From contig JAQVDS010000009.1 of assembly GCA_028697715.1 (NCBI GenBank), positions 1-64,000 of the forward strand: a stretch of DNA of 64,000 nucleotides, read 5' to 3'. This DNA is from Acidithiobacillus sp. (GTDB lineage Bacteria; Pseudomonadota; Gammaproteobacteria; Acidithiobacillales; Acidithiobacillaceae). How positions within the stretch are numbered: the stretch's first letter is position 1; each line of letters starts with the position of its first letter. Below are positions 1 through 64,000 of the stretch, in pieces. The notes below the pieces were generated by a model. That model searched no databases, was not told where the DNA came from, and saw only the letters and a program-made list of their open reading frames with translations. The position numbers were made by a program, and so were the translations under genes.

Positions 1-42
1 GATCAGTCGTTGCCAGTCGCTCTGGCTGCGTCGCGGGTTCAT
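1..42 (-). CDS. Partial N-terminus, possible IS66-type accessory protein TnpA
   Basis: Only 14 codons are inside the window, starting ATG at 42 and leaving at base 1. The peptide begins MNPRRSQSDWQRLI, which resembles the start of the small accessory protein found in many IS66-family elements (basic residues, then a D/E-W-x-x-L/I motif). A good Shine-Dalgarno (AGGAG, seven bases upstream) supports a real start. With so little sequence the family call is tentative; it could be another short DNA-binding protein. Confidence 0.35.
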   Translation of the reverse strand, partial: MNPRRSQSDWQRLI

Positions 43-165
43 ATCGCACTCCTGCTCAGTGAAAACAAAAGCAGGTTAGAGCTCGCCAGCCAGCCCGGAA
101 AGTACGGTGCCGTTTGAGCGGTTACACTTCTATGAAGACAGCGGACTGATCTGAGTAGGTCAAGA

Positions 166-3100
166 TCAGGGCAACCACGCGGCAAGCCAGTCATCGAGGC
201 GATTCTCCAATAGCCAATGGGCGCGCACCTGTTTCCGTAATCGGTCGCCCGTCTCCGCCAGCGCCTGCCGATCGGCGATCGCTTCGCGGATAGCCTTCAT
301 CCAATCGCGATAGCGGTTACTCACCCGCACTACTGGAAAATCCCCCTGGTAGGGATATACATCGGAACAGACCACAGGATAACCGAGAATTCCATATTCC
401 AGGAGCCGCAGATGGCTCTTTGCCTCGTTGAAGGGATTGTCTTCCAGCGGCGCGATGGCGAGATCCAGATCCAGACTGGCGAGTTTGGCAGGATACTGCG
501 GCAGAGGCACCCCGGTATGAAACTCCCGGACATAAGGCTTGAGGGCGTCCGGACAAAGCCCAAAAAAGATCCAGTCCACTTCTTCGGCGAGGTCACGCAC
601 CACGTCCGCCACCATTTCGAGGTCACCAGTGTGCCCCACCCCACCAGCCCAGCCCACGCGCGGTTTATCATTGCCGCGGCGCTGTGCCTGTAGCGAACCC
701 CAAACGGCATCCTCGATACAATTGGATTGTACCCGGACCTCATCGCTAAAGCCCTTGTAGGCTTGTGCGAGCGGTTCCGTTGCCACCACCAGCCGGTTAC
801 ATAGCCCCGCCGCTTTACGGAAACGCTTGGCGATATCCTTGTGAATGTGCGCCTTATGCAGGCTTTTGACCGGCAGATTGGTGATCAGGTCGTCGATCTC
901 GAAGACGCGGAAGGCCCCGCTCAAGGCCTTGTGTCGCTCCAGCGCCTCGATCTGCGGCCACTCCATCTGTCGCTGCAAAACAATACTGTCGGGCTGCATC
1001 CGCTCCATTTCGGCAGGCTCGAAGATACGCATGGTTTCCCAACCCTGCGTTCGCCCTGCCCGGTTGAGCGCGCGCATCGGCGCGATGATGCGATACTCGC
1101 CGCAGCCTTCGCGATCCGCCGGATGCACCAGAATGCGCGGCCGCGGACGCCAATCGGGATCCCAGGTCAGGGCCGCCTCACTTTCGATGAGAAAGTCGGT
1201 ACTCGCCAGGCTCAACTGGCGGTTAAAAGCAGGATCAGCAGCGATCTGCGGGAGCCATTTCCGGTAGAAGGCCATTTTCTCGCTGGCAAAGCGCTTTTCC
1301 TTTTCGGGGCTGGGCTTTTTCTCCACTTCGCCGCGCTGACTGGCGGAACCCTCGTGCAACAGGATGGCCCATGGGGTGAAGACGATTTTTTTGCCGCTCT
1401 CCCGAACCTTCAGGCAAAGGTCGATATCATTGTAAGAGACCTGGAATTTCTCCTCATCCAAAGCTCCAACCTGCTGGTAAAGTTCCTTGGCAATCAGCAG
1501 GCAGGCACCAGTCACTGCCGAGAGGTCTTGCGTGAGCATCGCCCGACCGTAGTAGCCTCGGTATTCTGCCGGTTGTCCGATGAAGGAATGTTCCGCCGGA
1601 CCTTTCATCCCCAAAATTACGCCGGCATGCTGGATCTTGCTATCTGGGAACAATAATTTGGCGCCGACGATGCCGACTTCCGGCCGCAAGGCCTGACTGA
1701 CCATTTCGTCCAGCCAGTCCTCATGCAGGGCTGCCGTGTCATTGTTGAGCAGCAGCAAATAGTCGCCGCGCGCCTGTTCAACCGCCCGGTTGTTCATCGC
1801 TGAGAAATTGAAGGCGCCAGGGTGCCGCAGTACCCGCAGGCGTCCGCCGAGGCTTTCTTCCTGCGCCTCCAGCAACTGCAGATAGTTTCTGGTTTCCTCG
1901 TCGTCACTGTCATTGTCCACGAGCAGAATTTCGTAGTGGGGGTAGCGCGTCTTCTCGATGATCGATTCCACGCAGCGTTGCAAAATGCCCAGCTGATTGC
2001 GCGTCGGGATGATGATCGAGACGGTGGGAGTTGCTGTCAGGGGATAGCGCACCCGGGTCGAGGGCGGGAATGGTCCCGGCAGGACCTCAGCGGCAATCTG
2101 CAGGCGCTGCAGGTGACGCTCCAGAGCTGCCTTGCTCGCCGCCAGAATCTCCTCGATGGACTGGCTGCAGTGTCCGCCTCCCTGCAGGCGGTGATAAAGG
2201 ACAGCGGGAATATGTCCGATACCAGCATCCCCCGTTCGCTCCCAGGCTCGTAATACGAGATCGTAGTCCTCCGCCCCATCCGCCGCGGGGTGAAAGCCGC
2301 CCAGAGCCTCAAAGAGCTCCTTCTTGATGACGAGCAAGCCCCCCACATACGGCAGACTGCGCAGGTAATCGATATTAAAATCCGGCTTGCAGTGCGGGTT
2401 CACGTGTTGCCCGTCTGCAGTCAACGAATCTTCGTCGGTATAGATCAGCTGCCATTCGGGGTGCGTGGTAATGGACTGCTGTATGCGGAAAATCGCGTCC
2501 GGTGCCAACTCGTCTCCAGCATCCAGCAACGCGATCCATTCGCAGCCACTGGCAAGGAGCCGCTCGTTGAGGCCAGCAAGCCAGTTTTCGCTCGCGGGCG
2601 GAAGTTCCAGCAGCTCCGCCCTCGCCCACTGTGCCTTGATACTGGCAGTCGTGGCCGCCGCAGAACGGGAGGGATGCAGCAATACGCTAAGCGTAATCCG
2701 GGGAGACTGCGCGCTCGAAGCCTTCTCGGCCTCCGATACCTCCTCGGCCCAGCGACGCTCCATCGGTAGCCAACGCGCTTCGGGGAGCCAGGGCGAGATC
2801 TGACGCACCGGCTCCACCATGAGCGCGCCTGCGCTGTCGCGGACTTCAAACCCCGCTCCCTCGGCACTAAGGGTGAACAGTCGCTCGATCGCATGTGCCA
2901 AGGTGCCATCGACTTGGCCCGCTTCTTCCTCAAAATCGGTGAACTTGAGGTCAAGTGCAAGCAGCGGATCCAGCGCCTCTGGTCGGCACCAGAACATCGA
3001 CCCGGCAAAATAGCCGTGCCGCGACAGATCCGGAGCGAGCCCGAAACGCTGCGACAGAGACGCAATTTGCGGCAAATTACCGTCGTTGTGCAGATGGAGC

Positions 3101-4437
3101 CAGAACCCGCGTGGGCCGACCAGACCTAGCTTGGGCTGCTGCGCGAACGCCTTCAGCGCGCGCGGCGCAGTTTCCAGCAGCTCGGCCAGTAGCTCGCGCC
3201 GCCAGCGGTTGCCGTCCTTGTGCTGCAGAAAGGGAATGTGGATGTTTTCCACATCGCGCAGATGCGGCGATTTCTTAGTGTGCAGAAACAGCAACTGGCT
3301 GTAGCTGCGCTGGCGGGCCATGCGCAGCAGGGCAAGACGCGGGGCAATGTCGCGCCCCCGGTTGGGATGGCGAATGACTACCGCTTCGGGCATGTCGCGC
3401 ACGATGTCGGCCAGCACATCTTCGCGGCCTTCGCTCAGAGAAATATAGACATCGCAGGGCGGCGGCAGGGCCTTGAGAAAAGTCTGAAACTCGGGCCACA
3501 AGTCGGGGTAATATAGGTGCAGCAGGACGGCAGTGCCAACGCCTTGATGTTTGCCATTTGATAAAATTTCCAAGTCATATTGCAACTCGGAAATCTTTCC
3601 CATACTTTTCAACTTATCAGTAGCAAAACTTCTGCCCAAATCCAGCGGGGTTGCAGTATCCGAATATCTTGTGTTTACTATTTCTAGACGAGTTTGTATT
3701 CGACGGAGAATAATTTCTGAATTTTCTGACGGATACTTTTGACACAATTTTTCAAAGGAGTTTATCCACGTAAGGAATCCTACCCCATGTGTCAGCGATT
3801 TTTTTTCGTCCACTCTTTGCCTGATTTTGACAAGAGCATCATCGGACTTAACCACCGTACGATTCCGCGTCAATCGAAGCAAAAAATCCCAGTCCTCATA
3901 CACTGGAAGGCTAACATCAAAAAACTCAGAAAAACTTTCAACCTTATAAGAAACAGACGGAAAAGGGATATAGTTTCCGCCAAGTAACCTTTCATAATCA
4001 AAAGGCATCCCGGCATATGGATTAGCGCGCCCAACCTCACTTCGAGTACCAGACTCAACCCTCTCATAAACATAACAACTTCCACAGATAAAAACATCAG
4101 AACTTCTTAAGTTTTCAACTACATAAAAAAAATAATTCTCCTCAAACTCATCGTCATCATCAAGAAATACAACAATTTCAGAACGCAATATTCGAAGTGC
4201 TGTATTTCTAGCTTCAGAGACACCATAACTTCGGTTGTGATCAATTAACCTTATCCGAGAATCAGAGAACTCGCTGAGCACATGCGAAATATCCAACCCA
4301 CCATCATTTACCACACAAACCGTCCAATTGTTGTATGTCTGAGAAACCACAGATGATATTGCATCACGCAAAAATAATGGCCTATCTTTTGTCGCAATAA
4401 CGACGCCAACTATCGGGTTCCAATCTTTATTTGACAT
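166..4437 (-). CDS. Giant multi-domain glycosyltransferase (GT2 / RgpF-like / GT2 / GT2 / GT1-4-like)
   Basis: A 1423-residue protein built from several sugar-transfer domains. Residues about 5-230 are a GT2 fold (VIATKDRP, then a DDDDE metal-binding cluster). About 297-560 resemble the RgpF/rhamnan-synthesis domain (HPNRGRDIAPRL). About 579-790 are a degenerate GT2, about 804-1060 a good GT2 (SIIIPTRNQ, LLLNNDT), and about 1100-1423 a GT-B-like domain (GCGEYRIIAPMRALNRAG). The ATG at 4437 is preferred over the upstream TTG at 4500 because homology starts right after it. The gene follows flgL on the same strand, so flagellin or surface-polysaccharide glycosylation is plausible but inferred. 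The first third (about 3545-4437) is clearly AT-rich while the rest is GC-rich, and the change falls at a domain boundary, which suggests the N-terminal domain was acquired by recombination. Confidence 0.85.
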   Translation of the reverse strand: MSNKDWNPIVGVVIATKDRPLFLRDAISSVVSQTYNNWTVCVVNDGGLDISHVLSEFSDSRIRLIDHNRSYGVSEARNTALRILRSEIVVFLDDDDEFEENYFFYVVENLRSSDVFICGSCYVYERVESGTRSEVGRANPYAGMPFDYERLLGGNYIPFPSVSYKVESFSEFFDVSLPVYEDWDFLLRLTRNRTVVKSDDALVKIRQRVDEKKSLTHGVGFLTWINSFEKLCQKYPSENSEIILRRIQTRLEIVNTRYSDTATPLDLGRSFATDKLKSMGKISELQYDLEILSNGKHQGVGTAVLLHLYYPDLWPEFQTFLKALPPPCDVYISLSEGREDVLADIVRDMPEAVVIRHPNRGRDIAPRLALLRMARQRSYSQLLFLHTKKSPHLRDVENIHIPFLQHKDGNRWRRELLAELLETAPRALKAFAQQPKLGLVGPRGFWLHLHNDGNLPQIASLSQRFGLAPDLSRHGYFAGSMFWCRPEALDPLLALDLKFTDFEEEAGQVDGTLAHAIERLFTLSAEGAGFEVRDSAGALMVEPVRQISPWLPEARWLPMERRWAEEVSEAEKASSAQSPRITLSVLLHPSRSAAATTASIKAQWARAELLELPPASENWLAGLNERLLASGCEWIALLDAGDELAPDAIFRIQQSITTHPEWQLIYTDEDSLTADGQHVNPHCKPDFNIDYLRSLPYVGGLLVIKKELFEALGGFHPAADGAEDYDLVLRAWERTGDAGIGHIPAVLYHRLQGGGHCSQSIEEILAASKAALERHLQRLQIAAEVLPGPFPPSTRVRYPLTATPTVSIIIPTRNQLGILQRCVESIIEKTRYPHYEILLVDNDSDDEETRNYLQLLEAQEESLGGRLRVLRHPGAFNFSAMNNRAVEQARGDYLLLLNNDTAALHEDWLDEMVSQALRPEVGIVGAKLLFPDSKIQHAGVILGMKGPAEHSFIGQPAEYRGYYGRAMLTQDLSAVTGACLLIAKELYQQVGALDEEKFQVSYNDIDLCLKVRESGKKIVFTPWAILLHEGSASQRGEVEKKPSPEKEKRFASEKMAFYRKWLPQIAADPAFNRQLSLASTDFLIESEAALTWDPDWRPRPRILVHPADREGCGEYRIIAPMRALNRAGRTQGWETMRIFEPAEMERMQPDSIVLQRQMEWPQIEALERHKALSGAFRVFEIDDLITNLPVKSLHKAHIHKDIAKRFRKAAGLCNRLVVATEPLAQAYKGFSDEVRVQSNCIEDAVWGSLQAQRRGNDKPRVGWAGGVGHTGDLEMVADVVRDLAEEVDWIFFGLCPDALKPYVREFHTGVPLPQYPAKLASLDLDLAIAPLEDNPFNEAKSHLRLLEYGILGYPVVCSDVYPYQGDFPVVRVSNRYRDWMKAIREAIADRQALAETGDRLRKQVRAHWLLENRLDDWLAAWLP

Positions 4438-4539
4438 ATCTAAATCCAAAAAATAATCTATTATAAGATAAAAATCATTATTCTGAAATCCAGGCTTCAA
4501 AGAACATAGGCAGCCAATCCTCGTCCTAAAAAAGCTCAG

Positions 4540-5829
4540 CTATATATACTGGAACAAACTCAACCCCTGCACCTGCATAAAGGCCTTTTGTGCAGCCTGC
4601 AGGGCGGTAGAGCTTTCCTGGAACTGGGTAATCACCTGGGGGTAGCTGATGTCGGACAAGCTACTTTGGGTGGTCTGGAACTGCGTGGTAAGGCTACTAT
4701 TCAGGGAACTGACCGATTGTGCCTCCTGCAAATTGGAACCGATCTGCGCCTGCACGCCGAGGATTTGTGTTTGTGCTTGACTGAGATTCTGCAAGACATT
4801 GCTGATGCCCTGCGCACGCTTGGCATTGGCGCCCGGGGAACCGCTCCCCGCCTGGAAGGCCTGGATAAGCTCACTAAAGGTCTGGAAGAGACTTTGCGGC
4901 TTGGATGCCGCCAGGGTAAAGCTTTGCGTCTGGCCATCGGCAGGCTGTCCTTGGGCCTGCACCGAGGCCATGGGGCTGCCCCCAGGGCCGGGGATGTTGA
5001 TGCTTTGCCCGGGCGTGTAGACACCGGAGCTGACCACCCCGGAAGCCGTAAGACCCCCGCCGCCACTAGCGGTCCCACTGCTCACGGTGTAGCTCAGGGC
5101 ACCACTGGCGTTGGCGCTGATGCTCACCTGGTACTCCGCACCCTGCGCCACAAAGACATTGCTGGCCGCGCTCTGATCGATCACCGCGCCGGGCCCCAAG
5201 GTTGCCGTGCCCGATCCCGCGCCATAGTTGCCACTATCTGCTGTCACCGAAAAGGTCCCATTACCACCTGGGATATTCATAAAGACCTGATTCCCGGCCT
5301 GCGATACCGGAAGATTCAATGAGGGGCCGATCTGCAAACTTTGCTGGCTGCTGTCGCCCTGATACAGCACCGTATTGTTGCCCTGTAGGGCAAAGGGCTG
5401 TTGATCGGTAGTGGAACCGCCATAGATGTATTGGCCGTTGCCATTTTGCGTATTGGCGAGCTGCACCAGCTGCTGCAGGTTGCCCTGCATGGTGGTGATG
5501 GCGTTCTGCAGATCGCTGGAGTTGACAGTGGCATTATTCATCTGCACGGCGAGCTGTTGGACCTGATTCATGAGCGTGCTGACGCTCTGCAAGGTACTCG
5601 AACTCAACTGCAGGTTCTGCTGCGCGTACTGATTGCTCTGCTGATAGCTCTGCAGATTGGCGATACGCGCGCCCAGATTGAGCGATTGCGAGTAGGCTGT
5701 TGGGTTATCGGCAGGATTGGTCAGGGCATTGCCCGTGGAGAGCTGCTGACTGAGCTGATTCAGCGTGCTCTGCTGCTGCAGCATGCCACTCAAGCCGGCT
5801 TGAAAGATCTGTTGTGTACTCACGCGCAT
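4540..5829 (-). CDS. flgL: Flagellar hook-filament junction protein FlgL
   Basis: A 429-residue hook-associated protein 3. It forms the second junction layer between hook and filament and is exported by the flagellar type III system. The N-terminus (MRVSTQQIFQAG, then a long Q/S/N-rich helix with DNPTAYSQSLNL near residue 40) and the C-terminal helix are flagellin-like, as in all FlgL proteins. The middle (about 150-300) is a Gly/Ser-rich variable domain. It starts 13 bases after flgK ends and is the last structural gene of the minus-strand flagellar block. A purine-rich GGGAGAGG precedes the ATG. No flagellin gene occurs in the window. Confidence 0.93.
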   Translation of the reverse strand: MRVSTQQIFQAGLSGMLQQQSTLNQLSQQLSTGNALTNPADNPTAYSQSLNLGARIANLQSYQQSNQYAQQNLQLSSSTLQSVSTLMNQVQQLAVQMNNATVNSSDLQNAITTMQGNLQQLVQLANTQNGNGQYIYGGSTTDQQPFALQGNNTVLYQGDSSQQSLQIGPSLNLPVSQAGNQVFMNIPGGNGTFSVTADSGNYGAGSGTATLGPGAVIDQSAASNVFVAQGAEYQVSISANASGALSYTVSSGTASGGGGLTASGVVSSGVYTPGQSINIPGPGGSPMASVQAQGQPADGQTQSFTLAASKPQSLFQTFSELIQAFQAGSGSPGANAKRAQGISNVLQNLSQAQTQILGVQAQIGSNLQEAQSVSSLNSSLTTQFQTTQSSLSDISYPQVITQFQESSTALQAAQKAFMQVQGLSLFQYI

Positions 5830-5842
5830 CTTGCCTCTCCCA

Positions 5843-7864
5843 TCACAATGCCTGGATCAGAGACTGAAACAGGGTATTCCCTACCGAAATCGCCTTGGCT
5901 GCAGCCTGATAGGCCTGCTGATACAGAATGAGATTGGCCGCTTCCTGATCCAGATTCACCCCGGAATACGACTGCTGCGCCGACTGCGCCTGGCTCAGGA
6001 CGCTCGCCTGTGCCTGCGCCTGGTTCTGCGCCTGATTGGCCTGCGTGGTGACTTGGGTCAGCAGTTGCGCCGCCTGCGCGTTGGCATTGTTCGTGCCGCC
6101 ATTGAAGATACCTTGCGTCGACAAAGCGGCCATGGCCTGCGCATTGCCATTACTGCCCGCCCCACCGGCGCTGATGGTAATGGTATCCTCCTTGCCTACC
6201 AGGGTACCCGAGAGCAGCATCTGGTAATAGCCGCCCGGCGGATCATTGGGGTAGGCAATGTCGATGGCGGTTCCCGAACTGCCCAGAGCGACCGTGCCGC
6301 TGGTAAGGATGGTACCATTGGCTTTAATGGTGAAGGCGGCGGAGCCACTACTGGCCCCACTGCTGAACTGCAGCTCTGCGCTCCCTGACATCGGGAAGCC
6401 GAGTCCATTCACCACCACTGCACCCGCGCCGCTGCTACTGACAAACTGGCCGGCGGAGAGCATCATGTTGCCCAGGTTAGTATTGACCAAAGCGCCGCTG
6501 GTCATGACGCCAGGGCTGCCTACATACGGGCTGGCGGCCGCAATCTGGCTGGGGTCGCTCATGACCGTCTGCATCCCGGTGGCGCCCAGGCGCGTCGGCT
6601 CCACCAAAAACTGATCACCTTGGGCAACCGTACCCGACACCTGCACCTGAAAACCTTTTCCAAAGTCGAGGGTCGTGACACCACCGCTGCTGACCGTTCC
6701 CGAGCTCGTGCTTATCACCGCCCCGGTACTCGCGTTGCTCAGTTGCCAGACGCCACTGGCACCCTTGCTCAGCACGTAGTCGCTACCCGTCAGCTGGCCG
6801 ATATTGGTGATGGTCCCCTGGAGCACAGCGCCTGATGAGCCACTGCTGTTGCTGCTATTGGCAAAGATCTGCACACCACCCGTCTGAAAAATGGCGGTAC
6901 CGGAGCTTCCTAGCAGATTTAGCCCCTGCGCCTGCTGCCCATTCACCTGCGCAGCGATACCATCCGCCAGCAAACCGAGGCCATTTTCCGCCGGCTGCAA
7001 GGATTGGGAACGCAGCTGTAGCAAACCACCGAGGATTCCGCCGCTCAGGTTTTTCGTGATGTCCACACTCCCCTGCGCACCCTCGTAGGCGACATCCAGA
7101 TTTTGCTGATTATACGGACTCGGCTGGGTCTTCAGGGAAAAGGCCGTGGATCCGGCAACCAGCGTCTGCCCATTGGAAAGAAAGACATTGATCTGGCTGT
7201 TGTTCTGACGAACGACCTGGACCCCCACCTGAGTATTCAGCTCGGTCAGCAGCTGGTCGCGCTGATCCAGTAGGTCATTGGGAGTGCCATTACCCAAACC
7301 TGCTGAGTTGGCAATCTGCTGGTTCAACTGGGCGATCTGGGTGCTCAGCTGATTGATGCTGGACACACTCTGCTGCATCTGCTGATTGATGCCTTGACCA
7401 ATCTGATTGAGCTGCTGCCCGAGGGACTGAAAGGTATTGCTCAGGGTCTGCGCATCACCCAACATCGCCTGGCGCGAAGGGATATCGCTGGGGTTGGCGG
7501 CCACCTGCGCCACCCCGGAGAAAAACTGCTGAATTTGCGTACTCACGCTACCACTACTGAGCACACCCAAGATCTGCTGCAAGCCTTGAGACAGGGTCGC
7601 CGCACCGCTGGAACTCGCACTTGCGGACCAAACCTGACCCTGCAGGAAGCTGCTGTACACCCGCTGCACATCGGCAATCTGCGTGCCATTCCCGTAGAAC
7701 TGACCGCCTAGGTAGCTAGGGGTGGTGGTCGATTGGATGACGTTTTCCTGGCTATAGCCCGGAGTGTTGACGTTGGCGATGTTGTTACCCGTCACCTGCA
7801 GGGCTTGCTGTGCCGCCTGCAAACCACTCAGCGAGGTATTGATCAGACCGGAAACACCCGACAT
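5843..7864 (-). CDS. flgK: Flagellar hook-associated protein 1 FlgK
   Basis: A 673-residue protein that caps the hook and joins it to FlgL and filament. The N-terminus is typical (SGLINTSLSGLQAAQQALQV, then GNNIANVNTPGYS at about 25-37). The C-terminus ends with the usual ANLILYQQAYQAAAKAIS helix. The reading frame is open further upstream, but the conserved start MSGVSGL is the ATG at 7864, preceded by GGGGAG seven bases away. It lies one base downstream of a 116-residue gene of unknown role, and flgL follows in the same operon. Confidence 0.95.
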   Translation of the reverse strand: MSGVSGLINTSLSGLQAAQQALQVTGNNIANVNTPGYSQENVIQSTTTPSYLGGQFYGNGTQIADVQRVYSSFLQGQVWSASASSSGAATLSQGLQQILGVLSSGSVSTQIQQFFSGVAQVAANPSDIPSRQAMLGDAQTLSNTFQSLGQQLNQIGQGINQQMQQSVSSINQLSTQIAQLNQQIANSAGLGNGTPNDLLDQRDQLLTELNTQVGVQVVRQNNSQINVFLSNGQTLVAGSTAFSLKTQPSPYNQQNLDVAYEGAQGSVDITKNLSGGILGGLLQLRSQSLQPAENGLGLLADGIAAQVNGQQAQGLNLLGSSGTAIFQTGGVQIFANSSNSSGSSGAVLQGTITNIGQLTGSDYVLSKGASGVWQLSNASTGAVISTSSGTVSSGGVTTLDFGKGFQVQVSGTVAQGDQFLVEPTRLGATGMQTVMSDPSQIAAASPYVGSPGVMTSGALVNTNLGNMMLSAGQFVSSSGAGAVVVNGLGFPMSGSAELQFSSGASSGSAAFTIKANGTILTSGTVALGSSGTAIDIAYPNDPPGGYYQMLLSGTLVGKEDTITISAGGAGSNGNAQAMAALSTQGIFNGGTNNANAQAAQLLTQVTTQANQAQNQAQAQASVLSQAQSAQQSYSGVNLDQEAANLILYQQAYQAAAKAISVGNTLFQSLIQAL

Positions 7865-7865
7865 C

Positions 7866-8216
7866 TCACGCACTCCCCAAGGAATGACCGCGCCCGATGC
7901 GGTCGGCAAAACTCTCACTGGAAGACTGGGTCTGTGGTTCCAGCCGCGCGCGGATCTCCGCCATCCCCACCCGCAAGGCATGCTCAAAAGCGGCGACGAC
8001 ATCCTGCAATTCCAGTACTGCGGCCTGCAGGGCGGGACTGGCTTCCCGAGCTCCGGCTGCTGCCCGCAGATCCAGCAAATGCGCGAACAATTCCTGCTGC
8101 TCTGCCAGGCTAGTGGGATCACTTGGCGTTCCGGCCTGCAGCGCGGCCCGTGCCTGCCCCAGCACCGTCGTCAGACGTTGCAGGGTCTGCAGTTCTTCGC
8201 GTTCGCTGGCTTCCAT
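7866..8216 (-). CDS. Unknown 116-residue protein between flgJ and flgK, possible export chaperone
   Basis: A small, mostly helical protein rich in Glu, Gln, Ala and Leu with no signal peptide or membrane segment. It ends with QSSSESFADRIGRG. The ATG at 8216 is preferred to that at 8222 because the GGAG lies six bases before it. It sits between flgJ and flgK with a single base before flgK. Size, helicity and position suggest a FlgN- or FliT-like chaperone for FlgK and FlgL, but I do not recognise a family, and a better flgN candidate lies downstream of flgM (16830-17219). It could also be a regulator specific to this lineage. Confidence 0.6.
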   Translation of the reverse strand: MEASEREELQTLQRLTTVLGQARAALQAGTPSDPTSLAEQQELFAHLLDLRAAAGAREASPALQAAVLELQDVVAAFEHALRVGMAEIRARLEPQTQSSSESFADRIGRGHSLGSA

Positions 8217-8267
8217 GCCCATCTCCGTCGCTTCATAACGCTATTAACGTCACGCTGCTGGCAAAAC

Positions 8268-9230
8268 TCAAGGGGTGAGCCCCGTGCCGGCCAACGCCGC
8301 CTGCATCACCGGTCCTTGCGCAAGCGCGGTGATCTTGGCCGCGTAGTTGGGATCGGTAGCGTAACCGCCGTTCTGCAAAGCCTGGGCAAAGCCGGCGATA
8401 TTGCCGCCCTGCCCCAGGGCCGCGCGATAGCGGGGACTGTTCAACAGCAGTTGCGTGTAGTTTGCCACACTGGCGGCAACATTCTGGTACGCTCGAAAGC
8501 TCGCGTCCTCTACCGTGTTCACGCCATCGACAAATTCATGGGTGAGATTCTGCAGGGCACTCCCACCCCAGCCACTCTCCGCCTTGATACCGAAGAGGTT
8601 GTTTCCGGGCGCATGCGCCCCCCAGCCGGTCTCTAGTGCCGCCTGGGCGAGGATGGCAACCGGCGAAACATCCAATTGCACCGCAGCCTGCCGCACCGCA
8701 GGCAGAATGCTCTGCACAAAGGCCTTGGCTCGCTGCAGCAGGCTCTGACCAGGCTGACTCCAGTTGGGCGTGCCGGCGCTCTGGGTATTGGCCGTCGGTG
8801 CCGCGGGAATCGTATCTGGGGTATTCGCCGCCTCCGCCTTGGCCGCGGTTTTCGCATCCCAGTGCAGGTGGTAGCGGGTGGCGATCTCCTGTGCCAGGGT
8901 ACTCGCCAGGCCAATGCCATGCCCCTGCGCCACCGTTTGCGCGATCTGCTGGGTGAATAGCGACTGAAACATCGGCCCACTGCTCTTGCCGAGCAGATCC
9001 GAACCAAAAGTAGTCTTACTCATCGAAGAGAGCATCTCATCAAGCAGCATCGCCTCAAACTGCTTGGCCGTAGCCAGGATAGCGGCAGGATTTTTGTCTT
9101 TGGCTTCCTGATGCAGCTGCTGAAGTTGGGCAAAATTCAGGGCATTGCTGCCGACCGCTGCGGCCGCGTGGCCATTCAGATTGACCGCCCGCGCCTGGGC
9201 GTACAAAGCGATGCCGTTGCTCGCACTCAT
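8268..9230 (-). CDS. flgJ: FlgJ, rod-cap protein with peptidoglycan hydrolase domain
   Basis: A 320-residue bifunctional protein. The N-terminal domain (about 45-120, AKQFEAMLLDEMLSSM) is the rod-capping scaffold. The C-terminal domain (about 175-310) is a glucosaminidase-type hydrolase that opens the cell wall for the rod, with the catalytic Glu200 in ALETGWG followed by GNNLFGIKA. An Ala/Thr/Pro-rich linker joins them. The two-domain form is usual in gamma- and betaproteobacteria. Its ATG overlaps the stop of flgI (ATGA), which indicates translational coupling. Confidence 0.94.
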   Translation of the reverse strand: MSASNGIALYAQARAVNLNGHAAAAVGSNALNFAQLQQLHQEAKDKNPAAILATAKQFEAMLLDEMLSSMSKTTFGSDLLGKSSGPMFQSLFTQQIAQTVAQGHGIGLASTLAQEIATRYHLHWDAKTAAKAEAANTPDTIPAAPTANTQSAGTPNWSQPGQSLLQRAKAFVQSILPAVRQAAVQLDVSPVAILAQAALETGWGAHAPGNNLFGIKAESGWGGSALQNLTHEFVDGVNTVEDASFRAYQNVAASVANYTQLLLNSPRYRAALGQGGNIAGFAQALQNGGYATDPNYAAKITALAQGPVMQAALAGTGLTP

Positions 9231-10357
9231 CAGATCACCTCGAGCTGGGCATGCAGTGCGCCCGCCGCCTTCATGGCTTGCAAGATGGCAATTAGGTCTG
9301 TGGGGGTGGCGCCGACGGCATTCAGCGCCCGCACCACCGACTCTAGGTTCACTCCTGGCTCAAACATCAGCAATTTGGCCTGCGGTTGCTTGATTTTGAC
9401 ATTGGCCTGCGGCACAACCGCGGTCTGCCCCGCTCCCAAGGGATTCGGCTGACTCACCAGGTACTTCTGCGAAATGGTCACCGAGAGATTGCCATGCGCC
9501 ACCGCGCAACTGCCCAGCGTGACATTTTGCCCCAGTACCACCGTACCGCTGCGCGCATCGATCACCACCTTAGCCACTGGAGTTTCTGGATCCACTTGCA
9601 AATTCTCTATCAATGCCAGAAAGTTGACACGCTGCCCCGGATCACTCGGCGCCCGGACCTCGACCACCCCGGCATTGAGGGCCTGGGCGGTGCCAGCGCC
9701 AAGACTGCGGTTGATGGCATCGACAATGCGCGCCGCCGTGGTGAAACTGGGGGTGTGCAAGTCGAGCTGGAGCGGTCCACCATTGTCGAAGCCGCTGGGC
9801 ACCGCCCGCTCGACATTGGCACCGTTGGGGATGGTTCCCGCAGTAGTGACGTTCACCTGCGCCGAGGCACCGTTGCTGCTCGCACCAAAACCGCTGACGA
9901 TAATACTCCCCTGGGCGACGGCATAGGTTTGCCCATCCGCACCCTTCAGTGGCGTCATCAGCAGGGTGCCACCCGCAAGGCTCGAGGCATTGCCCACCGC
10001 CGAGACGGTGACATTGATGGTCTGACCCGGCTGGGCAAAGGGCGGTAGATGCGCGGTCACCATCACTGCCGCTACATCCTTGGGCTGCAGATTGGTGGCC
10101 ACCGAGGGCGGCAAATTGATGCCGAGGCGCTGGAACATGTTCAGCAAGGACTGCGTGGTATAGGGTATCTGCGTCGCCTGATCGCCGGTCCCGTTCAACC
10201 CTACCACCAGACCATAGCCTACCAGCTGGTTGCTGCGCACCCCCGACACCACAGCGAGGTTGCGGATGCTTTCTGCATTACTCGGCAATGCGGCAGCCAG
10301 CAACAAGGTGGCACTGAGAAGAGGCAGCAAGCAGCGAATGACCAGACGCGATTTCAT
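9230..10357 (-). CDS. flgI: Flagellar P-ring protein FlgI
   Basis: A 375-residue periplasmic protein that forms the P ring in the peptidoglycan layer. It has a cleavable signal peptide (MKSRLVIRCLLPLLS..., cleavage after SNA), followed by the strongly conserved IRNLAVVSGVRSNQLVGYGL and VVGLNGTGDQ. The C-terminus has the usual LNAVGATPTDLIAILQAMKAAGAL. The frame is open further upstream, but the ATG at 10357 starts the signal peptide and has GGAGAG eight bases before it. It is preceded by flgH and overlaps flgJ by one base. Confidence 0.95.
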   Translation of the reverse strand: MKSRLVIRCLLPLLSATLLLAAALPSNAESIRNLAVVSGVRSNQLVGYGLVVGLNGTGDQATQIPYTTQSLLNMFQRLGINLPPSVATNLQPKDVAAVMVTAHLPPFAQPGQTINVTVSAVGNASSLAGGTLLMTPLKGADGQTYAVAQGSIIVSGFGASSNGASAQVNVTTAGTIPNGANVERAVPSGFDNGGPLQLDLHTPSFTTAARIVDAINRSLGAGTAQALNAGVVEVRAPSDPGQRVNFLALIENLQVDPETPVAKVVIDARSGTVVLGQNVTLGSCAVAHGNLSVTISQKYLVSQPNPLGAGQTAVVPQANVKIKQPQAKLLMFEPGVNLESVVRALNAVGATPTDLIAILQAMKAAGALHAQLEVI

Positions 10358-10374
10358 CGACAATCTCTCCATAC

Positions 10375-11097
10375 TCAGAATGGCCAGAGAGAAAGAAAGA
10401 ATCGTGCCAACCAAGGCATTCGCGCCGCCGCGTAGATACTGCCGTCACCACTGTATTCCACCCGCGCGTCGGCAATCTGTGTGGAAAGAACGGTATTTTG
10501 CGGCGTTACATCGGCGGGGCGCACCACTCCGGCAACCCGGATGAACTCGTGCCCACCATTGAGCAATACCTCTTTGGAGCCCTCGATCACCAGATTACCA
10601 TTGCCCATCACCCGCACCACGGTGGTTTCCAGGGTGGCGGTAAAGGTATTACTCTGGGACGTAGCACCGGTACCGCCAAATTTTTGGCTACTGTTCGCAC
10701 CCATAGAGGGGCTGATCTGCGAGCCGCCGATATTGCCAAAGGCAGGTGTCAGGCCAAAGAAGTTGGTCAGCGCCGCACTCAGGGAGTCGGAGCGGTTGAT
10801 GGCAGTATTCGTGTTGTTCGAGGCGCTGGAGTTCTCCTGAATCAGCACCGTGATCAGATCACCCACGCGGTTGGCGCGATTATCGGCAAAGAGGGAGACG
10901 TTGGTCTCCGGCTGCCAGATAGCGCCATTGGCGGGGTGCGCGTTCAGCGAGGCGGGCTCGGCGGGGATGGGCAGCGGTTTGATCGGCTCCATGCTCGGGT
11001 GCTGCATTTCCGCACAGGCAGTCAAGCCCAGCACCAAGAACAGCACAAAGAGCAGACGCCAGAGTCTTTGCAAGCGAAATCCAATCATTCCCCGCAT
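10375..11097 (-). CDS. flgH: Flagellar L-ring lipoprotein FlgH
   Basis: A 240-residue outer-membrane lipoprotein that builds the L ring around the rod. The signal sequence ends in a lipobox (LGLTAC, lipidated Cys), and the family motifs RVGDLITVLIQENSSASN and VVRPADVTPQNTVLSTQIADARV are present. The start ATG at 11097 has GAGAGG six bases upstream. It is 13 bases after flgG, and flgI follows 17 bases on. Its presence shows a Gram-negative envelope. Confidence 0.95.
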   Translation of the reverse strand: MRGMIGFRLQRLWRLLFVLFLVLGLTACAEMQHPSMEPIKPLPIPAEPASLNAHPANGAIWQPETNVSLFADNRANRVGDLITVLIQENSSASNNTNTAINRSDSLSAALTNFFGLTPAFGNIGGSQISPSMGANSSQKFGGTGATSQSNTFTATLETTVVRVMGNGNLVIEGSKEVLLNGGHEFIRVAGVVRPADVTPQNTVLSTQIADARVEYSGDGSIYAAARMPWLARFFLSLWPF

Positions 11098-11110
11098 GGC
11101 TAACCTCTCG

Positions 11111-11896
11111 TCAGATATTCTGGATGGCGTAGCCCAACATCGAATCCGAGGTCGAGACCGCCTTGCTGTTGATTTCATAGGCGCGCTGAGTGGCGATCAT
11201 ATCCACCAGTTCTGAAACCACGTTGACGTTAGAGGATTCGAGGTAGCCCTGCTGCACCGTGCCCAAGCCATTCAGACTGGGTTGGCCAGTCTGCGGCGCA
11301 CCCGAAGAACCCGTCTGCAGGTAGAGATTGCCGCCAATGCTCTGTAGGCCGGTGGGATTGATGAAGTTGGCAAGCTGAATGGTACCCACCTGCTGCGGCG
11401 CCGCCTGCCCTGGCAGTACGACCGAAACCGTACCATCCTCGCCGATGGTGATGCTCTGCGCATTCGGCGGGATGGTGACAGGTGGCTGCAAGAGATACCC
11501 ATTGGAGGTGACCAGCTGCCCCTGATTGTTCAACTGAAAGGTTCCGTCGCGGGTGTAGGCAATGGTGCCGTTCGGCTCCAGTATCTGAAAGAAGCCCTGG
11601 CCGTTGATGCCGACATCGAGAGCGTTACCAGTCTGCGTCAGGTTGCCCTGGGTCATCAGTCGCTCGGTAGCCACGACCCGCACCCCAGTACCCAGTTGCA
11701 ATCCCGACGGATACTGGGTGGTCTGCGACGACTGCGCGCCGGGCTGTCGCAGATTCTGGTAGAGCAAATCCTGAAACACTGCCCGCGATTGCTTGAATCC
11801 GGTAGTATTTACATTCGCCAGATTATTGGCGATGACGTCCATCTTGGTCTGTTCCCCTTCCAGACCAGTGGCCGCCACATAGAGAGAGCGCATCAT
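11111..11896 (-). CDS. flgG: Flagellar distal rod protein FlgG
   Basis: A 261-residue rod protein. The start ([20 protein letters not shown], preceded by one extra Met) leads into [25 protein letters not shown], the rod/hook family signature, and the end is [20 protein letters not shown]. Length equals the standard FlgG. AAGGAG stands eight bases before the first of two consecutive ATGs. It lies between flgF and flgH in the usual order and is part of the sigma-54-led flgB operon. Confidence 0.96.
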
Positions 11897-11914
11897 AAAA
11901 TTTTCTCCTTATCG

Positions 11915-12661
11915 TCAGGAAAGCACGAGGATCTGGTTGGCCGTATTGCGATCCTGATCGATAGTCTGGATCAACTTGGTCTGCATTTCGAACTGCCGAC
12001 TGTCCTGCAGCATCTGGATCATGCTGTGGATGGGATTGACATTACTACCTTCCAACGCACCCCCTTCCAGATCGACGCTCGGATCTTCGGTTGCCGCTTT
12101 TCCGTCACTCGTGCGGAACAGTCCATCGGCGCCCTTGCGCAGATCTTTTTCTGGTGGATTCACCAGCTTGATCTGGTTGATGACGAGCAGGCCGTTCGGC
12201 TGATTGCCTTGGGGTACGCCAGAAATCGTGCCATTGCTGCCAATGGTCAGGCCCGTCATGGGGGGCAAGGAGATGGGGGTACCATTGACGCCGAGCACCG
12301 GATGACCGGTAGTGGTTTCCAGGATACCCTGTCCGTTCACCTGTAGATTTCCGTCGCGGGTGTAAGCCTCTTTGCCGTCCGCACCCTGCACGGCAATCCA
12401 ACCCTGCCCGTTGATCGCGACATCCAATGGCCGTCCGGTATGCACGATCGGCCCGCTCTGGAAGTCCCAGCTGTCATCGGTGGTTGCGGTATAGACCCGA
12501 GTCGGCAGGCCCGCCCCGGAACCGTACACCGGCAGAGCTCGGGACTCGGCGATTTCCGCGCGAAAACCGCTGGTATTGGCATTGGCGAGATTGTTCGCCA
12601 CTACGTCCTGCCGCTGCAGCAAGGTCTTGGCGCCCGTCATAGCGATATAGAGCGTATCCAC
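11915..12661 (-). CDS. flgF: Flagellar proximal rod protein FlgF
   Basis: A 248-residue rod protein of the FlgE/F/G family. It begins with the typical MDTLYIAMTGAKTLLQRQDV and VANNLANANTSGFRAE, and ends with HSMIQMLQDSRQFEMQTKLI. The initiation codon is GTG at 12661, an otherwise normal FlgF start. An AGGGG lies about eleven bases upstream, a rather long spacing. It is located between flgE and flgG. Confidence 0.95.
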   Translation of the reverse strand: MDTLYIAMTGAKTLLQRQDVVANNLANANTSGFRAEIAESRALPVYGSGAGLPTRVYTATTDDSWDFQSGPIVHTGRPLDVAINGQGWIAVQGADGKEAYTRDGNLQVNGQGILETTTGHPVLGVNGTPISLPPMTGLTIGSNGTISGVPQGNQPNGLLVINQIKLVNPPEKDLRKGADGLFRTSDGKAATEDPSVDLEGGALEGSNVNPIHSMIQMLQDSRQFEMQTKLIQTIDQDRNTANQILVLS

Positions 12662-12676
12662 GACGATCTAACCCCT

Positions 12677-13915
12677 TTACAGACTGAGTAGGGTCTGCAC
12701 CACGGTATTCTGCGTCTTGATGGTCTGCGCATTGGCCTGATAGGCCTGCTGCGCGACAATCAAATTGACCAGATCCTTGGAGAGATCGACATTGGATTGC
12801 TCTACTGCCCCGGACTGGAGAACGCCTAGATTGGTGCTACCCGGCGCGCCACTCAGCGGCTGTCCCGAGGCGTAGGTCTCCGCCCAGTAGTTGTTACCCA
12901 GATTCTGCAGACCATTATTGTTGGCAAAGCGGGTCAGACTGATCTGCCCCATGACTTGCGACTGGCCGTTGCTATAGCGCGCGTAAATATTGCCACTCGG
13001 ATCGATGGACAGGCCGGAGAGCTGGCCTACACCGTAGCCATTGGTAGTGGCGGCAATCACTGCGTTCGGGGCGTTGTAATTGGTGCTACCGCTAAAATTC
13101 AACGCCAGGGTGGAAGGATTGGCACCATCGGCCCACTGTAGGTTGATGGTACCACTGCTGGGTGGCTGCACCTGCCCGGTCGAGTTGAACTGCAAAGTAC
13201 CGAGCGAACCGCTACTGGTCGTACCGCTGGCAGTGCCCGTCGCCGAATAGTACACATTCCAAGTTTGACCACTGGTTGGACTGCTGGATGCCAATTGATA
13301 ATAGGTAGTCACTAGTTGCGGAGTACCCAGGCTGTCGTAGACCGTGCTGGTCGTGGAGTAGTTGTAACTGTTCGGATCGTTTGTACTGAAAGGAGTGCCG
13401 CTGGAAATGGGGGTGTTGGTGGAATCCAAATTCAAAGAATAGCTCAAACCCGAAGATGCCTGTGGCGCCAGTGCTGCCTGGCTGATGGTGAGTGGGCCGC
13501 TGAGGCCGGTCAACTTGCCATTTTGCGCCTGAACACCGATCAGTTCGCCGCCATTGCCATCGACGATCACCCCACCGGAATTCAGCTGCAATTGTCCATT
13601 ACGGCTATACACCGTCGCACCATTGTAATTGAACTGGAAAAACCCATTCCCATTGATCGCCACATCCAGCGGATTGCTGGTAGTCTGAATATTCCCCTGG
13701 GTAAATTGCTGCGCCACCGTCATCACCTGCGTACCAATCCCCACCTGCCCATAAGTAGGTGCGCTATTGGTCATGGCCGAGGCGTAGGCATCGGCAAACT
13801 CCGCGTTAGAGGACTTGAAACCCACAGTATTGGCATTGGAAATATTATTGCCCAGCACCTGCAAATCCGTGTTTGCCGCATTCAATCCACTCAAAGCTGT
13901 TTGGAAAGCACCCAT
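12677..13915 (-). CDS. flgE: Flagellar hook protein FlgE
   Basis: A 412-residue hook subunit. The N-terminus MGAFQTALSGLNAANTDLQV then GNNISNANTVGFKSSNAEF and the C-terminus LSKDLVNLIVAQQAYQANAQ are the conserved hook core helices. The middle is Ser/Thr/Asn/Gly-rich. Two in-frame ATGs lie six bases apart (13921 and 13915); the second has correct spacing to AGGAG and starts the conserved MGAF, so it is chosen. It follows flgD, which carries the hook-cap scaffold. Confidence 0.95.
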   Translation of the reverse strand: MGAFQTALSGLNAANTDLQVLGNNISNANTVGFKSSNAEFADAYASAMTNSAPTYGQVGIGTQVMTVAQQFTQGNIQTTSNPLDVAINGNGFFQFNYNGATVYSRNGQLQLNSGGVIVDGNGGELIGVQAQNGKLTGLSGPLTISQAALAPQASSGLSYSLNLDSTNTPISSGTPFSTNDPNSYNYSTTSTVYDSLGTPQLVTTYYQLASSSPTSGQTWNVYYSATGTASGTTSSGSLGTLQFNSTGQVQPPSSGTINLQWADGANPSTLALNFSGSTNYNAPNAVIAATTNGYGVGQLSGLSIDPSGNIYARYSNGQSQVMGQISLTRFANNNGLQNLGNNYWAETYASGQPLSGAPGSTNLGVLQSGAVEQSNVDLSKDLVNLIVAQQAYQANAQTIKTQNTVVQTLLSL

Positions 13916-13925
13916 GACCATCTCC

Positions 13926-14621
13926 TCAAATGATGTTTTGCACGGAACTGAAAGGAACCGAACCTTGTTGCCCGCTCAATTGTAAAGTAGGACCGGAGCT
14001 ACCTAGGGTAACGCCATTCACCACGCCCAAACTGTAGGGCGTAGCCGTCACTGCTTGCGAACCATTAGCCGCCTGGACAACGAATTGATAATTTCCTGCT
14101 GGCAGCTCAACACCGTAGTTATCGGTGCCATTCCAGGTGAAGCTCTGCATACCAGAGCTTTGTGCCCCCTGTGGCAATACTGCCAGGGTCTGCCCCGCGG
14201 AGTTCTGCACCAGAACATCGACATTGCTGGCATCCGCACTGAGCTCATAGCCACCGGTTGCGCTACCGCCACTCAATTGTAGGCTGTTGCCCGAGGTGCT
14301 GACGGTTTTCCCAATCAGTGACGCAGCCTGCAATCCCTGATTTTGATTGATCTGCGCCATAAGGCTGCTCAGGGAGCCTTGAATAGCATTGACACCATTG
14401 GCCACACTGAACTGTGCCAGCTCGGCGGAAAGATCCTGATTACTCAGGGGATTCAATGGATCCTGATTGGTCAGCTGGGTTACCAGCAGATTGTAGAACG
14501 TGCTTTCACTGGCCAGACCACTGGCACCGGAACTGGCCGAGCCAGAACTGCTGGCACTATTGCTTTGCAGAGAAGCATAAAAAGGATTTACGGCAGAGGT
14601 AAGCGAATTGACACTACTCAT
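13926..14621 (-). CDS. flgD: Hook-cap scaffold protein FlgD
   Basis: A 231-residue protein that caps the growing hook and is lost after hook completion. The conserved N-terminal segment (about 40-75) reads STFYNLLVTQLTNQDPLNPL then LSAELAQFSVANGVNAI. The C-terminal part has the FLG domain (SADASNVDVLVQNSAGQTL, FTWNGTDNYGVELPAGNYQF). An Ala/Ser/Gly-rich start precedes the conserved block. It lies two bases after flgC and directly before flgE. Confidence 0.95.
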   Translation of the reverse strand: MSSVNSLTSAVNPFYASLQSNSASSSGSASSGASGLASESTFYNLLVTQLTNQDPLNPLSNQDLSAELAQFSVANGVNAIQGSLSSLMAQINQNQGLQAASLIGKTVSTSGNSLQLSGGSATGGYELSADASNVDVLVQNSAGQTLAVLPQGAQSSGMQSFTWNGTDNYGVELPAGNYQFVVQAANGSQAVTATPYSLGVVNGVTLGSSGPTLQLSGQQGSVPFSSVQNII

Positions 14622-14623
14622 TT

Positions 14624-15034
14624 TCAGGCTCCTAGGGTCAAGGTCTTTTGCAGGAGGGTCTTGGTGGTTTCCATCACGTTCACGTTGGCTTGATAGGCGC
14701 GGGACGCAGAAATCATGTTCACCAACTCATCCACCGGGTTCACATTGGGCATTTTTACGTAGCCCTGAGCATCGGCCAGAGGATTCCCTGGCTGGTATAC
14801 CAATTTGAACGGCCCGGGTTTTTCGATGACTCCGGCAACCGCTACCCCATCGACGCCAGCCGGATTACTGCTCTGCGGTTGTGCAGCAAAGACTACTTCT
14901 CGCGCCCGATAGGGCTGACCGTTGGAACTGGTGGCCGAATTTGCATTGGCAAGATTACTAGCCACCACATTCAGACGATAACTTTGCGCCGTAAGCCCGG
15001 AACTCGCGACATTGAAAACCGAAAACAAGGACAT
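14624..15034 (-). CDS. flgC: Flagellar proximal rod protein FlgC
   Basis: A 136-residue rod protein. It begins [20 protein letters not shown] with [17 protein letters not shown] and ends [20 protein letters not shown], both standard for FlgC. AGAGGG stands about seven bases before the ATG. It is the second gene of the operon, 22 bases downstream of flgB. Confidence 0.95.
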
Positions 15035-15056
15035 GGCTTTTCCCTCTAGGCCAGGA

Positions 15057-15470
15057 TCACTGCGTGGTGCCAGTGATCGCAGACAACAAATTTTTGATCT
15101 TTCCCGTCAAGAAAGTGACATCGGCCTGATACCGCACGCCGTTTTGCGCAAACTCCGACTGTTCACGGTTCATATCCACCGAATTGCCATCCAGCCCCAC
15201 AGCACTCCCTCGCTGATACTGCACATAGCTCGCCAAGGCGAGGGAGCCTGGCGCGTCGCCAAATTGCCGCGCCTGATCGGTTTTCATGGGGAAGCCCATG
15301 CCCTGCCCTGCCTGCACCGCCCGCAGCGTCTTGGCAAAAGGGATATCCACCGCCTTGTAATTTGGCGTATTGGCATTGGCGATGTTGGCAGCAAGCAATT
15401 GTTGTCGATATCCAGACACGCGCAGGGCGTCTGCCAAAGGATTCAGGGTTTGATCCAAGAGACTGGGCAT
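15057..15470 (-). CDS. flgB: Flagellar proximal rod protein FlgB
   Basis: A 137-residue rod protein and first gene of the long rod-hook operon. It has the FlgB pattern of [20 protein letters not shown], then [17 protein letters not shown], and a C-terminal helix ([20 protein letters not shown]) without the second rod helix seen in FlgC. A GAGG precedes the ATG. A sigma-54-type promoter is found 36-52 bases upstream. Confidence 0.94.
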
Positions 15471-15505
15471 AGCATCAGGCCTCTACCGAAGATGACGTTG
15501 CACCC

Positions 15506-15522
15506 AAGCAAACGCCGTGCCT
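15506..15522 (-). promoter_or_regulatory. Sigma-54 promoter for the flgB operon
   Basis: Read on the minus strand this is AGGCACG-gcgt-TTGCTT, almost the sigma-54 consensus TGGCACG-N4-TTGCW, with GG and GC at the correct ten-base spacing. Transcription would start near 15497, leaving a leader of about 27 bases before flgB. A sigma-54 promoter here predicts an enhancer-binding activator of the FlrC/FleR type encoded elsewhere. Confidence 0.75.
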
Positions 15523-15672
15523 ACCTAAGGGACTGCCTGCGCCACAGGTTCCTCCCAAATTTTATAGAGATCATCGGCGACAATGTTCCGCCGGCCACGG
15601 AATGCGGCAAGATTTTGCCGCCGATCAGAGATGTTTCTATGCAGAGTTCAAGGTCCACCCCGACAAACTTTC

Positions 15673-15688
15673 TGGCCTGGCTTTTGCT
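15673..15688 (+). promoter_or_regulatory. Sigma-54 promoter for flgA
   Basis: TGGCCTG-GCTT-TTGCT on the plus strand keeps the invariant GG and GC ten bases apart and 10 of the 12 informative consensus positions. The start would be near 15699, about 32 bases before the GTG of flgA. Its position inside the longer open frame argues that flgA starts at 15731 and not further upstream. Confidence 0.65.
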
Positions 15689-15730
15689 AATGATCCGCAA
15701 CGCATCTGTAGCGACGAATGGGGGATTCTG

Positions 15731-16435
15731 GTGTTCCGATCTTTGCGCAACTTGGCCATTGCCGCTGCCCTGGTCTCTTACCTAGCACCCATCAATCAAG
15801 CTGATGCAGGTGAGAGCATGGCAGCCATTCATAGCGCCGTCATCCAGTTTGTGCGACAACACCTAGCAGGCAGCATGCGCAACAGCGAGATCGCCGTAGA
15901 TGTACCTGCGGCAAGCGTCAACTTTCCGACCTGTACGCGGCTGCAGCTCGGGTACTTCGGCTACGCCAACCCCTTTGGCAATCAGACCGTAGCGGTGCAT
16001 TGTCAAAATCCGCAGGCCTGGACCTTGTATGTGCCCATACAGATCCGCCAAGGAAGCAAGATCCTGATTGCGGCGCACAGTCTGAGTGCCGACAGTATCC
16101 TGCGCGCCGGCGATATTGCCGAGAGCGTGGCCAATCCTGGAGAACTTTCCGGTGCGCCGCTGCATGATCCGGCCCAAGCCATCGGCCAGCGCCTGCAGTA
16201 TGGTGTCATGGCCGGGCAACCGATCCTACGGTCTATGTTGCAGCAGCCGGACCTGGTACATGCCGGGCAATTGGTAACTCTAGTTGCCCAAGGGGACGGG
16301 GTACGCATAGCGACCACCGCAGAAGCCATCGAGAATGGCAAAGAGGGACAGAGCATTCTGGTACGCAATGTACAATCTGGACGGGTACTGCATGCCATCG
16401 TGACTGGTAATGGGAATGTACGGGTATCCTTTTGA
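15731..16435 (+). CDS. flgA: FlgA, P-ring assembly chaperone
   Basis: A 234-residue periplasmic protein that assists FlgI polymerisation into the P ring. The GTG at 15731 has GGGGG six bases upstream and starts a signal peptide (FRSLRNLAIAAALVSYLAP, cleavage after ADA). The C-terminal SAF domain is clear: LSADSILRAGDIAES, then GQRLQYGVMAGQPILRSMLQ and LVTLVAQGDGVRIATTAEA. The frame is open further upstream but that part overlaps the promoter. It is divergent from flgB and upstream of flgM, a common layout. Confidence 0.9.
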   Translation: MFRSLRNLAIAAALVSYLAPINQADAGESMAAIHSAVIQFVRQHLAGSMRNSEIAVDVPAASVNFPTCTRLQLGYFGYANPFGNQTVAVHCQNPQAWTLYVPIQIRQGSKILIAAHSLSADSILRAGDIAESVANPGELSGAPLHDPAQAIGQRLQYGVMAGQPILRSMLQQPDLVHAGQLVTLVAQGDGVRIATTAEAIENGKEGQSILVRNVQSGRVLHAIVTGNGNVRVSF

Positions 16436-16463
16436 CGTTGCGAGAAAAGGTTTCTTGCACGAT

Positions 16464-16491
16464 TCAAGAGATTCTGCAATTGTGCCGTTAT
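16464..16491 (+). promoter_or_regulatory. Candidate sigma-28 (FliA) promoter for flgM
   Basis: TCAAGAGA, twelve bases, then GCCGTTAT. This resembles the FliA consensus TAAAGTTT-N11-GCCGATAA, with GCCG intact and the spacer one base long. It lies 30 bases before the flgM ATG, where a late flagellar promoter is expected, because flgM is normally expressed from sigma-28 as well as by read-through from flgA. Confidence 0.45.
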
Positions 16492-16520
16492 CCGTGAGAT
16501 GAGCCGAGAGGAAAGCAGCC

Positions 16521-16826
16521 ATGGATCCAATTCAGCCGAAAAGCGCAATTACATCGGTAACGGCCGACGCGCCGCGCGGCCAAACATCCGCAAAAACCGG
16601 TAGCAGTACACCGAGCAGCGTGCCGCAAGAGCAAGTGACGCTCTCGGCAACTGCACAAGCCCTGCTGCAAGCCAGCGGTAACCAGAGCGAGTCGAGTCGC
16701 ATCGAGGCCCTGCGCACAGCCGTGCAGAACGGCAGGTATGTCGTCTCACCAGCCAAAATCGGGCAAGGCCTACTGCAGGATCAGCAGCAACTGCTGGCGC
16801 GACCAACGCCCGGTGCACGGGCCTGA
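16521..16826 (+). CDS. flgM: Anti-sigma-28 factor FlgM
   Basis: A 101-residue, low-complexity N-terminus followed by the conserved C-terminal sigma-28-binding region (EQVTLSATAQAL, then SRIEALRTAVQNGRYVVSPA and KIGQGLL). FlgM holds FliA inactive until the hook is complete and then leaves through the flagellar export channel. GAGAGG is about nine bases before the ATG. flgN follows three bases later, as in many proteobacteria. Confidence 0.93.
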   Translation: MDPIQPKSAITSVTADAPRGQTSAKTGSSTPSSVPQEQVTLSATAQALLQASGNQSESSRIEALRTAVQNGRYVVSPAKIGQGLLQDQQQLLARPTPGARA

Positions 16827-16829
16827 TCC

Positions 16830-17219
16830 GTGTCTTCCAACGCCGAGATCATTGCTCTTCAGGTTGCCCGTCTCGAGGCATTGCGGCAGGTGCTGGAAAG
16901 CGAATCCGAGGCCTTGCTTCAAGGGGACTGGGCACGTGTGCAGGGGGCTGCCGCGCAAAAATTACAGTTATTCCGGGAAATCAGCGCCCTGGAAAGCCTG
17001 CGCCGGGGGCAGAGTGGCAGCCCCGACGAGTTACGCCAGCGCCAACGGCTACTCCAGGAAATTGCCCAGATCAATCGCCGCAACGGCGCCAGCATTCAGG
17101 CCCTCGGCCGCTTCCAACAGGAGGCCTGGCAAGTACTATTTGGCACGGAAAACAAGCTCTACGACGATGCCGGCCAGATCGGCAAGGGCAACAACGGACA
17201 CCGTTTGGGGAGTGCCTGA
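16830..17219 (+). CDS. flgN: FlgN-family export chaperone for FlgK and FlgL
   Basis: A 129-residue all-helical protein with the FlgN pattern: LEALRQVLESESEALLQGDW near residue 15, a long coiled-coil, and QINRRNGASIQALGRF near 90. FlgN binds the C-termini of hook-associated proteins and delivers them to the export gate. Position directly after flgM is the classical flgMN arrangement. Its stop overlaps the csrA start (TGATG), linking translation of the two. Confidence 0.85.
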   Translation: MSSNAEIIALQVARLEALRQVLESESEALLQGDWARVQGAAAQKLQLFREISALESLRRGQSGSPDELRQRQRLLQEIAQINRRNGASIQALGRFQQEAWQVLFGTENKLYDDAGQIGKGNNGHRLGSA

Positions 17220-17467
17220 TGCTGGTCCTGACGCGCAGAAAAGGCCAGGCCATCCGCATTGGTGAGGATATTCGCATCGTCGTCACACGCATCGATGACG
17301 GTCAGGTTCGCCTGGGTCTGGAAACTCCAGCGGGGATCTCGATCCTGCGCGAGGAGTTGTTTGAAGCGGTACGCAGTGACAACCAGGATGCCGCACAGAG
17401 CCAGCCCGGACAGCTGGAAGTCTGGCTCGCGGAATACGGCTCGGGTCAGACACAGGAGAATTCATGA
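17219..17467 (+). CDS. csrA: Carbon storage regulator CsrA
   Basis: An 82-residue RNA-binding translational regulator. The sequence MLVLTRRKGQAIRIGEDIRI, then VRLGLETPAGISILREEL, is the canonical CsrA fold; the conserved Arg of the RNA-binding edge is in ILREEL. The C-terminal tail of about 25 residues is longer than in E. coli CsrA (61 residues). It overlaps flgN by one base and fliW by four, so the three form one translational unit with a FliW antagonist next door. Confidence 0.95.
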   Translation: MLVLTRRKGQAIRIGEDIRIVVTRIDDGQVRLGLETPAGISILREELFEAVRSDNQDAAQSQPGQLEVWLAEYGSGQTQENS

Positions 17468-17940
17468 GCGAGTCCCTCTATCCCACGCGCTTCGGTCAAT
17501 TGCCGATCCGTGATGAACAGATCTGGCAATGCTCTCTGCCACTCTCCGGATTTGCCGACCTGCAGCGCTTTGCGCTGCTACACGTTGATAAGCAGGGACC
17601 CTTTTTATGGCTACAATCCCTCGACGACCCGCTAATCGCCTTTCTTCTCTGTGCACCCGAGCATTTTGGCCTGCACTATGACCCACCGGAGCCCTCCTGT
17701 GCCGATGGAGTGAACATGCTGCTGGTGATCCTCCCGCAAAAGGCTGAGGATCAGTTGCGGGTGCATCAGCTCGCTCCTCTTTATTTTTGTCCTGAACAAC
17801 GATCACTGCGGCAGTGGATCGTCGAACAGGCACAGCCAGCCAGCGGTAGGGGCTCCGATTTACCCCCGGATTGCCTGCTGGCGCATGCTGTCCGTCTTGG
17901 TACCCTTAGCGACGCAGCGTCACAGCCGGGCTCGATGTAG
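17464..17940 (+). CDS. fliW: FliW, CsrA-binding flagellar assembly factor
   Basis: A 158-residue protein of the FliW family. Typical features are LPLSGFADLQRFALLHVDKQ near 27 and PFLWLQSLDDPLIAFLLC near 48, then a variable C-terminus. FliW sequesters CsrA and is itself sequestered by flagellin, which couples filament export to translation. It overlaps csrA by four bases. CsrA-FliW pairs are best known from Bacillus, Campylobacter and spirochaetes; this placement behind flgMN in a Gram-negative sigma-54 flagellar system is less usual. Its 3' end overlaps ycgR tail to tail by 21 bases. Confidence 0.85.
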   Translation: MSESLYPTRFGQLPIRDEQIWQCSLPLSGFADLQRFALLHVDKQGPFLWLQSLDDPLIAFLLCAPEHFGLHYDPPEPSCADGVNMLLVILPQKAEDQLRVHQLAPLYFCPEQRSLRQWIVEQAQPASGRGSDLPPDCLLAHAVRLGTLSDAASQPGSM

Positions 17941-18651
17941 GGCCTCGCGATCATAGCGCAGGGCATACTGCAGGAGTTGTTCCTGCAGTGCCTGCGGTGG
18001 CGACGCAAACGCCAGGCCTAGTTCCTGCACCACTGCACCCGCCACTCGCCGAGGACCGCCGAGATGTCGCAATGTCGCCGCAAGCGCATAGCGTTCTCCA
18101 GCAAAAGAGAAGCTGACCGCAGAAAAGCGCTCTTCAACGCTCAACGCATAATCTCGTGGCGGAGCTACGCGCACACGCAAGCCGCCAGCCCCCAGATCCA
18201 GCAGCTCCATAGGTAAGGCGCGTGCCCCTAAGCGCTGAATCTGACCGCGACAGTCGGCAGGCGCCGGGGCGCGTAAAAAGCCACGTCGTTGCCACTGATA
18301 GACCCGTTCCGGCATGGTCAAATGCACAGCGGGATAGCGCCGCCACTGACTCATCCCCAGGTAGCGCACTATGAAACCGGTGGGAATGCCGGCTAGGGCG
18401 CCAACGAGCAACAGCAGTTCCCCAACTCCCTCCAGCCGATCGGGAAGACCAGGCCAGGGATCAAATAGCAATCCGCGCCCCTCGGGCAGGATGTCGAGAA
18501 GCTCGCTTTCTGCCGCCCGCCCTGAAGTTCCTGCAAGAATGGTCCAACTTGGCTGCTGCAGGAGCGCAGTACTCAGTCGCCTGGCGGCGGTTTCCCCTTG
18601 CCGATATTTTTCCTGAAACAGCGTCTCGATGAGATGATGCTCTACTGGCAT
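17920..18651 (-). CDS. YcgR-like PilZ protein, c-di-GMP flagellar brake
   Basis: A 243-residue two-domain protein: N-terminal YcgR domain (about 1-115) and C-terminal PilZ domain (about 118-235). The c-di-GMP motif RxxxR is present (Arg123 and Arg127 in QRRGFLR). The second motif, normally D/N-x-S-x-x-G, reads DLGAGG (Asp152, Gly154, Gly157), so the Ser is replaced by Gly, which may weaken ligand binding. Start at 18651 has GGAGG six bases upstream and a sigma-54 element precedes it. It would slow rotation or switch bias when c-di-GMP rises. Confidence 0.82.
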   Translation of the reverse strand: MPVEHHLIETLFQEKYRQGETAARRLSTALLQQPSWTILAGTSGRAAESELLDILPEGRGLLFDPWPGLPDRLEGVGELLLLVGALAGIPTGFIVRYLGMSQWRRYPAVHLTMPERVYQWQRRGFLRAPAPADCRGQIQRLGARALPMELLDLGAGGLRVRVAPPRDYALSVEERFSAVSFSFAGERYALAATLRHLGGPRRVAGAVVQELGLAFASPPQALQEQLLQYALRYDREALHRARL

Positions 18652-18682
18652 GACCGACCTCCGAAGAAAATTCTCATTTGCC

Positions 18683-18699
18683 AAGCAGCATCCATGCCG
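18683..18699 (-). promoter_or_regulatory. Sigma-54 promoter for the PilZ/YcgR gene
   Basis: On the minus strand CGGCATG-gatg-CTGCTT: GG and GC are ten bases apart and most flanking consensus bases agree with TGGCACG-N4-TTGCW. Start near 18673, about 22 bases before the ATG at 18651. Weaker than the flgB element. Confidence 0.5.
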
Positions 18700-18754
18700 G
18701 CATGATCTTTGTGGTCGGACGAACGGGTTCAAGCATCGAAAAACGGAGGGCGAA

Positions 18755-19612
18755 ATGGCGAGACGTTCTCGCAACAAAGAAGAGGAATGGGAAAATCACG
18801 AGCGCTGGTTGGTCTCTTATGCCGACTTCATCACGCTGCTTTTTGCCTTCTTCGTGGTCATGTACGCGATTTCCTCGGTCAACGAGGGAAAATACAAGGT
18901 CTTGTCGGAAACCTTGGTTTCCGCCTTTTCCGGACACCCATGGTCACCGACACCGATCCTTCAGAAGCAACCCAGCCAGGACGCAACAACGACTACAGCC
19001 GTGCAATTACCCCCACTCCCCCGAATTGCCAACACCATTCCCGTGCCAAAGCAGGCAGCGAGCCCAGTCAAAAGTCCCCGCGTTCCCCCACACGATTCTG
19101 ACGCCGGCCGACTGGATACTCTACAACAGGAAATGGAAGCCCTGCTCCAGCCTCTCATCAAAGACGGTAGCGTAGCGATCCATCGCAGCGACCTAGGGGT
19201 GGTCATCGATTTGAACGCGAAGATTCTCTTTTCCTCGGCGCAGGCCAGCCTGACCCCGGCGGCAGAGCAGACCCTGACCCAGATCGCGAGAGTTCTGAAA
19301 TCGGTTCCCTATCAAATCCAGGTCAATGGCTTCACCAACGACCTCCCCATCAACACTCGGATCTATCCTAGCAACTGGGCCCTCTCTGCAGCACGGGCCG
19401 TCGCCGTGGTGGAACTCTTCAGCGCCCATGGCGTCGACCCGCGGCATCTGGTTGCCGCTGGCTACGGCAAGTATCATCCGGTTGCCCCGAACGACACTGC
19501 CGAGGGATTGGCCATGAACCGTCGGGTGAGTATCGTTGTCGTGGCGCCACAGCACCCAGCCAAGGCTGGCATGGACCCCATCATGGCAGGGGCCATCGAT
19601 CAGCGCGGCTAA
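18755..19612 (+). CDS. motB: Flagellar stator protein MotB
   Basis: A 285-residue stator subunit. The single membrane helix follows a basic, acidic-rich N-tail and contains the proton-carrying Asp24 (SYADFITLLFAFFVVMYA). The C-terminal OmpA-like peptidoglycan-binding domain (about 150-275) shows NGFTNDLPI, SNWALSAARA and MNRRVSIVVV. The conserved start MARRSRN at 18755 has GGAGGG four bases upstream; the longer open frame runs into the divergent promoter region. No motA is adjacent or anywhere in the window, so the partner channel subunit must be elsewhere. Confidence 0.92.
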   Translation: MARRSRNKEEEWENHERWLVSYADFITLLFAFFVVMYAISSVNEGKYKVLSETLVSAFSGHPWSPTPILQKQPSQDATTTTAVQLPPLPRIANTIPVPKQAASPVKSPRVPPHDSDAGRLDTLQQEMEALLQPLIKDGSVAIHRSDLGVVIDLNAKILFSSAQASLTPAAEQTLTQIARVLKSVPYQIQVNGFTNDLPINTRIYPSNWALSAARAVAVVELFSAHGVDPRHLVAAGYGKYHPVAPNDTAEGLAMNRRVSIVVVAPQHPAKAGMDPIMAGAIDQRG

Positions 19613-19626
19613 TAGAGGAGAGGGAG

Positions 19627-20205
19627 ATGACGCAGCAATCGTCAAAAAACCAGCAGGCAGTCGCCAGGACGCTGCGGTGGCTTTTCATTTTACTTTTGAT
19701 TGTCGTCATTATTTTGGCGCTCTTTCTCTACTTGGGTACGGCGCGGCAGCTACGGGCCGTGGGCATCCATTCTGTGTATCTGCAGCTGCCAGCTACAGTG
19801 ACCCCCAGTAGCAGCAGCACGCCAGCGAATCCTACCGGGGCGACCGCGAGCCCCACATCTGCGGCGCCGACCGCCACAGTGAGCGCCATTACTAAAAGCG
19901 CTGCTCCCGCCAAACAGGCCACCCTGGCGCTACCGGGAACCAACTGCGAGGTGGCCGGATGGTATGTACAGCTAGGCGCTTTCGGCAAACTCTCGCAGGC
20001 GCAGAGCCTCGCGCAGGAGGTGCACAAGGCTGGTTTTCCGGTCTGTGTTGGCAACCTTGCCAACAACAAACTGTATCGCGTTCTGGCCGGACAGCCCCAA
20101 AAAAACCGCTTGGACGCCAACCTGCAGGTGCAAAAACTGAAGTCTGCCAAGGTCTCGCCAGCCGACAGCTATCCGCAGTACTGGAGCAACCTCTCTCCAT
20201 CCTGA
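19627..20205 (+). CDS. Membrane-anchored SPOR-domain protein
   Basis: A 192-residue bitopic inner-membrane protein: short cytoplasmic tail, one hydrophobic helix (about 17-40), a long Ser/Thr/Ala/Pro-rich periplasmic linker (about 58-105), and a C-terminal SPOR domain (GWYVQLGAFGKLSQAQSLAQ). SPOR domains bind glycan strands stripped of peptides, usually at division sites. It lies 14 bases after motB. A role in wall remodelling around the motor or pole is possible but inferred. Confidence 0.8.
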   Translation: MTQQSSKNQQAVARTLRWLFILLLIVVIILALFLYLGTARQLRAVGIHSVYLQLPATVTPSSSSTPANPTGATASPTSAAPTATVSAITKSAAPAKQATLALPGTNCEVAGWYVQLGAFGKLSQAQSLAQEVHKAGFPVCVGNLANNKLYRVLAGQPQKNRLDANLQVQKLKSAKVSPADSYPQYWSNLSPS

Positions 20206-20220
20206 GTCTCTCAAGTTTTC

Positions 20221-20267
20221 CCGCCACCGTGCCGTATTGAAGTTAGAGAGGGTACGGCGCATGGCGG
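20221..20267 (+). terminator. Hairpin after the SPOR gene, possible terminator
   Basis: A left arm at 20221-20236 (CCGCCACCGTGCCGTA) pairs with 20253-20267 (TACGGCGCATGGCGG) around a 16-base loop, with one bulge and a wobble pair. It is followed by TCTTTT. It probably separates the motB-SPOR transcript from the chemotaxis operon, although the U tract is short and not immediately adjacent. Confidence 0.45.
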
Positions 20268-20281
20268 GAATGTCTTTTGCT
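20266..20281 (+). promoter_or_regulatory. Weak candidate sigma-54 promoter for cheY
   Basis: GG at 20267-20268 and GC at 20279-20280 are exactly ten bases apart (GGAATGTCTTTTGC), the sigma-54 spacing, with a TTGC in the -12 part. The -24 part deviates from consensus (GGAAT rather than GGCAC). Start would be near 20292, about 41 bases before cheY. Confidence 0.3.
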
Positions 20282-20332
20282 TGCGCCTACTGAAGTGCTT
20301 GAGTGATTCATTTCCGGAGGCGGAGCCAGCCC

Positions 20333-20752
20333 ATGGGCATAGACGCAGTAGACAAAAACATCAGCATTCTCATTGTCGACGATTTTTCGACCATGCGGAG
20401 GATCGTTCGCAATCTTCTGCGCGAAATCGGATTTACCAACTTTGACGAGGCAGAGGACGGCGTGCAGGCGCTACAGAAGCTGCATGGTCGTCCCTTCGAT
20501 TTCGTCGTTTCGGACTGGAACATGCCCAATATGCAAGGCATCGACCTACTCCGTGCCATCCGCGCAGATGGCCAGTTGCGCCACATTCCGGTCCTCATGG
20601 TCACCGCCGAGGCCAAACGCGAGAACATTCTCGAGGCCGCCCAGGCCGGGGTAAACGGCTACATCGTCAAGCCCTTCACCGCCGAAACCCTGCGCGAAAA
20701 ACTCGACGCCATCTTCAAGCGGCTGCAGGCAGCCCAGGGGGCGAGCCAATGA
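20333..20752 (+). CDS. cheY: Chemotaxis response regulator CheY
   Basis: A 139-residue single receiver domain. Phosphoacceptor Asp61 ([12 protein letters not shown]), acidic pocket Asp16/Asp17 ([12 protein letters not shown]), Thr91 and Lys113 (YIVKPF) are all present. Phospho-CheY binds the motor switch to change rotation. The conserved start is ATG 20333, ten residues inside the open frame. It overlaps cheZ by four bases (ATGA), and the order cheY-cheZ-cheA is that of polar-flagellated gammaproteobacteria such as Pseudomonas. Confidence 0.95.
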
Positions 20753-21222
20753 CGGGTCAGCCGGCAGAGCGTTCCCTGAACGAAATCGAGCTGCTACTCC
20801 GCGAGGGGCTGCGGCGCATCGCCAACACCGCCGGAGAGGATCTCGCTGGCGCCAAGGATCCCCTGGAAGAGGCCTTGCGCCTGACGGAAGAGCAGACCAT
20901 GGCCACACTGGTTGCAGTGGAGTTGGCGCAAGGCGCTCTCCAGCGCATACGTAGTGCCCACCATACCTTCATCGACCCCGAACTGGGGCAGATCGATCAG
21001 GCATTGCAGCGCATCGTCGCCAGCCAGCAGGGGCAGGACCTTGCCGGACAGCGGCTGAAAAAGGCCATCAACCTGCTGCGCGCCGTCGAAAACCGCATCA
21101 GCCAGACTCTTCTTGAGATGGGTATGGAAGGGCAGTCGTCCGCTGCCACCGAGCCGGGCGAGAACAATCCGGACATCGATCAGGATGGCGTCGATGCCCT
21201 TCTAGCAGAATTGGGGATTTGA
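20749..21222 (+). CDS. cheZ: CheY-P phosphatase CheZ
   Basis: A 157-residue helical protein. The active region is [20 protein letters not shown] at about 82-101, with the catalytic Gln in [13 protein letters not shown]. The C-terminal tail [13 protein letters not shown] is the amphipathic helix that binds CheY. It is shorter than E. coli CheZ (214 residues), lacking part of the long hairpin. It overlaps cheY at the start. Confidence 0.92.
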
Positions 21223-21224
21223 TC

Positions 21225-23300
21225 ATGGATATGGATATTCTCCAGGACTACCTCGCCGAAGCCCGCGAGCTTCTGGAAAAGGCACAGGAAGAAATCCTCT
21301 GCCTGGAAGACCGGCCGGAAGATGACGAGCTACTCGCTAGCCTCTTCCGTGCCTTTCATACCCTGAAAGGCGGAGCCGGCTTTCTGGAGGCACAGAATCT
21401 GGTCGACTGGACACACCACCTGGAAGACCTGCTCGACAAACTACGCAGCCATCAACTCTGCGTCAGCAGTGACATGATCGACGCCATCCTGCGTGGACTG
21501 GACGTGATCAATGGCATGCTGCAGGAGCTAGCCCAAGGTGACGACCCAGCCCCCGGCCCCGAAGATCTCGGGACCCGGATCCGCGACTTGGCCGCTGGGG
21601 TTGCCACGCCACAAAGCAGCCCTCCTCCAGAAGCGTCTGAGCAAAATCTGGCATCCGCCTCCGTGGAGCCAGCCCCTTCCGGGACCCTCTATGCCGAGCA
21701 GCGCCTCGACGAGCAGGGGAAATCCGGCGTGTACGTTGCGCAACACAATGAAAATTGCGACACGCCGGAAGCTACTTCCGAGGATGAAATTTCACAAAGC
21801 GAGTTCGAGGCCGTTTTGGATCAACTCTATGGCACGCAGGCACCGGGGATGGACGCGCCCAAGTCCGCTACAGACAATATCTCCGAGAGCGAGTTTGAAG
21901 CCGCCCTCGACCAGCTGTATGGGCCCGGAGGAGCGCCCGGCCTGCCCGCAGCAGACACCACCCAGCAAAACAATCCGGCGGCCAGGATGCACGATGTGCC
22001 GACAGCAGAAGCGGCGTCGCCTAGTCCATCTACAGCTCCAGCTGCAAGCGCCGGCGAGGCGCCAAAACCCCTTGCGGGGGGCAACCCCAAAGCGGCGCCG
22101 CGCACCGTGACGAGTGCCGCTAGCGAAATGGAGAATACCCTGCGCGTCGATGCCGCGCGTCTGGATGCGGTCATGAATCAGGTGGGTGAGCTCGTATTAC
22201 TGCGTAACCGCCTCGGCTCCGCCATCAGCAGACTGCTCGACGAAAATGAAGATCTTGGGCGCATCGCCCGGGAGTTAGACCTGAGCGTCAATGATCTGCA
22301 GGTCAATGCCATGCGCCTGCGCATGCAACCCTGTAAGCGCATCTTTCAGCAATTGCCGCGGGTGGTGCGGGATGCCTCGCGGCAACTCGGTAAAAACGTG
22401 CAGCTCGAAATCATCGGGGAAGAGGTCGAGATCGACAAGGCAGTGGTGGATGCCCTCTCCGGCCCCATGACCCACCTCATTCGCAATAGTCTCGATCATG
22501 GTATCGAAACACCGGAACAGCGCCGCGCGCTCCACAAGCCGGAAACGGCCACGATTCGCGTCGCCGCCATTCATCTGGGTGACCGGGTGCGCATCGAAGT
22601 CAGTGACGATGGCCGCGGGATTGACCGGCAGATGGTCGTACAGAAGGCCATAGAGAAAGGTGTGCTCAGCTCTGAACAAGCAGCGCGCCTATCCGAACAG
22701 GAGGCCCTGGAGCTGATCTTTCGTCCAGGCTTCTCCACCAAGGAGCAGGCCACCGAACTCTCCGGGCGCGGAGTGGGCATGGATGTCGTGAAAGAGACCG
22801 TGCACAAGCTGCGCGGCCAGCTCGATATCCGCACCAACCTGGGGGCAGGTACCACGATTTCCATGGAATTCCCGCTTACCCTGGCCATTCTGCCGGTTTT
22901 GTATCTGCGGTTGCGACGAGAGATCTATGCGCTTCCGGTAAGCGCCATCGCCAGCCTGGTCGAGATCCAGGAAACCCGTATTCACCGCATGCAAGGACGC
23001 AGCTTGTATCGCCTCGACGACGGTGAAGTCACCCCGATGATCGATTTAGGGGCCCTTTTGTATGAACAAAACTTGCAACTCGCCAGTGAATCGGTGGAGG
23101 GGATTCTGACCGAGCGGGGTCTGCTCCTGGTTTCCGAGGTCCTTGGCAACGAAGATTCCGTCGTCAAACCCCTTGATTTTCTAGACAAAGAGAACTGGTA
23201 TCAGGGAGCTACCATTTCCGGACGCGGGAGTGTGGTCTTGATTCTCGATGCCCAGGCTTTGAGTCGCCATGCAATCGAACGGATGGGAGCAGCACGATGA
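21225..23300 (+). CDS. cheA: Chemotaxis histidine kinase CheA
   Basis: A 691-residue kinase. The Hpt domain comes first with phosphorylated His45 (AFHTLKGGAGF). A long acidic/Pro-rich linker (about 120-305) replaces a classical P2 and carries two copies of the motif SEFEA(V/A)LDQLYG. The dimerisation helices, the ATP-binding domain (LIRNSLDHGIETPEQR, DDGRGID, GRGVGMDVV) and the CheW-like regulatory domain follow. The ATG at 21225 is preferred, with GGGGA seven bases upstream. It overlaps the next gene by four bases. No cheW, cheR or cheB is in the window. Confidence 0.95.
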   Translation: MDMDILQDYLAEARELLEKAQEEILCLEDRPEDDELLASLFRAFHTLKGGAGFLEAQNLVDWTHHLEDLLDKLRSHQLCVSSDMIDAILRGLDVINGMLQELAQGDDPAPGPEDLGTRIRDLAAGVATPQSSPPPEASEQNLASASVEPAPSGTLYAEQRLDEQGKSGVYVAQHNENCDTPEATSEDEISQSEFEAVLDQLYGTQAPGMDAPKSATDNISESEFEAALDQLYGPGGAPGLPAADTTQQNNPAARMHDVPTAEAASPSPSTAPAASAGEAPKPLAGGNPKAAPRTVTSAASEMENTLRVDAARLDAVMNQVGELVLLRNRLGSAISRLLDENEDLGRIARELDLSVNDLQVNAMRLRMQPCKRIFQQLPRVVRDASRQLGKNVQLEIIGEEVEIDKAVVDALSGPMTHLIRNSLDHGIETPEQRRALHKPETATIRVAAIHLGDRVRIEVSDDGRGIDRQMVVQKAIEKGVLSSEQAARLSEQEALELIFRPGFSTKEQATELSGRGVGMDVVKETVHKLRGQLDIRTNLGAGTTISMEFPLTLAILPVLYLRLRREIYALPVSAIASLVEIQETRIHRMQGRSLYRLDDGEVTPMIDLGALLYEQNLQLASESVEGILTERGLLLVSEVLGNEDSVVKPLDFLDKENWYQGATISGRGSVVLILDAQALSRHAIERMGAAR

Positions 23301-23932
23301 CTCCAGAACAGCTCATACGCCAACAACAACGGGTCATGGAGGTCGTCAATGCCTCGTTTCGGGCACGGCAAGACATCGATCGCGCCTTGCGCGACATCGA
23401 TCGCCGCGCCCTCAATGCCATGGTTCTCGTCAAAAAACATGGCAACGCCCTGGCAGGTTACGGTGTCGTAGCGCAGGCCTTCCGTGAACGTGCCGCGCTG
23501 TTGCGTGAGTCTGCCTCCCATCTGCAGGAAAACATCGCGCCGCTGATCGAAGCGCAGATGCGCATCCTGCAGCAACAGCGCCTGCTCCAGAACTTCGAGC
23601 AAATGACGCAAAGCCATGGCGAAGCCCTGCACGGCCGGTGTGTAGGCCTGAAGAACACCCGACAGGATTTTCAGAAAATCATTACCCAAGAGCGGGAGGA
23701 TGCCCGCCGGATCCTTCGTCTTTTGCTGGAGGAGGTGCGCATTCTGCAAGAGGGGGTGGAGGAACAGGAATATGTGGTGACGAACGGCCGCATCGAGGCC
23801 GCGCTCGTCGAGGGGAGTGGCGTGCCGCTGATGCGGGTGTCGCGCGACATGGGGGAAGCCGTACGGATCGTTGCGCGCGCCGTACGCGATTATCGTCAGC
23901 AACTGGAGCGGTTACAAAATGAAAGCTACTAA
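23297..23932 (+). CDS. Unknown coiled-coil protein in the chemotaxis operon
   Basis: A 211-residue, wholly helical, highly charged protein with no signal peptide, membrane helix or motif I recognise. Heptad-like stretches cover about 50-150 (EIQ/LRE-type repeats such as QMRILQQQRLLQNFEQMT). The start overlaps the cheA stop (ATGA) and the end overlaps the following ODP gene by 14 bases, so it is translated with both. Composition resembles an MCP signalling-domain helix but lacks the EAARAGE hairpin tip. It could be an adaptor or structural component linking the ODP sensor to CheA; that is inference. Confidence 0.7.
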   Translation: MTPEQLIRQQQRVMEVVNASFRARQDIDRALRDIDRRALNAMVLVKKHGNALAGYGVVAQAFRERAALLRESASHLQENIAPLIEAQMRILQQQRLLQNFEQMTQSHGEALHGRCVGLKNTRQDFQKIITQEREDARRILRLLLEEVRILQEGVEEQEYVVTNGRIEAALVEGSGVPLMRVSRDMGEAVRIVARAVRDYRQQLERLQNESY

Positions 23933-24668
23933 AGTCTTCGAGGCCAGGGATCATCGCTGGTGGATTCTCTACGACCAGGAGGAAAGTCGTGTCATTGATT
24001 CCAATGTCTATGTCATGGAATCCCAGGGGCAAGCCTTCCTCCTCGACCCCGGTGGTTTTGAAATTTTTCCGCAGGTTTTTGCTGCCCTCGTGGAAGCTGT
24101 CCCACCCGCCAGTATCCAAGGCGCCTTTGTCTCGCATCAGGATCCGGACATTGCCTCCAGCCTACCGCTGTGGCACGCCTGTAACCCGAAAATCCAATGG
24201 CATATTCCCGCCCTCTGGGAGGGTTTCATCCGCCACTATGGTGCCCTGGAAGCCCCGCTGCAGGACATTCCCGACGCCGGAGGCAACATCCTGATTGGCG
24301 GACGCCGGCTGGAGTTCATCCCGGCGCATTACCTACACTCGTCTGCCAACTTTCATGTCTACGATCCGGAGGCGAAAGTACTCTTCAGCGGCGACGTCGG
24401 TGCGGCCCTGCTGCCGCCGGGCCACGGTGCCTGGGTGGATCGCCGCGATGCTGACGGCAAGGCCTTTGCCGCCCACATCGAGAAGGCGCGCTATTTCCAC
24501 CAGCGCTGGATGCCCTCCAACCGCGCCAAGAACGACTGGATCGAGCGGGTGAGCAAACTGGAAATCGACTACCTCTGCCCGCAACACGGCGCCATCTATA
24601 GTGGTCCTCAAGTACAACGGTTTCTGGACTGGTTTGCCGCCCTCCCCGTGGGTAGCGGCATTGCATGA
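23919..24668 (+). CDS. ODP-type diiron protein (metallo-beta-lactamase fold), probable oxygen/iron sensor
   Basis: A 249-residue protein with the flavodiiron-like lactamase fold but no flavodoxin domain. Metal ligands are visible: His73-x-Asp75-x-Asp77 (SHQDPDIASS), His137 or His140 (PAHYLHSS), Asp159 (FSGDVG) and His223 (CPQHGAIYSG). The His that usually follows the second Asp (HxExDH) is missing, as in sensory ODP proteins rather than hydrolases. ODP proteins in spirochaete chemotaxis operons bind O2 at a diiron site and tune CheA. Here it lies between cheA and a receptor gene, overlapping the coiled-coil gene. Start ATG 23919 begins the domain. Confidence 0.8.
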   Translation: MKATKVFEARDHRWWILYDQEESRVIDSNVYVMESQGQAFLLDPGGFEIFPQVFAALVEAVPPASIQGAFVSHQDPDIASSLPLWHACNPKIQWHIPALWEGFIRHYGALEAPLQDIPDAGGNILIGGRRLEFIPAHYLHSSANFHVYDPEAKVLFSGDVGAALLPPGHGAWVDRRDADGKAFAAHIEKARYFHQRWMPSNRAKNDWIERVSKLEIDYLCPQHGAIYSGPQVQRFLDWFAALPVGSGIA

Positions 24669-24699
24669 AAAGCTCCCGGGCAGAGCAAGGAGAAAAACC

Positions 24700-24741
24700 A
24701 TGCACGATCGTCATTCCCTTTACCGTTTTCCGAGGAGCTAA
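24700..24741 (+). CDS. Short 13-codon leader ORF before the PAS receptor
   Basis: ATG at 24700 has a strong AAGGAG seven bases upstream and runs 13 codons (MHDRHSLYRFPRS) to TAA at 24739-24741. The Shine-Dalgarno of the following receptor gene (GAGGAG) lies inside its last codons, and only three bases separate its stop from the receptor ATG. This is the geometry of translational coupling. It may simply be a chance ORF. Confidence 0.3.
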   Translation: MHDRHSLYRFPRS

Positions 24742-24744
24742 GTC

Positions 24745-26001
24745 ATGTCAATAGAGATGCCCAGTGATTCTGTGTTGCAACAGATCTGGCAGAGCCTGGA
24801 CCGAACGAGTGCGTTGATCGTTTTCACCCCCAGCGGCATCGTCCAGGATGCCAATGAAAACTTTCTGCATGCTGTAGGATATCAAAAAGCAGAGATTATC
24901 GGACAACACCACCGCATCCTCTGTTTCCCTGCCTACGCGCAAAGTCCCGAGTACCAGCAGTTTTGGCGAGATCTCGCGGAGGGAAGGCCGCAACACGGTA
25001 TCTTTGAACGCCGCACGAAAAGCGGAGTCTCTCTTTTTCTGGATGCAGAATATCTTCCCGTTCTGGATGCAAGCGGCAAGGTAGAGCAAGTCATCAAGAT
25101 TGCGAAAGACGTAACGTTCTCCAAACAGCAGAGCAATCTGATTGAGAAAATCGTACAAAGGATTAGCAACGATGCCAAAAAAAATAGCAGTACATTGACC
25201 GCCACCAGCCAAGAGACACTGGCGTCCATGCGCAATGTGGAAGCATCGGTGCGCGAGATTGGCGGAATCCTGCGACAAAACCAGCAGGCGACGGAGAACC
25301 TGCAGAAGGATGTGGGCACAATCCAGGGGATTGCCCAGACCATTCGGGAGATTGCCTACCAAACTAATCTGCTGGCTTTGAATGCAGCGATTGAGGCGGC
25401 CCGGGCCGGGGAACATGGACGGGGATTTGCCGTGGTAGCGGATGAGGTACGAAGTCTTTCCAAACGCGTTCAGGAGGCCACGGAAGATGTGCAAAAAAAC
25501 ATTGTTTCGATTCAGACCTCCTCGCAAGGCATTAGCGTTTCCAGTCAAAAAGCAAATCAGCAATCGCAAAATGCCGAGGCCGTGACGCAGCGCCTCTCGC
25601 AAACACTGGAAAACTTCCGGCAGATGTCCGTGTTGCTCTCCACGGAGTCTGCCATTGCAGATCACGAGCTGTTCGCTCTGCAAATGGAAGAAGACCTGAG
25701 TCGTTCTAGTTCAGATCAGCTTGTTTCCGATGTTCCTGACGAACACCAGTGCGATTTTGGTCGATGGTATGACGGTGCCGGTCAGGAGCTGATGGGAAAT
25801 AATCCACAGTTCCAGGCGATTGCGGCTTCCCACGCTGCTCTACATGCAGCGGCCAAGGCGCTGAAAGCCGCTGCGGAACGCGGAGATCAACAAGCAATCG
25901 AGCGGCAACGGAGAGCGCTGGAAGAAGCGAAGGATCAAACCATCCAGGGCCTGGAGAAAATGGCTTACGAAGCGGCGGAGAAGCTTGGAGATGCAAAATG
26001 A
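24745..26001 (+). CDS. Soluble PAS-domain chemoreceptor with C-terminal CZB zinc domain
   Basis: A 418-residue cytoplasmic methyl-accepting protein with no membrane helices. Residues about 15-130 are a PAS domain ([32 protein letters not shown]), as in redox or oxygen receptors. About 135-295 are the signalling coiled-coil with the hairpin tip [20 protein letters not shown]. About 300-400 match the CZB domain: [12 protein letters not shown], then [13 protein letters not shown] and [11 protein letters not shown] supply the His/Cys zinc ligands. GAGGAG is eight bases before the ATG. Overlaps cheV by four bases. Likely senses an internal cue and zinc or hypochlorite-type oxidant via CZB. Confidence 0.92.
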
Positions 26002-26957
26002 ATGGATCGACCTTACAAAACGTAGATGAACGGACCCAACTGGCGGGCACCAACAAGTTCGAGCTGCTCGTTTTCCGCCTCGGAGCCGACGCTGCCCTGG
26101 GCAGTCAGGAGCTCTTCGGCATCAATGTCTTCAAGGTCCGCGAGGCCTTGGTCATGCCGAAGATCACCCCCATGCCGGGGGCGCCGGAGCATGTCCTGGG
26201 AGTCGCCAACATCCGTGGGCAAATCCTTCCCGTCATCGATCTGCCCAGTGTCGTCGGTTGTCAGGCGAGCGGACTAAACATCCTGTTGGTCACCGAATAT
26301 GAACGCTCCGTACAAGGGTTTGCCGTGGAGGACGTCGAGGAAATCGTTCGCCTCGACTGGAGCCGGGTGCTTTCCGCCGAAGGTGCGGCGGTCGGCGGGC
26401 TGGTCACCAGTCTCGCGCGACTCGACGAAGACGAGGAAAAGGCCCGGCTGGCATTAGTACTCGACGTCGAACATATCCTGCGTCAGGTATTACCCTCCCG
26501 CTTCAAGAGCGGCGATGAACTCGGTCAACAGCACCACGTGGAAATCCCGGCAGGCTCAGTCATTCTCTACGCCGATGATTCCGCAGTGGCCCGCAGTCAG
26601 ATCGAAAAAACCCTTCGCAGCCTGGGCCTCCCCTTCATCGGCACCAAAACCGGCAAGGAGGCCTGGGAGCGTCTGCAACAGCTGGCCAAGGACGCGCGCG
26701 CCGAGGGCCGCGCCATCACCGACAAGGTCGCGATGCTCCTCACCGACCTGGAAATGCCAGAGATGGATGGTTTCACCCTGACGCGTCGCATTAAGGAGAA
26801 CGAAAACCTGCGCGCGCTGCCAGTGGTCATCCACTCCTCACTCTCGGGTAGTGCCAACGAGGCCCATGCCCAGAGTGTGAACGCCGATGGCTACGTGGCC
26901 AAATTTATACCCGATGACCTGGCGCGGGCCATCACCAGTGTCATCCATCGCCGATAA
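25998..26957 (+). CDS. cheV: Chemotaxis coupling protein CheV
   Basis: A 319-residue adaptor: N-terminal CheW-like domain (about 15-165; [38 protein letters not shown]) and C-terminal receiver domain (about 180-315) with acidic Asp pair in [12 protein letters not shown] and phospho-Asp in [12 protein letters not shown]. It couples receptors to CheA and is tuned by phosphorylation. With no separate cheW nearby, it may be the main coupler for this array. It overlaps the receptor gene before it. Confidence 0.94.
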
Positions 26958-26972
26958 CACGAGGCCAGAACC

Positions 26973-28337
26973 ATGATAAACCATCCAGACTCTCTCGCTT
27001 CCCTACTCGATGCCTGCCTCGATGGTGATCCCGAAACCATCCGCTTGCTGCGCGAAGATGAGGAATTCCAGAGCTCGATAACGCCGATCTGTGAGCAACA
27101 GCGGCAACGACTGCAACAATATTGCCAGGTGCTCGATCAGCAGACGCTGGCTTATCAGGGAACAAACAACATCCATCTTCTCGGGTTGGCGTTTCAGAAA
27201 AGCCTGCAACGCGCCGAACTCGACAGCCAGTCTCTGCTCGATCAGGCACAGGCGCTCATTCGCGCGGTCAAGGATTCTGCGGCTGCGGTAGCGGCCAACC
27301 AGGACCTCGCCGAACACACCCTGCGCGATGTACAGTTGGGAAATGAGCGTCTCTCCGAACTCATCGGTGAAATGGATCTCGTCGAGCAGGCGGTGAATGG
27401 CATGGGCAAAACGGTCCAGGCCTTTCTGGAGCAGACCCGGACCATCACCACCCTGGCGGTGAAGGTGCAGGAGATTGCCAAACAGACCAATCTGCTGGCG
27501 CTCAACGCAGCGATCGAGGCCGCCCGCGCTGGCGAACATGGGCGGGGCTTTGCCGTCGTGGCAGACGAAGTCAAAAAGCTGGCGCAGAGCTCCTCCCGGG
27601 CCGCGAGCGACATCCGTAATGCCGCCACCAGCATCAATGAGGGCGCTGCCGAAGTCGAGGATCGGGTGTCTTCCAGTATCCAGCACCTGCGTCGTGGCGG
27701 CGATTCTCTCGAGACGGTTGCCGAGGTGTTGGGTATGGCCAATCATTCCGCCCAGGGAACCCAGGACAATATACAGAACATCATTGCCGGCAGCGCCCAG
27801 GAAATCGCCGCCGCCGAGGCGATGGGTGTGCACATGCAAACACTGGGTAGATCGATGCGCGACTTCGATGACAGTTTCAAGGAAATTCGAGACTGCCTCG
27901 GAAAGGTACAAAATGACCTCGAGCAGGCCGCCGAAGACGCCACGGCAGGGCACGTGCCCGTTGCCGTGCGTCTCAGTATCGCCAAGAGCGACCATGTGCG
28001 CTGGGTAGGAAAGGTTCTCGAAGCCATCAGCACCGGTGATACCAGCCTCGGGGCAGACGAGCTCAAGGACGAACACGCCTGTAGTTTGGGGAAATGGATG
28101 GACAATCTGAACGACGTATCACTGACACAGAGCACGGAGTTCGCCGCCCTGCAGCAGGTGCACCCACAGGTACACAAGCTGGGACTACGCCTGGTCCAAT
28201 CCGTGCGAGAAAACGACACCGCCGAGATTGGCAAGGGCGCGGAACAACTGAAAAGCCTGAGTCAAATGGTACAGACTCAGCTCGACAAGTTGCGCGACAA
28301 GGTTCTGGCCGCAGTAGCGGGGATCTCTGGGGAGTAA
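26973..28337 (+). CDS. Soluble chemoreceptor with CZB domain, no PAS
   Basis: A 454-residue cytoplasmic receptor. The N-terminal about 120 residues are helical without a recognisable sensor fold. The signalling domain carries [20 protein letters not shown] at about 175-195. The C-terminus is a second CZB domain ([41 protein letters not shown]), with conserved His and Cys zinc ligands. There are no transmembrane segments and no CheR-docking pentapeptide at the C-terminus. It lies 15 bases after cheV. Together with the upstream receptor it implies a cytoplasmic array with zinc/oxidant sensing. Confidence 0.92.
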
Positions 28338-28343
28338 GTTCGG

Positions 28344-28652
28344 GTGGCAAAACAGGAGCTGGCGGCAAATGAAGAGGCAGAAGTCGCCACTGCCCCAGTA
28401 CCACTTTGGCCAAAATTCCGCCTTTGGGCTATTGCCCTCGCTGCCGCCATTGCCGCCGCCAGTGGTACCTCGCTGCTTCCCCCGGCAATTTCTTCCACAG
28501 CACCATTTTGGGCTCCCTATCTTCTCGACGCCCTGCGTTTTCTGGTCCTGTGGTATGTCGCCAGCGTCGTCGTACGTAGCCTGTTTTTCCTGGCGGAATG
28601 GCTGCTCGAAGCGCTGCTGGCCACTCGTCCATTCAGCTCATCCAGCGACTGA
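28344..28652 (+). CDS. Small two-helix membrane protein
   Basis: A 102-residue protein starting at GTG 28344, nine bases after GGGGAG. A charged, Glu-rich N-tail is followed by two hydrophobic helices (about 28-48 and 58-90) and a Ser-rich end. No known domain recognised. It follows the second receptor gene by six bases and so may be the last gene of the chemotaxis transcript. The start codon is uncertain; an ATG at 28369 lies in another frame that gives an implausible protein. Confidence 0.55.
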   Translation: MAKQELAANEEAEVATAPVPLWPKFRLWAIALAAAIAAASGTSLLPPAISSTAPFWAPYLLDALRFLVLWYVASVVVRSLFFLAEWLLEALLATRPFSSSSD

Positions 28653-28670
28653 CCCGCTGCGACGGGGCGG

Positions 28671-28949
28671 TCAATGACGCGCCGTCCACCAATCGCGCCC
28701 CAGACCAAAAATCGTGACTACCAGTGCCAGCAACAGCAGATTAGCAATCCAGCGCCAACGCACCCAGTTACAAATGGCGGCCAAATGGAGCAAGGCGTCC
28801 ACGCCTGCGGTCGACCCATGTAACGCAAGCTGTGCCTTGGCGTTGGTCTCGAATACCACCCCTAAATAGCGCATCACCATTAAAAACAAGGCGATGGCAA
28901 AGAGACCCAGGCCAGTATAGATCCAGGAGGAACGACGGCGCCAACGCAT
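28671..28949 (-). CDS. Small two-helix membrane protein
   Basis: A 92-residue protein with an Arg-rich N-tail (MRWRRRSSW), a first helix (about 10-32) and a second (about 66-84) separated by a short hydrophilic loop. It faces the preceding gene tail to tail with 18 bases between them. It follows the phosphohexomutase on the same strand three bases on, so it is probably co-transcribed with it. No family recognised. Confidence 0.6.
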   Translation of the reverse strand: MRWRRRSSWIYTGLGLFAIALFLMVMRYLGVVFETNAKAQLALHGSTAGVDALLHLAAICNWVRWRWIANLLLLALVVTIFGLGRDWWTARH

Positions 28950-28952
28950 CGG

Positions 28953-30401
28953 CTAGACAGATTTCCAGAAATGGAGTTGCTGCATCGCCGCCGCCAGCAG
29001 CGCATCCGCACGCTCTGCCGTCGCTGCCTCTACATAGCAACGCAACTCCGGGGCATTACCCGAAGGACGCAAATGGAGAATTTCATCGGCATCACTCTGC
29101 ATCCGAACTCCGTCAGTCAGGTCCATTGCCGTGCCGACAAAACCCAAGCCCGAGAAATCCTCATTGAAGGCCGCCAGATTGCCGCCTCCCTCTTGGTAAC
29201 GGGCCAGCAGTTCGCGGCTCCGCTCCGTGGGGAAATTCTGCACCCGATCACTACTGGTATAGCGCTGTGGCAGCTCCTGCAGAAGGCCGGAGAGCGGCGC
29301 ACCAGCTTGCGCTGCGGCGATCAGAGCGGCGAGCATGGGCAAGATGGCATCCCGAGTGGGGAGGGGTTCTAGCCTGCGGCCCTCTTCCCGCAAAGTAGAG
29401 GCGAGCAGAAATCCGCCATTCGCCTCATACCCCATCACCCGGGCGTAGCCCTCTGCCAACAACTGATCCATACCGGCAATCACATAAGGCGACCCGATGC
29501 GGGTGCGTAAAGTCCGCCGGAACTTTCTACTGCTTTCGAGTCCGGTATTGCTCGAAATGGGTGTCACCACCCCGTCGGCACCCAACAACGCCGCACAAAT
29601 TTGCCCCAGCTGATCGCCACGCCACCAAGCCCCAGTCTCGTCGGCCAGCATCGGCCGGTCGGCATCGCCATCGGTGCTGAGTAACGCCTGCAGGCCATGC
29701 CCAGACACCCAGTATTCGGCCAGGACACGATCTTCCGGGCGCAGGGCCTCGGTATCCATGGGCACAAATTCCTCCGAGCGCCCCAACAGCACCGTTTCTG
29801 CACCCAGGGCCTGCAGAAGCCCCGGCAACAGGTCCCGCGCCACTCCCGAATGCTGGTACACACCGATCCGCCAGTTGCGCAGAGGTTCCCCTACAAAAAA
29901 ATCGAGGTAGCGACGGCGGTATTGAGTAAGCCCGAACTCTTCGGCATCGGGCAACTGCGACCGTTGGCGCAGCGCCCCTGCTGGCGTGAACTTCTCTGGG
30001 TCGGAAGAAGGTAAAGCCCTCAGGATCCCAGCCTCGTCGGCCTTACTGAGCTCGGCTTTTGGCCGATTGAACTTGATACCATTACGGTCGAAGGGGATAT
30101 GGCTGCCAGTCACCATGAGCGACGGCAGCCCGGCCTGAAAACCGGCAAAGGCCAGGGCCGGCGAAGGGATACGTCCGAGATAGCGCGGCGTTCCACCGGT
30201 TTCCAGCACGCCCTGCCAGGCCGCTTCGAGGATGGCGCTCGTGCTAGGGCGCAAATCTCCAGCCAGAAAGACCTCCGCACCTGATTCAAACTCTCCCAGC
30301 GTCTGCAAATACCGCAGGAACGCCGACACGTACCCAACCACCACTGCGTCGGTCAACTCCGTCACCAATCCCCGCAAACCACTCGTACCAAATGCCGCCA
30401 T
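28953..30401 (-). CDS. Phosphoglucomutase/phosphomannomutase-family protein
   Basis: A 482-residue alpha-D-phosphohexomutase that would interconvert hexose 1- and 6-phosphates for sugar-nucleotide and surface polysaccharide synthesis. The family motifs are all present: substrate loop FGTSGLRG at the start, catalytic Ser100 in VTGSHIPFDRNGIKF (usual form TASHNP), metal-binding TDGDADRP, sugar-binding GYEANGGF, and phosphate-binding RPSGNAPELR. The start ATG 30401 has GGGAG six bases upstream; the open frame extends ten codons more. It could feed the large glycosyltransferase, but exact substrate cannot be told. Confidence 0.88.
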   Translation of the reverse strand: MAAFGTSGLRGLVTELTDAVVVGYVSAFLRYLQTLGEFESGAEVFLAGDLRPSTSAILEAAWQGVLETGGTPRYLGRIPSPALAFAGFQAGLPSLMVTGSHIPFDRNGIKFNRPKAELSKADEAGILRALPSSDPEKFTPAGALRQRSQLPDAEEFGLTQYRRRYLDFFVGEPLRNWRIGVYQHSGVARDLLPGLLQALGAETVLLGRSEEFVPMDTEALRPEDRVLAEYWVSGHGLQALLSTDGDADRPMLADETGAWWRGDQLGQICAALLGADGVVTPISSNTGLESSRKFRRTLRTRIGSPYVIAGMDQLLAEGYARVMGYEANGGFLLASTLREEGRRLEPLPTRDAILPMLAALIAAAQAGAPLSGLLQELPQRYTSSDRVQNFPTERSRELLARYQEGGGNLAAFNEDFSGLGFVGTAMDLTDGVRMQSDADEILHLRPSGNAPELRCYVEAATAERADALLAAAMQQLHFWKSV

Positions 30402-30485
30402 AGTTTTCTCCCTAGATTCTCTGGCAAGCATATCATGCTAGGCGGATCCCATACTCCGCCAAGCCACTTTTGTTAATCCAAAGAC

Positions 30486-30708
30486 GTAATGTCCTCTTTG
30501 TCCAATTGTAAAATATCCCCTTTTGGTTTTGGGGGCGGTGACAGAGGAGATCATTACGATGACGCAGAAGGCGGTGGACCGGCTGGAGGTGATGCAGCAG
30601 TTGGTCAGTCGGACGCTACGGCAGCAAGAGGCGGCACAGCAGCTCGGGCTGAGCGTGCGGCAGGTCAGGCGCCTGCTGATCCGATTTCGAGAGAAAGGGG
30701 CGCCTTAT
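30486..30708 (+). mobile_element. Truncated 5' end of an ISNCY-type insertion sequence
   Basis: The left part of an IS with its transposase start (ATG 30559, AGAGGAG before it). The peptide MTQKAVDRLEVMQQLVSRTL then QQEAAQQLGLSVRQVRRLLI and RFREKGA is the typical N-terminal helix-turn-helix of ISNCY-family transposases. Homology stops abruptly after about 50 codons, where the sequence passes into a dipeptidase remnant. The outer boundary is estimated; no target duplication or right end was found. Confidence 0.6.
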
Positions 30709-31097
30709 ATCGGGCGCAATCCTTCTTGTCGGGCCGACACTTGGGATGGCGCGTTACGCTGTTCGACGCCTATCGCCCTCTGGCGGTTCAGCACTTCATG
30801 GTCTGGAATCTATGCCCGACTCGCCCCCAAAGTATACCGCTTTGGGGGGATTCCCGATCCGGATCCCTGCTGTCCGCCGCCCCACAGCACGGGTGCCGCC
30901 ATAGACTGTAAACTGGTGGATGGAGAAGGTCGGGATATACCCATGCGCGGTCCTGTCGATGACTTTTGGTCTCGGTCATGACCCAGGCGGGGTTTGCGCA
31001 GCATGTTGGAGAATGGTGGCACTTCTCCATCGGAGATCAGATGTGGGCGCATGCGATGGGCGCAAAGCACGCGCTTTATGGACGAATCCTCAGCTGA
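30709..31097 (+). pseudogene. Broken D-Ala-D-Ala dipeptidase (VanX/DdpX-like)
   Basis: Pieces of a peptidase M15D protein appear in order but in different frames. FLSGRHLGWRVTLFDAYRPL comes first. HSTGAAIDCKLVDGEGRDIP and MRGPVDDF follow in a second frame, and GFAQHVGEWWHFSIGDQMWA then LYGRILS and a stop come in a third. The zinc ligands of the family (His and Asp in HSTGAAID, His in EWWH) survive, yet the N-terminus is missing, two frameshifts occur, and about 20 residues are deleted before GFAQ. The 5' part is joined to an IS remnant, so the IS probably caused the truncation. The end overlaps sulP tail to tail by eight bases. Confidence 0.75.
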
Positions 31098-32613
31098 TCT
31101 TATCATCCGCCACATGATAACGCGGGTCTTCTGCCACGTTAAAGACGACCAGATCCTTTGCCTTCTCCAGCAAATCCCGGCAGTCACCGCTCAAATGGCG
31201 CAGATACAGCTTCTTGCCCCGCTTCTTGTAGCGCTCCGCCAGCGCATCAATAGCCTCGATGGCGGAATGATCGACAATCCGTGCCCCGCCGAAGTCGATG
31301 ATGACCACGTCCGGATCTTCCGCCGGGGTAAAGAGATTACGGAAGGCGCTCACCGAGGCAAAAAACAGCGTTCCTTGCAGGGTGTATATCTTATGCCCCT
31401 CCGTATCGATGCTAGTTTTGACTTCAATCTGCTTGGCGTGCTGCCAGGCAAAGACCAGCGCCGCGATGATGACTCCCGCCACTACCGCCAAGGTAATATT
31501 GACCAGCACCGTAATGGCGGCGACCAGAATGCCGATGACTATGTCCGTACGCGGCACCTTGCCGAAAAAGCGCAGACTGCTCCATTCAAAGGTCTTTTCC
31601 ACCACCACGAACATCACGCCGACCAGTGCGGCAATGGGCACCTGGCTAATCCAGTCTGAGGCCAGCACAATAAAGGACAGCAAGAAAATAGCCGTGGTAA
31701 TGCCCGAAAGGCGTTTGATGGCGCCGTTACCGACGTTGATGATGCTCTCCCCCAGCATGGCGCAGCCGCCCATGGCGCCAAAAAAGCCGCTGACCACATT
31801 GGCAAGACCCTGCGCCATGGACTCCCGATTCGGCTTGCCGCGGGTGTCGGTCATCTCGTCAATCAGATCCAGGGTCAACAAGGTTTCCACCAAACCGTTG
31901 GCGGCCATAACCAGGGCGTAAGGGAAGATGACGACCAGCGTATGCCAGGTCAATGGCACTTCCGGCAAATGAAAGCTGGGCAGACCGCCGGCCAGCGATG
32001 CCACATCGCCGATGGTCACCGTAGGAATCTTGAAGACGACCACGAGGAGGGTGGTCACTAACGCACCTGCGAGCGTTGCCGGGATCGCCTTGGTGATGCG
32101 CGGCGTCAGGTAAATAGCTACCATGGTCAGGGCGACCAGTCCGATCATGATATAAAGCTGCGTACCCTGCATCCAGACCATGGCGCCTTGGGCATCCTTG
32201 ACCTTGAAATGCTCTAGCTGCGCCATGAAGATCACGATAGCGAGGCCGTTGATGAAACCGAGCATGACCGGGTGTGGAATCAGTCGCACGAATTTACTCA
32301 GCCGCGCCGCCGCGAAGAAAAGTTGCAGCAGGCCCATCAGGACGACGGCAGCAAACAGGTATTCTACCCCGTGGGAAACCACCAACGATACCGCCACCAC
32401 CGCCGTAGCACCGCTGGCGCCGGATACCATACCTGGTCGCCCACCCCACAGCGAGGTGACAAACACCAGGATAACCGCCGCGTACAAGCCGGTTAACGGC
32501 GAAACATGGGCGACAAAGGCGAAGGCGATGGCTTCCGGCACCAGAGCCAGCGCCACAGTAATGCCGCTAAGGATATTGATCTTGTTTTCTTCAAATCGGG
32601 ACAGGCTTTGCAT
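31090..32613 (-). CDS. SulP-family inorganic anion transporter with STAS domain
   Basis: A 507-residue membrane protein. About ten to twelve hydrophobic helices fill residues 1-410 with SulP signatures (SGITVALALVPEAIAFAFVA, HPVMLGFINGLAIVIFMAQL). A C-terminal STAS domain (about 415-500; VVIIDFGGARIVDHSAIEAI) follows. SulP proteins carry sulfate, bicarbonate or other anions, usually with Na+ or H+. The short form and FINGLAI motif resemble BicA-type bicarbonate carriers as much as sulfate permeases, so the substrate is left open. Both sulfate and inorganic carbon would suit a sulfur-oxidising autotroph. It is transcribed alone, divergent from the ABC importer. Confidence 0.88.
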   Translation of the reverse strand: MQSLSRFEENKINILSGITVALALVPEAIAFAFVAHVSPLTGLYAAVILVFVTSLWGGRPGMVSGASGATAVVAVSLVVSHGVEYLFAAVVLMGLLQLFFAAARLSKFVRLIPHPVMLGFINGLAIVIFMAQLEHFKVKDAQGAMVWMQGTQLYIMIGLVALTMVAIYLTPRITKAIPATLAGALVTTLLVVVFKIPTVTIGDVASLAGGLPSFHLPEVPLTWHTLVVIFPYALVMAANGLVETLLTLDLIDEMTDTRGKPNRESMAQGLANVVSGFFGAMGGCAMLGESIINVGNGAIKRLSGITTAIFLLSFIVLASDWISQVPIAALVGVMFVVVEKTFEWSSLRFFGKVPRTDIVIGILVAAITVLVNITLAVVAGVIIAALVFAWQHAKQIEVKTSIDTEGHKIYTLQGTLFFASVSAFRNLFTPAEDPDVVIIDFGGARIVDHSAIEAIDALAERYKKRGKKLYLRHLSGDCRDLLEKAKDLVVFNVAEDPRYHVADDKIS

Positions 32614-33058
32614 CGGACTGCTCCACTTGAGGCAAATGCGTCTCCATGCCGGGTTGGGCGCTTAGGCCCGCAGTGCGGCAGGAAGCAGCAGTAGAGTTCG
32701 AAAATGAGAAAGGCGAAAGCTTCGCCTGAGTGCGGTTAGCAGTGACCGCAATAAAGAATGGGGTTGAAACTCACATCGGAGGATGGCACCTGATTCATTG
32801 GCTTAATGACTAAATACCGTACCAGAGTCCTGATTTATAATCAAACCTGGTTTGCCTCCCATGTTAGGCTTTCCGCAGGGTCAGCCCCGCGGTGGGAGAA
32901 AAGCGCATTCAGTGGGCAAGAACGAGCACAATGATGGTCGCGTTCCACCACAGCTGCAGAAAGATTCGCAGCTACATGGCGAGCGGGCGCACCGGAGCGC
33001 TTGACAGCAAAGTATACCCATCCTACATTCCGCAACTCTGTTGCGCTGGTACGCATGC
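32614..33058. other. Intergenic region between sulP and the ABC importer
   Basis: About 445 bases with no credible gene; it should hold both divergent promoters. Visible structures: an inverted repeat AGGCGAA-agc-TTCGCCT (near 32711-32727), arms TGCGGT/ACCGCA just after it, and two adjoining dyads at 32831-32854. No clear -35/-10 pair or known riboswitch was recognised. Confidence 0.5.
32831..32854. promoter_or_regulatory. Two adjoining dyads, candidate operator
   Basis: TGATT-tat-AATCA (32831-32843) runs directly into CAAACC-t-GGTTTG (32842-32854). Both have perfect arms. Their place, upstream of a metal-type importer and sulP, suggests a repressor site, but neither matches a Zur, Fur or MntR box that I can identify. 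Confidence 0.3.
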
Positions 33059-33886
33059 ATGCCTGCCTTTTCTGTCTCGACTGATCCCGTTCTGGAAGTC
33101 TCCAACCTGGGCGTACGCCTCGGCGGCAGACAGGTATTGCAGGACATCTCTTTTACCCTGAAGAAGGGGAGCGTCTCCGCCCTGATTGGTGAAAATGGTG
33201 CGGGCAAAACCACCCTCTTGCGCAGCATCCTGGGCATTCAGACCTGGCAGAAAGGTAGCATCCGAGTGCTGGGCAAGACAGCACGCGGACAACTTTCGCA
33301 GATTGGCTATGTTCCGCAAAAGATCGCTTTCGATCCGTACCTACCCCTGCGCACCCGAGATCTGGTGGCTCTGGGGCAAACGGGCCGTCACTGGTGGCAA
33401 CGGTCGGATACTGCAGCGGTGGCTGAGGCGCTTGCCGCGGTGCAGGCCGAAAGCTTTGCTGAACAACGGGTAGGGATGCTTTCGGGCGGGCAACAGCAGC
33501 GCGCCGTCATTGCCCATGCCCTCGCCCGTCGACCGCGCCTGCTTCTCCTCGATGAGCCTCTTGCCAACCTCGACTTCGCCAGCGCCAGCCGCCTGGTGGA
33601 GCTACTGGGTGTACTGGCCCGTAAACAAGGGATCAGCGTCCTGGTCACGGCGCACGACATGAACCCCTTGCTGCCCATACTCGATCATCTCGTGTATCTG
33701 GTCGGTGGCCGGGCTGCGGCGGGCAACGTGGCCGAGGTCGTGCGCAGCGATGTATTAAACCGGCTCTATGGTTACCCAGTAGAAGTATTGCAGCATCGCG
33801 GACGCCTACTGGTCCTGCCCGAAAACCCGCAGCAGGGCCTGGAAATCCCCTGCCACGTCCACGAACATCTGGATCAGCATGACTGA
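33059..33886 (+). CDS. Metal-type ABC importer ATP-binding protein (ZnuC/MntB-like)
   Basis: A 275-residue ATPase with Walker A GENGAGKTTLL, signature LSGGQQQRAVIAHAL, Walker B LLLLDEPLANLD and the H-loop in VTAHDMNPLLPI, which is characteristic of zinc/manganese ABC importers. The C-terminus ends in a His/Glu-rich tail (CHVHEHLDQHD) that may bind metal. Start is uncertain: no good Shine-Dalgarno precedes either 33055 or 33059. It overlaps the first permease by eight bases. Confidence 0.85.
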   Translation: MPAFSVSTDPVLEVSNLGVRLGGRQVLQDISFTLKKGSVSALIGENGAGKTTLLRSILGIQTWQKGSIRVLGKTARGQLSQIGYVPQKIAFDPYLPLRTRDLVALGQTGRHWWQRSDTAAVAEALAAVQAESFAEQRVGMLSGGQQQRAVIAHALARRPRLLLLDEPLANLDFASASRLVELLGVLARKQGISVLVTAHDMNPLLPILDHLVYLVGGRAAAGNVAEVVRSDVLNRLYGYPVEVLQHRGRLLVLPENPQQGLEIPCHVHEHLDQHD

Positions 33887-34739
33887 TCCCCTGCATCTGG
33901 CGAGCTTTCTGCACAATTCCGCGGTGCAGACTGCCCTATGGATCGGTGCACTGGCGGCAATCCTGAACGGCAGCATAGGGATCTTTACCGTGCTGCGGCA
34001 GCATAGCTTTGCCGGTCACGCCCTGGGGGACGGTAGTAGTGCTGGAGGAGCGGTGGCAATCTTTCTTGGGAGTGCCGCCCTGTGGGGATTCCTCGGCATG
34101 GCCTGGTTGGCGGCCCTGGCCATGGGGGCATTGGGCCTGCGACGCGCCCGTGAACGCGATCTGGCCACCGGTGTAGTGCTCGGGGCGACACTGGGAATTT
34201 CCGCACTCTTCCTCTACTTGGACGTGAGCAGCACGCAAGCCAGCGGCGCCACAGTGGAGGTCATGTTTGGGTCGATCTTTGCGTTGGATCCGCAACTGCT
34301 CTGGCCAACGATCCTTCTCGTGGGAGTCGCCATTGCTTTGATCGTCCTGCTCTACCGCCCGCTCTTGCTGATTGCTGCCAACCCCGATCTCGGGCGTGCC
34401 GCAGGATTGCCCGTACGCCGCCTGGAACTGCTCTACCTGCTGCTGCTCGGTACCGCGGCGGCCCTGTCGGCCCTCTCCATTGGCGTCATCCTCGCCACCG
34501 CGCTGCTGCTCGGCCCTGCGGCAAGTGCGTTGCGTCTGGCCCGCAGGCCCTGGCAGAGCTTCCTCTACGCCCAAGGAATCGCCCTCACCGCCGTGCTGGG
34601 CGGCATCTACCTCGCGTTCATGAGCTATTATTGGTCGGATGGTGCCAGCTGGCCGGTAAGCTTTTTCGTCGTACTCCTGATTCTCCTGCTGTACCTGGCC
34701 AGCGCAGCTCTGGCCTCCCGGCGACGGACCAAGCGCTGA
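33879..34739 (+). CDS. Metal-type ABC importer permease 1 (ZnuB-like)
   Basis: A 286-residue membrane protein with about eight helices and the ABC-3 family motifs (FTVLRQHSFAGHALGDGSSA, GGAVAIFLGSAALWGF, LLGPAASALRLARRPWQSFL). It overlaps the ATPase gene by eight bases and the next permease by one base (TGATG). Two different permeases in one transporter suggest a heterodimeric channel, as in some Mn/Zn importers. Confidence 0.85.
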   Translation: MTDPLHLASFLHNSAVQTALWIGALAAILNGSIGIFTVLRQHSFAGHALGDGSSAGGAVAIFLGSAALWGFLGMAWLAALAMGALGLRRARERDLATGVVLGATLGISALFLYLDVSSTQASGATVEVMFGSIFALDPQLLWPTILLVGVAIALIVLLYRPLLLIAANPDLGRAAGLPVRRLELLYLLLLGTAAALSALSIGVILATALLLGPAASALRLARRPWQSFLYAQGIALTAVLGGIYLAFMSYYWSDGASWPVSFFVVLLILLLYLASAALASRRRTKR

Positions 34740-35518
34740 TGTTTTCCAGTTTTCTCCTGCACACCTGGATTGCCGCCACCCTGCTGGCCATTGCCGCCGG
34801 CAGCCTCGGCTATTTCGTCGTTCTTCGGCGCAGCGCCTTTGCCGCCCATGCCTTGCCCCTGGCTGCCTTTCCCGGTGGTGCCTTGGCCAGTCTGCTGGGT
34901 TTTGCCCCCCTCTGGGGACTGGGCGGTTTTGCCATCATCGGCGTCCTCTTTCTTCGCATTTTTTCTCTTTTGGGACGTCGCGACGTAGCGATGGGGCTGC
35001 TGCTGAGCAGCTTTCTGGCCCTGGGCGGACTGTTTTTGAGCCTGGGTCGGGAATATGCTGCACGGGTCTACGGCCTGCTTTTTGGCGAAGTGCTAGGCAT
35101 CTCCTCTGCCAGTCTCCTGCCTCTGGCCCTGCTCGTCAGCGTCGTATTGCTGCTGCTCCTCTGGCAGTTTCCCATTTTGCTTCTGGAATCCACCCAACCT
35201 GAGCTCGCGAACGCACACGCCATCTCCAGCGCACGTATAGAGTGGTTTTTTCTCCTTCTCCTCGCCCTGGTCAGCGCCGCCGCCGTGCCGGTGGTCGGCA
35301 CCCTGCTGGTGTTCACCCTGTTGGTGAGTCCCGCCGCTGCCGCCCAACGACTGTCGCGCCGTCCATATCACGCCTGGGCGCTCGCCATCCTCTTTGCCGA
35401 GCTGCTGAGTTGGTCATCCATCGCCCTCTCCTACTGGTCCAACTGGCCATTGAGTTTTTTTGTTGGCGTTCAGGGGGCGCTACTCTTCCTGTTCAGTCGC
35501 ATCTTTGCCAGGAGCTGA
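34739..35518 (+). CDS. Metal-type ABC importer permease 2 (ZnuB-like)
   Basis: A 259-residue membrane protein, distantly similar to permease 1: FFVVLRRSAFAAHALPLAAF-like start (here YFVVLRRSAFAAHAL), PGGALASLLGFAPLWGL and TLLVFTLLVSPAAAAQRLSR. The start ATG overlaps the stop of permease 1, which rules out the longer open frame. No periplasmic binding protein gene is found anywhere nearby, so either it is encoded elsewhere or the system is unusual. Confidence 0.85.
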   Translation: MFSSFLLHTWIAATLLAIAAGSLGYFVVLRRSAFAAHALPLAAFPGGALASLLGFAPLWGLGGFAIIGVLFLRIFSLLGRRDVAMGLLLSSFLALGGLFLSLGREYAARVYGLLFGEVLGISSASLLPLALLVSVVLLLLLWQFPILLLESTQPELANAHAISSARIEWFFLLLLALVSAAAVPVVGTLLVFTLLVSPAAAAQRLSRRPYHAWALAILFAELLSWSSIALSYWSNWPLSFFVGVQGALLFLFSRIFARS

Positions 35519-35599
35519 GCGGCTTCCCTCCTCGCGCGCTAGGTGGCATCATCTATGGCCATCGAGAGAAAGATCACGAACGCGCTATCGAGGGAAGTC

Positions 35600-35968
35600 A
35601 TGAGCACAAGCGGCAGTAAACGACCCGATCGCTTCATCATCAGCGGTGCCCTGCATGGCGTCACTCCGGACGCACGCAAGAAACTAGAAGAATTTGAAAA
35701 ACTCGGGGGGCATATCGACTACCTGCCGGAAAAGGCCCTTGCCCTGATCCAGTATGATGGCCGTTGCGGTGCGGAACTGGAAGAACACATGGTGGCAGTG
35801 TTGCAACAAGCCGGCGCGTCCTGTGCATCGCATGGCGTCATCTGCCACGGGAAGGACCATTGCGAACCCCTCAACCTTCATGTCGGCCCGCTGGCGCAGG
35901 ATCATCCCCGCCGCGGTGAGTCACTGAGCAAACACCTCGCACGCTGGCTGCACCTCAAACAAAAGTAA
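35600..35968 (+). CDS. Unknown Cys/His-rich 122-residue protein after the metal importer
   Basis: A small soluble protein starting MSTSGSKRPDRF at 35600, five bases after GAGGGA. Residues 56-94 hold four Cys (56, 75, 82, 88) and four His (78, 83, 87, 94), including SCASHGVICHGKDHCEP, a plausible metal site. The N-terminal part is helical. It follows the permeases by 81 bases and precedes slt by five, so it shares this transcript. I do not recognise the family; a metal chaperone or sensor for the importer is a guess from context. Confidence 0.6.
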   Translation: MSTSGSKRPDRFIISGALHGVTPDARKKLEEFEKLGGHIDYLPEKALALIQYDGRCGAELEEHMVAVLQQAGASCASHGVICHGKDHCEPLNLHVGPLAQDHPRRGESLSKHLARWLHLKQK

Positions 35969-35973
35969 ACCCG

Positions 35974-37911
35974 ATGCACCTGCGTCACTGGCTCGGGGCT
36001 GGACTGCTACTTATCTCCTGTCTCGCCCATGGCGCCCTCACTCCGCAGCAAGAGCAGTTGCTGCAAAATGCCGCCGATGCCTTCGCCCAGGGCAACTATC
36101 GTCCCGCGGCGGCCGCACTTCCCCAGCTTGCCAATACCTACATGGGCCCCTGGGTAGCCTATTGGTCCCTGCAGCCACGGCTGCGTACACTGCAAGCAAT
36201 GCAATTTCAGTCCTTCGCCAATGAGTTCCCGCATGGGGCCGCTTATCTGCTGCTACGCCGACAATGGCTACTGGAGTTGGGACGGCGACACGACTGGCAG
36301 AACTTCGCCGAGCTCTATCGGGCTGGTCCCGCGCCAAAAAACCTCAGCGTCCGTTGTTATGCGGCGCACAACCCACTGTTACAGACTGGCAACCCAGCCA
36401 CGCTATGGGATGCGGCGACAGCGAGCAATGGCGCCTGTAATCGGATGGCACGAACGGCCCTTGCCCAGGGGCAAATTTCGCACACGCTGCTCTGGCATAA
36501 ACTGGCGGAGATGATTCGTGGCGAGCATCTCCACAGTGCCGCGACTTTTGCCAGTTTTCTTCCCGGTCCTGCGGCGTCGGCCTTGAACAAACTCCTGCAA
36601 AGCCCCAATACCTGGCTGGCAAGCCAGGGCAGCTCTGCGTTACAGAGCTATGGCGCGCACGACGGCGCCGAACTGCTACATCTCGCTCTGCTCGCGATGC
36701 TGCCAAACGACTCCGCGCGCGCGGTGGCCCAGAGTCAGACCCTGCCCGGTCTTTCGCCTGCGCAGCGTGCTTCGGTGTGCTATAGCGCAGCGCTGCAGGC
36801 TGCGCGTAAGTTCCAGACGAGCACTGCCAATGCCTGGTATCAGGCCGCACTAAGCGTCGACTCCAGCTTCCGGCCCAATGCGGAAACTCTCCATTGGATG
36901 GTGCGCTCAGCCCTGTTGCAGCAAAATTGGCCCTTGGTGCTTGCCGCCGTAGGGCGCTTACCGGCAGATCAGGCACAACAAAGCCAATGGCAATTCTGGA
37001 AGGCGCTGGCATTGCAAAAAACTGGAAAGGGCGCATTGGCGCGACAGCTCTGGCAACAGATCGCTTCCCCCTTCGATGCCTATGGACAGCTGGCCAGTGC
37101 AGCCCTGGGCCAAAGTCTGCGTCTCCCCGCGCGCAGCCAGAGCCCTGCGGAGCTGGTCGCTGACGCATTCTCCCAGCCAGCTGTTGCAGGGACGAAAAAC
37201 AACAGCCTGCGGCGCGCCCTGAAACTCTATCAGCTGGGACTGTATTTCGATGCCCTGTGGGAATGGGGGCAGTACCTCGATACCCTCCCGGATGCCACTG
37301 CCATCAAAGCGGCAGCCCGCCAGGCTGCACAAAATCAGGCCTGGCTGCTGGTCATCAATGCTAGCACGCGCATCGGCAACGATGCCGACTGGCAACAGGG
37401 TTACGTGCTTCCCTATCGTCAGGACATCGTCGCCAGCGCCAACCGTAATGGTCTTTCCCCCTCCTTCGTCGCCGGTGTGATCCGCCAGGAATCCGGATTT
37501 GCACCCGGTATCCGCTCTTCCGTGGGCGCCCAGGGGATCATGCAGGTCATGCCAGCCACCGCGGCCTGGGTGCAAAGCCGCTATCCGCAAAGTGCTGCCG
37601 CTGATCTGCAGACGGCGGCCGGTAATATCCAGATTGGCACCACCTACCTGGCCTACCTGCGTTCGCAGTTCGGCGATTCCCCCGTACTTCTCGCCGCTGC
37701 CTACAACGCCGGACCGGGAGCGGTGAATCGCTGGTTGCAAAAGATCACCCTCGGCGAGGGTCCATGGGCAGGATTGATCTTTGCCGCCAATATTCCCTAT
37801 CAACAGACCCGCGACTATGTCACGACCGTCCTGAGCAATGCCATCGTCTATCGCATGCTTCTTTCCGAAGCAGCGGCATCCCCCCTGTCCTACTGGCAGC
37901 TGGCCAGATAG
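35974..37911 (+). CDS. slt: Soluble lytic murein transglycosylase
   Basis: A 645-residue periplasmic enzyme that cleaves glycan strands with 1,6-anhydro product. It has a signal peptide (MHLRHWLGAGLLLISCLAHG), a long superhelical alpha domain (about 25-470) as in Slt70, and a C-terminal transglycosylase domain with catalytic Glu506 (AGVIRQESGFAPG), GAQGIMQVMPATA and AAYNAGPGAVNRW. Length equals that of Slt70. It lies five bases after the Cys/His-rich gene and 46 before murJ. Confidence 0.93.
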   Translation: MHLRHWLGAGLLLISCLAHGALTPQQEQLLQNAADAFAQGNYRPAAAALPQLANTYMGPWVAYWSLQPRLRTLQAMQFQSFANEFPHGAAYLLLRRQWLLELGRRHDWQNFAELYRAGPAPKNLSVRCYAAHNPLLQTGNPATLWDAATASNGACNRMARTALAQGQISHTLLWHKLAEMIRGEHLHSAATFASFLPGPAASALNKLLQSPNTWLASQGSSALQSYGAHDGAELLHLALLAMLPNDSARAVAQSQTLPGLSPAQRASVCYSAALQAARKFQTSTANAWYQAALSVDSSFRPNAETLHWMVRSALLQQNWPLVLAAVGRLPADQAQQSQWQFWKALALQKTGKGALARQLWQQIASPFDAYGQLASAALGQSLRLPARSQSPAELVADAFSQPAVAGTKNNSLRRALKLYQLGLYFDALWEWGQYLDTLPDATAIKAAARQAAQNQAWLLVINASTRIGNDADWQQGYVLPYRQDIVASANRNGLSPSFVAGVIRQESGFAPGIRSSVGAQGIMQVMPATAAWVQSRYPQSAAADLQTAAGNIQIGTTYLAYLRSQFGDSPVLLAAAYNAGPGAVNRWLQKITLGEGPWAGLIFAANIPYQQTRDYVTTVLSNAIVYRMLLSEAAASPLSYWQLAR

Positions 37912-37957
37912 CGGTGCGAAGTACCGGCGTGAACACCCCAGCAGCAATTTCCCAAAG

Positions 37958-39484
37958 ATGAGCGTATCCCTGCGCAATGTCGCCAAGGTAGCCAGCAATA
38001 CCTTTTTATCGCGACTGCTCGGTTTCGCTCGGGACGTGATCCTTGCCCATTTGTTTGGTGCGGGGATGGCTGCCGATGCCTTCTTTGTCGCCCAGCGCCT
38101 GCCCAACCTCTTTCGCAGGCTTTTTGGTGAAGGGGCATTCTCGCAGGCCTTCGTGCCGGTGCTAGGCGAGTATGTGCAGGAGCGCAGCGTGCAAGAGACC
38201 AGGGCATTCGTCGCTGACATCAGCGGCTGGCTGCTACTGACCCTGGTGATCGTTACCGCGGCAGGGGTCCTGGGTGCTGGTCTGCTCGTCTACCTTCTTG
38301 CCCCCGGCTTTGCCGCTGATCCGGCCAAATTCGAGCTCACCGTCCTCCTCACCCGCATCACCTTCCCGTACTTGCTGCTGGTGTCTCTGGTCGCGCTTTC
38401 CGGCGGTATCCTCAACACCTATGGACACTTTCAGGTGCCTGCTTTCACCCCGGTATTTCTCAATCTCGGGATCATCGCTGCGGCACTTTTCTGGGCCCCC
38501 CACCTTGCCCAGCCGGTGATTGCCGTCGCCTGGGGCATGATCTTTGGTGGGATTGCGCAACTGCTGTTTCAGATTCCGGCGCTCTACCGGGTCGGCCACC
38601 TGCACCGGCCACGTCTGCGCCGCAACGATCCCGGCGTAGGCCGCACCCTGCGCCTGCTCGGACCCGCGGCCCTGGGTGCTTCCGCAGCGCAGATCAATCT
38701 CTTCATCAATACGGTACTGGCGTCTCTGGTTGGCGCCAATGTCGTGTCCTATCTGTACTATTCCGATCGCCTGGTGGAATTTCCCCTAGGCGTCTTCGGG
38801 GTAGCCCTGGGCACCGTGGTGTTGCCTACCCTCAGCCGCCAGAGCAAAACGGCGGAGTTTCCCCGCACCCTGGACTGGGCCTTGCGCTGGACCTGGCTCA
38901 TCGCCCTGCCCGCCACCATTGGCCTGCTGGTACTCGGCAAACCCCTGCTGATCACCCTCTTTCGTTATGGCGCTTACAGTGCCCAGGATATGGAAGAAAG
39001 CTACCTCAGCCTGTTTGGCTATGGCCTCGGCATTCTGCCGATCATTGCCGCGCGAGTCCTCGCCCCGGCCTTCTATGCCCGCCAGAATACCAGGACCCCC
39101 ATGCGCTTTGGCATCATCAGTGTCGGTGTCAATATTCTCATCAGCCTCCTCCTGGCCTGGCCCCTGCACCAGCTCGGCCTGTCGCTGGCGACCAGCATCG
39201 CTGCCCTGGCCAATGCCCTGTTGTTGGCACGCCGTCTGTGGCGGGACGAGATCTATCGCCCTGCCCCCGGTTGGCGTGTCTTTCTGGTAAAAACCAGTTG
39301 CAGCGCCGTGGCCCTCGCCGTCAGCCTTTTCCTGCTGCGCGGTGCCACGAGCGATTGGCTACACTGGTCCGCCGCAGCGCGGGTTGCCCACCTCTTGCTG
39401 CTCATTGCCGGGGGGGCTCTGCTCTACCTGGTTCTCCTCTGGGCCCTGCGCCTGCCGGAACTGCGCCAGTTACGTCGACGCTGA
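37958..39484 (+). CDS. murJ: Lipid II flippase MurJ
   Basis: A 508-residue polytopic membrane protein (about 14 helices) of the MATE-like MVF family that flips lipid II across the inner membrane. The conserved N-terminus is SNTFLSRLLGFARDVILAHL with GAGMAADAFFVAQRLPNLFR and GEGAFSQAFVPVL. Start is ATG 37958; the earlier open frame overlaps slt. It sits between slt and ribF in a cell-wall and housekeeping cluster. Confidence 0.95.
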   Translation: MSVSLRNVAKVASNTFLSRLLGFARDVILAHLFGAGMAADAFFVAQRLPNLFRRLFGEGAFSQAFVPVLGEYVQERSVQETRAFVADISGWLLLTLVIVTAAGVLGAGLLVYLLAPGFAADPAKFELTVLLTRITFPYLLLVSLVALSGGILNTYGHFQVPAFTPVFLNLGIIAAALFWAPHLAQPVIAVAWGMIFGGIAQLLFQIPALYRVGHLHRPRLRRNDPGVGRTLRLLGPAALGASAAQINLFINTVLASLVGANVVSYLYYSDRLVEFPLGVFGVALGTVVLPTLSRQSKTAEFPRTLDWALRWTWLIALPATIGLLVLGKPLLITLFRYGAYSAQDMEESYLSLFGYGLGILPIIAARVLAPAFYARQNTRTPMRFGIISVGVNILISLLLAWPLHQLGLSLATSIAALANALLLARRLWRDEIYRPAPGWRVFLVKTSCSAVALAVSLFLLRGATSDWLHWSAAARVAHLLLLIAGGALLYLVLLWALRLPELRQLRRR

Positions 39485-39539
39485 ACGGGGTATTCGGGTA
39501 CACTACAGCGGTTTTTTGCCCGGATGCCTTTTTGCCACC

Positions 39540-40496
39540 ATGATCCAGCCCTTTCGTCTCCACTCGTTGCCACGGCAGGCAATGGCAACGGCACAGGCGC
39601 TGACCATTGGCAACTTTGATGGTGTCCACCTCGGGCACCAACGGCTACTTGCCGGTATGGCGGAGTGCGGATTGCCACGCAGCGTACTCACCTTTGAGCC
39701 CCTCCCACGGGAGCTGTTTCTCGGTAACAGGGCACCCATCCGCCTGAGCAGCCTGCGCGAAAAGACAGCAACACTCCGGCACTACGGGGCAGACCAAGTC
39801 GTCTGCGCACGCTTCGATACTGCCCTGGCAGCCTTGTCGGCAGAGGACTTCGTCGAGCAAATCGTGGTTCGACGTCTGCGGGTGCGGGAGCTGTTCGTCG
39901 GCCATGATTTCCGCTTCGGCGCCCAGCGCCGTGGCGATTTTGCGCTGCTGCAGCAAATGGGCAGGCGATACGGTTTTGTGGTGCACGAGCAGCCCCCCTA
40001 TCTGCTGGACGGGCAACGGGTCAGTAGCACCGGCATCCGCCAGTTTCTCGAACAGGGTGACCTAGCGCAGGCGGCACGCTGGCTTGGCCGCCCCTATACC
40101 GTCTGTGGTCGAGTACGGCGGGGCGATCAACTGGGACGCGAACTGGGCTTCCCCACGGCCAATTTACCCTTGCCGCATCGTCCCCTGCCCTTGCGCGGCA
40201 TTTTTGCCGGCCGGCTCTACAGCCCCATTGGCCACTGGAATGCTGCCATCAGTATTGGCCTGCGCCCTACCATACAGGGCAAAAACTTAGTTTTGGAAGC
40301 CCATTGCCTCGACGCCGATAGCCCGAACCTTTACGGCAAAATGGTTGGCGTCGAACTGCTACACAAGTTGCGGGATGAAGAAAAATACCCCAATCTCGAT
40401 ACCTTGATCGCCGCCATACAGCAAGACGTACAAAATGTACGGCAATTTTTTTCTACCCATGACATCGAAAGCCCATGGATTATAAAAGCACTCTAA
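39540..40496 (+). CDS. ribF: Bifunctional riboflavin kinase/FAD synthetase RibF
   Basis: A 318-residue enzyme making FMN and FAD from riboflavin. The N-terminal nucleotidyltransferase domain has TIGNFDGVHLGHQRLL and VGHDFRFGAQRRGDF; the C-terminal kinase domain (about 185-315) has GRVRRGDQLGRELGFPTANL. The start ATG 39540 begins the FAD synthetase fold. The 3' end overlaps ileS by 22 bases, as the ribF-ileS-lspA series often does. Confidence 0.95.
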   Translation: MIQPFRLHSLPRQAMATAQALTIGNFDGVHLGHQRLLAGMAECGLPRSVLTFEPLPRELFLGNRAPIRLSSLREKTATLRHYGADQVVCARFDTALAALSAEDFVEQIVVRRLRVRELFVGHDFRFGAQRRGDFALLQQMGRRYGFVVHEQPPYLLDGQRVSSTGIRQFLEQGDLAQAARWLGRPYTVCGRVRRGDQLGRELGFPTANLPLPHRPLPLRGIFAGRLYSPIGHWNAAISIGLRPTIQGKNLVLEAHCLDADSPNLYGKMVGVELLHKLRDEEKYPNLDTLIAAIQQDVQNVRQFFSTHDIESPWIIKAL

Positions 40497-43282
40497 ATCT
40501 TCCCAAAACCGATTTTCCCATGCAGGGCAAACTGCCCCAGCGTGAACCGGAGCTGCTGGCCCGCTGGCAGGAGCTGGACCTGTATCAACGCCTGCTGCTG
40601 GCTCGCGCCGACGCGCCGAGCTTTGTCCTGCATGATGGCCCTCCCTATGCCAACGGCAAGATCCATATCGGGCACGCCGTCAACAAGGTACTCAAGGACA
40701 TCATCAACAAGTCGCGACTGGTCGAAGGCATGCGGGTTCCCTACGTGCCCGGCTGGGATTGCCACGGTCTGCCCATCGAGATCCAAGTGGAAAAGACCCA
40801 CGGGCGTCCCGGTGAGAAGCTGAGCGCCGCGGCCTTCCGTGAGGCCTGTCGTGCCTATGCGGCGGAGCAGATCGAAGGACAGAAGGCCGACTTCATCCGC
40901 CTGGGTATCCTCGGGGACTGGGAACATCCCTATCGCACCATGGATTATACCGCCGAGGCCGACATCCTGCGCGAACTGGGCAAGCTTACCCTCAAGGGGC
41001 AGGTTTATCGCGGCGCCAAGCCCGTGCACTGGTGCGTCGATTGCGGCAGCGCCCTGGCGGAAGCCGAGGTCGAATATCGCGATCGCAGCGATCCCTCCAT
41101 CGATGTTGGCTTCCTCGTGGAGGACCGTGCGGATCTCTGTCAGCGTTTGGGCATTTCACTGTTCGACAGCGAAGCAGAAGTCGTCATCTGGACCACCACC
41201 CCCTGGACCTTGCCGGCAAATCAGGCGGTCGCCGTGCATCCCGAGTACGACTACGTTCTCCTGCAGGCTGGCGCGCGCGTCTTGCTGCTGGCTGCCGAGC
41301 TGGCGGAAGCCGCCCTGGCCCGCTATGGACACCCAGATGCCCAGTGCATCGCCACGATCCGGGGCCAAGCCTTGGAGGGACTGCGCCTGCACCATCCCTT
41401 CCAGCCCAGAACCGTGCCGGTCATCCTCGGCAGGCACGTCACCCTCGATGCCGGCACTGGCTGTGTCCACACCGCTCCCGCCCATGGCGTGGACGATTAT
41501 CTGGCCGCCGAGGACTATCACCTGCCCATCGATAGTCCGCTGCAGGGTAACGGTCACTATCGTGACGATCTCGGCGACGGCCTCGCCGGACTCTCCACAG
41601 CCGAGGCCAATCGCGCAGTACCGGCCCTCCTGCACGAACGTGGACGTCTGCTACACCAGGAAAAGATCGAACACAGCTATCCGCATTGCTGGCGCCACAA
41701 GACGCCCCTGCTTTTTCGCGCCACGCCGCAATGGTTCATCGGCATGGAGCGCAATGGGCTACGCGAGCAGGCCCTGCAAGCGATCGCCGAGACCCGCTGG
41801 ATTCCCGCCTGGGGAGAAGAGCGCATCGCTGACATGGTACGTAAGCGGCCAGACTGGTGTATCTCGCGCCAACGCGCCTGGGGTGTACCGGTGGCCCTCT
41901 ACGCCTGCGCCCAGTGTGGCGAGCCCCTGCGCGACGCCGGCGTCTTCCAGCGCATTAGCGCGGCCGTAGAGGCCGGTGGCGTCGATGCCTGGTTCAGCGG
42001 CACAGACCAAGATTTTCTTGGCAATGCCCCGCATCAGTGTGCTGCCTGCGGCCACGAGCAGTTTCACAAGGTCAGCGACATCCTCGACGTCTGGTTCGAC
42101 TCCGGCTCCACCCACGCCTTCGTCCTCGAACGACGCCCGGAACTACACAGCCCCGCAGATCTCTATCTGGAGGGTGCGGATCAGCACCGCGGCTGGTTCC
42201 AGTCGTCCTTACTCGAATCCGTCGCCAGCCGCGGGCGGGCGCCTTACCTAGCAGTGCTCACCCATGGCTTCACCGTCGATGGTGAAGGACGCAAGATGAG
42301 CAAGTCCGTGGGCAATGTCATCGCCCCGCAGGAAATCATCGACCGCTATGGTGCCGACATCCTGCGCCTATGGGTAGCATCCGAGGATTATCGGGGGGAA
42401 ATTCCGATTTCCGACAATATCTTGCAGCGCTTGGGCGAGAGCTACCGGCGCATTCGCAATACCGCCCGCTACATCCTCGGCAATACCCACGATTTCGATC
42501 CGCGTACAGACGCCTTGCCGGCATCCGAACTCCTGGAGATGGATCGCTGGATGCTGGGACGCTGTGCCCAGATACAGCAGGAAATCCGTAGCGCCTACGA
42601 GCAGTTCCAGTTCCACCGCGTGGTGCAGGCCATGCACAACTTCTGCTCCATCGATCTCGGCGGTCTGTATCTGGATGTGCTCAAGGATCGTCTGTATACC
42701 ACCCAGACCCAGTCCCGGGCACGGCGCTCGGCACAGACCGTGCTGGCGAAGATGCTGGATGCCTTGTTGGTCTGGATGGCTCCCATTCTCAGCTTCACCG
42801 CCGAGGAAATTTGGCGACATCTGCCCTGGAAGAATGCCGAGAGCGTGTTTTTTGCCTGCTATCCCGATTTTGGCGAAGGGCAGGACGCGGATCTGGATGC
42901 ACGCTGGCAGCGCCTGCTCGCACTGCGCGAGGCCGTGAATGCCGCCCTCGAACAGTTGCGGCAGGAGAAAAAAATCGGCTCCGCCCTGGATGCGCAGGTC
43001 ACCCTCTCCGCCAACGCCGACTGGCTGGCATTGCTGCGGCCGATGGCGAAAGAGCTGCGCTTCCTGCTGCTTTGCTCCGATCTACAACTGCGCGACCTCG
43101 CCGTCGACGCGGAAGAGGCCCTGCCGGGCTTGCAGATCACGGTGGCCGCTTACGATGCCACGAAATGCCCGCGCTGCTGGCACCGCCGCAGCGACATCGG
43201 CGAGCATCCCGAGCATCCGGAACTCTGTAGTCGCTGCGTGGAGAATGTCGCGGGTAGCGGCGAAACACGGGAGTACTGCTGA
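40475..43282 (+). CDS. ileS: Isoleucyl-tRNA synthetase
   Basis: A 935-residue class I synthetase. The HIGH signature is in DGPPYANGKIHIGHAVNK, KMSKS in GRKMSKSVGNVI, and the C-terminal zinc finger in CPRCWHRR...CSRCVEN. Residues between carry the editing domain (TTTPWTLPANQAVAVHPEY, HTAPAHGVDDY). The start MDYKSTLNLPKTDFPMQG is standard although it lies within ribF. It overlaps lspA by one base. No T-box leader is present, so expression depends on the upstream promoter. Confidence 0.97.
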   Translation: MDYKSTLNLPKTDFPMQGKLPQREPELLARWQELDLYQRLLLARADAPSFVLHDGPPYANGKIHIGHAVNKVLKDIINKSRLVEGMRVPYVPGWDCHGLPIEIQVEKTHGRPGEKLSAAAFREACRAYAAEQIEGQKADFIRLGILGDWEHPYRTMDYTAEADILRELGKLTLKGQVYRGAKPVHWCVDCGSALAEAEVEYRDRSDPSIDVGFLVEDRADLCQRLGISLFDSEAEVVIWTTTPWTLPANQAVAVHPEYDYVLLQAGARVLLLAAELAEAALARYGHPDAQCIATIRGQALEGLRLHHPFQPRTVPVILGRHVTLDAGTGCVHTAPAHGVDDYLAAEDYHLPIDSPLQGNGHYRDDLGDGLAGLSTAEANRAVPALLHERGRLLHQEKIEHSYPHCWRHKTPLLFRATPQWFIGMERNGLREQALQAIAETRWIPAWGEERIADMVRKRPDWCISRQRAWGVPVALYACAQCGEPLRDAGVFQRISAAVEAGGVDAWFSGTDQDFLGNAPHQCAACGHEQFHKVSDILDVWFDSGSTHAFVLERRPELHSPADLYLEGADQHRGWFQSSLLESVASRGRAPYLAVLTHGFTVDGEGRKMSKSVGNVIAPQEIIDRYGADILRLWVASEDYRGEIPISDNILQRLGESYRRIRNTARYILGNTHDFDPRTDALPASELLEMDRWMLGRCAQIQQEIRSAYEQFQFHRVVQAMHNFCSIDLGGLYLDVLKDRLYTTQTQSRARRSAQTVLAKMLDALLVWMAPILSFTAEEIWRHLPWKNAESVFFACYPDFGEGQDADLDARWQRLLALREAVNAALEQLRQEKKIGSALDAQVTLSANADWLALLRPMAKELRFLLLCSDLQLRDLAVDAEEALPGLQITVAAYDATKCPRCWHRRSDIGEHPEHPELCSRCVENVAGSGETREYC

Positions 43283-43740
43283 TGCTGCGCTATCTCTGGT
43301 TGAGCGTCTTCGTCATTTTCCTCGATCAGGGGGTGAAGCTCTGGCTCAGTCACATCTGGCGGCTTGGGCAAGGCATCGTCGTCATTCCCGGCATCCTAAA
43401 TTTTCGCCTGGTGCACAATACCGGTGCTGCTTTCAGCTTCCTCGCTGGCGCCGGCGGCTGGCAGCGTTGGCTGCTAATCGTCATTGCCGTGATCGTTGTC
43501 GTGGTGCTCGTCGCCATATTGCGACGCCTGAAACCGGGCGCGCATTGGACCGCCATCGCCCTTGCCCTGATCCTGGGCGGCGCCCTGGGCAATCTCATTG
43601 ATCGCATCCGACTGGGCTATGTGGTGGACTTCATTGGTGTGCACTGGGGAAACCTGTATTGGCCCTATTTCAACATTGCCGATAGTGCCATCACCATTGG
43701 CGCTCTGATGCTCATTGTGGATGCATTCCGGCGCCACTAA
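43282..43740 (+). CDS. lspA: Lipoprotein signal peptidase LspA
   Basis: A 152-residue inner-membrane aspartyl protease with four helices that cleaves diacylglyceryl-prolipoproteins such as FlgH and the efflux lipoprotein found elsewhere in this window. The catalytic pair Asp116 (GYVVDFIGVH) and Asp134 (FNIADSAITIG) and the motif VHNTGAAFSF are present. Its ATG overlaps the ileS stop. Confidence 0.96.
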   Translation: MLRYLWLSVFVIFLDQGVKLWLSHIWRLGQGIVVIPGILNFRLVHNTGAAFSFLAGAGGWQRWLLIVIAVIVVVVLVAILRRLKPGAHWTAIALALILGGALGNLIDRIRLGYVVDFIGVHWGNLYWPYFNIADSAITIGALMLIVDAFRRH

Positions 43741-43745
43741 AGCCC

Positions 43746-43769
43746 TTTTGTCGTGCAAATACGACAAAA
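43746..43769. repeat. Perfect inverted repeat after lspA
   Basis: TTTTGTCGT, six bases, ACGACAAAA: nine paired bases. No U tract follows on either strand, so it is not a standard terminator; the T run lies in the 5' arm. It may still stabilise the transcript end or act as a binding site. Confidence 0.5.
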
Positions 43770-43821
43770 CGACCAACGGGCCATCCCGTAAACGTAGGCA
43801 ACCCTTTGATCAAGAATAGAA

Positions 43822-43827
43822 TATAAT
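43822..43827 (+). promoter_or_regulatory. Consensus -10 box before the 67-residue gene
   Basis: A perfect TATAAT in an AT-rich patch 52 bases before the ATG at 43879. No good -35 box is seen at the right distance, so it may depend on an activator or be chance. Confidence 0.35.
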
Positions 43828-43878
43828 TTTGGCCCGATACTTGCTTTACCCTCTGCATACTGCAAGAGGGACACTGCA

Positions 43879-44082
43879 ATGGACAATCGGGCGAATTTAC
43901 TGGCAGCACTTCGGCGGGTACGACACTACCCAAACTACCATTCCTTCATGGCCACCCAAGAACGCGAACGCATCAAACGTGATCTACAGAAGCGTTTGCT
44001 GCGTCTGCGTCGCAGCCATCGGTCGCAGGGCAGCGGTTTTGCCTTCTTACGCAAGGCCGTCCTGTCGCAAATCCTCTACTGA
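43879..44082 (+). CDS. Small basic protein of unknown function
   Basis: A 67-residue, very Arg/Lys-rich protein (RIKRDLQKRLLRLRRSHRSQ) with a GAGGGA Shine-Dalgarno about eight bases before its ATG. It could bind nucleic acid or a ribosome-like partner. It stands alone after lspA and converges on the thioredoxin-like gene with three bases between. No family recognised. Confidence 0.55.
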   Translation: MDNRANLLAALRRVRHYPNYHSFMATQERERIKRDLQKRLLRLRRSHRSQGSGFAFLRKAVLSQILY

Positions 44083-44085
44083 CCT

Positions 44086-44652
44086 CTACTGCGGCTCATT
44101 ACCCGGCCGCCACTTGATGCTGCAGCCCATGCAGGGCTGCACCTTGCTTGGGGCATCCTCCCCAGCAAGAACGGCGCGCACTGCCGTGTCGAGATCCTTA
44201 CCCGTAACGGGCTCGTCGTTTTTGGGCCGTGCGGCATCGAATTGGCCGTGATAAAAGAGTTTTCCCGCCCGATCAAACAAAAAGATATCTGGGGTGCAGG
44301 CGGCATGAAATGCCTTGGCCACCGACTGATCGGCGTCAAAGAGATAGGGAAAATCATAGCCTGCCCGAGCCGCCTCGGCAGGCATCTTTTCCGGCGCATC
44401 GTCGGGATAGGACCCCGGATCATTGCTGTTGATCGCTACCACTGCCAAGCCAGCGCGCTGCCATCCCTTCGCCAGCTCCGCCAGCTTCTGGGCGATATGG
44501 ATGACATAGGGGCAGTGATTGCAGATGAACAATACGAGCAGAGGCTTGCCCTTGGCTTGCGCCGTCGACCAGCTGCCCTCCTTACCGCCAAAAGGCAGGG
44601 TAAAATCCGGCAATGGTGTCCCCAGGGGTAAATCGAATCCGGTCATAGCCAT
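44086..44652 (-). CDS. Thioredoxin-fold protein (AhpC/TSA-like redoxin)
   Basis: A 188-residue cytoplasmic redoxin. LPDFTLPFGGKEGSW opens the fold and the active site reads FICNHCPYV, a CxxC with Asn-His between the cysteines. The C-terminus has a second pair, PCMGCSIKW, near residue 180. AAGGAG lies nine bases before the ATG at 44652. It belongs to the thioredoxin-like family often annotated as alkyl hydroperoxide reductase, but a disulfide reductase role is equally possible. It follows the ABC exporter gene on the same strand. Confidence 0.8.
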   Translation of the reverse strand: MAMTGFDLPLGTPLPDFTLPFGGKEGSWSTAQAKGKPLLVLFICNHCPYVIHIAQKLAELAKGWQRAGLAVVAINSNDPGSYPDDAPEKMPAEAARAGYDFPYLFDADQSVAKAFHAACTPDIFLFDRAGKLFYHGQFDAARPKNDEPVTGKDLDTAVRAVLAGEDAPSKVQPCMGCSIKWRPGNEPQ

Positions 44653-44680
44653 CGTGTGTATCTCCTTGTTACTTAGCAAA

Positions 44681-46453
44681 TCATGCGGGCGAAAGGTGGC
44701 CGAAGGCCAGCTGCGCCTCGTCCCCACTGGCCCCGTCCTCCAGACGCCACGCCCCGCCGCCCAACAGGCGCAGGCAACGCGAATGGTAGCGCCAGAGGCT
44801 CGAGCGGTGGCCAACGCTGATGATAGCAGAATCGGGAAGGGCATCAGCGAGCAGACGATACAGCTCTCCCTCGGCACGTTCGTCGAGGGCGGAGCTTGCT
44901 TCATCGAGAAAAATCCAGCGCGGCTTTTGCAGCAGGATACGGGCAAAGGCCAAGCGTTGCTGTTCGCCCAATGAGAGGGTGTGGGACCAAAGTCGGGTCT
45001 CCTCCAGTTGACCGATCAGGCTGCCCATACCCACCCGTTGCAATGCCTCCGTCAGCACCCGATCACTACTGTCCTCCAGTCCATAAGGGTAGACCAGGAC
45101 ATCGCGCAGCGTGCCCATGGGCAGGTAGGGACGCTGCGGCAAAAAGAGAGGCCGCTCGCCAGCAGGTAGCCCCACCGCGCCATCCCCATAGGGCCAGATT
45201 CCGGCCAAGGCGCGAATCAGGGTGCTTTTGCCGCTACCGGAGGCTCCCATGATCAGCAGATGTTCGCCAGGTGCCGCCTGCAATTGGAGTCCATGCACGA
45301 GATCCCTCCCATCCGGCAGCCGCACGTTGAGATCGGTAACCTCCAGGCGCGGGGTATCCCGTCGCTCGATATGATAATGCTTGTCCTGGATCTCATGCAC
45401 CTCGCCCATGGACTGCCGGAAAAAGCGCAAACGATCGACCACCGCGTGCCAGTTGGCCAGGGTCGTATAACTGCTGACGATAAAGGACAGCGCCCCCTGT
45501 ACTTGGGCGAAGGCGGACATGATCTGTTGCAGACCGCCGACGCCAATTTCCTTGTTGACGAAATACGCAGGCAGGCAAACGACCAGCGGGAAAATAATGG
45601 CAATCTGGCCGTAGGCCGAGGTCCACCAGTTCAGGCGCATACTCCGCCAGATGATCCGCCAGAAATTGGCGTAGACCTCGGCAAAGCGCTGGCGGAAGAG
45701 TTTTCCCTCCCGCTCCTCGCCGCCATAAAGGGCGACGCTTTCACTGTTTTCCCGCAGGCGCATCATGCTGAAACGAAAGTCGGCTTGATAGCGCTCCTGC
45801 ATGAAGTTCAAGCGAATCAGAGGCCTACCAATTAGGGCGGTGATGATGGTACCGAAAACCGAATAGATCAGCGCCGCCCAGACCAGATAACCAGGAATGG
45901 AAAAGGTCTGCCCATGGAAGGGGATCCAGATCATTGCCGACAGCTCCCAGAGCATGAAGATGAAGGTCCCCAGGGTCACCACCGAACTGAACAAACCAAT
46001 GACGATGTTGAGGGTCTGGTTGGTAAATGACGCCAGATCCTCACTTATACGTTGGTCCGGGTTGTCAGTACCATCGCCCAACACCTGCATATGGTAGTAG
46101 GTACGTCGCGCCAGCCAGGCATCCAGATAGGAGTGGGTGAGCCAGCGCCGCCAGCGGATGATGATCATCTGGGTGAAGAAACTCTGGGAAACCGCAGCAA
46201 TGATGTAGGCCGTAGCCAGGCCACAGAAGACGAGAATCTGCTGCCAGGCCGCGCTCGCCTGATAGTGCTGTACCGCATTCCAGAACACCGCATACCACTC
46301 AGTAATGCGGTAGGAGATAAATACCATCAATAGATTGAGGCCGATGATCAGGGCAAAGACGCCGCGTGCCAGCCAACGATCCTCCGAACTCGTCCAGTAG
46401 GGCTTGCTGATTTGCCATAGATCGCGAAAAAACTCGCGATTGAACTGCCGCAT
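44681..46453 (-). CDS. ABC exporter half-transporter, YddA/SbmA-like (ABCD type)
   Basis: A 590-residue fusion of a six-helix membrane domain (about 25-340) and an ATPase (about 375-575). WYAVFWNAVQHYQASAAWQQ and NPDQRISEDLASFTNQTLNI are typical of the ABC_membrane_2 (peroxisomal ABCD/SbmA) family. The ATPase has Walker A GASGSGKSTL, signature LSLGEQQRLAFARIL and Walker B WIFLDEASSALD. Family members move vitamin B12, fatty acyl-CoA or peptides; substrate is unknown here. Divergent from the Tat-DsrE gene, 92 bases apart. Confidence 0.88.
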   Translation of the reverse strand: MRQFNREFFRDLWQISKPYWTSSEDRWLARGVFALIIGLNLLMVFISYRITEWYAVFWNAVQHYQASAAWQQILVFCGLATAYIIAAVSQSFFTQMIIIRWRRWLTHSYLDAWLARRTYYHMQVLGDGTDNPDQRISEDLASFTNQTLNIVIGLFSSVVTLGTFIFMLWELSAMIWIPFHGQTFSIPGYLVWAALIYSVFGTIITALIGRPLIRLNFMQERYQADFRFSMMRLRENSESVALYGGEEREGKLFRQRFAEVYANFWRIIWRSMRLNWWTSAYGQIAIIFPLVVCLPAYFVNKEIGVGGLQQIMSAFAQVQGALSFIVSSYTTLANWHAVVDRLRFFRQSMGEVHEIQDKHYHIERRDTPRLEVTDLNVRLPDGRDLVHGLQLQAAPGEHLLIMGASGSGKSTLIRALAGIWPYGDGAVGLPAGERPLFLPQRPYLPMGTLRDVLVYPYGLEDSSDRVLTEALQRVGMGSLIGQLEETRLWSHTLSLGEQQRLAFARILLQKPRWIFLDEASSALDERAEGELYRLLADALPDSAIISVGHRSSLWRYHSRCLRLLGGGAWRLEDGASGDEAQLAFGHLSPA

Positions 46454-46495
46454 ACTCGCTCTCCGCCAGGTTGCCCAAAAAACCGGCCCCGGGCG

Positions 46496-46512
46496 CAGAT
46501 TTTGCTAATCTG
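46496..46512. promoter_or_regulatory. Dyad upstream of the DsrE gene
   Basis: CAGATT-ttgct-AATCTG is a perfect 6-base inverted repeat, 34 bases before the DsrE ATG and 43 before the divergent ABC gene. It could be an operator shared by both. No known regulator box is matched. Confidence 0.3.
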
Positions 46513-46545
46513 AGGGGGCCAATCCATAGTGACGAGGAGCATAGC

Positions 46546-47034
46546 ATGGCCGAAGACAAAAACCATTCACGTCGCCGCTTTCTCGGCGGCCTGATCGCCG
46601 CAGGCGCGGCATCGGCAGTGGCCGTAGCGGCACAGGGCCAGGGCATGGGAATGGGCATGATGGGACCATCGAAGAACAAGGTGGTCTATCAGCTCAACCA
46701 GTCTGATCCGGCCTATATCCTGGATATCTTACATAGCGCGGCGGTGGTGCTAGGGCATTTCAACAATGACGTCGATATTGTCATCGACTGTTTCGGTCCC
46801 GGCATCTGGCTCCTGGTCAAGGCCGAGAAGAACCAGCAGCACTACAGTAAGTTCATTCGGGAGCAGGTTTCCAGTCTGCACATGTACGGTGTGGTGTTTG
46901 ACGCCTGTGAACAGACCATGAAAACCATCAAGATCGGCAACGAAGATCTGATTTCCGAAGCCACTCCGGTATTCAGCGGTGCTGTCGAGCTGATCACGCT
47001 ACAGCAGAAGGGATACGCCTACATCGCTTGGTAA
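46546..47034 (+). CDS. Tat-exported DsrE-family protein
   Basis: A 162-residue protein with a twin-arginine signal (SRRRFLGGLIAAGAASA) followed by a Met/Gly-rich stretch, then a DsrE/DsrF-like fold. The family core reads VVYQLNQSDPAYILDILHSA and VDIVIDCFGPGIWLL, with the conserved Cys in FDACEQTMKTI. DsrE proteins carry sulfane sulfur or bind sulfur compounds in the cytoplasm; a Tat signal would place this one in the periplasm. GAGGAG lies six bases before ATG 46546. Its site beside the persulfide operon on the opposite strand suggests linked roles. Confidence 0.8.
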   Translation: MAEDKNHSRRRFLGGLIAAGAASAVAVAAQGQGMGMGMMGPSKNKVVYQLNQSDPAYILDILHSAAVVLGHFNNDVDIVIDCFGPGIWLLVKAEKNQQHYSKFIREQVSSLHMYGVVFDACEQTMKTIKIGNEDLISEATPVFSGAVELITLQQKGYAYIAW

Positions 47035-47041
47035 CGGGAAA

Positions 47042-47851
47042 CTAGAGCCGCCGGTGCTGCAACACCGGCAGGCGCGCACGGATCTGCGCCAGTTGGCCGA
47101 GCTCCAGTTCCGCCAGAACGACACCCGCGCCACCTTCCTGAACCGCCAGTACCTGGCCCCAGGGGTCGACGATCATGCTGTGACCCCAGGTCTCTCGTCC
47201 GTTGGCATGTTTGCCTCCTTGGTCGGCGGCCAGAACGAAGGCCTGATTTTCGATGGCGCGGGCGCGCAAGAGAGTCTCCCAGTGGGCGCGTCCGGTCTGC
47301 ACGGTGAAGGCGCTCGGCACGACCAGGAGGGATGCGCCAACATAGTGGCGATAGAGCTCGGGAAAACGCAGGTCATAACAAATCGATAAACCGACACCGC
47401 CCCAAGGACTGTCGACCAGCACCGGCTTGGCGCCCGGCGCAATGGTTGCAGATTCTCGATAACTTTCGCCGCCCGCAAGGTCCACATCAAAGAGATGGAT
47501 CTTGTCGTAGCGCGCCTGCACTACACCCTGGGCGTCATAGACCAGAAGACTGGCGAAGCAACGACCATCCGTGGCACGCAGAGGGATACTTCCGCCCAGC
47601 AGCCAGATCCCATGGCGCGTTGCCTGTTCTGCTAAAAAATCCTGGATGGGACCGCTGCCGGGTTCCTCCATGAGGGCCAATTTATCGGTGTCGCGTAGCC
47701 CCATGAAGGCAAAATTTTCCGGAAGCAGAATCAGCTTGGCACCGGCGACACTAGCGTCGTTGATCGACTCAGCTGCCGCTGCGAGATTTTGCTCTAGATC
47801 AGCACCGGATACCGTCTGGATGACCGCACATAAAAGTTTGCTATCTGTCAT
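47042..47851 (-). CDS. Nitrilase-superfamily amidohydrolase (Nit1/Nit2-like)
   Basis: A 269-residue carbon-nitrogen hydrolase. The catalytic triad is Glu45 (LLPENFAFMG), Lys117 (YDKIHLFDVD) and Cys158 (SICYDLRFPELYR), all in their family context. The Nit1 branch hydrolyses deaminated glutathione and omega-amidase substrates, which would fit beside glutaredoxin and thioredoxin genes. Start ATG 47851 follows GAGGGACGGG. It lies 17 bases after trxC and is the last gene of the efflux-redox series. Confidence 0.88.
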   Translation of the reverse strand: MTDSKLLCAVIQTVSGADLEQNLAAAAESINDASVAGAKLILLPENFAFMGLRDTDKLALMEEPGSGPIQDFLAEQATRHGIWLLGGSIPLRATDGRCFASLLVYDAQGVVQARYDKIHLFDVDLAGGESYRESATIAPGAKPVLVDSPWGGVGLSICYDLRFPELYRHYVGASLLVVPSAFTVQTGRAHWETLLRARAIENQAFVLAADQGGKHANGRETWGHSMIVDPWGQVLAVQEGGAGVVLAELELGQLAQIRARLPVLQHRRL

Positions 47852-47868
47852 CCCGTCCCTCAAGCCGT

Positions 47869-48294
47869 TCAGACGCCCTGTCCGGCGAGCCAGCGCTGAA
47901 TGTCGGCAGCGCCCATGGCGCCGCTCTGTCGTGCTACCTCACGCCCGCCGCGAAACAGCACCATAGTCGGGATGGAGCGAATCTGATAGCGCCCCCCGGT
48001 CTGCCCGTCCGCTTCAGTATTGAGCTTGGCAAAGAGGCAGCGTCCCTGCATCTGCTGCGCAGCCTGGGCGAAGGCCGGCGCCATCATGCGACACGGCCCA
48101 CACCAGGGAGCCCAAAAATCTACCAGTACGGGTAGATCGTTGCGCTCGATATAGCGTTGAAAGGCAGCGCCCTGCAACTCCACCGGATGCTCGGCAAAGA
48201 GTGGCTGGTGGCACTTGCCGCATTTGGGATGCTGCCCCATACGCTCCTGAGGGACTGCATTGACGGCGCCACAGTGAGGACAAACGATGTGCAT
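47869..48294 (-). CDS. trxC: Thioredoxin 2 with N-terminal zinc finger
   Basis: A 141-residue TrxC. The zinc finger is Cys5/Cys8 and Cys25/Cys28 (CPHC, CGKC) and the redox site is WCGPC (Cys65, Cys68). This form is often induced by oxidative stress and can reduce persulfides. GGGAGG is seven bases before the ATG. It lies 15 bases after the glutaredoxin gene on the same strand. Confidence 0.95.
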   Translation of the reverse strand: MHIVCPHCGAVNAVPQERMGQHPKCGKCHQPLFAEHPVELQGAAFQRYIERNDLPVLVDFWAPWCGPCRMMAPAFAQAAQQMQGRCLFAKLNTEADGQTGGRYQIRSIPTMVLFRGGREVARQSGAMGAADIQRWLAGQGV

Positions 48295-48309
48295 CGGAAC
48301 ACCTCCCTT

Positions 48310-48567
48310 TCAGATTCGCAACAGGGGATCCAGTTCTCCGCGCCGATCGAGGGCCAGCAGGTCGTCGCAGCCACCGATGTGACGCTGGGCGATGAAGATT
48401 TGTGGCACAGTACGCCGACCTGCGGCACGTTGGATCATTTCTGCACGACGATGCGGCTCCTGGTCCACCCAGATGATCTGCGCCACGACATGTTTCTGTT
48501 GCAGCAAGGTCAGAGCGCGCCGGCAGTACCCGCAGGCATGGGTCGCATAGACGATGACTTCCGCCAT
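48310..48567 (-). CDS. grxC: Glutaredoxin 3-type dithiol glutaredoxin
   Basis: An 85-residue GrxC-like protein. The active site is CGYC (Cys12, Cys15 in THACGYCRRA) and the glutathione-binding TVPQIFI and GGCDDL follow. The length equals that of E. coli Grx3. The start ATG overlaps the TAA of the rhodanese gene (TAATG). It would reduce mixed disulfides or glutathione persulfide formed by the rhodanese. Confidence 0.93.
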   Translation of the reverse strand: MAEVIVYATHACGYCRRALTLLQQKHVVAQIIWVDQEPHRRAEMIQRAAGRRTVPQIFIAQRHIGGCDDLLALDRRGELDPLLRI

Positions 48568-48986
48568 TACTTTTCCACCGGCAGGCCGGCGCTCCGCCAT
48601 GCCTGAATCCCACCCTTGAGACTGTACACCTTCTGAAAACCCGCCTTGTGCAGGATCGACGCCGCCCGTGCCGAGCGCATGCCGCTGGCGCACTGGCAAA
48701 TCACGTGATGCTCCTGATGCTTTTCCAGATCCTTGAGATACTTGTTCAATTCACCGACCGGGATGTGCTTGGCCGCAGAGAGATGGCCACGTGACCATTC
48801 ATTCTGCTCACGCACATCGATCACCAAGGCATCATGCTGATTGATGAGCTGCACAGCACGCTCCGGGGTGATCTCTTCGACACCCGCCAGTTTGCGGCTG
48901 AGTGGCCCCTTGAAAATCAGTACGAGAAAGCCCAGGGCCAGCAAGAGCAGGGGCCAATGGGTAGACAACTCCGCGCCGATGTTCAC
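48567..48986 (-). CDS. Membrane-anchored rhodanese
   Basis: A 139-residue protein with an N-terminal membrane helix (about 11-26, WPLLLLALGFLVLIF) and a rhodanese domain (about 36-137). The active loop is CASGMRS with Cys99 as the sulfur carrier, and VIDVREQNEW and GHLSAAKHIP fit the family. It starts at GTG 48986, with GGGAGA six bases before. It lies three bases after the DUF2892 gene, so together they resemble a split YgaP, in which rhodanese and DUF2892 are one protein. Confidence 0.92.
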   Translation of the reverse strand: MNIGAELSTHWPLLLLALGFLVLIFKGPLSRKLAGVEEITPERAVQLINQHDALVIDVREQNEWSRGHLSAAKHIPVGELNKYLKDLEKHQEHHVICQCASGMRSARAASILHKAGFQKVYSLKGGIQAWRSAGLPVEK

Positions 48987-48989
48987 TAC

Positions 48990-49211
48990 TTATCTCCCAC
49001 AGCTAGGGGAATCGCTGACTCCCAGTTTATGCAGGATATTCACCAGCGGACAGAAGCCCGAGATGCCACTCTGGAAAAGGTTAAACCCAACAAAAAGGGT
49101 GAATACCAAAAACCACTCACTCACAAAGATCGGGCTGCTCGGTGCGCCCAGGGCAACACTCAGGAATACAAAGGCACCCGCCACCACCCGAACCCAATTT
49201 TCTGTCGTCAT
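48990..49211 (-). CDS. DUF2892 inner-membrane protein (YgaP tail-like)
   Basis: A 73-residue protein with two hydrophobic helices. Motifs NWVRVVAGAFVFLSVALG, LFVGFNLFQSGISGFCPL and NILHKLGV match the DUF2892 family, which forms the membrane part of E. coli YgaP. The conserved Cys in SGFCPL is present. GGAGG is nine bases upstream, within the end of the RND gene, from which only one base separates it. With the next rhodanese gene it probably handles sulfane sulfur at the membrane. Confidence 0.88.
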   Translation of the reverse strand: MTTENWVRVVAGAFVFLSVALGAPSSPIFVSEWFLVFTLFVGFNLFQSGISGFCPLVNILHKLGVSDSPSCGR

Positions 49212-49212
49212 T

Positions 49213-52200
49213 TCAGGAAACCTCCGGCGTTTTGCGCTCCAAATGTCGTTCCCACAGGAAGTAAAGCAGCGGGATCACGATCAGTGTCAACATGGTGGAG
49301 GCGAAGGTGCCAAAAATCAAGGACACTGCCAGACCACCGAATACCGGATCGCTGACCATGATCGCCGAGCCGAACATGATGGCCAGCGCCGTCAGCAGAA
49401 TCGGGCGAAACCGCACGGCACCGGCCTCGATCACGGCTTCGTCCAAGGGGTATCCCTCGCGCCGGTACTCGATGATGAAATCGATCAGCAACAGAGAGTT
49501 ACGCACCACCACCCCCGCCAGGGCAATGACGCCAATCATCGAGGTGGCGTTGAACGGCGTATTCAGCAGCCAATGACCGGGGAAGACGCCGATCAGGGTC
49601 AGAGGAATCGCACCCATGACAATGATCGGCATGATGAAGGACTGATAGTACGCCACCAGCATGAGGTAAATGAACACCAGGGCAACGATGAATGCCGCCC
49701 CCAGATCGCGAAAGACGTCCAGGGTGAGGCGCATGTCACCGCCCCATAGGATCTGGTAATGGGTAATGTCATTCGGCTGCGCCGGCATGAAACCCAGGTT
49801 ACCCGTATACAGGTGCACGCCGTCCAGAGTTTTGCCATTGAGCATGTTGTTGAGCGTATAGGTGGCATAGACCGGACTGGAACCCAGCAAATCTCCGGTC
49901 ACGTAGACCACCTCGTGCTGATCACGATCGACAATCGGCTTGGCTTGGGTAGTTTTCTCAATGGTAACGATGCTCGCCAGCGGCACCTGTTTCCCTGCCT
50001 GATTGCGGACGCGCAGACTCAATATCTGCGACTCCCAGGCACGATCAGCGGGAGGTACCCGAAGAATGATATCCACTGGTTCGCGCGCGCTCGGGACAGC
50101 GATGGTGCCGATCTTGGTCCCGGCGATGTAATCGTGTACCAGTTCCGCCACCTGTGCGGGCGCGACCCCCGCCAGCAACGCCTTTTCCGTCAGAACGTGA
50201 ATGCGATATTCGGGGACCGTCCCGGTGACTGAGTCGTCGACATTGATCATGTCGTAGACCTTGCGGAAACGCTCTTCGACCTGCCCCGCCAGCTGCCGCA
50301 GCTTGTCATAGTCGGGCCCATAGAGCTCTGCCACCACCTGGGCACGTACAGGTGGCCCCGGTGGCACCTCGAAGAGCTTGATCACCGTACCCGGAAAGCG
50401 CTGCTCCAGTGGAGCAATCTTTTTGTAGATATCGACACTGACCGCATGGGACATCGGGCGCTCGCTGCGCGGCACGAGGTTGACTTGGATCTGCGCATAA
50501 TTGCTGCCTTTGCGCATCATGTCGCCACGCACCAGTCCGGCAAAGTCCACCGGCGCGGATCGCCCTACATAGTTCTGGAAATTTTCGACGTACGGATTCT
50601 GCGCCAGTACCTGCCCCACCGCCTGCACCACTCGCCCGGTTTGGGCGAGCGCCGTCCCCGCGGGGGTATCGACCTGGATCATGAAGTCACTGACATTGCC
50701 CGCCGGCAACATCTTGACGTTGACCCCCAAGGCGCTCAGAGGACCATTCATACCGGAGGGCCGGACAAACTGCCACGCCGGCATCAACATCACGAGGAAC
50801 AGCAATACGATGACTACCAAAAAAAAGAGATTGCGCCGCCCACTGGAACGCAACAAGGGCGTGAAGACCCGCAGATACGCGCGCTGCAAGACATCGCGCT
50901 GCGCGTGCCCATCGTCATGCTGCTGCACCGCGGCATGACGCTCGGCCTTGCCACGCAGGAAGCGGTAGGCCCCCCAGGGAACCACGGTGTAGGCGAGCAA
51001 CACCGACGCGATCATGGCAATGGGAACGAAGATCGGGATAGGCAGCATGAACGGCCCCATCATGCCGGTAACGAAGGCCATCGGCACGAAGGCGAGGATC
51101 ACCGCCAGGGTCGCAATATTGGTCGGATTGCCGATCTCGTTGGTGGCGAGCACCACCTTATCGGCAAAGCTGTGCCTTTCCCCGCCATGACTGAGGTGGC
51201 GATGGATATTTTCGATGACGACGATGCCACCATCGACCAGGAGGCCCAGGGACAGGATAAGAGCGAACAAGGTAATACGGTTGATGGTCTGTCCAAGGAT
51301 CCAGCCAATCCCGAGAACCACTCCCAGGGTAAGGGGCACGGTAAGGATGACGATAGCGGCCTCGCGCCAACCCAAAAAGATCAGCAGAATGACGGCGACC
51401 ACGCCCACTGCGATACTCAGATGCTCAAAGAGCGTGCTCACCGCGTCATCGGCGCGCGCGCCGTAATCGCGAGTGACGGATACATGCACTCCCTGCGGAA
51501 TGGCTTCTGTCTCCAGGCGTTGTAATTTGGCCTTGAGGGCATCGGCAACGACCACGGCATTGGTTCCCGGTCGTTTGGCCAGAGTGATGGTGACTGCAGG
51601 CATGCTGGTACCGGCGGGTAGCCCGAGATCATTGGCCGGACCGGTGTTGTCGGTCACCAGGGTATTCGTTTCCGCCGCCCCTTCTTCCACCCGCGCCACG
51701 TCATGCAGATAGATCGGCCGGTTGTCATGGGAGCCGATGATCACATCACCTACCGCCGAGGCCGAACCAAGCGCCGCGTTGACGCGCAGGGGAATGCGCT
51801 GATTATCGGCAACCAGATGCCCTGCGGGCATCACCAGGTTACTGCCCTGCAACGCCTGCTTCAGTTGCGGCAGGCTTACCCCGCTACTAGCCAGCTTTTG
51901 CGGATCGATCCAGATATTCACCGCCTCTTGGGCACCACCAATCAGCTCGGCATTGGCTACGTCAGGCACATTCTGCAACTGATCCATGACGCGCATGGCC
52001 ACGGCACGCAGTTGTACCTGATTCAAATGTGAGGAACTCAAGGTGACATCGAGGATAGGGACATCGTTGATGCCGATGGACTTGACCAGCGGCTGCATGG
52101 TCCCGGGCGGCATGCGGTCGATGTTGCGGCTGAGCTGATTGTAGAGCTCGAGGAGACTCTTTTCCTCATTGGCACCCACCTGGAACTGCACGGTGACGAT

Positions 52201-52497
52201 GCCCATGTCATTCACTGCATAGCCGTAAGTGTGATGCACGCCGGGCAGAGAGGCCATCAGGGCCTCCAGCGGGCGCACTACGAGATTATGCACTTCCTCG
52301 CTGTTGGAGCCCGGACGCATGACGAAGATCTCCGCAGCCGGCACCACGATTTCCGGGTTATACAGGCGCGGAGTCACGAGCACCGCCATCGCCCCGAACA
52401 GGGCAATGGCCAGCATGATCAACACCGTGATCTTGGAACGGTAAAAGCCGCTGGCCAGGCGACCGGCCAGATTCATCTTTGCTACATTCTCAGTCAT
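49213..52497 (-). CDS. RND efflux pump subunit (AcrB/HAE family)
   Basis: A 1094-residue, 12-helix proton-driven inner-membrane pump with two large periplasmic loops. The N-terminal helix is followed by PEIVVPAAEIFVMRPGSNSE. In helix 4 LLVDGGIVVIENIHRHLS has only one Asp where AcrB has Asp-Asp, so the proton relay differs from classic drug pumps. Start ATG 52497 overlaps the adaptor gene stop by eight bases. Substrate cannot be read from sequence; operon context points to a sulfur, metal or organic stress compound. Confidence 0.92.
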   Translation of the reverse strand: MTENVAKMNLAGRLASGFYRSKITVLIMLAIALFGAMAVLVTPRLYNPEIVVPAAEIFVMRPGSNSEEVHNLVVRPLEALMASLPGVHHTYGYAVNDMGIVTVQFQVGANEEKSLLELYNQLSRNIDRMPPGTMQPLVKSIGINDVPILDVTLSSSHLNQVQLRAVAMRVMDQLQNVPDVANAELIGGAQEAVNIWIDPQKLASSGVSLPQLKQALQGSNLVMPAGHLVADNQRIPLRVNAALGSASAVGDVIIGSHDNRPIYLHDVARVEEGAAETNTLVTDNTGPANDLGLPAGTSMPAVTITLAKRPGTNAVVVADALKAKLQRLETEAIPQGVHVSVTRDYGARADDAVSTLFEHLSIAVGVVAVILLIFLGWREAAIVILTVPLTLGVVLGIGWILGQTINRITLFALILSLGLLVDGGIVVIENIHRHLSHGGERHSFADKVVLATNEIGNPTNIATLAVILAFVPMAFVTGMMGPFMLPIPIFVPIAMIASVLLAYTVVPWGAYRFLRGKAERHAAVQQHDDGHAQRDVLQRAYLRVFTPLLRSSGRRNLFFLVVIVLLFLVMLMPAWQFVRPSGMNGPLSALGVNVKMLPAGNVSDFMIQVDTPAGTALAQTGRVVQAVGQVLAQNPYVENFQNYVGRSAPVDFAGLVRGDMMRKGSNYAQIQVNLVPRSERPMSHAVSVDIYKKIAPLEQRFPGTVIKLFEVPPGPPVRAQVVAELYGPDYDKLRQLAGQVEERFRKVYDMINVDDSVTGTVPEYRIHVLTEKALLAGVAPAQVAELVHDYIAGTKIGTIAVPSAREPVDIILRVPPADRAWESQILSLRVRNQAGKQVPLASIVTIEKTTQAKPIVDRDQHEVVYVTGDLLGSSPVYATYTLNNMLNGKTLDGVHLYTGNLGFMPAQPNDITHYQILWGGDMRLTLDVFRDLGAAFIVALVFIYLMLVAYYQSFIMPIIVMGAIPLTLIGVFPGHWLLNTPFNATSMIGVIALAGVVVRNSLLLIDFIIEYRREGYPLDEAVIEAGAVRFRPILLTALAIMFGSAIMVSDPVFGGLAVSLIFGTFASTMLTLIVIPLLYFLWERHLERKTPEVS

Positions 52498-53563
52498 GCG
52501 CAGCCCCGGCACTCTCGATCCGGTCGCCGTTGTCGACGGCCTCGATGTTGCTAACGACGATTCGCTCGCCGGCGCTCAAGCCCGCCAGGATTTGCACCTG
52601 ATCACCAATCTTTTGCCCCGGACGCACCATGCGATACTCTGCCACGCCCTGGGAATTAACGACGAAGACACCGGGGATACCCGCCCGGTTGAGCAACGCG
52701 CCCCGCGGAATACGCAGTGTCGTTGTTTCTCCGACCTGGGGAATCTGTACCTGCACAAAAGCCCCAGCCTGGATGTCACTGCCCGCAGGCAGGCTCAGTT
52801 TTACCAGATGGCTGTGGGTCACCGGATCGGCTACGGGTACCAGGTCGCGCACCGTCGCCCTGAGCGACTTGCCATCGTAGTCCACGACCAGCCGTTGACC
52901 CATATGGAGAGTGGCAAAGGTAGCGCTACCGACATTGCAATCGACTTCAAGCTGCTGCGGATTGGCCAGGGCCAGAACCGGATGACCGGGGGCAACCAGA
53001 TCACCATTTTGCAGATACTTCTGCGTGATCACACCGGCAAAGGGCGCCCTTACCCGAGCATAGCGCAACTGGGCGGCAGCACTGCCAGTGCCAGCGCGCG
53101 CCGCGGCAACCTGCGCTTTGGCCATCTGGTATTGACTCTGTACCTGATCCCACTGCTTTTGCGGAATGGCCTGGGCCTCGTAGAGCTTCTTGAAGCGCTC
53201 ATAATTGGACTGCGCATTGGCAAAATTGGCCTCGGCCTGGGCGAGGCTCGCCTGCGCCTGCGCCACTTGACTATCGACATCCGCTGGATCCACCTGAAAG
53301 AGCAACTGGCCCGCACGTACGGACTCACCCACATGTACCTGCAGACCACGTAGATAGCCGCTCAAACGTGAACCCAACTGTATCTGCTGACTGGCCATGA
53401 CCGTGCCCGGCACAGTCTCATAGCCAAGCCCCTTGCCAGCTGCGAGGGTCAGGGTCTGTGCCCGCACCAACTCGCCAGCAGCGCCGACATGGGGCGGCTT
53501 CTGTCCACAACCGGCCAAGCCCAAACTCAAGATGATTCCGACCGTCAAAAACTGTTTCTTCAC
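52490..53563 (-). CDS. RND membrane fusion lipoprotein
   Basis: A 357-residue periplasmic adaptor. The lipobox LAGC after a signal sequence (MKKQFLTVGIILSLGLAGC) anchors it to the inner membrane. Features are biotinyl-lipoyl half motifs (GYLRGLQVHVGESVRAGQLL and AGVITQKYLQNGDLVAPGHP), a coiled-coil hairpin (about 85-145) and a beta-barrel domain with IPRGALLNRAGIPGVFVVN. It overlaps the TolC-like gene by four bases. Confidence 0.93.
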   Translation of the reverse strand: MKKQFLTVGIILSLGLAGCGQKPPHVGAAGELVRAQTLTLAAGKGLGYETVPGTVMASQQIQLGSRLSGYLRGLQVHVGESVRAGQLLFQVDPADVDSQVAQAQASLAQAEANFANAQSNYERFKKLYEAQAIPQKQWDQVQSQYQMAKAQVAAARAGTGSAAAQLRYARVRAPFAGVITQKYLQNGDLVAPGHPVLALANPQQLEVDCNVGSATFATLHMGQRLVVDYDGKSLRATVRDLVPVADPVTHSHLVKLSLPAGSDIQAGAFVQVQIPQVGETTTLRIPRGALLNRAGIPGVFVVNSQGVAEYRMVRPGQKIGDQVQILAGLSAGERIVVSNIEAVDNGDRIESAGAAHD

Positions 53564-54990
53564 TTGGTTTCTCCCGTCGTTGCAGCACCGGTCAGCGTCT
53601 GTATATCCATTTTGCCCAAGGCGAGCAGAAGTGCACCACGTTCCACGGCCTCTGCATAGCGCGCCTGGACCAGCTCCGCGCGCGACTGATCAAGGGAAGC
53701 CTGGCCACGCAACAGGCCGGTCAAGGTTTCAACGCCATTCTGGTAGCGCAAGCGCACCAGACGTTGCGCTTCCTCACTCTGGCGCACCGCCAACTTCCGG
53801 GCCTTGACGCGCTGCGACGCGAGCTTCGTAGCCAGGAGGGACTTCTGTAACTGCAGCCGGGTATCGTCCTGGGCCTTTTGCAGATTGGCCAATGCCACTT
53901 GCACCTTCGCCTGGGCGGCATCCATCTGCCCGGAGCGCGACAAATCCAGCAGATTCCACGAAATCTGCCCGCCCACTGTGTAGGAAGGCACTGCATTGCC
54001 CAGGGTCGTACCGTTCCACTCCTGCTTGGCCATAGCATTGACATGGGGGAGATAGGCAGCACGGGCAACACCGATACCTGCTCGCGCGGCCCTGACTTTT
54101 TCCTGCAGGGCACGAATACCGGGATTGTTGGCAATGGCCTCTTGCTCCAGGGCGTAGGTATCACCGGCAGGCTGTGGTGGTAACACCGGGGCATCCACCT
54201 GGATCGGGGTCGAGATCGGCTGACCGATCAGCAACGCCAAATTGGCACGTGCATTGGCGACATTGTCCTTGGCCTGTTGCACTGCCAACACTGCCTCTTC
54301 CTGGTGCACTTGCGCCGACAACAGATCACTTTTCACCACGACACCTTGGTCCAGCAATTGTTGTGTGGTCTTGACATAGTTGTCGGCAGCACGCAGTGCC
54401 TTTTCTGCGACTTCCTGACCCGCCTTGGCGGCAATCAGTCCGTCATAGGCCTGCAGCACGGTGAAGGTGAGCTTCTGCTGGGCAAATTGGTCTCCCGCCT
54501 GCGCCGCACGCAACATCGCCTCCGCTTCGCTGATGCCACTGCGCACCGCGCCGCCATTCCAGATCGGGATGGCGAGGGAGATCTCGGTGCCAAGATTGTG
54601 ATAACCGCCCGGATGATCGAGATTGTTGGGCGCAGTATAAAGAGACTGCGGTTCGGAAGGATTGAACTGGCTGGCGCCAAAGTCGTTGAAAGTAGCGACG
54701 CGCTGCGAGAGCTTCATGCCAAAAACGGTCAGGGCGTTGTTCGACTGCACCCCGGAAAAACTCGCCGTAAGTTTCGGCAGCAGGTTACCATCGGCGGAGC
54801 TCAGCGCTCCCTTGGCCTCGGCTGCCTGGGCTTCGGCCAGCAGGGCCTCGGGGTTACGCTTCTGTGCGTCCTGCACGCACTGGGCAAAATCAATGGCATA
54901 GACTGCAGGGGCAGCGACAGATGTCAGCAGGGCGGCCATGATGGCAGCCCAGGGACGTCGGCGATTCCAGAAGCAATAATCTTTCTTCAT
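53560..54990 (-). CDS. TolC-family outer membrane efflux protein
   Basis: A 476-residue outer-membrane channel. A long signal peptide ends in VAAPAVYA; two repeated helical segments follow (ALLAEAQAAEAKGALSSADG and IRALQEKVRAARAGIGVARA), each with the typical YLPxV/LLPKL motif. It completes a tripartite pump with the following adaptor and RND genes. It begins about 47 bases after an AT-rich palindrome that lies downstream of the ArsR-type gene. Confidence 0.92.
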   Translation of the reverse strand: MKKDYCFWNRRRPWAAIMAALLTSVAAPAVYAIDFAQCVQDAQKRNPEALLAEAQAAEAKGALSSADGNLLPKLTASFSGVQSNNALTVFGMKLSQRVATFNDFGASQFNPSEPQSLYTAPNNLDHPGGYHNLGTEISLAIPIWNGGAVRSGISEAEAMLRAAQAGDQFAQQKLTFTVLQAYDGLIAAKAGQEVAEKALRAADNYVKTTQQLLDQGVVVKSDLLSAQVHQEEAVLAVQQAKDNVANARANLALLIGQPISTPIQVDAPVLPPQPAGDTYALEQEAIANNPGIRALQEKVRAARAGIGVARAAYLPHVNAMAKQEWNGTTLGNAVPSYTVGGQISWNLLDLSRSGQMDAAQAKVQVALANLQKAQDDTRLQLQKSLLATKLASQRVKARKLAVRQSEEAQRLVRLRYQNGVETLTGLLRGQASLDQSRAELVQARYAEAVERGALLLALGKMDIQTLTGAATTGETK

Positions 54991-55033
54991 CTGTTGACCT
55001 CTGCCAAAAGAGGCACAAGCGCTAAAGCAGATT

Positions 55034-55051
55034 AGTATATTATAATATTCT
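55034..55051. promoter_or_regulatory. AT-rich palindrome, probable operator of the ArsR-family regulator
   Basis: AGTATATTATAATATTCT has 16 of 18 bases in dyad symmetry, with the inner 12 (ATATTATAATAT) perfect. It occupies the 81-base gap between the regulator and the tolC-like gene, and the same stretch would be the efflux operon promoter. AT-rich dyads of this size are usual for BigR/SqrR-type ArsR repressors. Confidence 0.6.
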
Positions 55052-55071
55052 TCGAATGAAAAGCGTCGGCA

Positions 55072-55374
55072 CTAGTGGATGCTACAGAACACCTCACTCA
55101 TCATCGAGATCAGGCGCAGGGTGCGCGGATCACCAACCCGGTAATATACCTTATTGGCATCCTTGCGCGCCTTGAGGATGTCCTTTTCGCGTAGGATCGC
55201 CAGGTGCTGAGAGATATTGCTTTGCGTAGTGCCCACGGCAGCCACGATATCCTGCACACTCATCTCCTCCGAGCCCAAAACGCAGAGCACCTTGAGGCGC
55301 AAGGGATGGGCCATAGCCTTGAGCGAGCGTGATGCCTGCTCGATATCTTCTTCGCGGGTGGGTAGGTCTTCCAT
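55072..55374 (-). CDS. ArsR-family repressor, BigR/YgaV/SqrR-like persulfide sensor
   Basis: A 100-residue winged-helix protein: SLKAMAHPLRLKVLCVLGSE, recognition helix TTQSNISQHLAILREKDIL, wing KDANKVYYRV. Two cysteines, Cys31 in helix alpha-2 and Cys97 near the C-terminus (SEVFCSIH), are 66 residues apart. That is the spacing of the reactive pair in BigR and SqrR and similar to YgaV, which use them to sense sulfane sulfur through a disulfide or polysulfide bridge. The ArsR metal-site ELCVCDL motif is absent. It heads the efflux-rhodanese series in the same direction. Confidence 0.85.
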   Translation of the reverse strand: MEDLPTREEDIEQASRSLKAMAHPLRLKVLCVLGSEEMSVQDIVAAVGTTQSNISQHLAILREKDILKARKDANKVYYRVGDPRTLRLISMMSEVFCSIH

Positions 55375-55442
55375 TCTTGATCCTCTAATCGTCAGCGTTT
55401 ACCAGGTCTCGGTCGTTACATTCTGAACCACAACCGATCACC

Positions 55443-55470
55443 TTGCCTTTTCTCGGTTATCTTCTATAGA
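55443..55470 (+). promoter_or_regulatory. Promoter for tRNA-Gly
   Basis: TTGCCT at 55443-55448 and TATAGA at 55465-55470, 16 bases apart, are a plausible sigma-70 pair. Transcription would start near 55477, a few bases before the tRNA. It is divergent from the ArsR gene. Confidence 0.5.
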
Positions 55471-55481
55471 ATGGAGCATTC

Positions 55482-55555
55482 GCGGGTGTAGTTCAATGGT
55501 AGAACCTGAGCTTCCCAAGCTCATGACGTGGGTTCGATTCCCATCACCCGCTCCA
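55482..55555 (+). tRNA. tRNA-Gly (anticodon CCC), CCA encoded
   Basis: A complete cloverleaf: acceptor GCGGGTG/CACCCGC, D arm GTTC/GAAC with AATGGTA loop, anticodon arm TGAGC/GCTCA with loop TTCCCAA giving anticodon CCC, and T loop TTCGATT. The 3' CCA is part of the gene. It reads GGG codons. Confidence 0.95.
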
Positions 55556-55571
55556 TTTCTTGCTCCCCTCA

Positions 55572-57044
55572 TCAGTACAGGGGCTTATCCAGGCGCCCGA
55601 GAATCTCATCTACCCGTTGCTTGACGGTATCCGTCATCTGGATCGGCGTGCCCCATTCCCGCGTCGTTTCGCCGGGAAGCTTGTTGGTGGCATCAAAGCC
55701 GACCTTTCCCCCCAGACCCGCCACCGGCGAGGCAAAATCGAGATAATCGATCGGGGTATTTTCCACCAGCAGGGTGTCGCGCACCGGGTCCATGCGCGTG
55801 GTCATGGCCCAGATCACATCGGGCCAGCTGCGGGCATCCACATCCTCGTCCACCACAATGATGAACTTGGTGTACATGAACTGCCGCAGAAACCCCCATA
55901 CCCCGAACATCACTCGCTTGGCATGACCGGGGTAGCCTTTGCGAATCCGCACCACCGCCAGCCGGTAGGAACAACCTTCTGGCGGCAGATAAAAATCGAG
56001 AATCTCTGGATACTGCTTTTGCAGGAGCGGGACAAAGACTTCGTTGAGGGCAACTCCCAGAATTGCCGGTTCGTCCGGAGGCCGTCCGGTGTAGGTGCTG
56101 TGGTAGATGGGATTCTCCCGATGCGTCAGACGCTCGACGGTCAGCACCGGGAACTTCTCGGTCTCGTTGTAATAGCCCGTGTGATCCCCAAACGGACCCT
56201 CCACAGCGAAATCCTCCGCGTAGATGTGCCCCTCCAGAATCAGCTCCGCGCGCGCTGGGACCTGCAGGGGTACGCTCAGAGCGTTGGCCAGCTCAGTACG
56301 ACCACCGCGCAGTAATCCGGCAAACTGGTGCTCGGATATCGTATCGGGGATGGGGATGACCGCCGCAAGAATGGTCGCGGGATCGGCGCCGAAGGCGACG
56401 GCTACCGGAAAAGGCCGACCTGGATTCTGCCGCTGAAATTCGCGCAGATCCTGCGCTCCGCCGCGATGCGCCAGCCAGCGCATGATGACACGGTTGCGGC
56501 CGATCCGCTGCTGTCGGTAGATGCCCATGTTGGCGCGCTTTTTAAGCGGTCCTTTGGTAATCGTCAGGCCCCAGGTGAGGAGTGGCCCGACATCGCCCGG
56601 CCAGCAGGTCTGCACCGGCCATTTTTCCAGATCGATCTCGTCTCCCTGCAGGACTACCTCTTGGCACGGCGGGCGCGACAAGGTCGTCGGCGCCATGTGC
56701 AGGACTTTCCGCAAGGTGGGGAGCTTGTTCCACAGGTCGCGGATCCCTTTGGGCGGATCGGGCTCTTTCAAGTAGGCGAGCAGGCGCCCGATCTCCCGCA
56801 AATCCTCAAGAGACTCTCCGCCCATTCCCAGAGCCACACGCCGAGTGGTACCGAAGAGATTGCCGAGCACCGGGATCTCATACCCAGCGGGACTCTCAAA
56901 GAGGACGGCCGGACCACCAGCGCGCAGGCTGCGATCGCAGATTTCTGTCATTTCCAGCCGGGGGGAGACCGGCTCGCGGATGCGGCGTAATTCCCCGCGA
57001 GATTCCAGGTCGTTTATGAAGGCACGCAGGTCAATGTAGCTCAT
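55572..57044 (-). CDS. ubiD: UbiD, 4-hydroxy-3-polyprenylbenzoate decarboxylase
   Basis: A 490-residue prenylated-FMN decarboxylase of ubiquinone synthesis. The start [20 protein letters not shown], the catalytic region [20 protein letters not shown], and the C-terminal [20 protein letters not shown] are standard for this enzyme, as is its length. It needs UbiX-made cofactor, encoded elsewhere. It follows the PhnD-like gene by 23 bases, so it may share transcription with the SCP2/PhnD pair. Confidence 0.95.
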
Positions 57045-57067
57045 CGGTCAATGCTAGCCCATGAGCG

Positions 57068-57910
57068 CTATTTTGTCTCCTCTCCGGGCTCCTCCCGAGC
57101 CACCAAGAAGGCACTGTCGTCGATCGCCAGCGTGCTGGTGGCACGCAGATCAATAGCCTCGTGCCCACTGATGTATTCTTCTGCAAGAGCGGTCAGGCAT
57201 GCCACTTCATCCGCATTAACCGGCGCAAAGCCGGAGAAGCCAATGTCCTGCAGCAAGCGCCGCCCAGCTTCGCTTTGTTCCATATTGCACAAGGTCGTAC
57301 ACAATGCGTCTTGCAACTGGGCCAGACGTGGCGAAATACAAAAGGCATGAAACGCAAAGGCATCATCGGACTGTGCGATAACCTGCAAACTCTCCTGGGT
57401 GATTCGACTGGCACTGGAGTAGACTTCATCAAATACGAAGGCCAAGTCGACCCGCCCCTGCAAGAGACTTTTCAGCGCCGCCTGGTAGCTGCCGGTAAAG
57501 GTGAAATCGAGACGGGCGCGATCGATTTCTGCTTTATCCAGAAGAAACAGGCCAACCATGTGTACCAGAGTGGCATCACTCGCGGAAGCGATATGGATCC
57601 GTTCCGGCAGGGAGGCGAAATCTACCCACGGGGAGCCCTTGCGGGAACACAACAGCACTTCGTCGAAGTGCTCTTTAGGCTTTGCCACAGGGATAAATCC
57701 TTTCTTTTCGACGTACTGCACCCAGTCGAAAGGGTTGGCATATACTAGATCGATTCCCCCCTGCAGAACGGCGTTTCTCCCTCGCGCAAAATCGTCCTGA
57801 GGCGAAAAGTGCAGACTGCAATGCAACTGTCGCTGCAGATAGGTACTCATCAGGAACCAGCCTGGAAGATTCTTTCCAGAGTAATTTGGGTCTACGGTAA
57901 AGCCGTACAT
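57068..57910 (-). CDS. Cytoplasmic PhnD-like periplasmic-binding-fold protein
   Basis: A 280-residue protein with the type 2 binding-protein fold of PhnD/SsuA proteins (GGIDLVYANPFDWVQYVEKK, GRVDLAFVFDEVYSSASRIT). It begins directly with the mature fold (MYGFTVDPNYSGKN) and has no signal peptide, so it should stay in the cytoplasm. No transporter genes are nearby. Its ATG overlaps the stop of the SCP2 gene (ATGA). Stand-alone PhnD-like proteins can act as signal-input modules, so a ligand-sensing role together with SCP2 is possible. Confidence 0.7.
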   Translation of the reverse strand: MYGFTVDPNYSGKNLPGWFLMSTYLQRQLHCSLHFSPQDDFARGRNAVLQGGIDLVYANPFDWVQYVEKKGFIPVAKPKEHFDEVLLCSRKGSPWVDFASLPERIHIASASDATLVHMVGLFLLDKAEIDRARLDFTFTGSYQAALKSLLQGRVDLAFVFDEVYSSASRITQESLQVIAQSDDAFAFHAFCISPRLAQLQDALCTTLCNMEQSEAGRRLLQDIGFSGFAPVNADEVACLTALAEEYISGHEAIDLRATSTLAIDDSAFLVAREEPGEETK

Positions 57911-58302
57911 CAGATATCAAAGTCCACAGGAATTTCTCCCAGAATATTCAAATGAATGTTAAATGGCGTCATGTACTTCATGGCCGTCATCATCGACCCC
58001 TTGAACTTCAATTTACGGCTCATCAGTGCCGACTTTCCGGTAATTTCACCCGCAAGAATCTTCTTCCAGTTTTCCATGCTGGCCCACATGATGAAATCTC
58101 GGCGCCGTCCATCGGAGGGGCCAGCATAGATCACCTTACCGGCCTTGCAGAAGAGCATCACATGCGGAATATCGGGTCGATCCTCAATATAATACTCCCA
58201 AGTGCCGTTGAAATTCCTCAGGTCCTTTTGAATTTCCGGATGGGTATCCCATTGCTTGCCCACCAGACGAATCCACTCTGTACTCATGAATTTCGCGGCC
58301 AT
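57910..58302 (-). CDS. SCP2-like sterol/lipid-binding domain protein
   Basis: A 130-residue protein. The pattern WKKILAGEITGKSALMSRKL then KFKGSMMTAMKYMTPFNI is typical for SCP2 domains, with a hydrophobic tunnel for lipids; UbiJ and UbiT are SCP2 proteins of ubiquinone synthesis. The start ATG 58302 has GGAGG a few bases before. Composition is more AT-rich than the flanking tcdA and ubiD genes. Closely paired with the PhnD-like gene and upstream of ubiD, which suggests a link to quinone or lipid handling. Confidence 0.7.
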   Translation of the reverse strand: MAAKFMSTEWIRLVGKQWDTHPEIQKDLRNFNGTWEYYIEDRPDIPHVMLFCKAGKVIYAGPSDGRRRDFIMWASMENWKKILAGEITGKSALMSRKLKFKGSMMTAMKYMTPFNIHLNILGEIPVDFDI

Positions 58303-58316
58303 CGGCCCCTCCAAAT

Positions 58317-58368
58317 ATAAGCATATAATAATTGTCTTCAGATATTCTGACTGACTACCAATGCTTAT
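58317..58368. repeat. Inverted repeat upstream of the SCP2 gene
   Basis: ATAAGCAT (58317-58324) and ATGCTTAT (58361-58368) are perfect 8-base arms around a 36-base AT-rich segment, in the gap between tcdA and the SCP2 gene. This is the likely promoter region of the SCP2-PhnD-ubiD series, so the arms could bracket a repressed promoter. Confidence 0.35.
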
Positions 58369-59114
58369 TTAGCCGACATTTCCATTCCTGCCAAGAGCTG
58401 CTGTAGAATAGCTCCCGCCAGATATACCCCAAACAAGGCTGGCATGTAAGAGATCGTGCCATTCACTGTCTTCGGTCTGCCGCCGGGACCGTGATCCGGC
58501 GCCTCGCGCGGGGCAGCGGGTCGGGGACGTTCGCGCGAGTATACCGCCCACAGATCGAGAGACGCGCCGGCATGACGCAATAGGCCGCGCAACTCCCGCG
58601 CCAGAGGACAACCCTCGGTCTGGTTCAGCCGCGCCATACGTACCTGGCCCGGATCGAGCCGATTCCCTGCCCCCATGCTCGCGTAGATCTGCATGTTCAG
58701 CCCTTGCGCTGCCTGAATCAGTGCCGCCTTGCAGGCAATGGCGTCGATGCAGTCAGCGAGCACCGTGGCACCACTTTGGGCAAGGAGATCCCGTACATTG
58801 TCCGCCTGGAGAAAAATCTGCCATGCATCGACCTGACAATCGGGCGCGATATCGGCAATCCGCTTAGCCATGACTTCGACCTTGGGTAGCCCCTGCGTGC
58901 TGTGCAACGCCACAAGTTGACGATTGAGATTACTCAGACCAACGCAGTCATGGTCTACCAGGGTCAGGCGCCCCACCCCGGCACGCGCCAGATTCTCGGC
59001 AACGTAGGCGCCAACCCCGCCCAAGCCCGCGATAAAGACATGACTGGCGGCCAGTCGCGCGACGCCTTCCTCACCAATCAGGATACGAGTCCGTAGCGAG
59101 GCATTATTTGACAT
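58365..59114 (-). CDS. tcdA: tRNA threonylcarbamoyladenosine dehydratase TcdA
   Basis: A 249-residue E1-like enzyme (CsdL/TcdA) that cyclises t6A37 in tRNA using ATP. Nucleotide-binding GLGGVGAYVAENLARAGV, VDHDCVGLSNLNRQ and the C-terminal hydrophobic anchor (FGVYLAGAILQQLLAG) are visible. The start ATG 59114 has GGAGG six bases upstream. It overlaps tatD by eleven bases, an unusually long overlap that still keeps both conserved ends. Confidence 0.92.
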   Translation of the reverse strand: MSNNASLRTRILIGEEGVARLAASHVFIAGLGGVGAYVAENLARAGVGRLTLVDHDCVGLSNLNRQLVALHSTQGLPKVEVMAKRIADIAPDCQVDAWQIFLQADNVRDLLAQSGATVLADCIDAIACKAALIQAAQGLNMQIYASMGAGNRLDPGQVRMARLNQTEGCPLARELRGLLRHAGASLDLWAVYSRERPRPAAPREAPDHGPGGRPKTVNGTISYMPALFGVYLAGAILQQLLAGMEMSAK

Positions 59115-59877
59115 GCTGTTCCTCCAATCGGGGAAAGACTCGCAGAGTATTCGCTGTGCAGATTTCTGCAAGTTGTTCCGGCGCCTCCTGCCGCAGCTCT
59201 GCTGCAATAGTGAGGATTTCTGTCAGGTGGGCCGGCTCATTGCGTTCCCCAAACCGCGCGTGCGGTGTCTGAAACGGAGCGTCGGTTTCGAGGAGGATGG
59301 CATCCGCTGGCAAGGCAGTGAGCACGCGCCGCAAACGCTGCGCTCGGGGATGGGTCATGGCTCCCCCGAAACCCAAATGCAAGCCCAGGTCGATAGTCTT
59401 GCGAGCCTGTTCGTAGCTACCGGAAAAACTATGCAGCACACCAGCGACCGGCCGATGTCGACGCAGCAGCTGCAACAATTCCTCCGTGGTTTTTCGCGCA
59501 TGGAGGACCACTGGCAGGCCGAGGGAGCGGGCAATGGCCAACTGCCGTTCCAGGATGGGTAATTGCTGCGCGAGGTCCGGCGAGTCCGCGCCGCGATCCA
59601 AGCCCACTTCTCCCAAAGCCACCGCATTTTCGAGCAACGCCTCCAGGCGCTCCCAGTCCCCCGCGCGCAGATCGGCGAGAAAGCCGGGATGCACACCGAA
59701 GGCTGCAGCTACTCCCGGCTCTGCCCCGCGCAGGGAATCCAGGCGCGACCAATAGAGGGGACTGTAGGCTGGCACGACCCAAGCTTGCACTCCGGCCGCA
59801 CGGGAGCGCGCCAGAACCGCGACGCGATCCGGCGCAAAATCCTCGTGGTCGAGATGACAGTGACTGTCGATAAGCAA
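59104..59877 (-). CDS. tatD: TatD-family metal-dependent hydrolase
   Basis: A 257-residue TIM-barrel hydrolase with metal ligands HCHLD (IDSHCHLDHE), Glu in GEVGLDRG, His in VVLHARKTTE, His in VLHSFSG, and Asp in LLETDAPF. TatD proteins act as 3'-5' DNases or D-aminoacyl-tRNA editing enzymes. The start is TTG at 59877 (GAGG eight bases upstream), which gives the usual L-L-I-D-S-H; the frame is open to 59901 but without a ribosome site there. It is divergent from the TetR gene and near its operator. Confidence 0.9.
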   Translation of the reverse strand: MLIDSHCHLDHEDFAPDRVAVLARSRAAGVQAWVVPAYSPLYWSRLDSLRGAEPGVAAAFGVHPGFLADLRAGDWERLEALLENAVALGEVGLDRGADSPDLAQQLPILERQLAIARSLGLPVVLHARKTTEELLQLLRRHRPVAGVLHSFSGSYEQARKTIDLGLHLGFGGAMTHPRAQRLRRVLTALPADAILLETDAPFQTPHARFGERNEPAHLTEILTIAAELRQEAPEQLAEICTANTLRVFPRLEEQHVK

Positions 59878-59902
59878 AAGCCGAACCTCAATATTTGACA
59901 AG

Positions 59903-59920
59903 ATACCGATTAGTAGGTAT
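59903..59920. promoter_or_regulatory. TetR operator 1 between tatD and tetR
   Basis: ATACCGATTAGTAGGTAT: inverted ATACC/GGTAT arms. It is identical in 16 of 18 positions to the core of a second site before the dienelactone hydrolase gene. It lies ten bases before the tetR ATG and 26 before tatD, so the repressor should autoregulate and may also affect tatD-tcdA. Confidence 0.7.
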
Positions 59921-59930
59921 TTAAACCTCT

Positions 59931-60548
59931 ATGAGTACAGTCACCGTCAGAAAAATCCGTAATCCCGAGCAGACGCGCACCGACCTGCTCGCGGCAGCGT
60001 ATACAGAAATCCTGGAAAGCGGCTTTCAGGCTGCCAGCCTGGACCGCATCTTGGCCAAGACCTCGGTGAGCAAAGGCGCACTCTACCATCATTTTGGCAC
60101 CAAGCAGGAGCTAGGTCTCGCGGTGGTTGAAGACGTGATTGCGCCGCAATTGGCCGAGCGTTGGTTTGTTCCCCTGCAGCAGACCACAGAGCCCGTTCCT
60201 TGCCTGCAACAGTTGCTGGCGGAAAAGATCGATGCTGCCGACGAGCAGTTACTGCGCTATGGCTGTCCGCTGAACAATCTCATGCAGGAGATGAGTCCGT
60301 TGGATGAGAATTTCCGCCAGGGCCTGCAACGTATCCTTGATGAATGGACCCAGGTGATCAGCGATGCCCTGACGCGCGGCCAGCAACAAGGAAATGTGCA
60401 CCGGGATGTGAATCCGATGAAGGCAGCGCTGTTTATTGTTGCAGCCATTGAGGGTTGCGTCGGTCTGGGGAAAAACGCGCAATCGCTGCAGAGCTACCGG
60501 ACCTGTCTCGGACAACTGCAACAGTATATCGGCACCCTCGCAGCCTGA
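59931..60548 (+). CDS. TetR-family repressor of the hydrolase-ene-reductase module (NemR/AcuR-like)
   Basis: A 205-residue repressor. The HTH is SLDRILAKTSVSKGALYHHF with GTKQELGLAVVE after it. The ligand domain has YGCPLNNLMQEMSPLDE at about 103-119, typical of a TetR branch that controls electrophile or organic-acid detoxification. Cys105 there could react with electrophiles. No strong Shine-Dalgarno is visible; the operator lies over that region. Downstream genes are a dienelactone hydrolase and an Old Yellow Enzyme, the usual partners. Confidence 0.87.
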   Translation: MSTVTVRKIRNPEQTRTDLLAAAYTEILESGFQAASLDRILAKTSVSKGALYHHFGTKQELGLAVVEDVIAPQLAERWFVPLQQTTEPVPCLQQLLAEKIDAADEQLLRYGCPLNNLMQEMSPLDENFRQGLQRILDEWTQVISDALTRGQQQGNVHRDVNPMKAALFIVAAIEGCVGLGKNAQSLQSYRTCLGQLQQYIGTLAA

Positions 60549-60561
60549 TTGGGATTTGCGT

Positions 60562-60588
60562 GGATACCGATTGGTCGGTATCCTTTTT
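60562..60588. promoter_or_regulatory. TetR operator 2, also a rho-independent terminator
   Basis: A perfect nine-base stem (GGATACCGA/TCGGTATCC) around TTGG, followed at once by six T. The core ATACCGATTGGTCGGTAT matches operator 1 in 16 of 18 positions. So the element can end the tetR transcript and also bind TetR in front of the hydrolase gene, 30 bases further on. Confidence 0.7.
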
Positions 60589-60615
60589 TCCGTCTTTCCC
60601 CACGCAGAGGAGTGA

Positions 60616-61350
60616 ATGCCAATGTCGCAGGTCAAATCCGAGTGGTTGCAAATTTCTCCCGAACTTCGCGCCTACTATTCGCGCCCCGACGGCTCTGGAC
60701 CGTTCCCGCTGATCCTGGTTTTTATTGAGGCCTTTGGCGTCAATGAGCATTTTGAGGATGTCGCACAGCGCCTAGCAAAGGAAGGCTACGCGGCCATCGT
60801 CCCAGACATCTACCATGGCAAGGTCTATGATTACCAGGACTTTCAGAATGCCATCGGGCACCTGCGCACCCTGAAAGACGATGTCGTCATGAAAGAGGCG
60901 CAGGCTAGCATTGCGGCCGCGCAGGAGCGTCCGGAGGTGGCCGCAGGCAAGATCGGCATCGTCGGCTTTTGCATGGGTGGGCGCTATACCTTCCTCGCCA
61001 ATGCGGCACTGGCCGAGCACGCAGCCGTGGCGGTGGCCTTTTACGGCGGCGGCATCGCCCCGGAATCCGACCCCGCCGGGCGTCCGCCCTTGCTGGATCA
61101 TGTGCCGGCCATGCGCGCCCCAATTACCTTGCTCTATGGTGCCGAAGATCAGTCGATCCTGCCCGACGAACACGCCCGCATCGTCGCGGATCTCAGCCAT
61201 GCGAAAAAGCGCTATACCCTTAGCGTTTTCCCCGGCGCACCGCACGGCTTTTTCAGCGATCGCCGCGACAGCTATCGGCCGGAAGTGGCGGCCGAGGCCT
61301 GGCAGATTACCCTCAATGAATTCTCCAAGCACTTGGGGGCGAAGCAGTGA
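60616..61350 (+). CDS. Dienelactone hydrolase-family protein
   Basis: A 244-residue alpha/beta hydrolase. Catalytic triad: Cys119 (GFCMGGRYT), Asp178 (YGAEDQSI) and His210 (GAPHGFF). The substrate class is lactones or esters; the exact one is unknown. Two ATGs fit GAGGAG (60616, three bases, and 60622, nine bases), so the protein may be two residues shorter. It overlaps the next gene by four bases. Confidence 0.9.
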   Translation: MPMSQVKSEWLQISPELRAYYSRPDGSGPFPLILVFIEAFGVNEHFEDVAQRLAKEGYAAIVPDIYHGKVYDYQDFQNAIGHLRTLKDDVVMKEAQASIAAAQERPEVAAGKIGIVGFCMGGRYTFLANAALAEHAAVAVAFYGGGIAPESDPAGRPPLLDHVPAMRAPITLLYGAEDQSILPDEHARIVADLSHAKKRYTLSVFPGAPHGFFSDRRDSYRPEVAAEAWQITLNEFSKHLGAKQ

Positions 61351-62423
61351 GTAACTTGTTATTTACGCCCTGGAAGTTGCGCAGTGTGGTCCTGCGCAAT
61401 CGCATCATCGTGGCGCCCATGTGTCAGTATTCCACCCCAGATGGTGTCGCGCGGGACTGGCACATGGTACATCTGGGCAGCCGGGCGGTCGGCGGTGCCG
61501 GTATGGTGATGGTCGAGGCCTCGGCGGTCAGTCCCGAAGGGCGCATCTCGCCGGACGACCTGGGTATCTGGAATGATGCCCAGAGCGCAGCGCTACGCCC
61601 CATCGTCAGCTTTATTCAGGCCCAGGGCGCCGTGGCCGCCATCCAGATTGCCCATGCCGGACGCAAGGCATCGACTGCGGCCCCCTTTTATGGCGGCGCG
61701 CCGATTCCTCCTGACGACGAACGAGGCTGGCAGCCCATCGGGGCAAGCCCCCTGCCCTTCAGCCCGCAGCACACGGTTCCTGCGGAGATGTCAGTAAAAG
61801 ATATGGAACGCGTGCGTGATGACTTTGTTGCTGCCGCCGAGCGCGCCCATGCAGCGGGCTTTTCAGTACTCGAACTGCATATGGCGCACGGCTATCTGCT
61901 GCACAGTTTTCTTTCGCCTATCAGTAATCATCGGCAGGATCGCTATGGTGGTAGTCTGGAAAACCGCCTGCGCTTTCCTCTCGAAGTGGCACAGGCAGTG
62001 CGCGCCGTCTGGCCCGAGGAACTGCCGCTCTGGACCCGCATATCGGCGACGGACTGGGTGCCCGGCGGCTGGGACAGCGAGCAGTCTGTCGCTCTGGCTA
62101 CTGAACTGAAAAAAATAGGCGTGGACGTCATCGACTGCAGCAGTGGCGGCATGACCCCGGATGCCCAGATCCCGGCGGGCCCGGGATTTCAAGTACCTTT
62201 TGCCGAGCGCATTCGGCGCGAGCTGCAGATACCAACAGTAGCGGTTGGCCTGATCACCGAACCGATGCAGGCTGAGCAGATATTGGTCACCGGACAGGCG
62301 GATGCCGTCGCCCTGGCGCGGGAGCTCCTGCGCAACCCCTATTGGCCACTACAGGCCGCCCACGCCTTGGGCGTAGACTGGAGCTGGCCGCCGCAGTACG
62401 ATCGCGCCAAACCCAGCCGCTAG
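61347..62423 (+). CDS. Old Yellow Enzyme, YqjM-type NADH:flavin oxidoreductase
   Basis: A 358-residue FMN ene-reductase that reduces activated C=C bonds or nitro groups. YqjM-class residues are present: Cys26 and Tyr28 (APMCQYS), His178 and His181 (ELHMAHGYL), and QDRYGGSLENRLRF after them. It starts at GTG 61347 inside the hydrolase end. The pair, with TetR and its two operators, would remove reactive electrophiles such as quinones or unsaturated carbonyls. Confidence 0.93.
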   Translation: MSNLLFTPWKLRSVVLRNRIIVAPMCQYSTPDGVARDWHMVHLGSRAVGGAGMVMVEASAVSPEGRISPDDLGIWNDAQSAALRPIVSFIQAQGAVAAIQIAHAGRKASTAAPFYGGAPIPPDDERGWQPIGASPLPFSPQHTVPAEMSVKDMERVRDDFVAAAERAHAAGFSVLELHMAHGYLLHSFLSPISNHRQDRYGGSLENRLRFPLEVAQAVRAVWPEELPLWTRISATDWVPGGWDSEQSVALATELKKIGVDVIDCSSGGMTPDAQIPAGPGFQVPFAERIRRELQIPTVAVGLITEPMQAEQILVTGQADAVALARELLRNPYWPLQAAHALGVDWSWPPQYDRAKPSR

Positions 62424-62439
62424 GCTACGGGTAGTCTGA

Positions 62440-62466
62440 CCGGGGAGGATAGTCCTCCCCGGTTTT
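62440..62466 (+). terminator. Rho-independent terminator after the ene-reductase
   Basis: A perfect ten-base stem CCGGGGAGGA/TCCTCCCCGG with loop TAG, followed by TTTT. It closes the hydrolase-ene-reductase transcript 17 bases after the stop codon and isolates the EamA gene. Confidence 0.92.
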
Positions 62467-62492
62467 CCTCTGTAGCACAAGGCTTTTTACCG

Positions 62493-63401
62493 ATGCGCTC
62501 CCGTGAAACCTATCTGGCTTTCGCCGCGATTTTCCTCATCGCCCTTATCTGGGGTTACAACTGGGTAGTGATGAAGGTCGCGTTGCAAGACAGTGCGCCA
62601 CTGCTCTTTGCCGCTCTACGAGTGGTTCTCAGCGCGCCGGTTTTGTTGCTGTTCCTGATCTTGCAGAAGCGCCCCCTGGCGCTACCACCGCTAATCTATA
62701 TTATGCCATATGGACTGTTGCAGAGCACCGGCTTTGTCGGCGCTACCCTGCTAGCACTGGAATACGCCGGAGCGGGCAAAACCGCGATCCTGGTCTACAT
62801 GATGCCGATCTGGCTAATGCTGCTCGCCTGGCCGGTACTGGGAGAACGGCTGCGGGGGCTGCAGATCCCCGCGCTGGTGTTGGCGCTACTTGGGCTCGTG
62901 GTCATTCTGGAGCCTTGGCAGACAGGTCATTCTCCTTGGCAGGGTTCGTTCTTTGCGATTTTGTCAGGGGTTTCCTGGGCGGCATCAGCGATCTGGCACA
63001 AACGCTTCATGCCCAAGGGTCAGGATCTGATCACCGCAACCTTCTGGCAGGCCTCCATCGGCGGTCTCGTACTCCTCATCGCAGCACTGCTGCTGGAGGG
63101 ATGGCAGGTGCAGTGGACGGGCCCCTTTATCGCTGCCCTGGCGTACAACGCCGTTCCCGGGACCGCTCTTGCCTATGTGCTCTGGCTCTTTGCCTTGCGC
63201 CATCTCCCTTCGGGAGTGGCGGGCATCGCCACCCTCCTTGCCCCTCTCATTGGTGTTCTGGCGGCCTGGCTACAACTGGGCGAACGTCCCAGCCTTTGGG
63301 AGGCCATGGGCATGGCAGCCATTTTCTCCGCGCTCCTCCTGGTCAGCTGGCAACACCTGCGACCCAAGGACAACAGCATTGCGGTGACGGCGCAGGAGTG
63401 A
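62493..63401 (+). CDS. EamA/DMT-family transporter
   Basis: A 302-residue, ten-helix membrane protein with two EamA repeats (LIALIWGYNWVVMKVALQDS, SGVSWAASAIWHKRF). This drug/metabolite family exports amino acids, nucleotides or other metabolites, so substrate remains open. It follows the terminator by 26 bases and has its own transcript; a ribosome site is not strong. Confidence 0.85.
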   Translation: MRSRETYLAFAAIFLIALIWGYNWVVMKVALQDSAPLLFAALRVVLSAPVLLLFLILQKRPLALPPLIYIMPYGLLQSTGFVGATLLALEYAGAGKTAILVYMMPIWLMLLAWPVLGERLRGLQIPALVLALLGLVVILEPWQTGHSPWQGSFFAILSGVSWAASAIWHKRFMPKGQDLITATFWQASIGGLVLLIAALLLEGWQVQWTGPFIAALAYNAVPGTALAYVLWLFALRHLPSGVAGIATLLAPLIGVLAAWLQLGERPSLWEAMGMAAIFSALLLVSWQHLRPKDNSIAVTAQE

Positions 63402-63503
63402 GGCAAACATCAAGATTCCATCAATTCGTCGACGAGCCTCGGGGAAACAAAGTCATTTAAATACGTCGCAAGACCTCATCGATTGACCTATTGGCCTCTT
63501 TCC

Positions 63504-64000
63504 TCATTTCCGCAGCCTTTTCAGTATCGTCAAGGGCAGACGTCCCCCCGGAACCACTATATCCAAGGCGTCTCCGGCAACATCCATTAAGAAATCCGGA
63601 TCTTTCATCATGGATATTAACTCTTTCTTCATTCTACCACCACCAACGGTTTTTCCGTTAAGACCGTCCACCTCCAAAACCGCCGTTTTCTGATCCCAAA
63701 GACACTCAAAGGCATACACTGGATGGTAATAAAGGTAGACTTTCTTAAAGGTGACGGTATCACTCATTATCTCGCTGGCGTTCACAGAATGCGCGAGCTC
63801 TCTTTCTGTTAGATGAATAATTGTTGCGAGCTTTTTCTCCGGTTGCAGTAAAAGATTATCCTGCATCACCTCCTCAAAAGTCAACTCCTGCTGCTCAGAT
63901 GAGTGTTTTTCTATATATTCCACCATTTCTCTTTTATTCACGTCTCTTGTAGTTCCATAAATATGAGAAATGTGAACCTTCTTATTATTACAATGCTCGG
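63504..64000 (-). CDS. AT-rich gene of unknown function, 5' end beyond window
   Basis: An open frame runs from the window edge to a stop at 63504 (at least 165 codons). A GTG at 63941 could start a 145-residue protein, but the frame continues upstream without a stop (HISHIYGTTRDVNKREMVEY) and looks coding, so it is treated as partial. The C-terminus reads MDVAGDALDIVVPGGRLPLT then ILKRLRK. No family recognised, and no signal peptide or membrane helix is evident. The stretch is clearly more AT-rich than the rest, which suggests horizontal transfer. Confidence 0.6.
   Translation of the reverse strand, partial: EHCNNKKVHISHIYGTTRDVNKREMVEYIEKHSSEQQELTFEEVMQDNLLLQPEKKLATIIHLTERELAHSVNASEIMSDTVTFKKVYLYYHPVYAFECLWDQKTAVLEVDGLNGKTVGGGRMKKELISMMKDPDFLMDVAGDALDIVVPGGRLPLTILKRLRK

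Follow-up and report, generated by a model that had tools for sequence, protein, structure and literature searches.

In Pseudomonas, the cited passages of PMC11833859 and PMC10714395 describe PA1091 (fgtA) as a large glycosyltransferase joined to a phosphotransferase module and encoded in a flagellin glycosylation cluster. The loss of fgtA yields bare flagellin, while the loss of the adjacent moiety genes leaves the core deoxyhexose in place (passages of PMC11833859). In Enterobacteriaceae, according to the parts of PMC4875605 relied on here, flagellin glycosylation islands are hypervariable, G+C-deviant sets of horizontally acquired glycan genes beside fliC, responsible for methyl and other decorations, and some of the island transferases also have methyltransferase domains. 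Segmentally variable genes, glycosyltransferases included, combine a variable segment with conserved segments in one gene; in the passages cited, the authors distinguish them from cases of domain shuffling and do not regard them as domain fusions (PMC387263). As for Acidithiobacillus, a legend in the A. ferrivorans CF27 paper places a ‘glycosyltransferase’ between FlgL and FliC. The locus and the family are known; our searches of the open-licence literature turned up no account of this gene exchanging modules, nor of such an exchange at common seams within a single gene with a donor from another class.

The DNA stretch analysed here as a whole (the window; 64,000 nucleotides of an Acidithiobacillus sp. 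contig) bears a giant glycosyltransferase gene of this kind next to flgL. Its features are as follows:

166..4437 (−), giant flagellar-locus glycosyltransferase gene, putatively fgtA-like (ORF, Pfam, relatives; the ATG is preferred as start over a possible TTG at 4500)
4540..5829 (−), flgL, hook-filament junction protein, the constant upstream flank (Pfam Flagellin_N and position)
4537..4542 (−), seam 1, where homology to Acidithiobacillus sp. YTS05 stops 3 bp past the flgL stop (window/YTS05 comparison)
3541..4437 (−), variable module 1, AT-rich GT2, residues ~22-320 (Pfam, GC, structure model, PDB matches, relatives)
3537..3544 (−), seam 2, between the AT-rich GT2 and the Thiomonas-like RgpF module, coinciding with the G+C step (nucleotide homology and change-point)
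2850..3540 (−), variable module 2, RgpF domain, residues ~321-550 (Pfam, homology to Thiomonas bhubaneswarensis)
2817..2849 (−), seam 3, an overlap of ~30 bp matching both the Thiomonas RgpF end and YTS05 (nucleotide homology)
2548..2849 (−), linker and first half of GT-A domain A, residues ~551-651 (common to the window and YTS05)
2506..2529 (−), LLDAGDEL codons, the DXD-like motif of domain A; the commonest seam is here or immediately 5′
169..2547 (−), constant core, residues ~652-1444: rest of domain A, domain B and domain C (alignment A1, structure)
~1201-2028 (−), GT2 domain B, part of the constant core
~169-1149 (−), GT-B domain C, part of the constant core

The reading frame is intact over 166-4500 (1444 aa when counted from the TTG). 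The ATG at 4437 (residue 22) fits better as a start, because residue 12 of the A. montserratensis protein (L099) aligns to residue 31 here. The original prediction had counted about five transfer modules in a protein adjoining flgL, and both statements hold: GT2, RgpF, GT-A domain A, GT2 domain B and GT-B domain C were found by Pfam and in the predicted structure, and the neighbouring gene encodes a Flagellin_N domain. The Pfam RgpF profile (PF05045) matches residues 313-548 with 111.7 bits (curated cut-off 25), spanning only profile positions 262-500 of 503, so that this is a domain and not a whole RgpF protein. In a fold search, domain B resembled polypeptide GalNAc-transferases and domain C resembled GT4 enzymes; since these folds are common, no specificity is drawn from them. 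The best PDB match of the AT-rich GT2 module was AvpGT (9jma), from which no substrate is inferred.

An abrupt change of base composition had been proposed near 3545, at a domain border. A binomial change-point placed the step at 3544, with a G+C content of 0.62 below and 0.38 above it and a return to normal at 4564; the composition is thus not smooth. Codon usage changes at the same border, with GC3 values of 0.33 (residues 22-320), 0.72 (residues 321-550) and 0.70 (residues 651-1444). With a G+C content of 0.378, the 900-bp stretch starting at 3663 is the lowest of the 64-kb window, 6.2 SD under the mean for stretches of this length; the second-lowest separate stretch has a G+C content of 0.488. 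The step is ~7 bp from the start of the nucleotide homology to the Thiomonas RgpF module (window ~3537).

The nearest relative, Acidithiobacillus sp. YTS05, is 95.0% identical over 126-2849 and 93.6% identical from 4537 on, and nothing in 2850-4536 can be aligned to it. We call this stretch replaced relative to YTS05, where either the window or YTS05 may be the changed party. Since both modules, the AT-rich GT2 as well as the GC-rich RgpF, lie within it, the view that only the AT-rich GT2 is foreign and the RgpF part belongs to the native remainder needs correction: the GT2 was indeed exchanged, but the exchanged part also takes in the RgpF module and extends to about codon 550, and the compositional border is a seam between two exchanged modules. 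Two further parts of the window, 30465-32995 and 63414-64000, are also unaligned, so the exchanged front is not the sole difference from YTS05. A silent cassette reservoir is unsupported in the window genome, where the YTS05 front has no stored copy and only a weak match (29% over the methyltransferase part) was found. Between flgL and the glycosyltransferase gene of the window there is no ORF of at least 80 aa. Repeats over 2500-4800 are few, short and imperfect, with one arm of a 79% inverted pair at 2824-2842, beside seam 3. Accordingly, neither a recombinase nor the repeats, which were given no weight, were retained as candidates for the seams in the window.

The two modules differ in how far their origin can be followed. 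The window RgpF module is 85% (aa) and 86.5% (nt) identical to that of T. bhubaneswarensis, whose core is only 72% identical. In the tree, it groups with Thiomonas (L113) with support 100/98, and a single clade of the ten Acidithiobacillaceae RgpF rows was rejected (p-AU 0.02). Judging by homology and phylogeny, the RgpF module has visibly crossed between Betaproteobacteria (Thiomonas) and Acidithiobacillaceae. As for the AT-rich GT2, relatives were found in five genomes besides the window's own among the 398 sampled in the phylum (E 1e-20; 31-37% identity), and in each of the five they stand beside the core. A phage or plasmid origin was rejected, as no close donor appeared among the matches: one short, weak phage match (36% over 29% of the query) and 29 plasmid records, all below 60% identity and only 2 of the 29 spanning 80% of the query.

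The proposal that different N-terminal domains are joined to the same remainder was strongly borne out among relatives. With one genome per species, these differences are between species and not between strains. Architectures were labelled in 49 rows, by Pfam for representatives and by blastp homology for the rest; of the 78 loci, those whose N-terminus or core was truncated, whose core was distant or which had no scan stayed unlabelled, and L132 was omitted because it duplicates the record of G007. The constant core in the 49 rows carries 20 kinds of N-terminus instead of one full-length architecture conserved in all relatives, and the core tree requires at least 25 changes among them, which supports a mosaic formed by module exchange; rows with the same Pfam label may nevertheless differ in their modules, and U1 and U2 denote fronts for which Pfam gave no match at 1e-5. 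The fronts variously combine GT2, GT4, GT9, RgpF, methyltransferase, FkbM and other modules. Nearest-core neighbours differ in their fronts in 29 of the 49 rows. Among pairs with closed N-termini, N-terminal homology is missing in 3 of 12 (partial in 1) when the cores are at least 95% identical, and in 18 of 38 (partial in 10) at 90-95%. The same fronts, MT+GT9 and MT+RgpF, recur on distant cores. The core of the window is 97% identical to that of YTS05 and 52-88% identical to those of the 13 other rows of alignment A1. Exchange is not universal, since a seven-row clade, with two rows named Ferrovum, has retained a single N-terminal type even where identity falls to 43%. By itself, composition marks exchange only weakly: in 14 of the 49 rows, the G+C content of the N-terminus is no lower than that of the core.

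The borders of the exchanged parts largely coincide. Among 23 pairs chosen for differing architecture, all 17 with both flgL ends known lose homology no more than 9 bp from the flgL stop. In 15 of the 23, homology resumes at −11 to +42 bp relative to codon 645, on the DAGDxL codons or shortly before them; as the pairs share members, these are not 15 independent events. In most differing pairs inspected, the linker and the first half of domain A change along with the N-terminal module. In four pairs (L095/L097, L096/L098, L103/L104, L105/L139), residues ~595-650 are 21-35% identical and the next 100 residues are 91-96% identical, an abruptness that led us to reject relaxed constraint at residues ~595-650 for these pairs. 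The same residues are 78-84% identical in L099/L128, L100/L104 and window/YTS05, where the seams lie further upstream. On the strength of these alignments, we regard the pattern of exchange at common seams as shown.

The suggested link to flagellin gained support from the gene order flgL-glycosyltransferase-fliC in relatives and from the co-occurrence of flgL and the core, which are found together in 22 of 29 family genomes, with neither in five and one alone in two (Fisher p 0.0003). The exceptions are G024, with flgL and no core, and G027, with a core at a contig edge and no flgL match. Both flgL and fliC matches flank the gene in 14 of the 78 named loci, the others having no match to one or both within the available piece or query reach. 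In YTS05 (Pfam-checked) and in four of five distant genomes, fliC follows the gene. Because the contig of the window begins 165 bp beyond the gene, adjacency to fliC is not visible there; the best fliC match of this genome is on another contig.

This order matches that of Pseudomonas fgtA, and we liken the locus to the flagellin glycosylation clusters of b-type PAO1 and to Fgt1/Fgt2 of P. syringae. In Pseudomonas turukhanskensis (L143), a core 51% identical to ours carries methyltransferase and phosphotransferase modules; the gene lies between flgL and fliC, and upstream of it are methyltransferase, HAD phosphatase and nucleotidyltransferase genes. This set matches PA1088-PA1091 as described in passages of PMC11833859 and PMC10714395, PA1091 being known here by description only. 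What distinguishes Acidithiobacillaceae, Thiomonas and their kin from the FgtA case is the repeated replacement of joined modules within one gene on a nearly constant core. Flagellin glycosylation islands are likewise known for close relatives differing in content and for deviating composition, the latter seen here in many rows, not all; Enterobacteriaceae islands, however, vary by genes or clusters coming and going (parts of PMC4875605), whereas here a single ORF does the same by module exchange at common seams. Unlike the segmentally variable genes described in the cited passages of PMC387263, the variable part is made up of distinct enzyme domains that can be recognised as such, and it is not enclosed by conserved portions of the same protein, its other border being the flgL gene. 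The exchanged part is the N-terminus of a biosynthetic enzyme. Polymorphic toxins also combine a constant part with exchangeable modules; the present gene differs from them in that there is no sign of a toxin.

Taken together, the data make it probable that the gene encodes an FgtA-like flagellin O-glycosyltransferase with a constant core, whose N-terminal modules are exchanged by homologous recombination, varying the outer glycan. The core (~800 residues: GT-A, GT2, GT-B) would recognise flagellin, start the glycan and extend its proximal part, and the N-terminal modules would add or modify outer residues. DNA from other carriers of the locus may recombine at the conserved flgL 3′ end and at the seam at or before DAGDxL, replacing ~1-3 kb; the current front of the window would thus be an AT-rich GT2 module joined to a Thiomonas-like RgpF module. 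The idea that the first sugar is varied runs against the fgtA genetics in Pseudomonas (passages of PMC11833859): by analogy with the bare flagellin of the fgtA mutant and the deoxyhexose kept without the neighbouring genes, the first sugar is probably attached by the core, while outer ones would be added or modified by the variable end. Front replacement probably alters the sugar coat of the flagellum and is likely driven by diversifying selection on this exposed structure, for instance through phages or predators.

That the enzyme instead builds another surface glycan (LPS or capsule-like), the gene merely lying within the flagellar cluster and exchanged under O-antigen-like selection, is unlikely. 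The RgpF family is named for rhamnan synthesis, which would suit such a role, but the gene is flanked by flgL and fliC both in loci of the family and in distant Gammaproteobacteria, the core is absent in five of the six family genomes without an flgL match, and those counterparts that have been studied, recognised as such by position and architecture, act by modifying flagellin (passages of PMC11833859 and PMC3927599). We consider it very unlikely that separate island genes were independently fused and lost in each lineage, with no exchange of ready-made fronts. Identical fronts on distant cores, a window RgpF closer to Thiomonas than its core is, the coinciding seams, and the four pairs with a divergent first half of domain A beside a nearly identical continuation all speak against this, even though some loci do have extra sugar genes between flgL and the glycosyltransferase, and the transferase and phosphotransferase are separate genes in C. 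difficile and joined in PA1091 (passages of PMC11833859 and PMC10714395). An assembly chimera would be conceivable in a draft of 71 contigs with the window beginning at a contig end; it is, however, hardly credible as the source of the AT-rich stretch, as the frame is open through both seams and A. montserratensis (L099/G015) has the same GT2+RgpF front, 53% identical at the protein level and equally AT-rich in its first 900 bp.

Within the preferred reading of an FgtA-like enzyme with exchanged N-terminal modules, we tentatively propose that the flgL-fgtA interval could be a standing exchange site, with different classes sharing one pool of ready-made modules and the flgL end and the DAGDxL seam serving as crossover arms. 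If true, such a site would change the outer flagellar sugar in one recombination step, leaving the flagellin-recognising core and the frame intact. The natural chimeras, with near-identical cores (97% in the closest differing pair) and different fronts, are suited for assigning modules to parts of the flagellin glycan and for finding points where multi-domain glycosyltransferases can be cut and joined. The variation lies mostly inside one gene; L052 and L053 also have extra whole genes, and a single genome, G002, has an ISL3 transposase inserted between flgL and the glycosyltransferase gene.

The original prediction placed a step in G+C content near 3545 and took the GC-rich RgpF part beyond it as the native remainder of the giant glycosyltransferase. 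The step is real and lies at 3544, the AT-rich stretch having by far the lowest G+C content in the 64 kb. The second part of the claim failed on comparison with the nearest relative found, Acidithiobacillus sp. YTS05, whose constant C-terminal part (the core, residues about 652-1444 in the window: the rest of domain A, domain B and domain C) and FlgL are each 97% identical to those of the window. The features concerned are the following:

166-4437, minus strand: giant glycosyltransferase gene, single intact reading frame, ATG start (an alternative TTG start at 4500 would add 21 residues)
residues 33-153 of this gene: GT2 domain (Pfam)
residues 313-548 of this gene: RgpF domain (Pfam)
middle of this gene: GT2-type domains (Pfam)
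end of this gene: GT1-like match (Pfam, weak, under the curated cut-off)
4540-5829, upstream of this gene: flgL, with Flagellin_N (Pfam)

The structure predicted by AlphaFold for residues 304-1444 (mean pLDDT 91.6, pTM 0.79) shows RgpF followed by domain A (GT-A-like, starting near residue 602), domain B (GT-A, starting near 827) and domain C (GT-B); fold matches hardly covered domain A.

The window and YTS05 DNAs are about 95% identical until 3 bp past the flgL stop, then do not align over 2850-4536, and the alignment resumes over 2849-126 at 95%. At the same position in the gene, YTS05 carries methyltransferase and GT4 domains and the window GT2 and RgpF. Because the two DNAs are unalignable over 2850-4536 and the YTS05 front is of this other kind, the RgpF part lies within the exchanged segment despite its GC-richness. 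The G+C step alone would lead one to underestimate the length of the exchanged segment.

Elsewhere in the 64 kb, two stretches are unalignable with YTS05. One, 30465-32995, is a 2.5-kb insertion facing 8 bp in YTS05; it holds a SulP-type transporter gene (31090-32613, minus strand; Sulfate_transp and STAS, Pfam) and a short helix-turn-helix-domain ORF (30523-30981, plus strand), perhaps a transposase remnant. The other, 63414-64000, makes up the final 587 bases of the window and continues on the contig until about 64284, past which identity to YTS05 is 84-88% and then returns to 95%.

A search of 57 relatives gave a match in 40; within the family the core was matched repeatedly, and the N-terminus in part of the genomes only. 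We compared 49 labelled rows, drawn from 78 loci of named records and family genomes, and found 20 N-terminal architectures among them, built of methyltransferase, FkbM, GT2, GT4, GT9, RgpF and other domains. The core tree implied at least 25 architecture changes, a raw count without a shuffled-label baseline on a quick tree with SH-aLRT support only, and for 29 of the 49 rows the nearest core bore a different front. N-terminal homology was absent in 3, partial in 1 and full in 8 of the 12 core pairs at least 95% identical; for the 38 pairs at 90-95%, the respective numbers were 18, 10 and 10. The closest species pairs shared a front more often than not, and, as a counter-case, a clade of seven rows including two Ferrovum retained a single front type. 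Replacement of the front on a constant core is the general pattern in these sequences.

Some loci hold additional genes between flgL and the transferase: DegT aminotransferases, WbqC, a MocA-type oxidoreductase, ATP-grasp and methyltransferases in A. sulfurivorans (L052 2125-7135) and A. marinus (L053 1663-6638), and an ISL3-family transposase gene in genome G002 (L043 10903-12156).

The seams were compared in 23 pairs picked for differing fronts, with members shared among pairs, so that the events are not independent. On the flgL side, homology ended no more than 9 bp from the flgL stop in all 17 pairs with both flgL ends known. On the core side, taking the codon that aligns with window residue 645 as zero, it returned between −11 and +42 bp in 15 of the 23 pairs, at −222 to −300 in four, window/YTS05 included, and at −720 to −1021 in another four, where RgpF was kept and only the preceding module changed. 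The main seam falls at the strand that precedes LLDAGDEL, the DXD-like motif of domain A (residue 658), so that the first half of domain A moves with the front in most of these exchanges. Between loci L095 and L097, for instance, this half is 21% identical, vs. 91% over the next 100 residues.

The RgpF module of the window is 84.9% (protein) and 86.5% (DNA) identical to that of Thiomonas bhubaneswarensis, vs. 72% and 70.6% for the core regions of these genes, and at most 62% identical to those of nine other rows taken as Acidithiobacillaceae. The RgpF tree paired the window with Thiomonas (support 100/98), and the best tree uniting the ten Acidithiobacillaceae rows, a group set before tree building but after the blast identities had been seen, was rejected (p-AU 0.02). 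DNA homology to Thiomonas runs from about 3537, the site of the G+C change, to about 2817, where it overlaps the homology to YTS05 by about 30 bp. This points to two imports rather than one in the window front, an AT-rich GT2 and a Thiomonas-like RgpF. Relatives of the GT2 module occur at 63% (G002), 53% (A. montserratensis, the initial 900 bp of which are as AT-rich as those of the window) and 47% (genome G006). Among 398 genomes sampled from the phylum, five besides the window's own had a relative at E 1e-20. Since it preceded the core within one long open frame in all five, and fliC then followed in the fetched stretch in four, the AT-rich GT2 module is tied to this enzyme family.

Variable flagellin glycosylation islands and FgtA are already known, and the flgL-glycosyltransferase-fliC order is on record for A. 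ferrivorans in a legend. In the open-licence literature we found no description of N-terminal modules being repeatedly exchanged within this one gene at shared seams and with a donor from another class.

The link of the core to the flagellum was supported by 29 family genomes, where flgL and the core occurred together in 22, neither in five and one alone in two (Fisher p 0.0003); the core was absent in five of the six genomes without flgL. In Pseudomonas turukhanskensis, a core 51% identical is located between flgL and fliC, its front consisting of methyltransferase and phosphotransferase modules. The three genes from flgL to this glycosyltransferase encode a methyltransferase, a HAD-type hydrolase and a nucleotidyltransferase (Pfam), the same kinds as described for PA1088, PA1089 and PA1090 of PAO1 in PMC11833859 and PMC10714395. 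According to the same papers, PA1091 (FgtA) is a glycosyltransferase joined to a phosphotransferase, flagellin is bare in the pa1091 mutant, and the pa1088-pa1090 mutants retain the deoxyhexose alone (PMC11833859, PMC10714395). A paper on P. syringae states that Fgt1 transfers rhamnose to a serine residue and that the outer parts of the glycan vary among pathovars (PMC3927599). By analogy with Pseudomonas, the constant core would start the flagellin glycan, and the exchangeable front would make or modify its outer part. Genome G013 has a second, more distant transferase copy (L065), with about 50% identity in the core and a flgL-like gene of its own; it may represent a second flagellar locus of this genome.

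In YTS05 the glycosyltransferase gene is followed by fliC, with fliD two genes further. The window contig starts 165 bp beyond the glycosyltransferase gene, and within the window genome fliC is best matched on a different contig (L189, contig 40), the end of which, as judged from the length of L189, lies 848 bp from the match on the side facing the would-be glycosyltransferase position. Compared with YTS05 FliC (L039 12245-13828), the ends of L189 are 92-100% alike per 40 columns and the middle 50-70% in six of seven or eight blocks, against a background of about 95%. Such divergence is as expected if the exposed part of FliC were also under diversifying pressure. In genomes G008 and G023 the transferase and the fliC-like gene that comes next are separated by a further flagellin-type gene (L049 2349-4418 and L041 12860-14713), the one in L041 having the N-terminal domain only.
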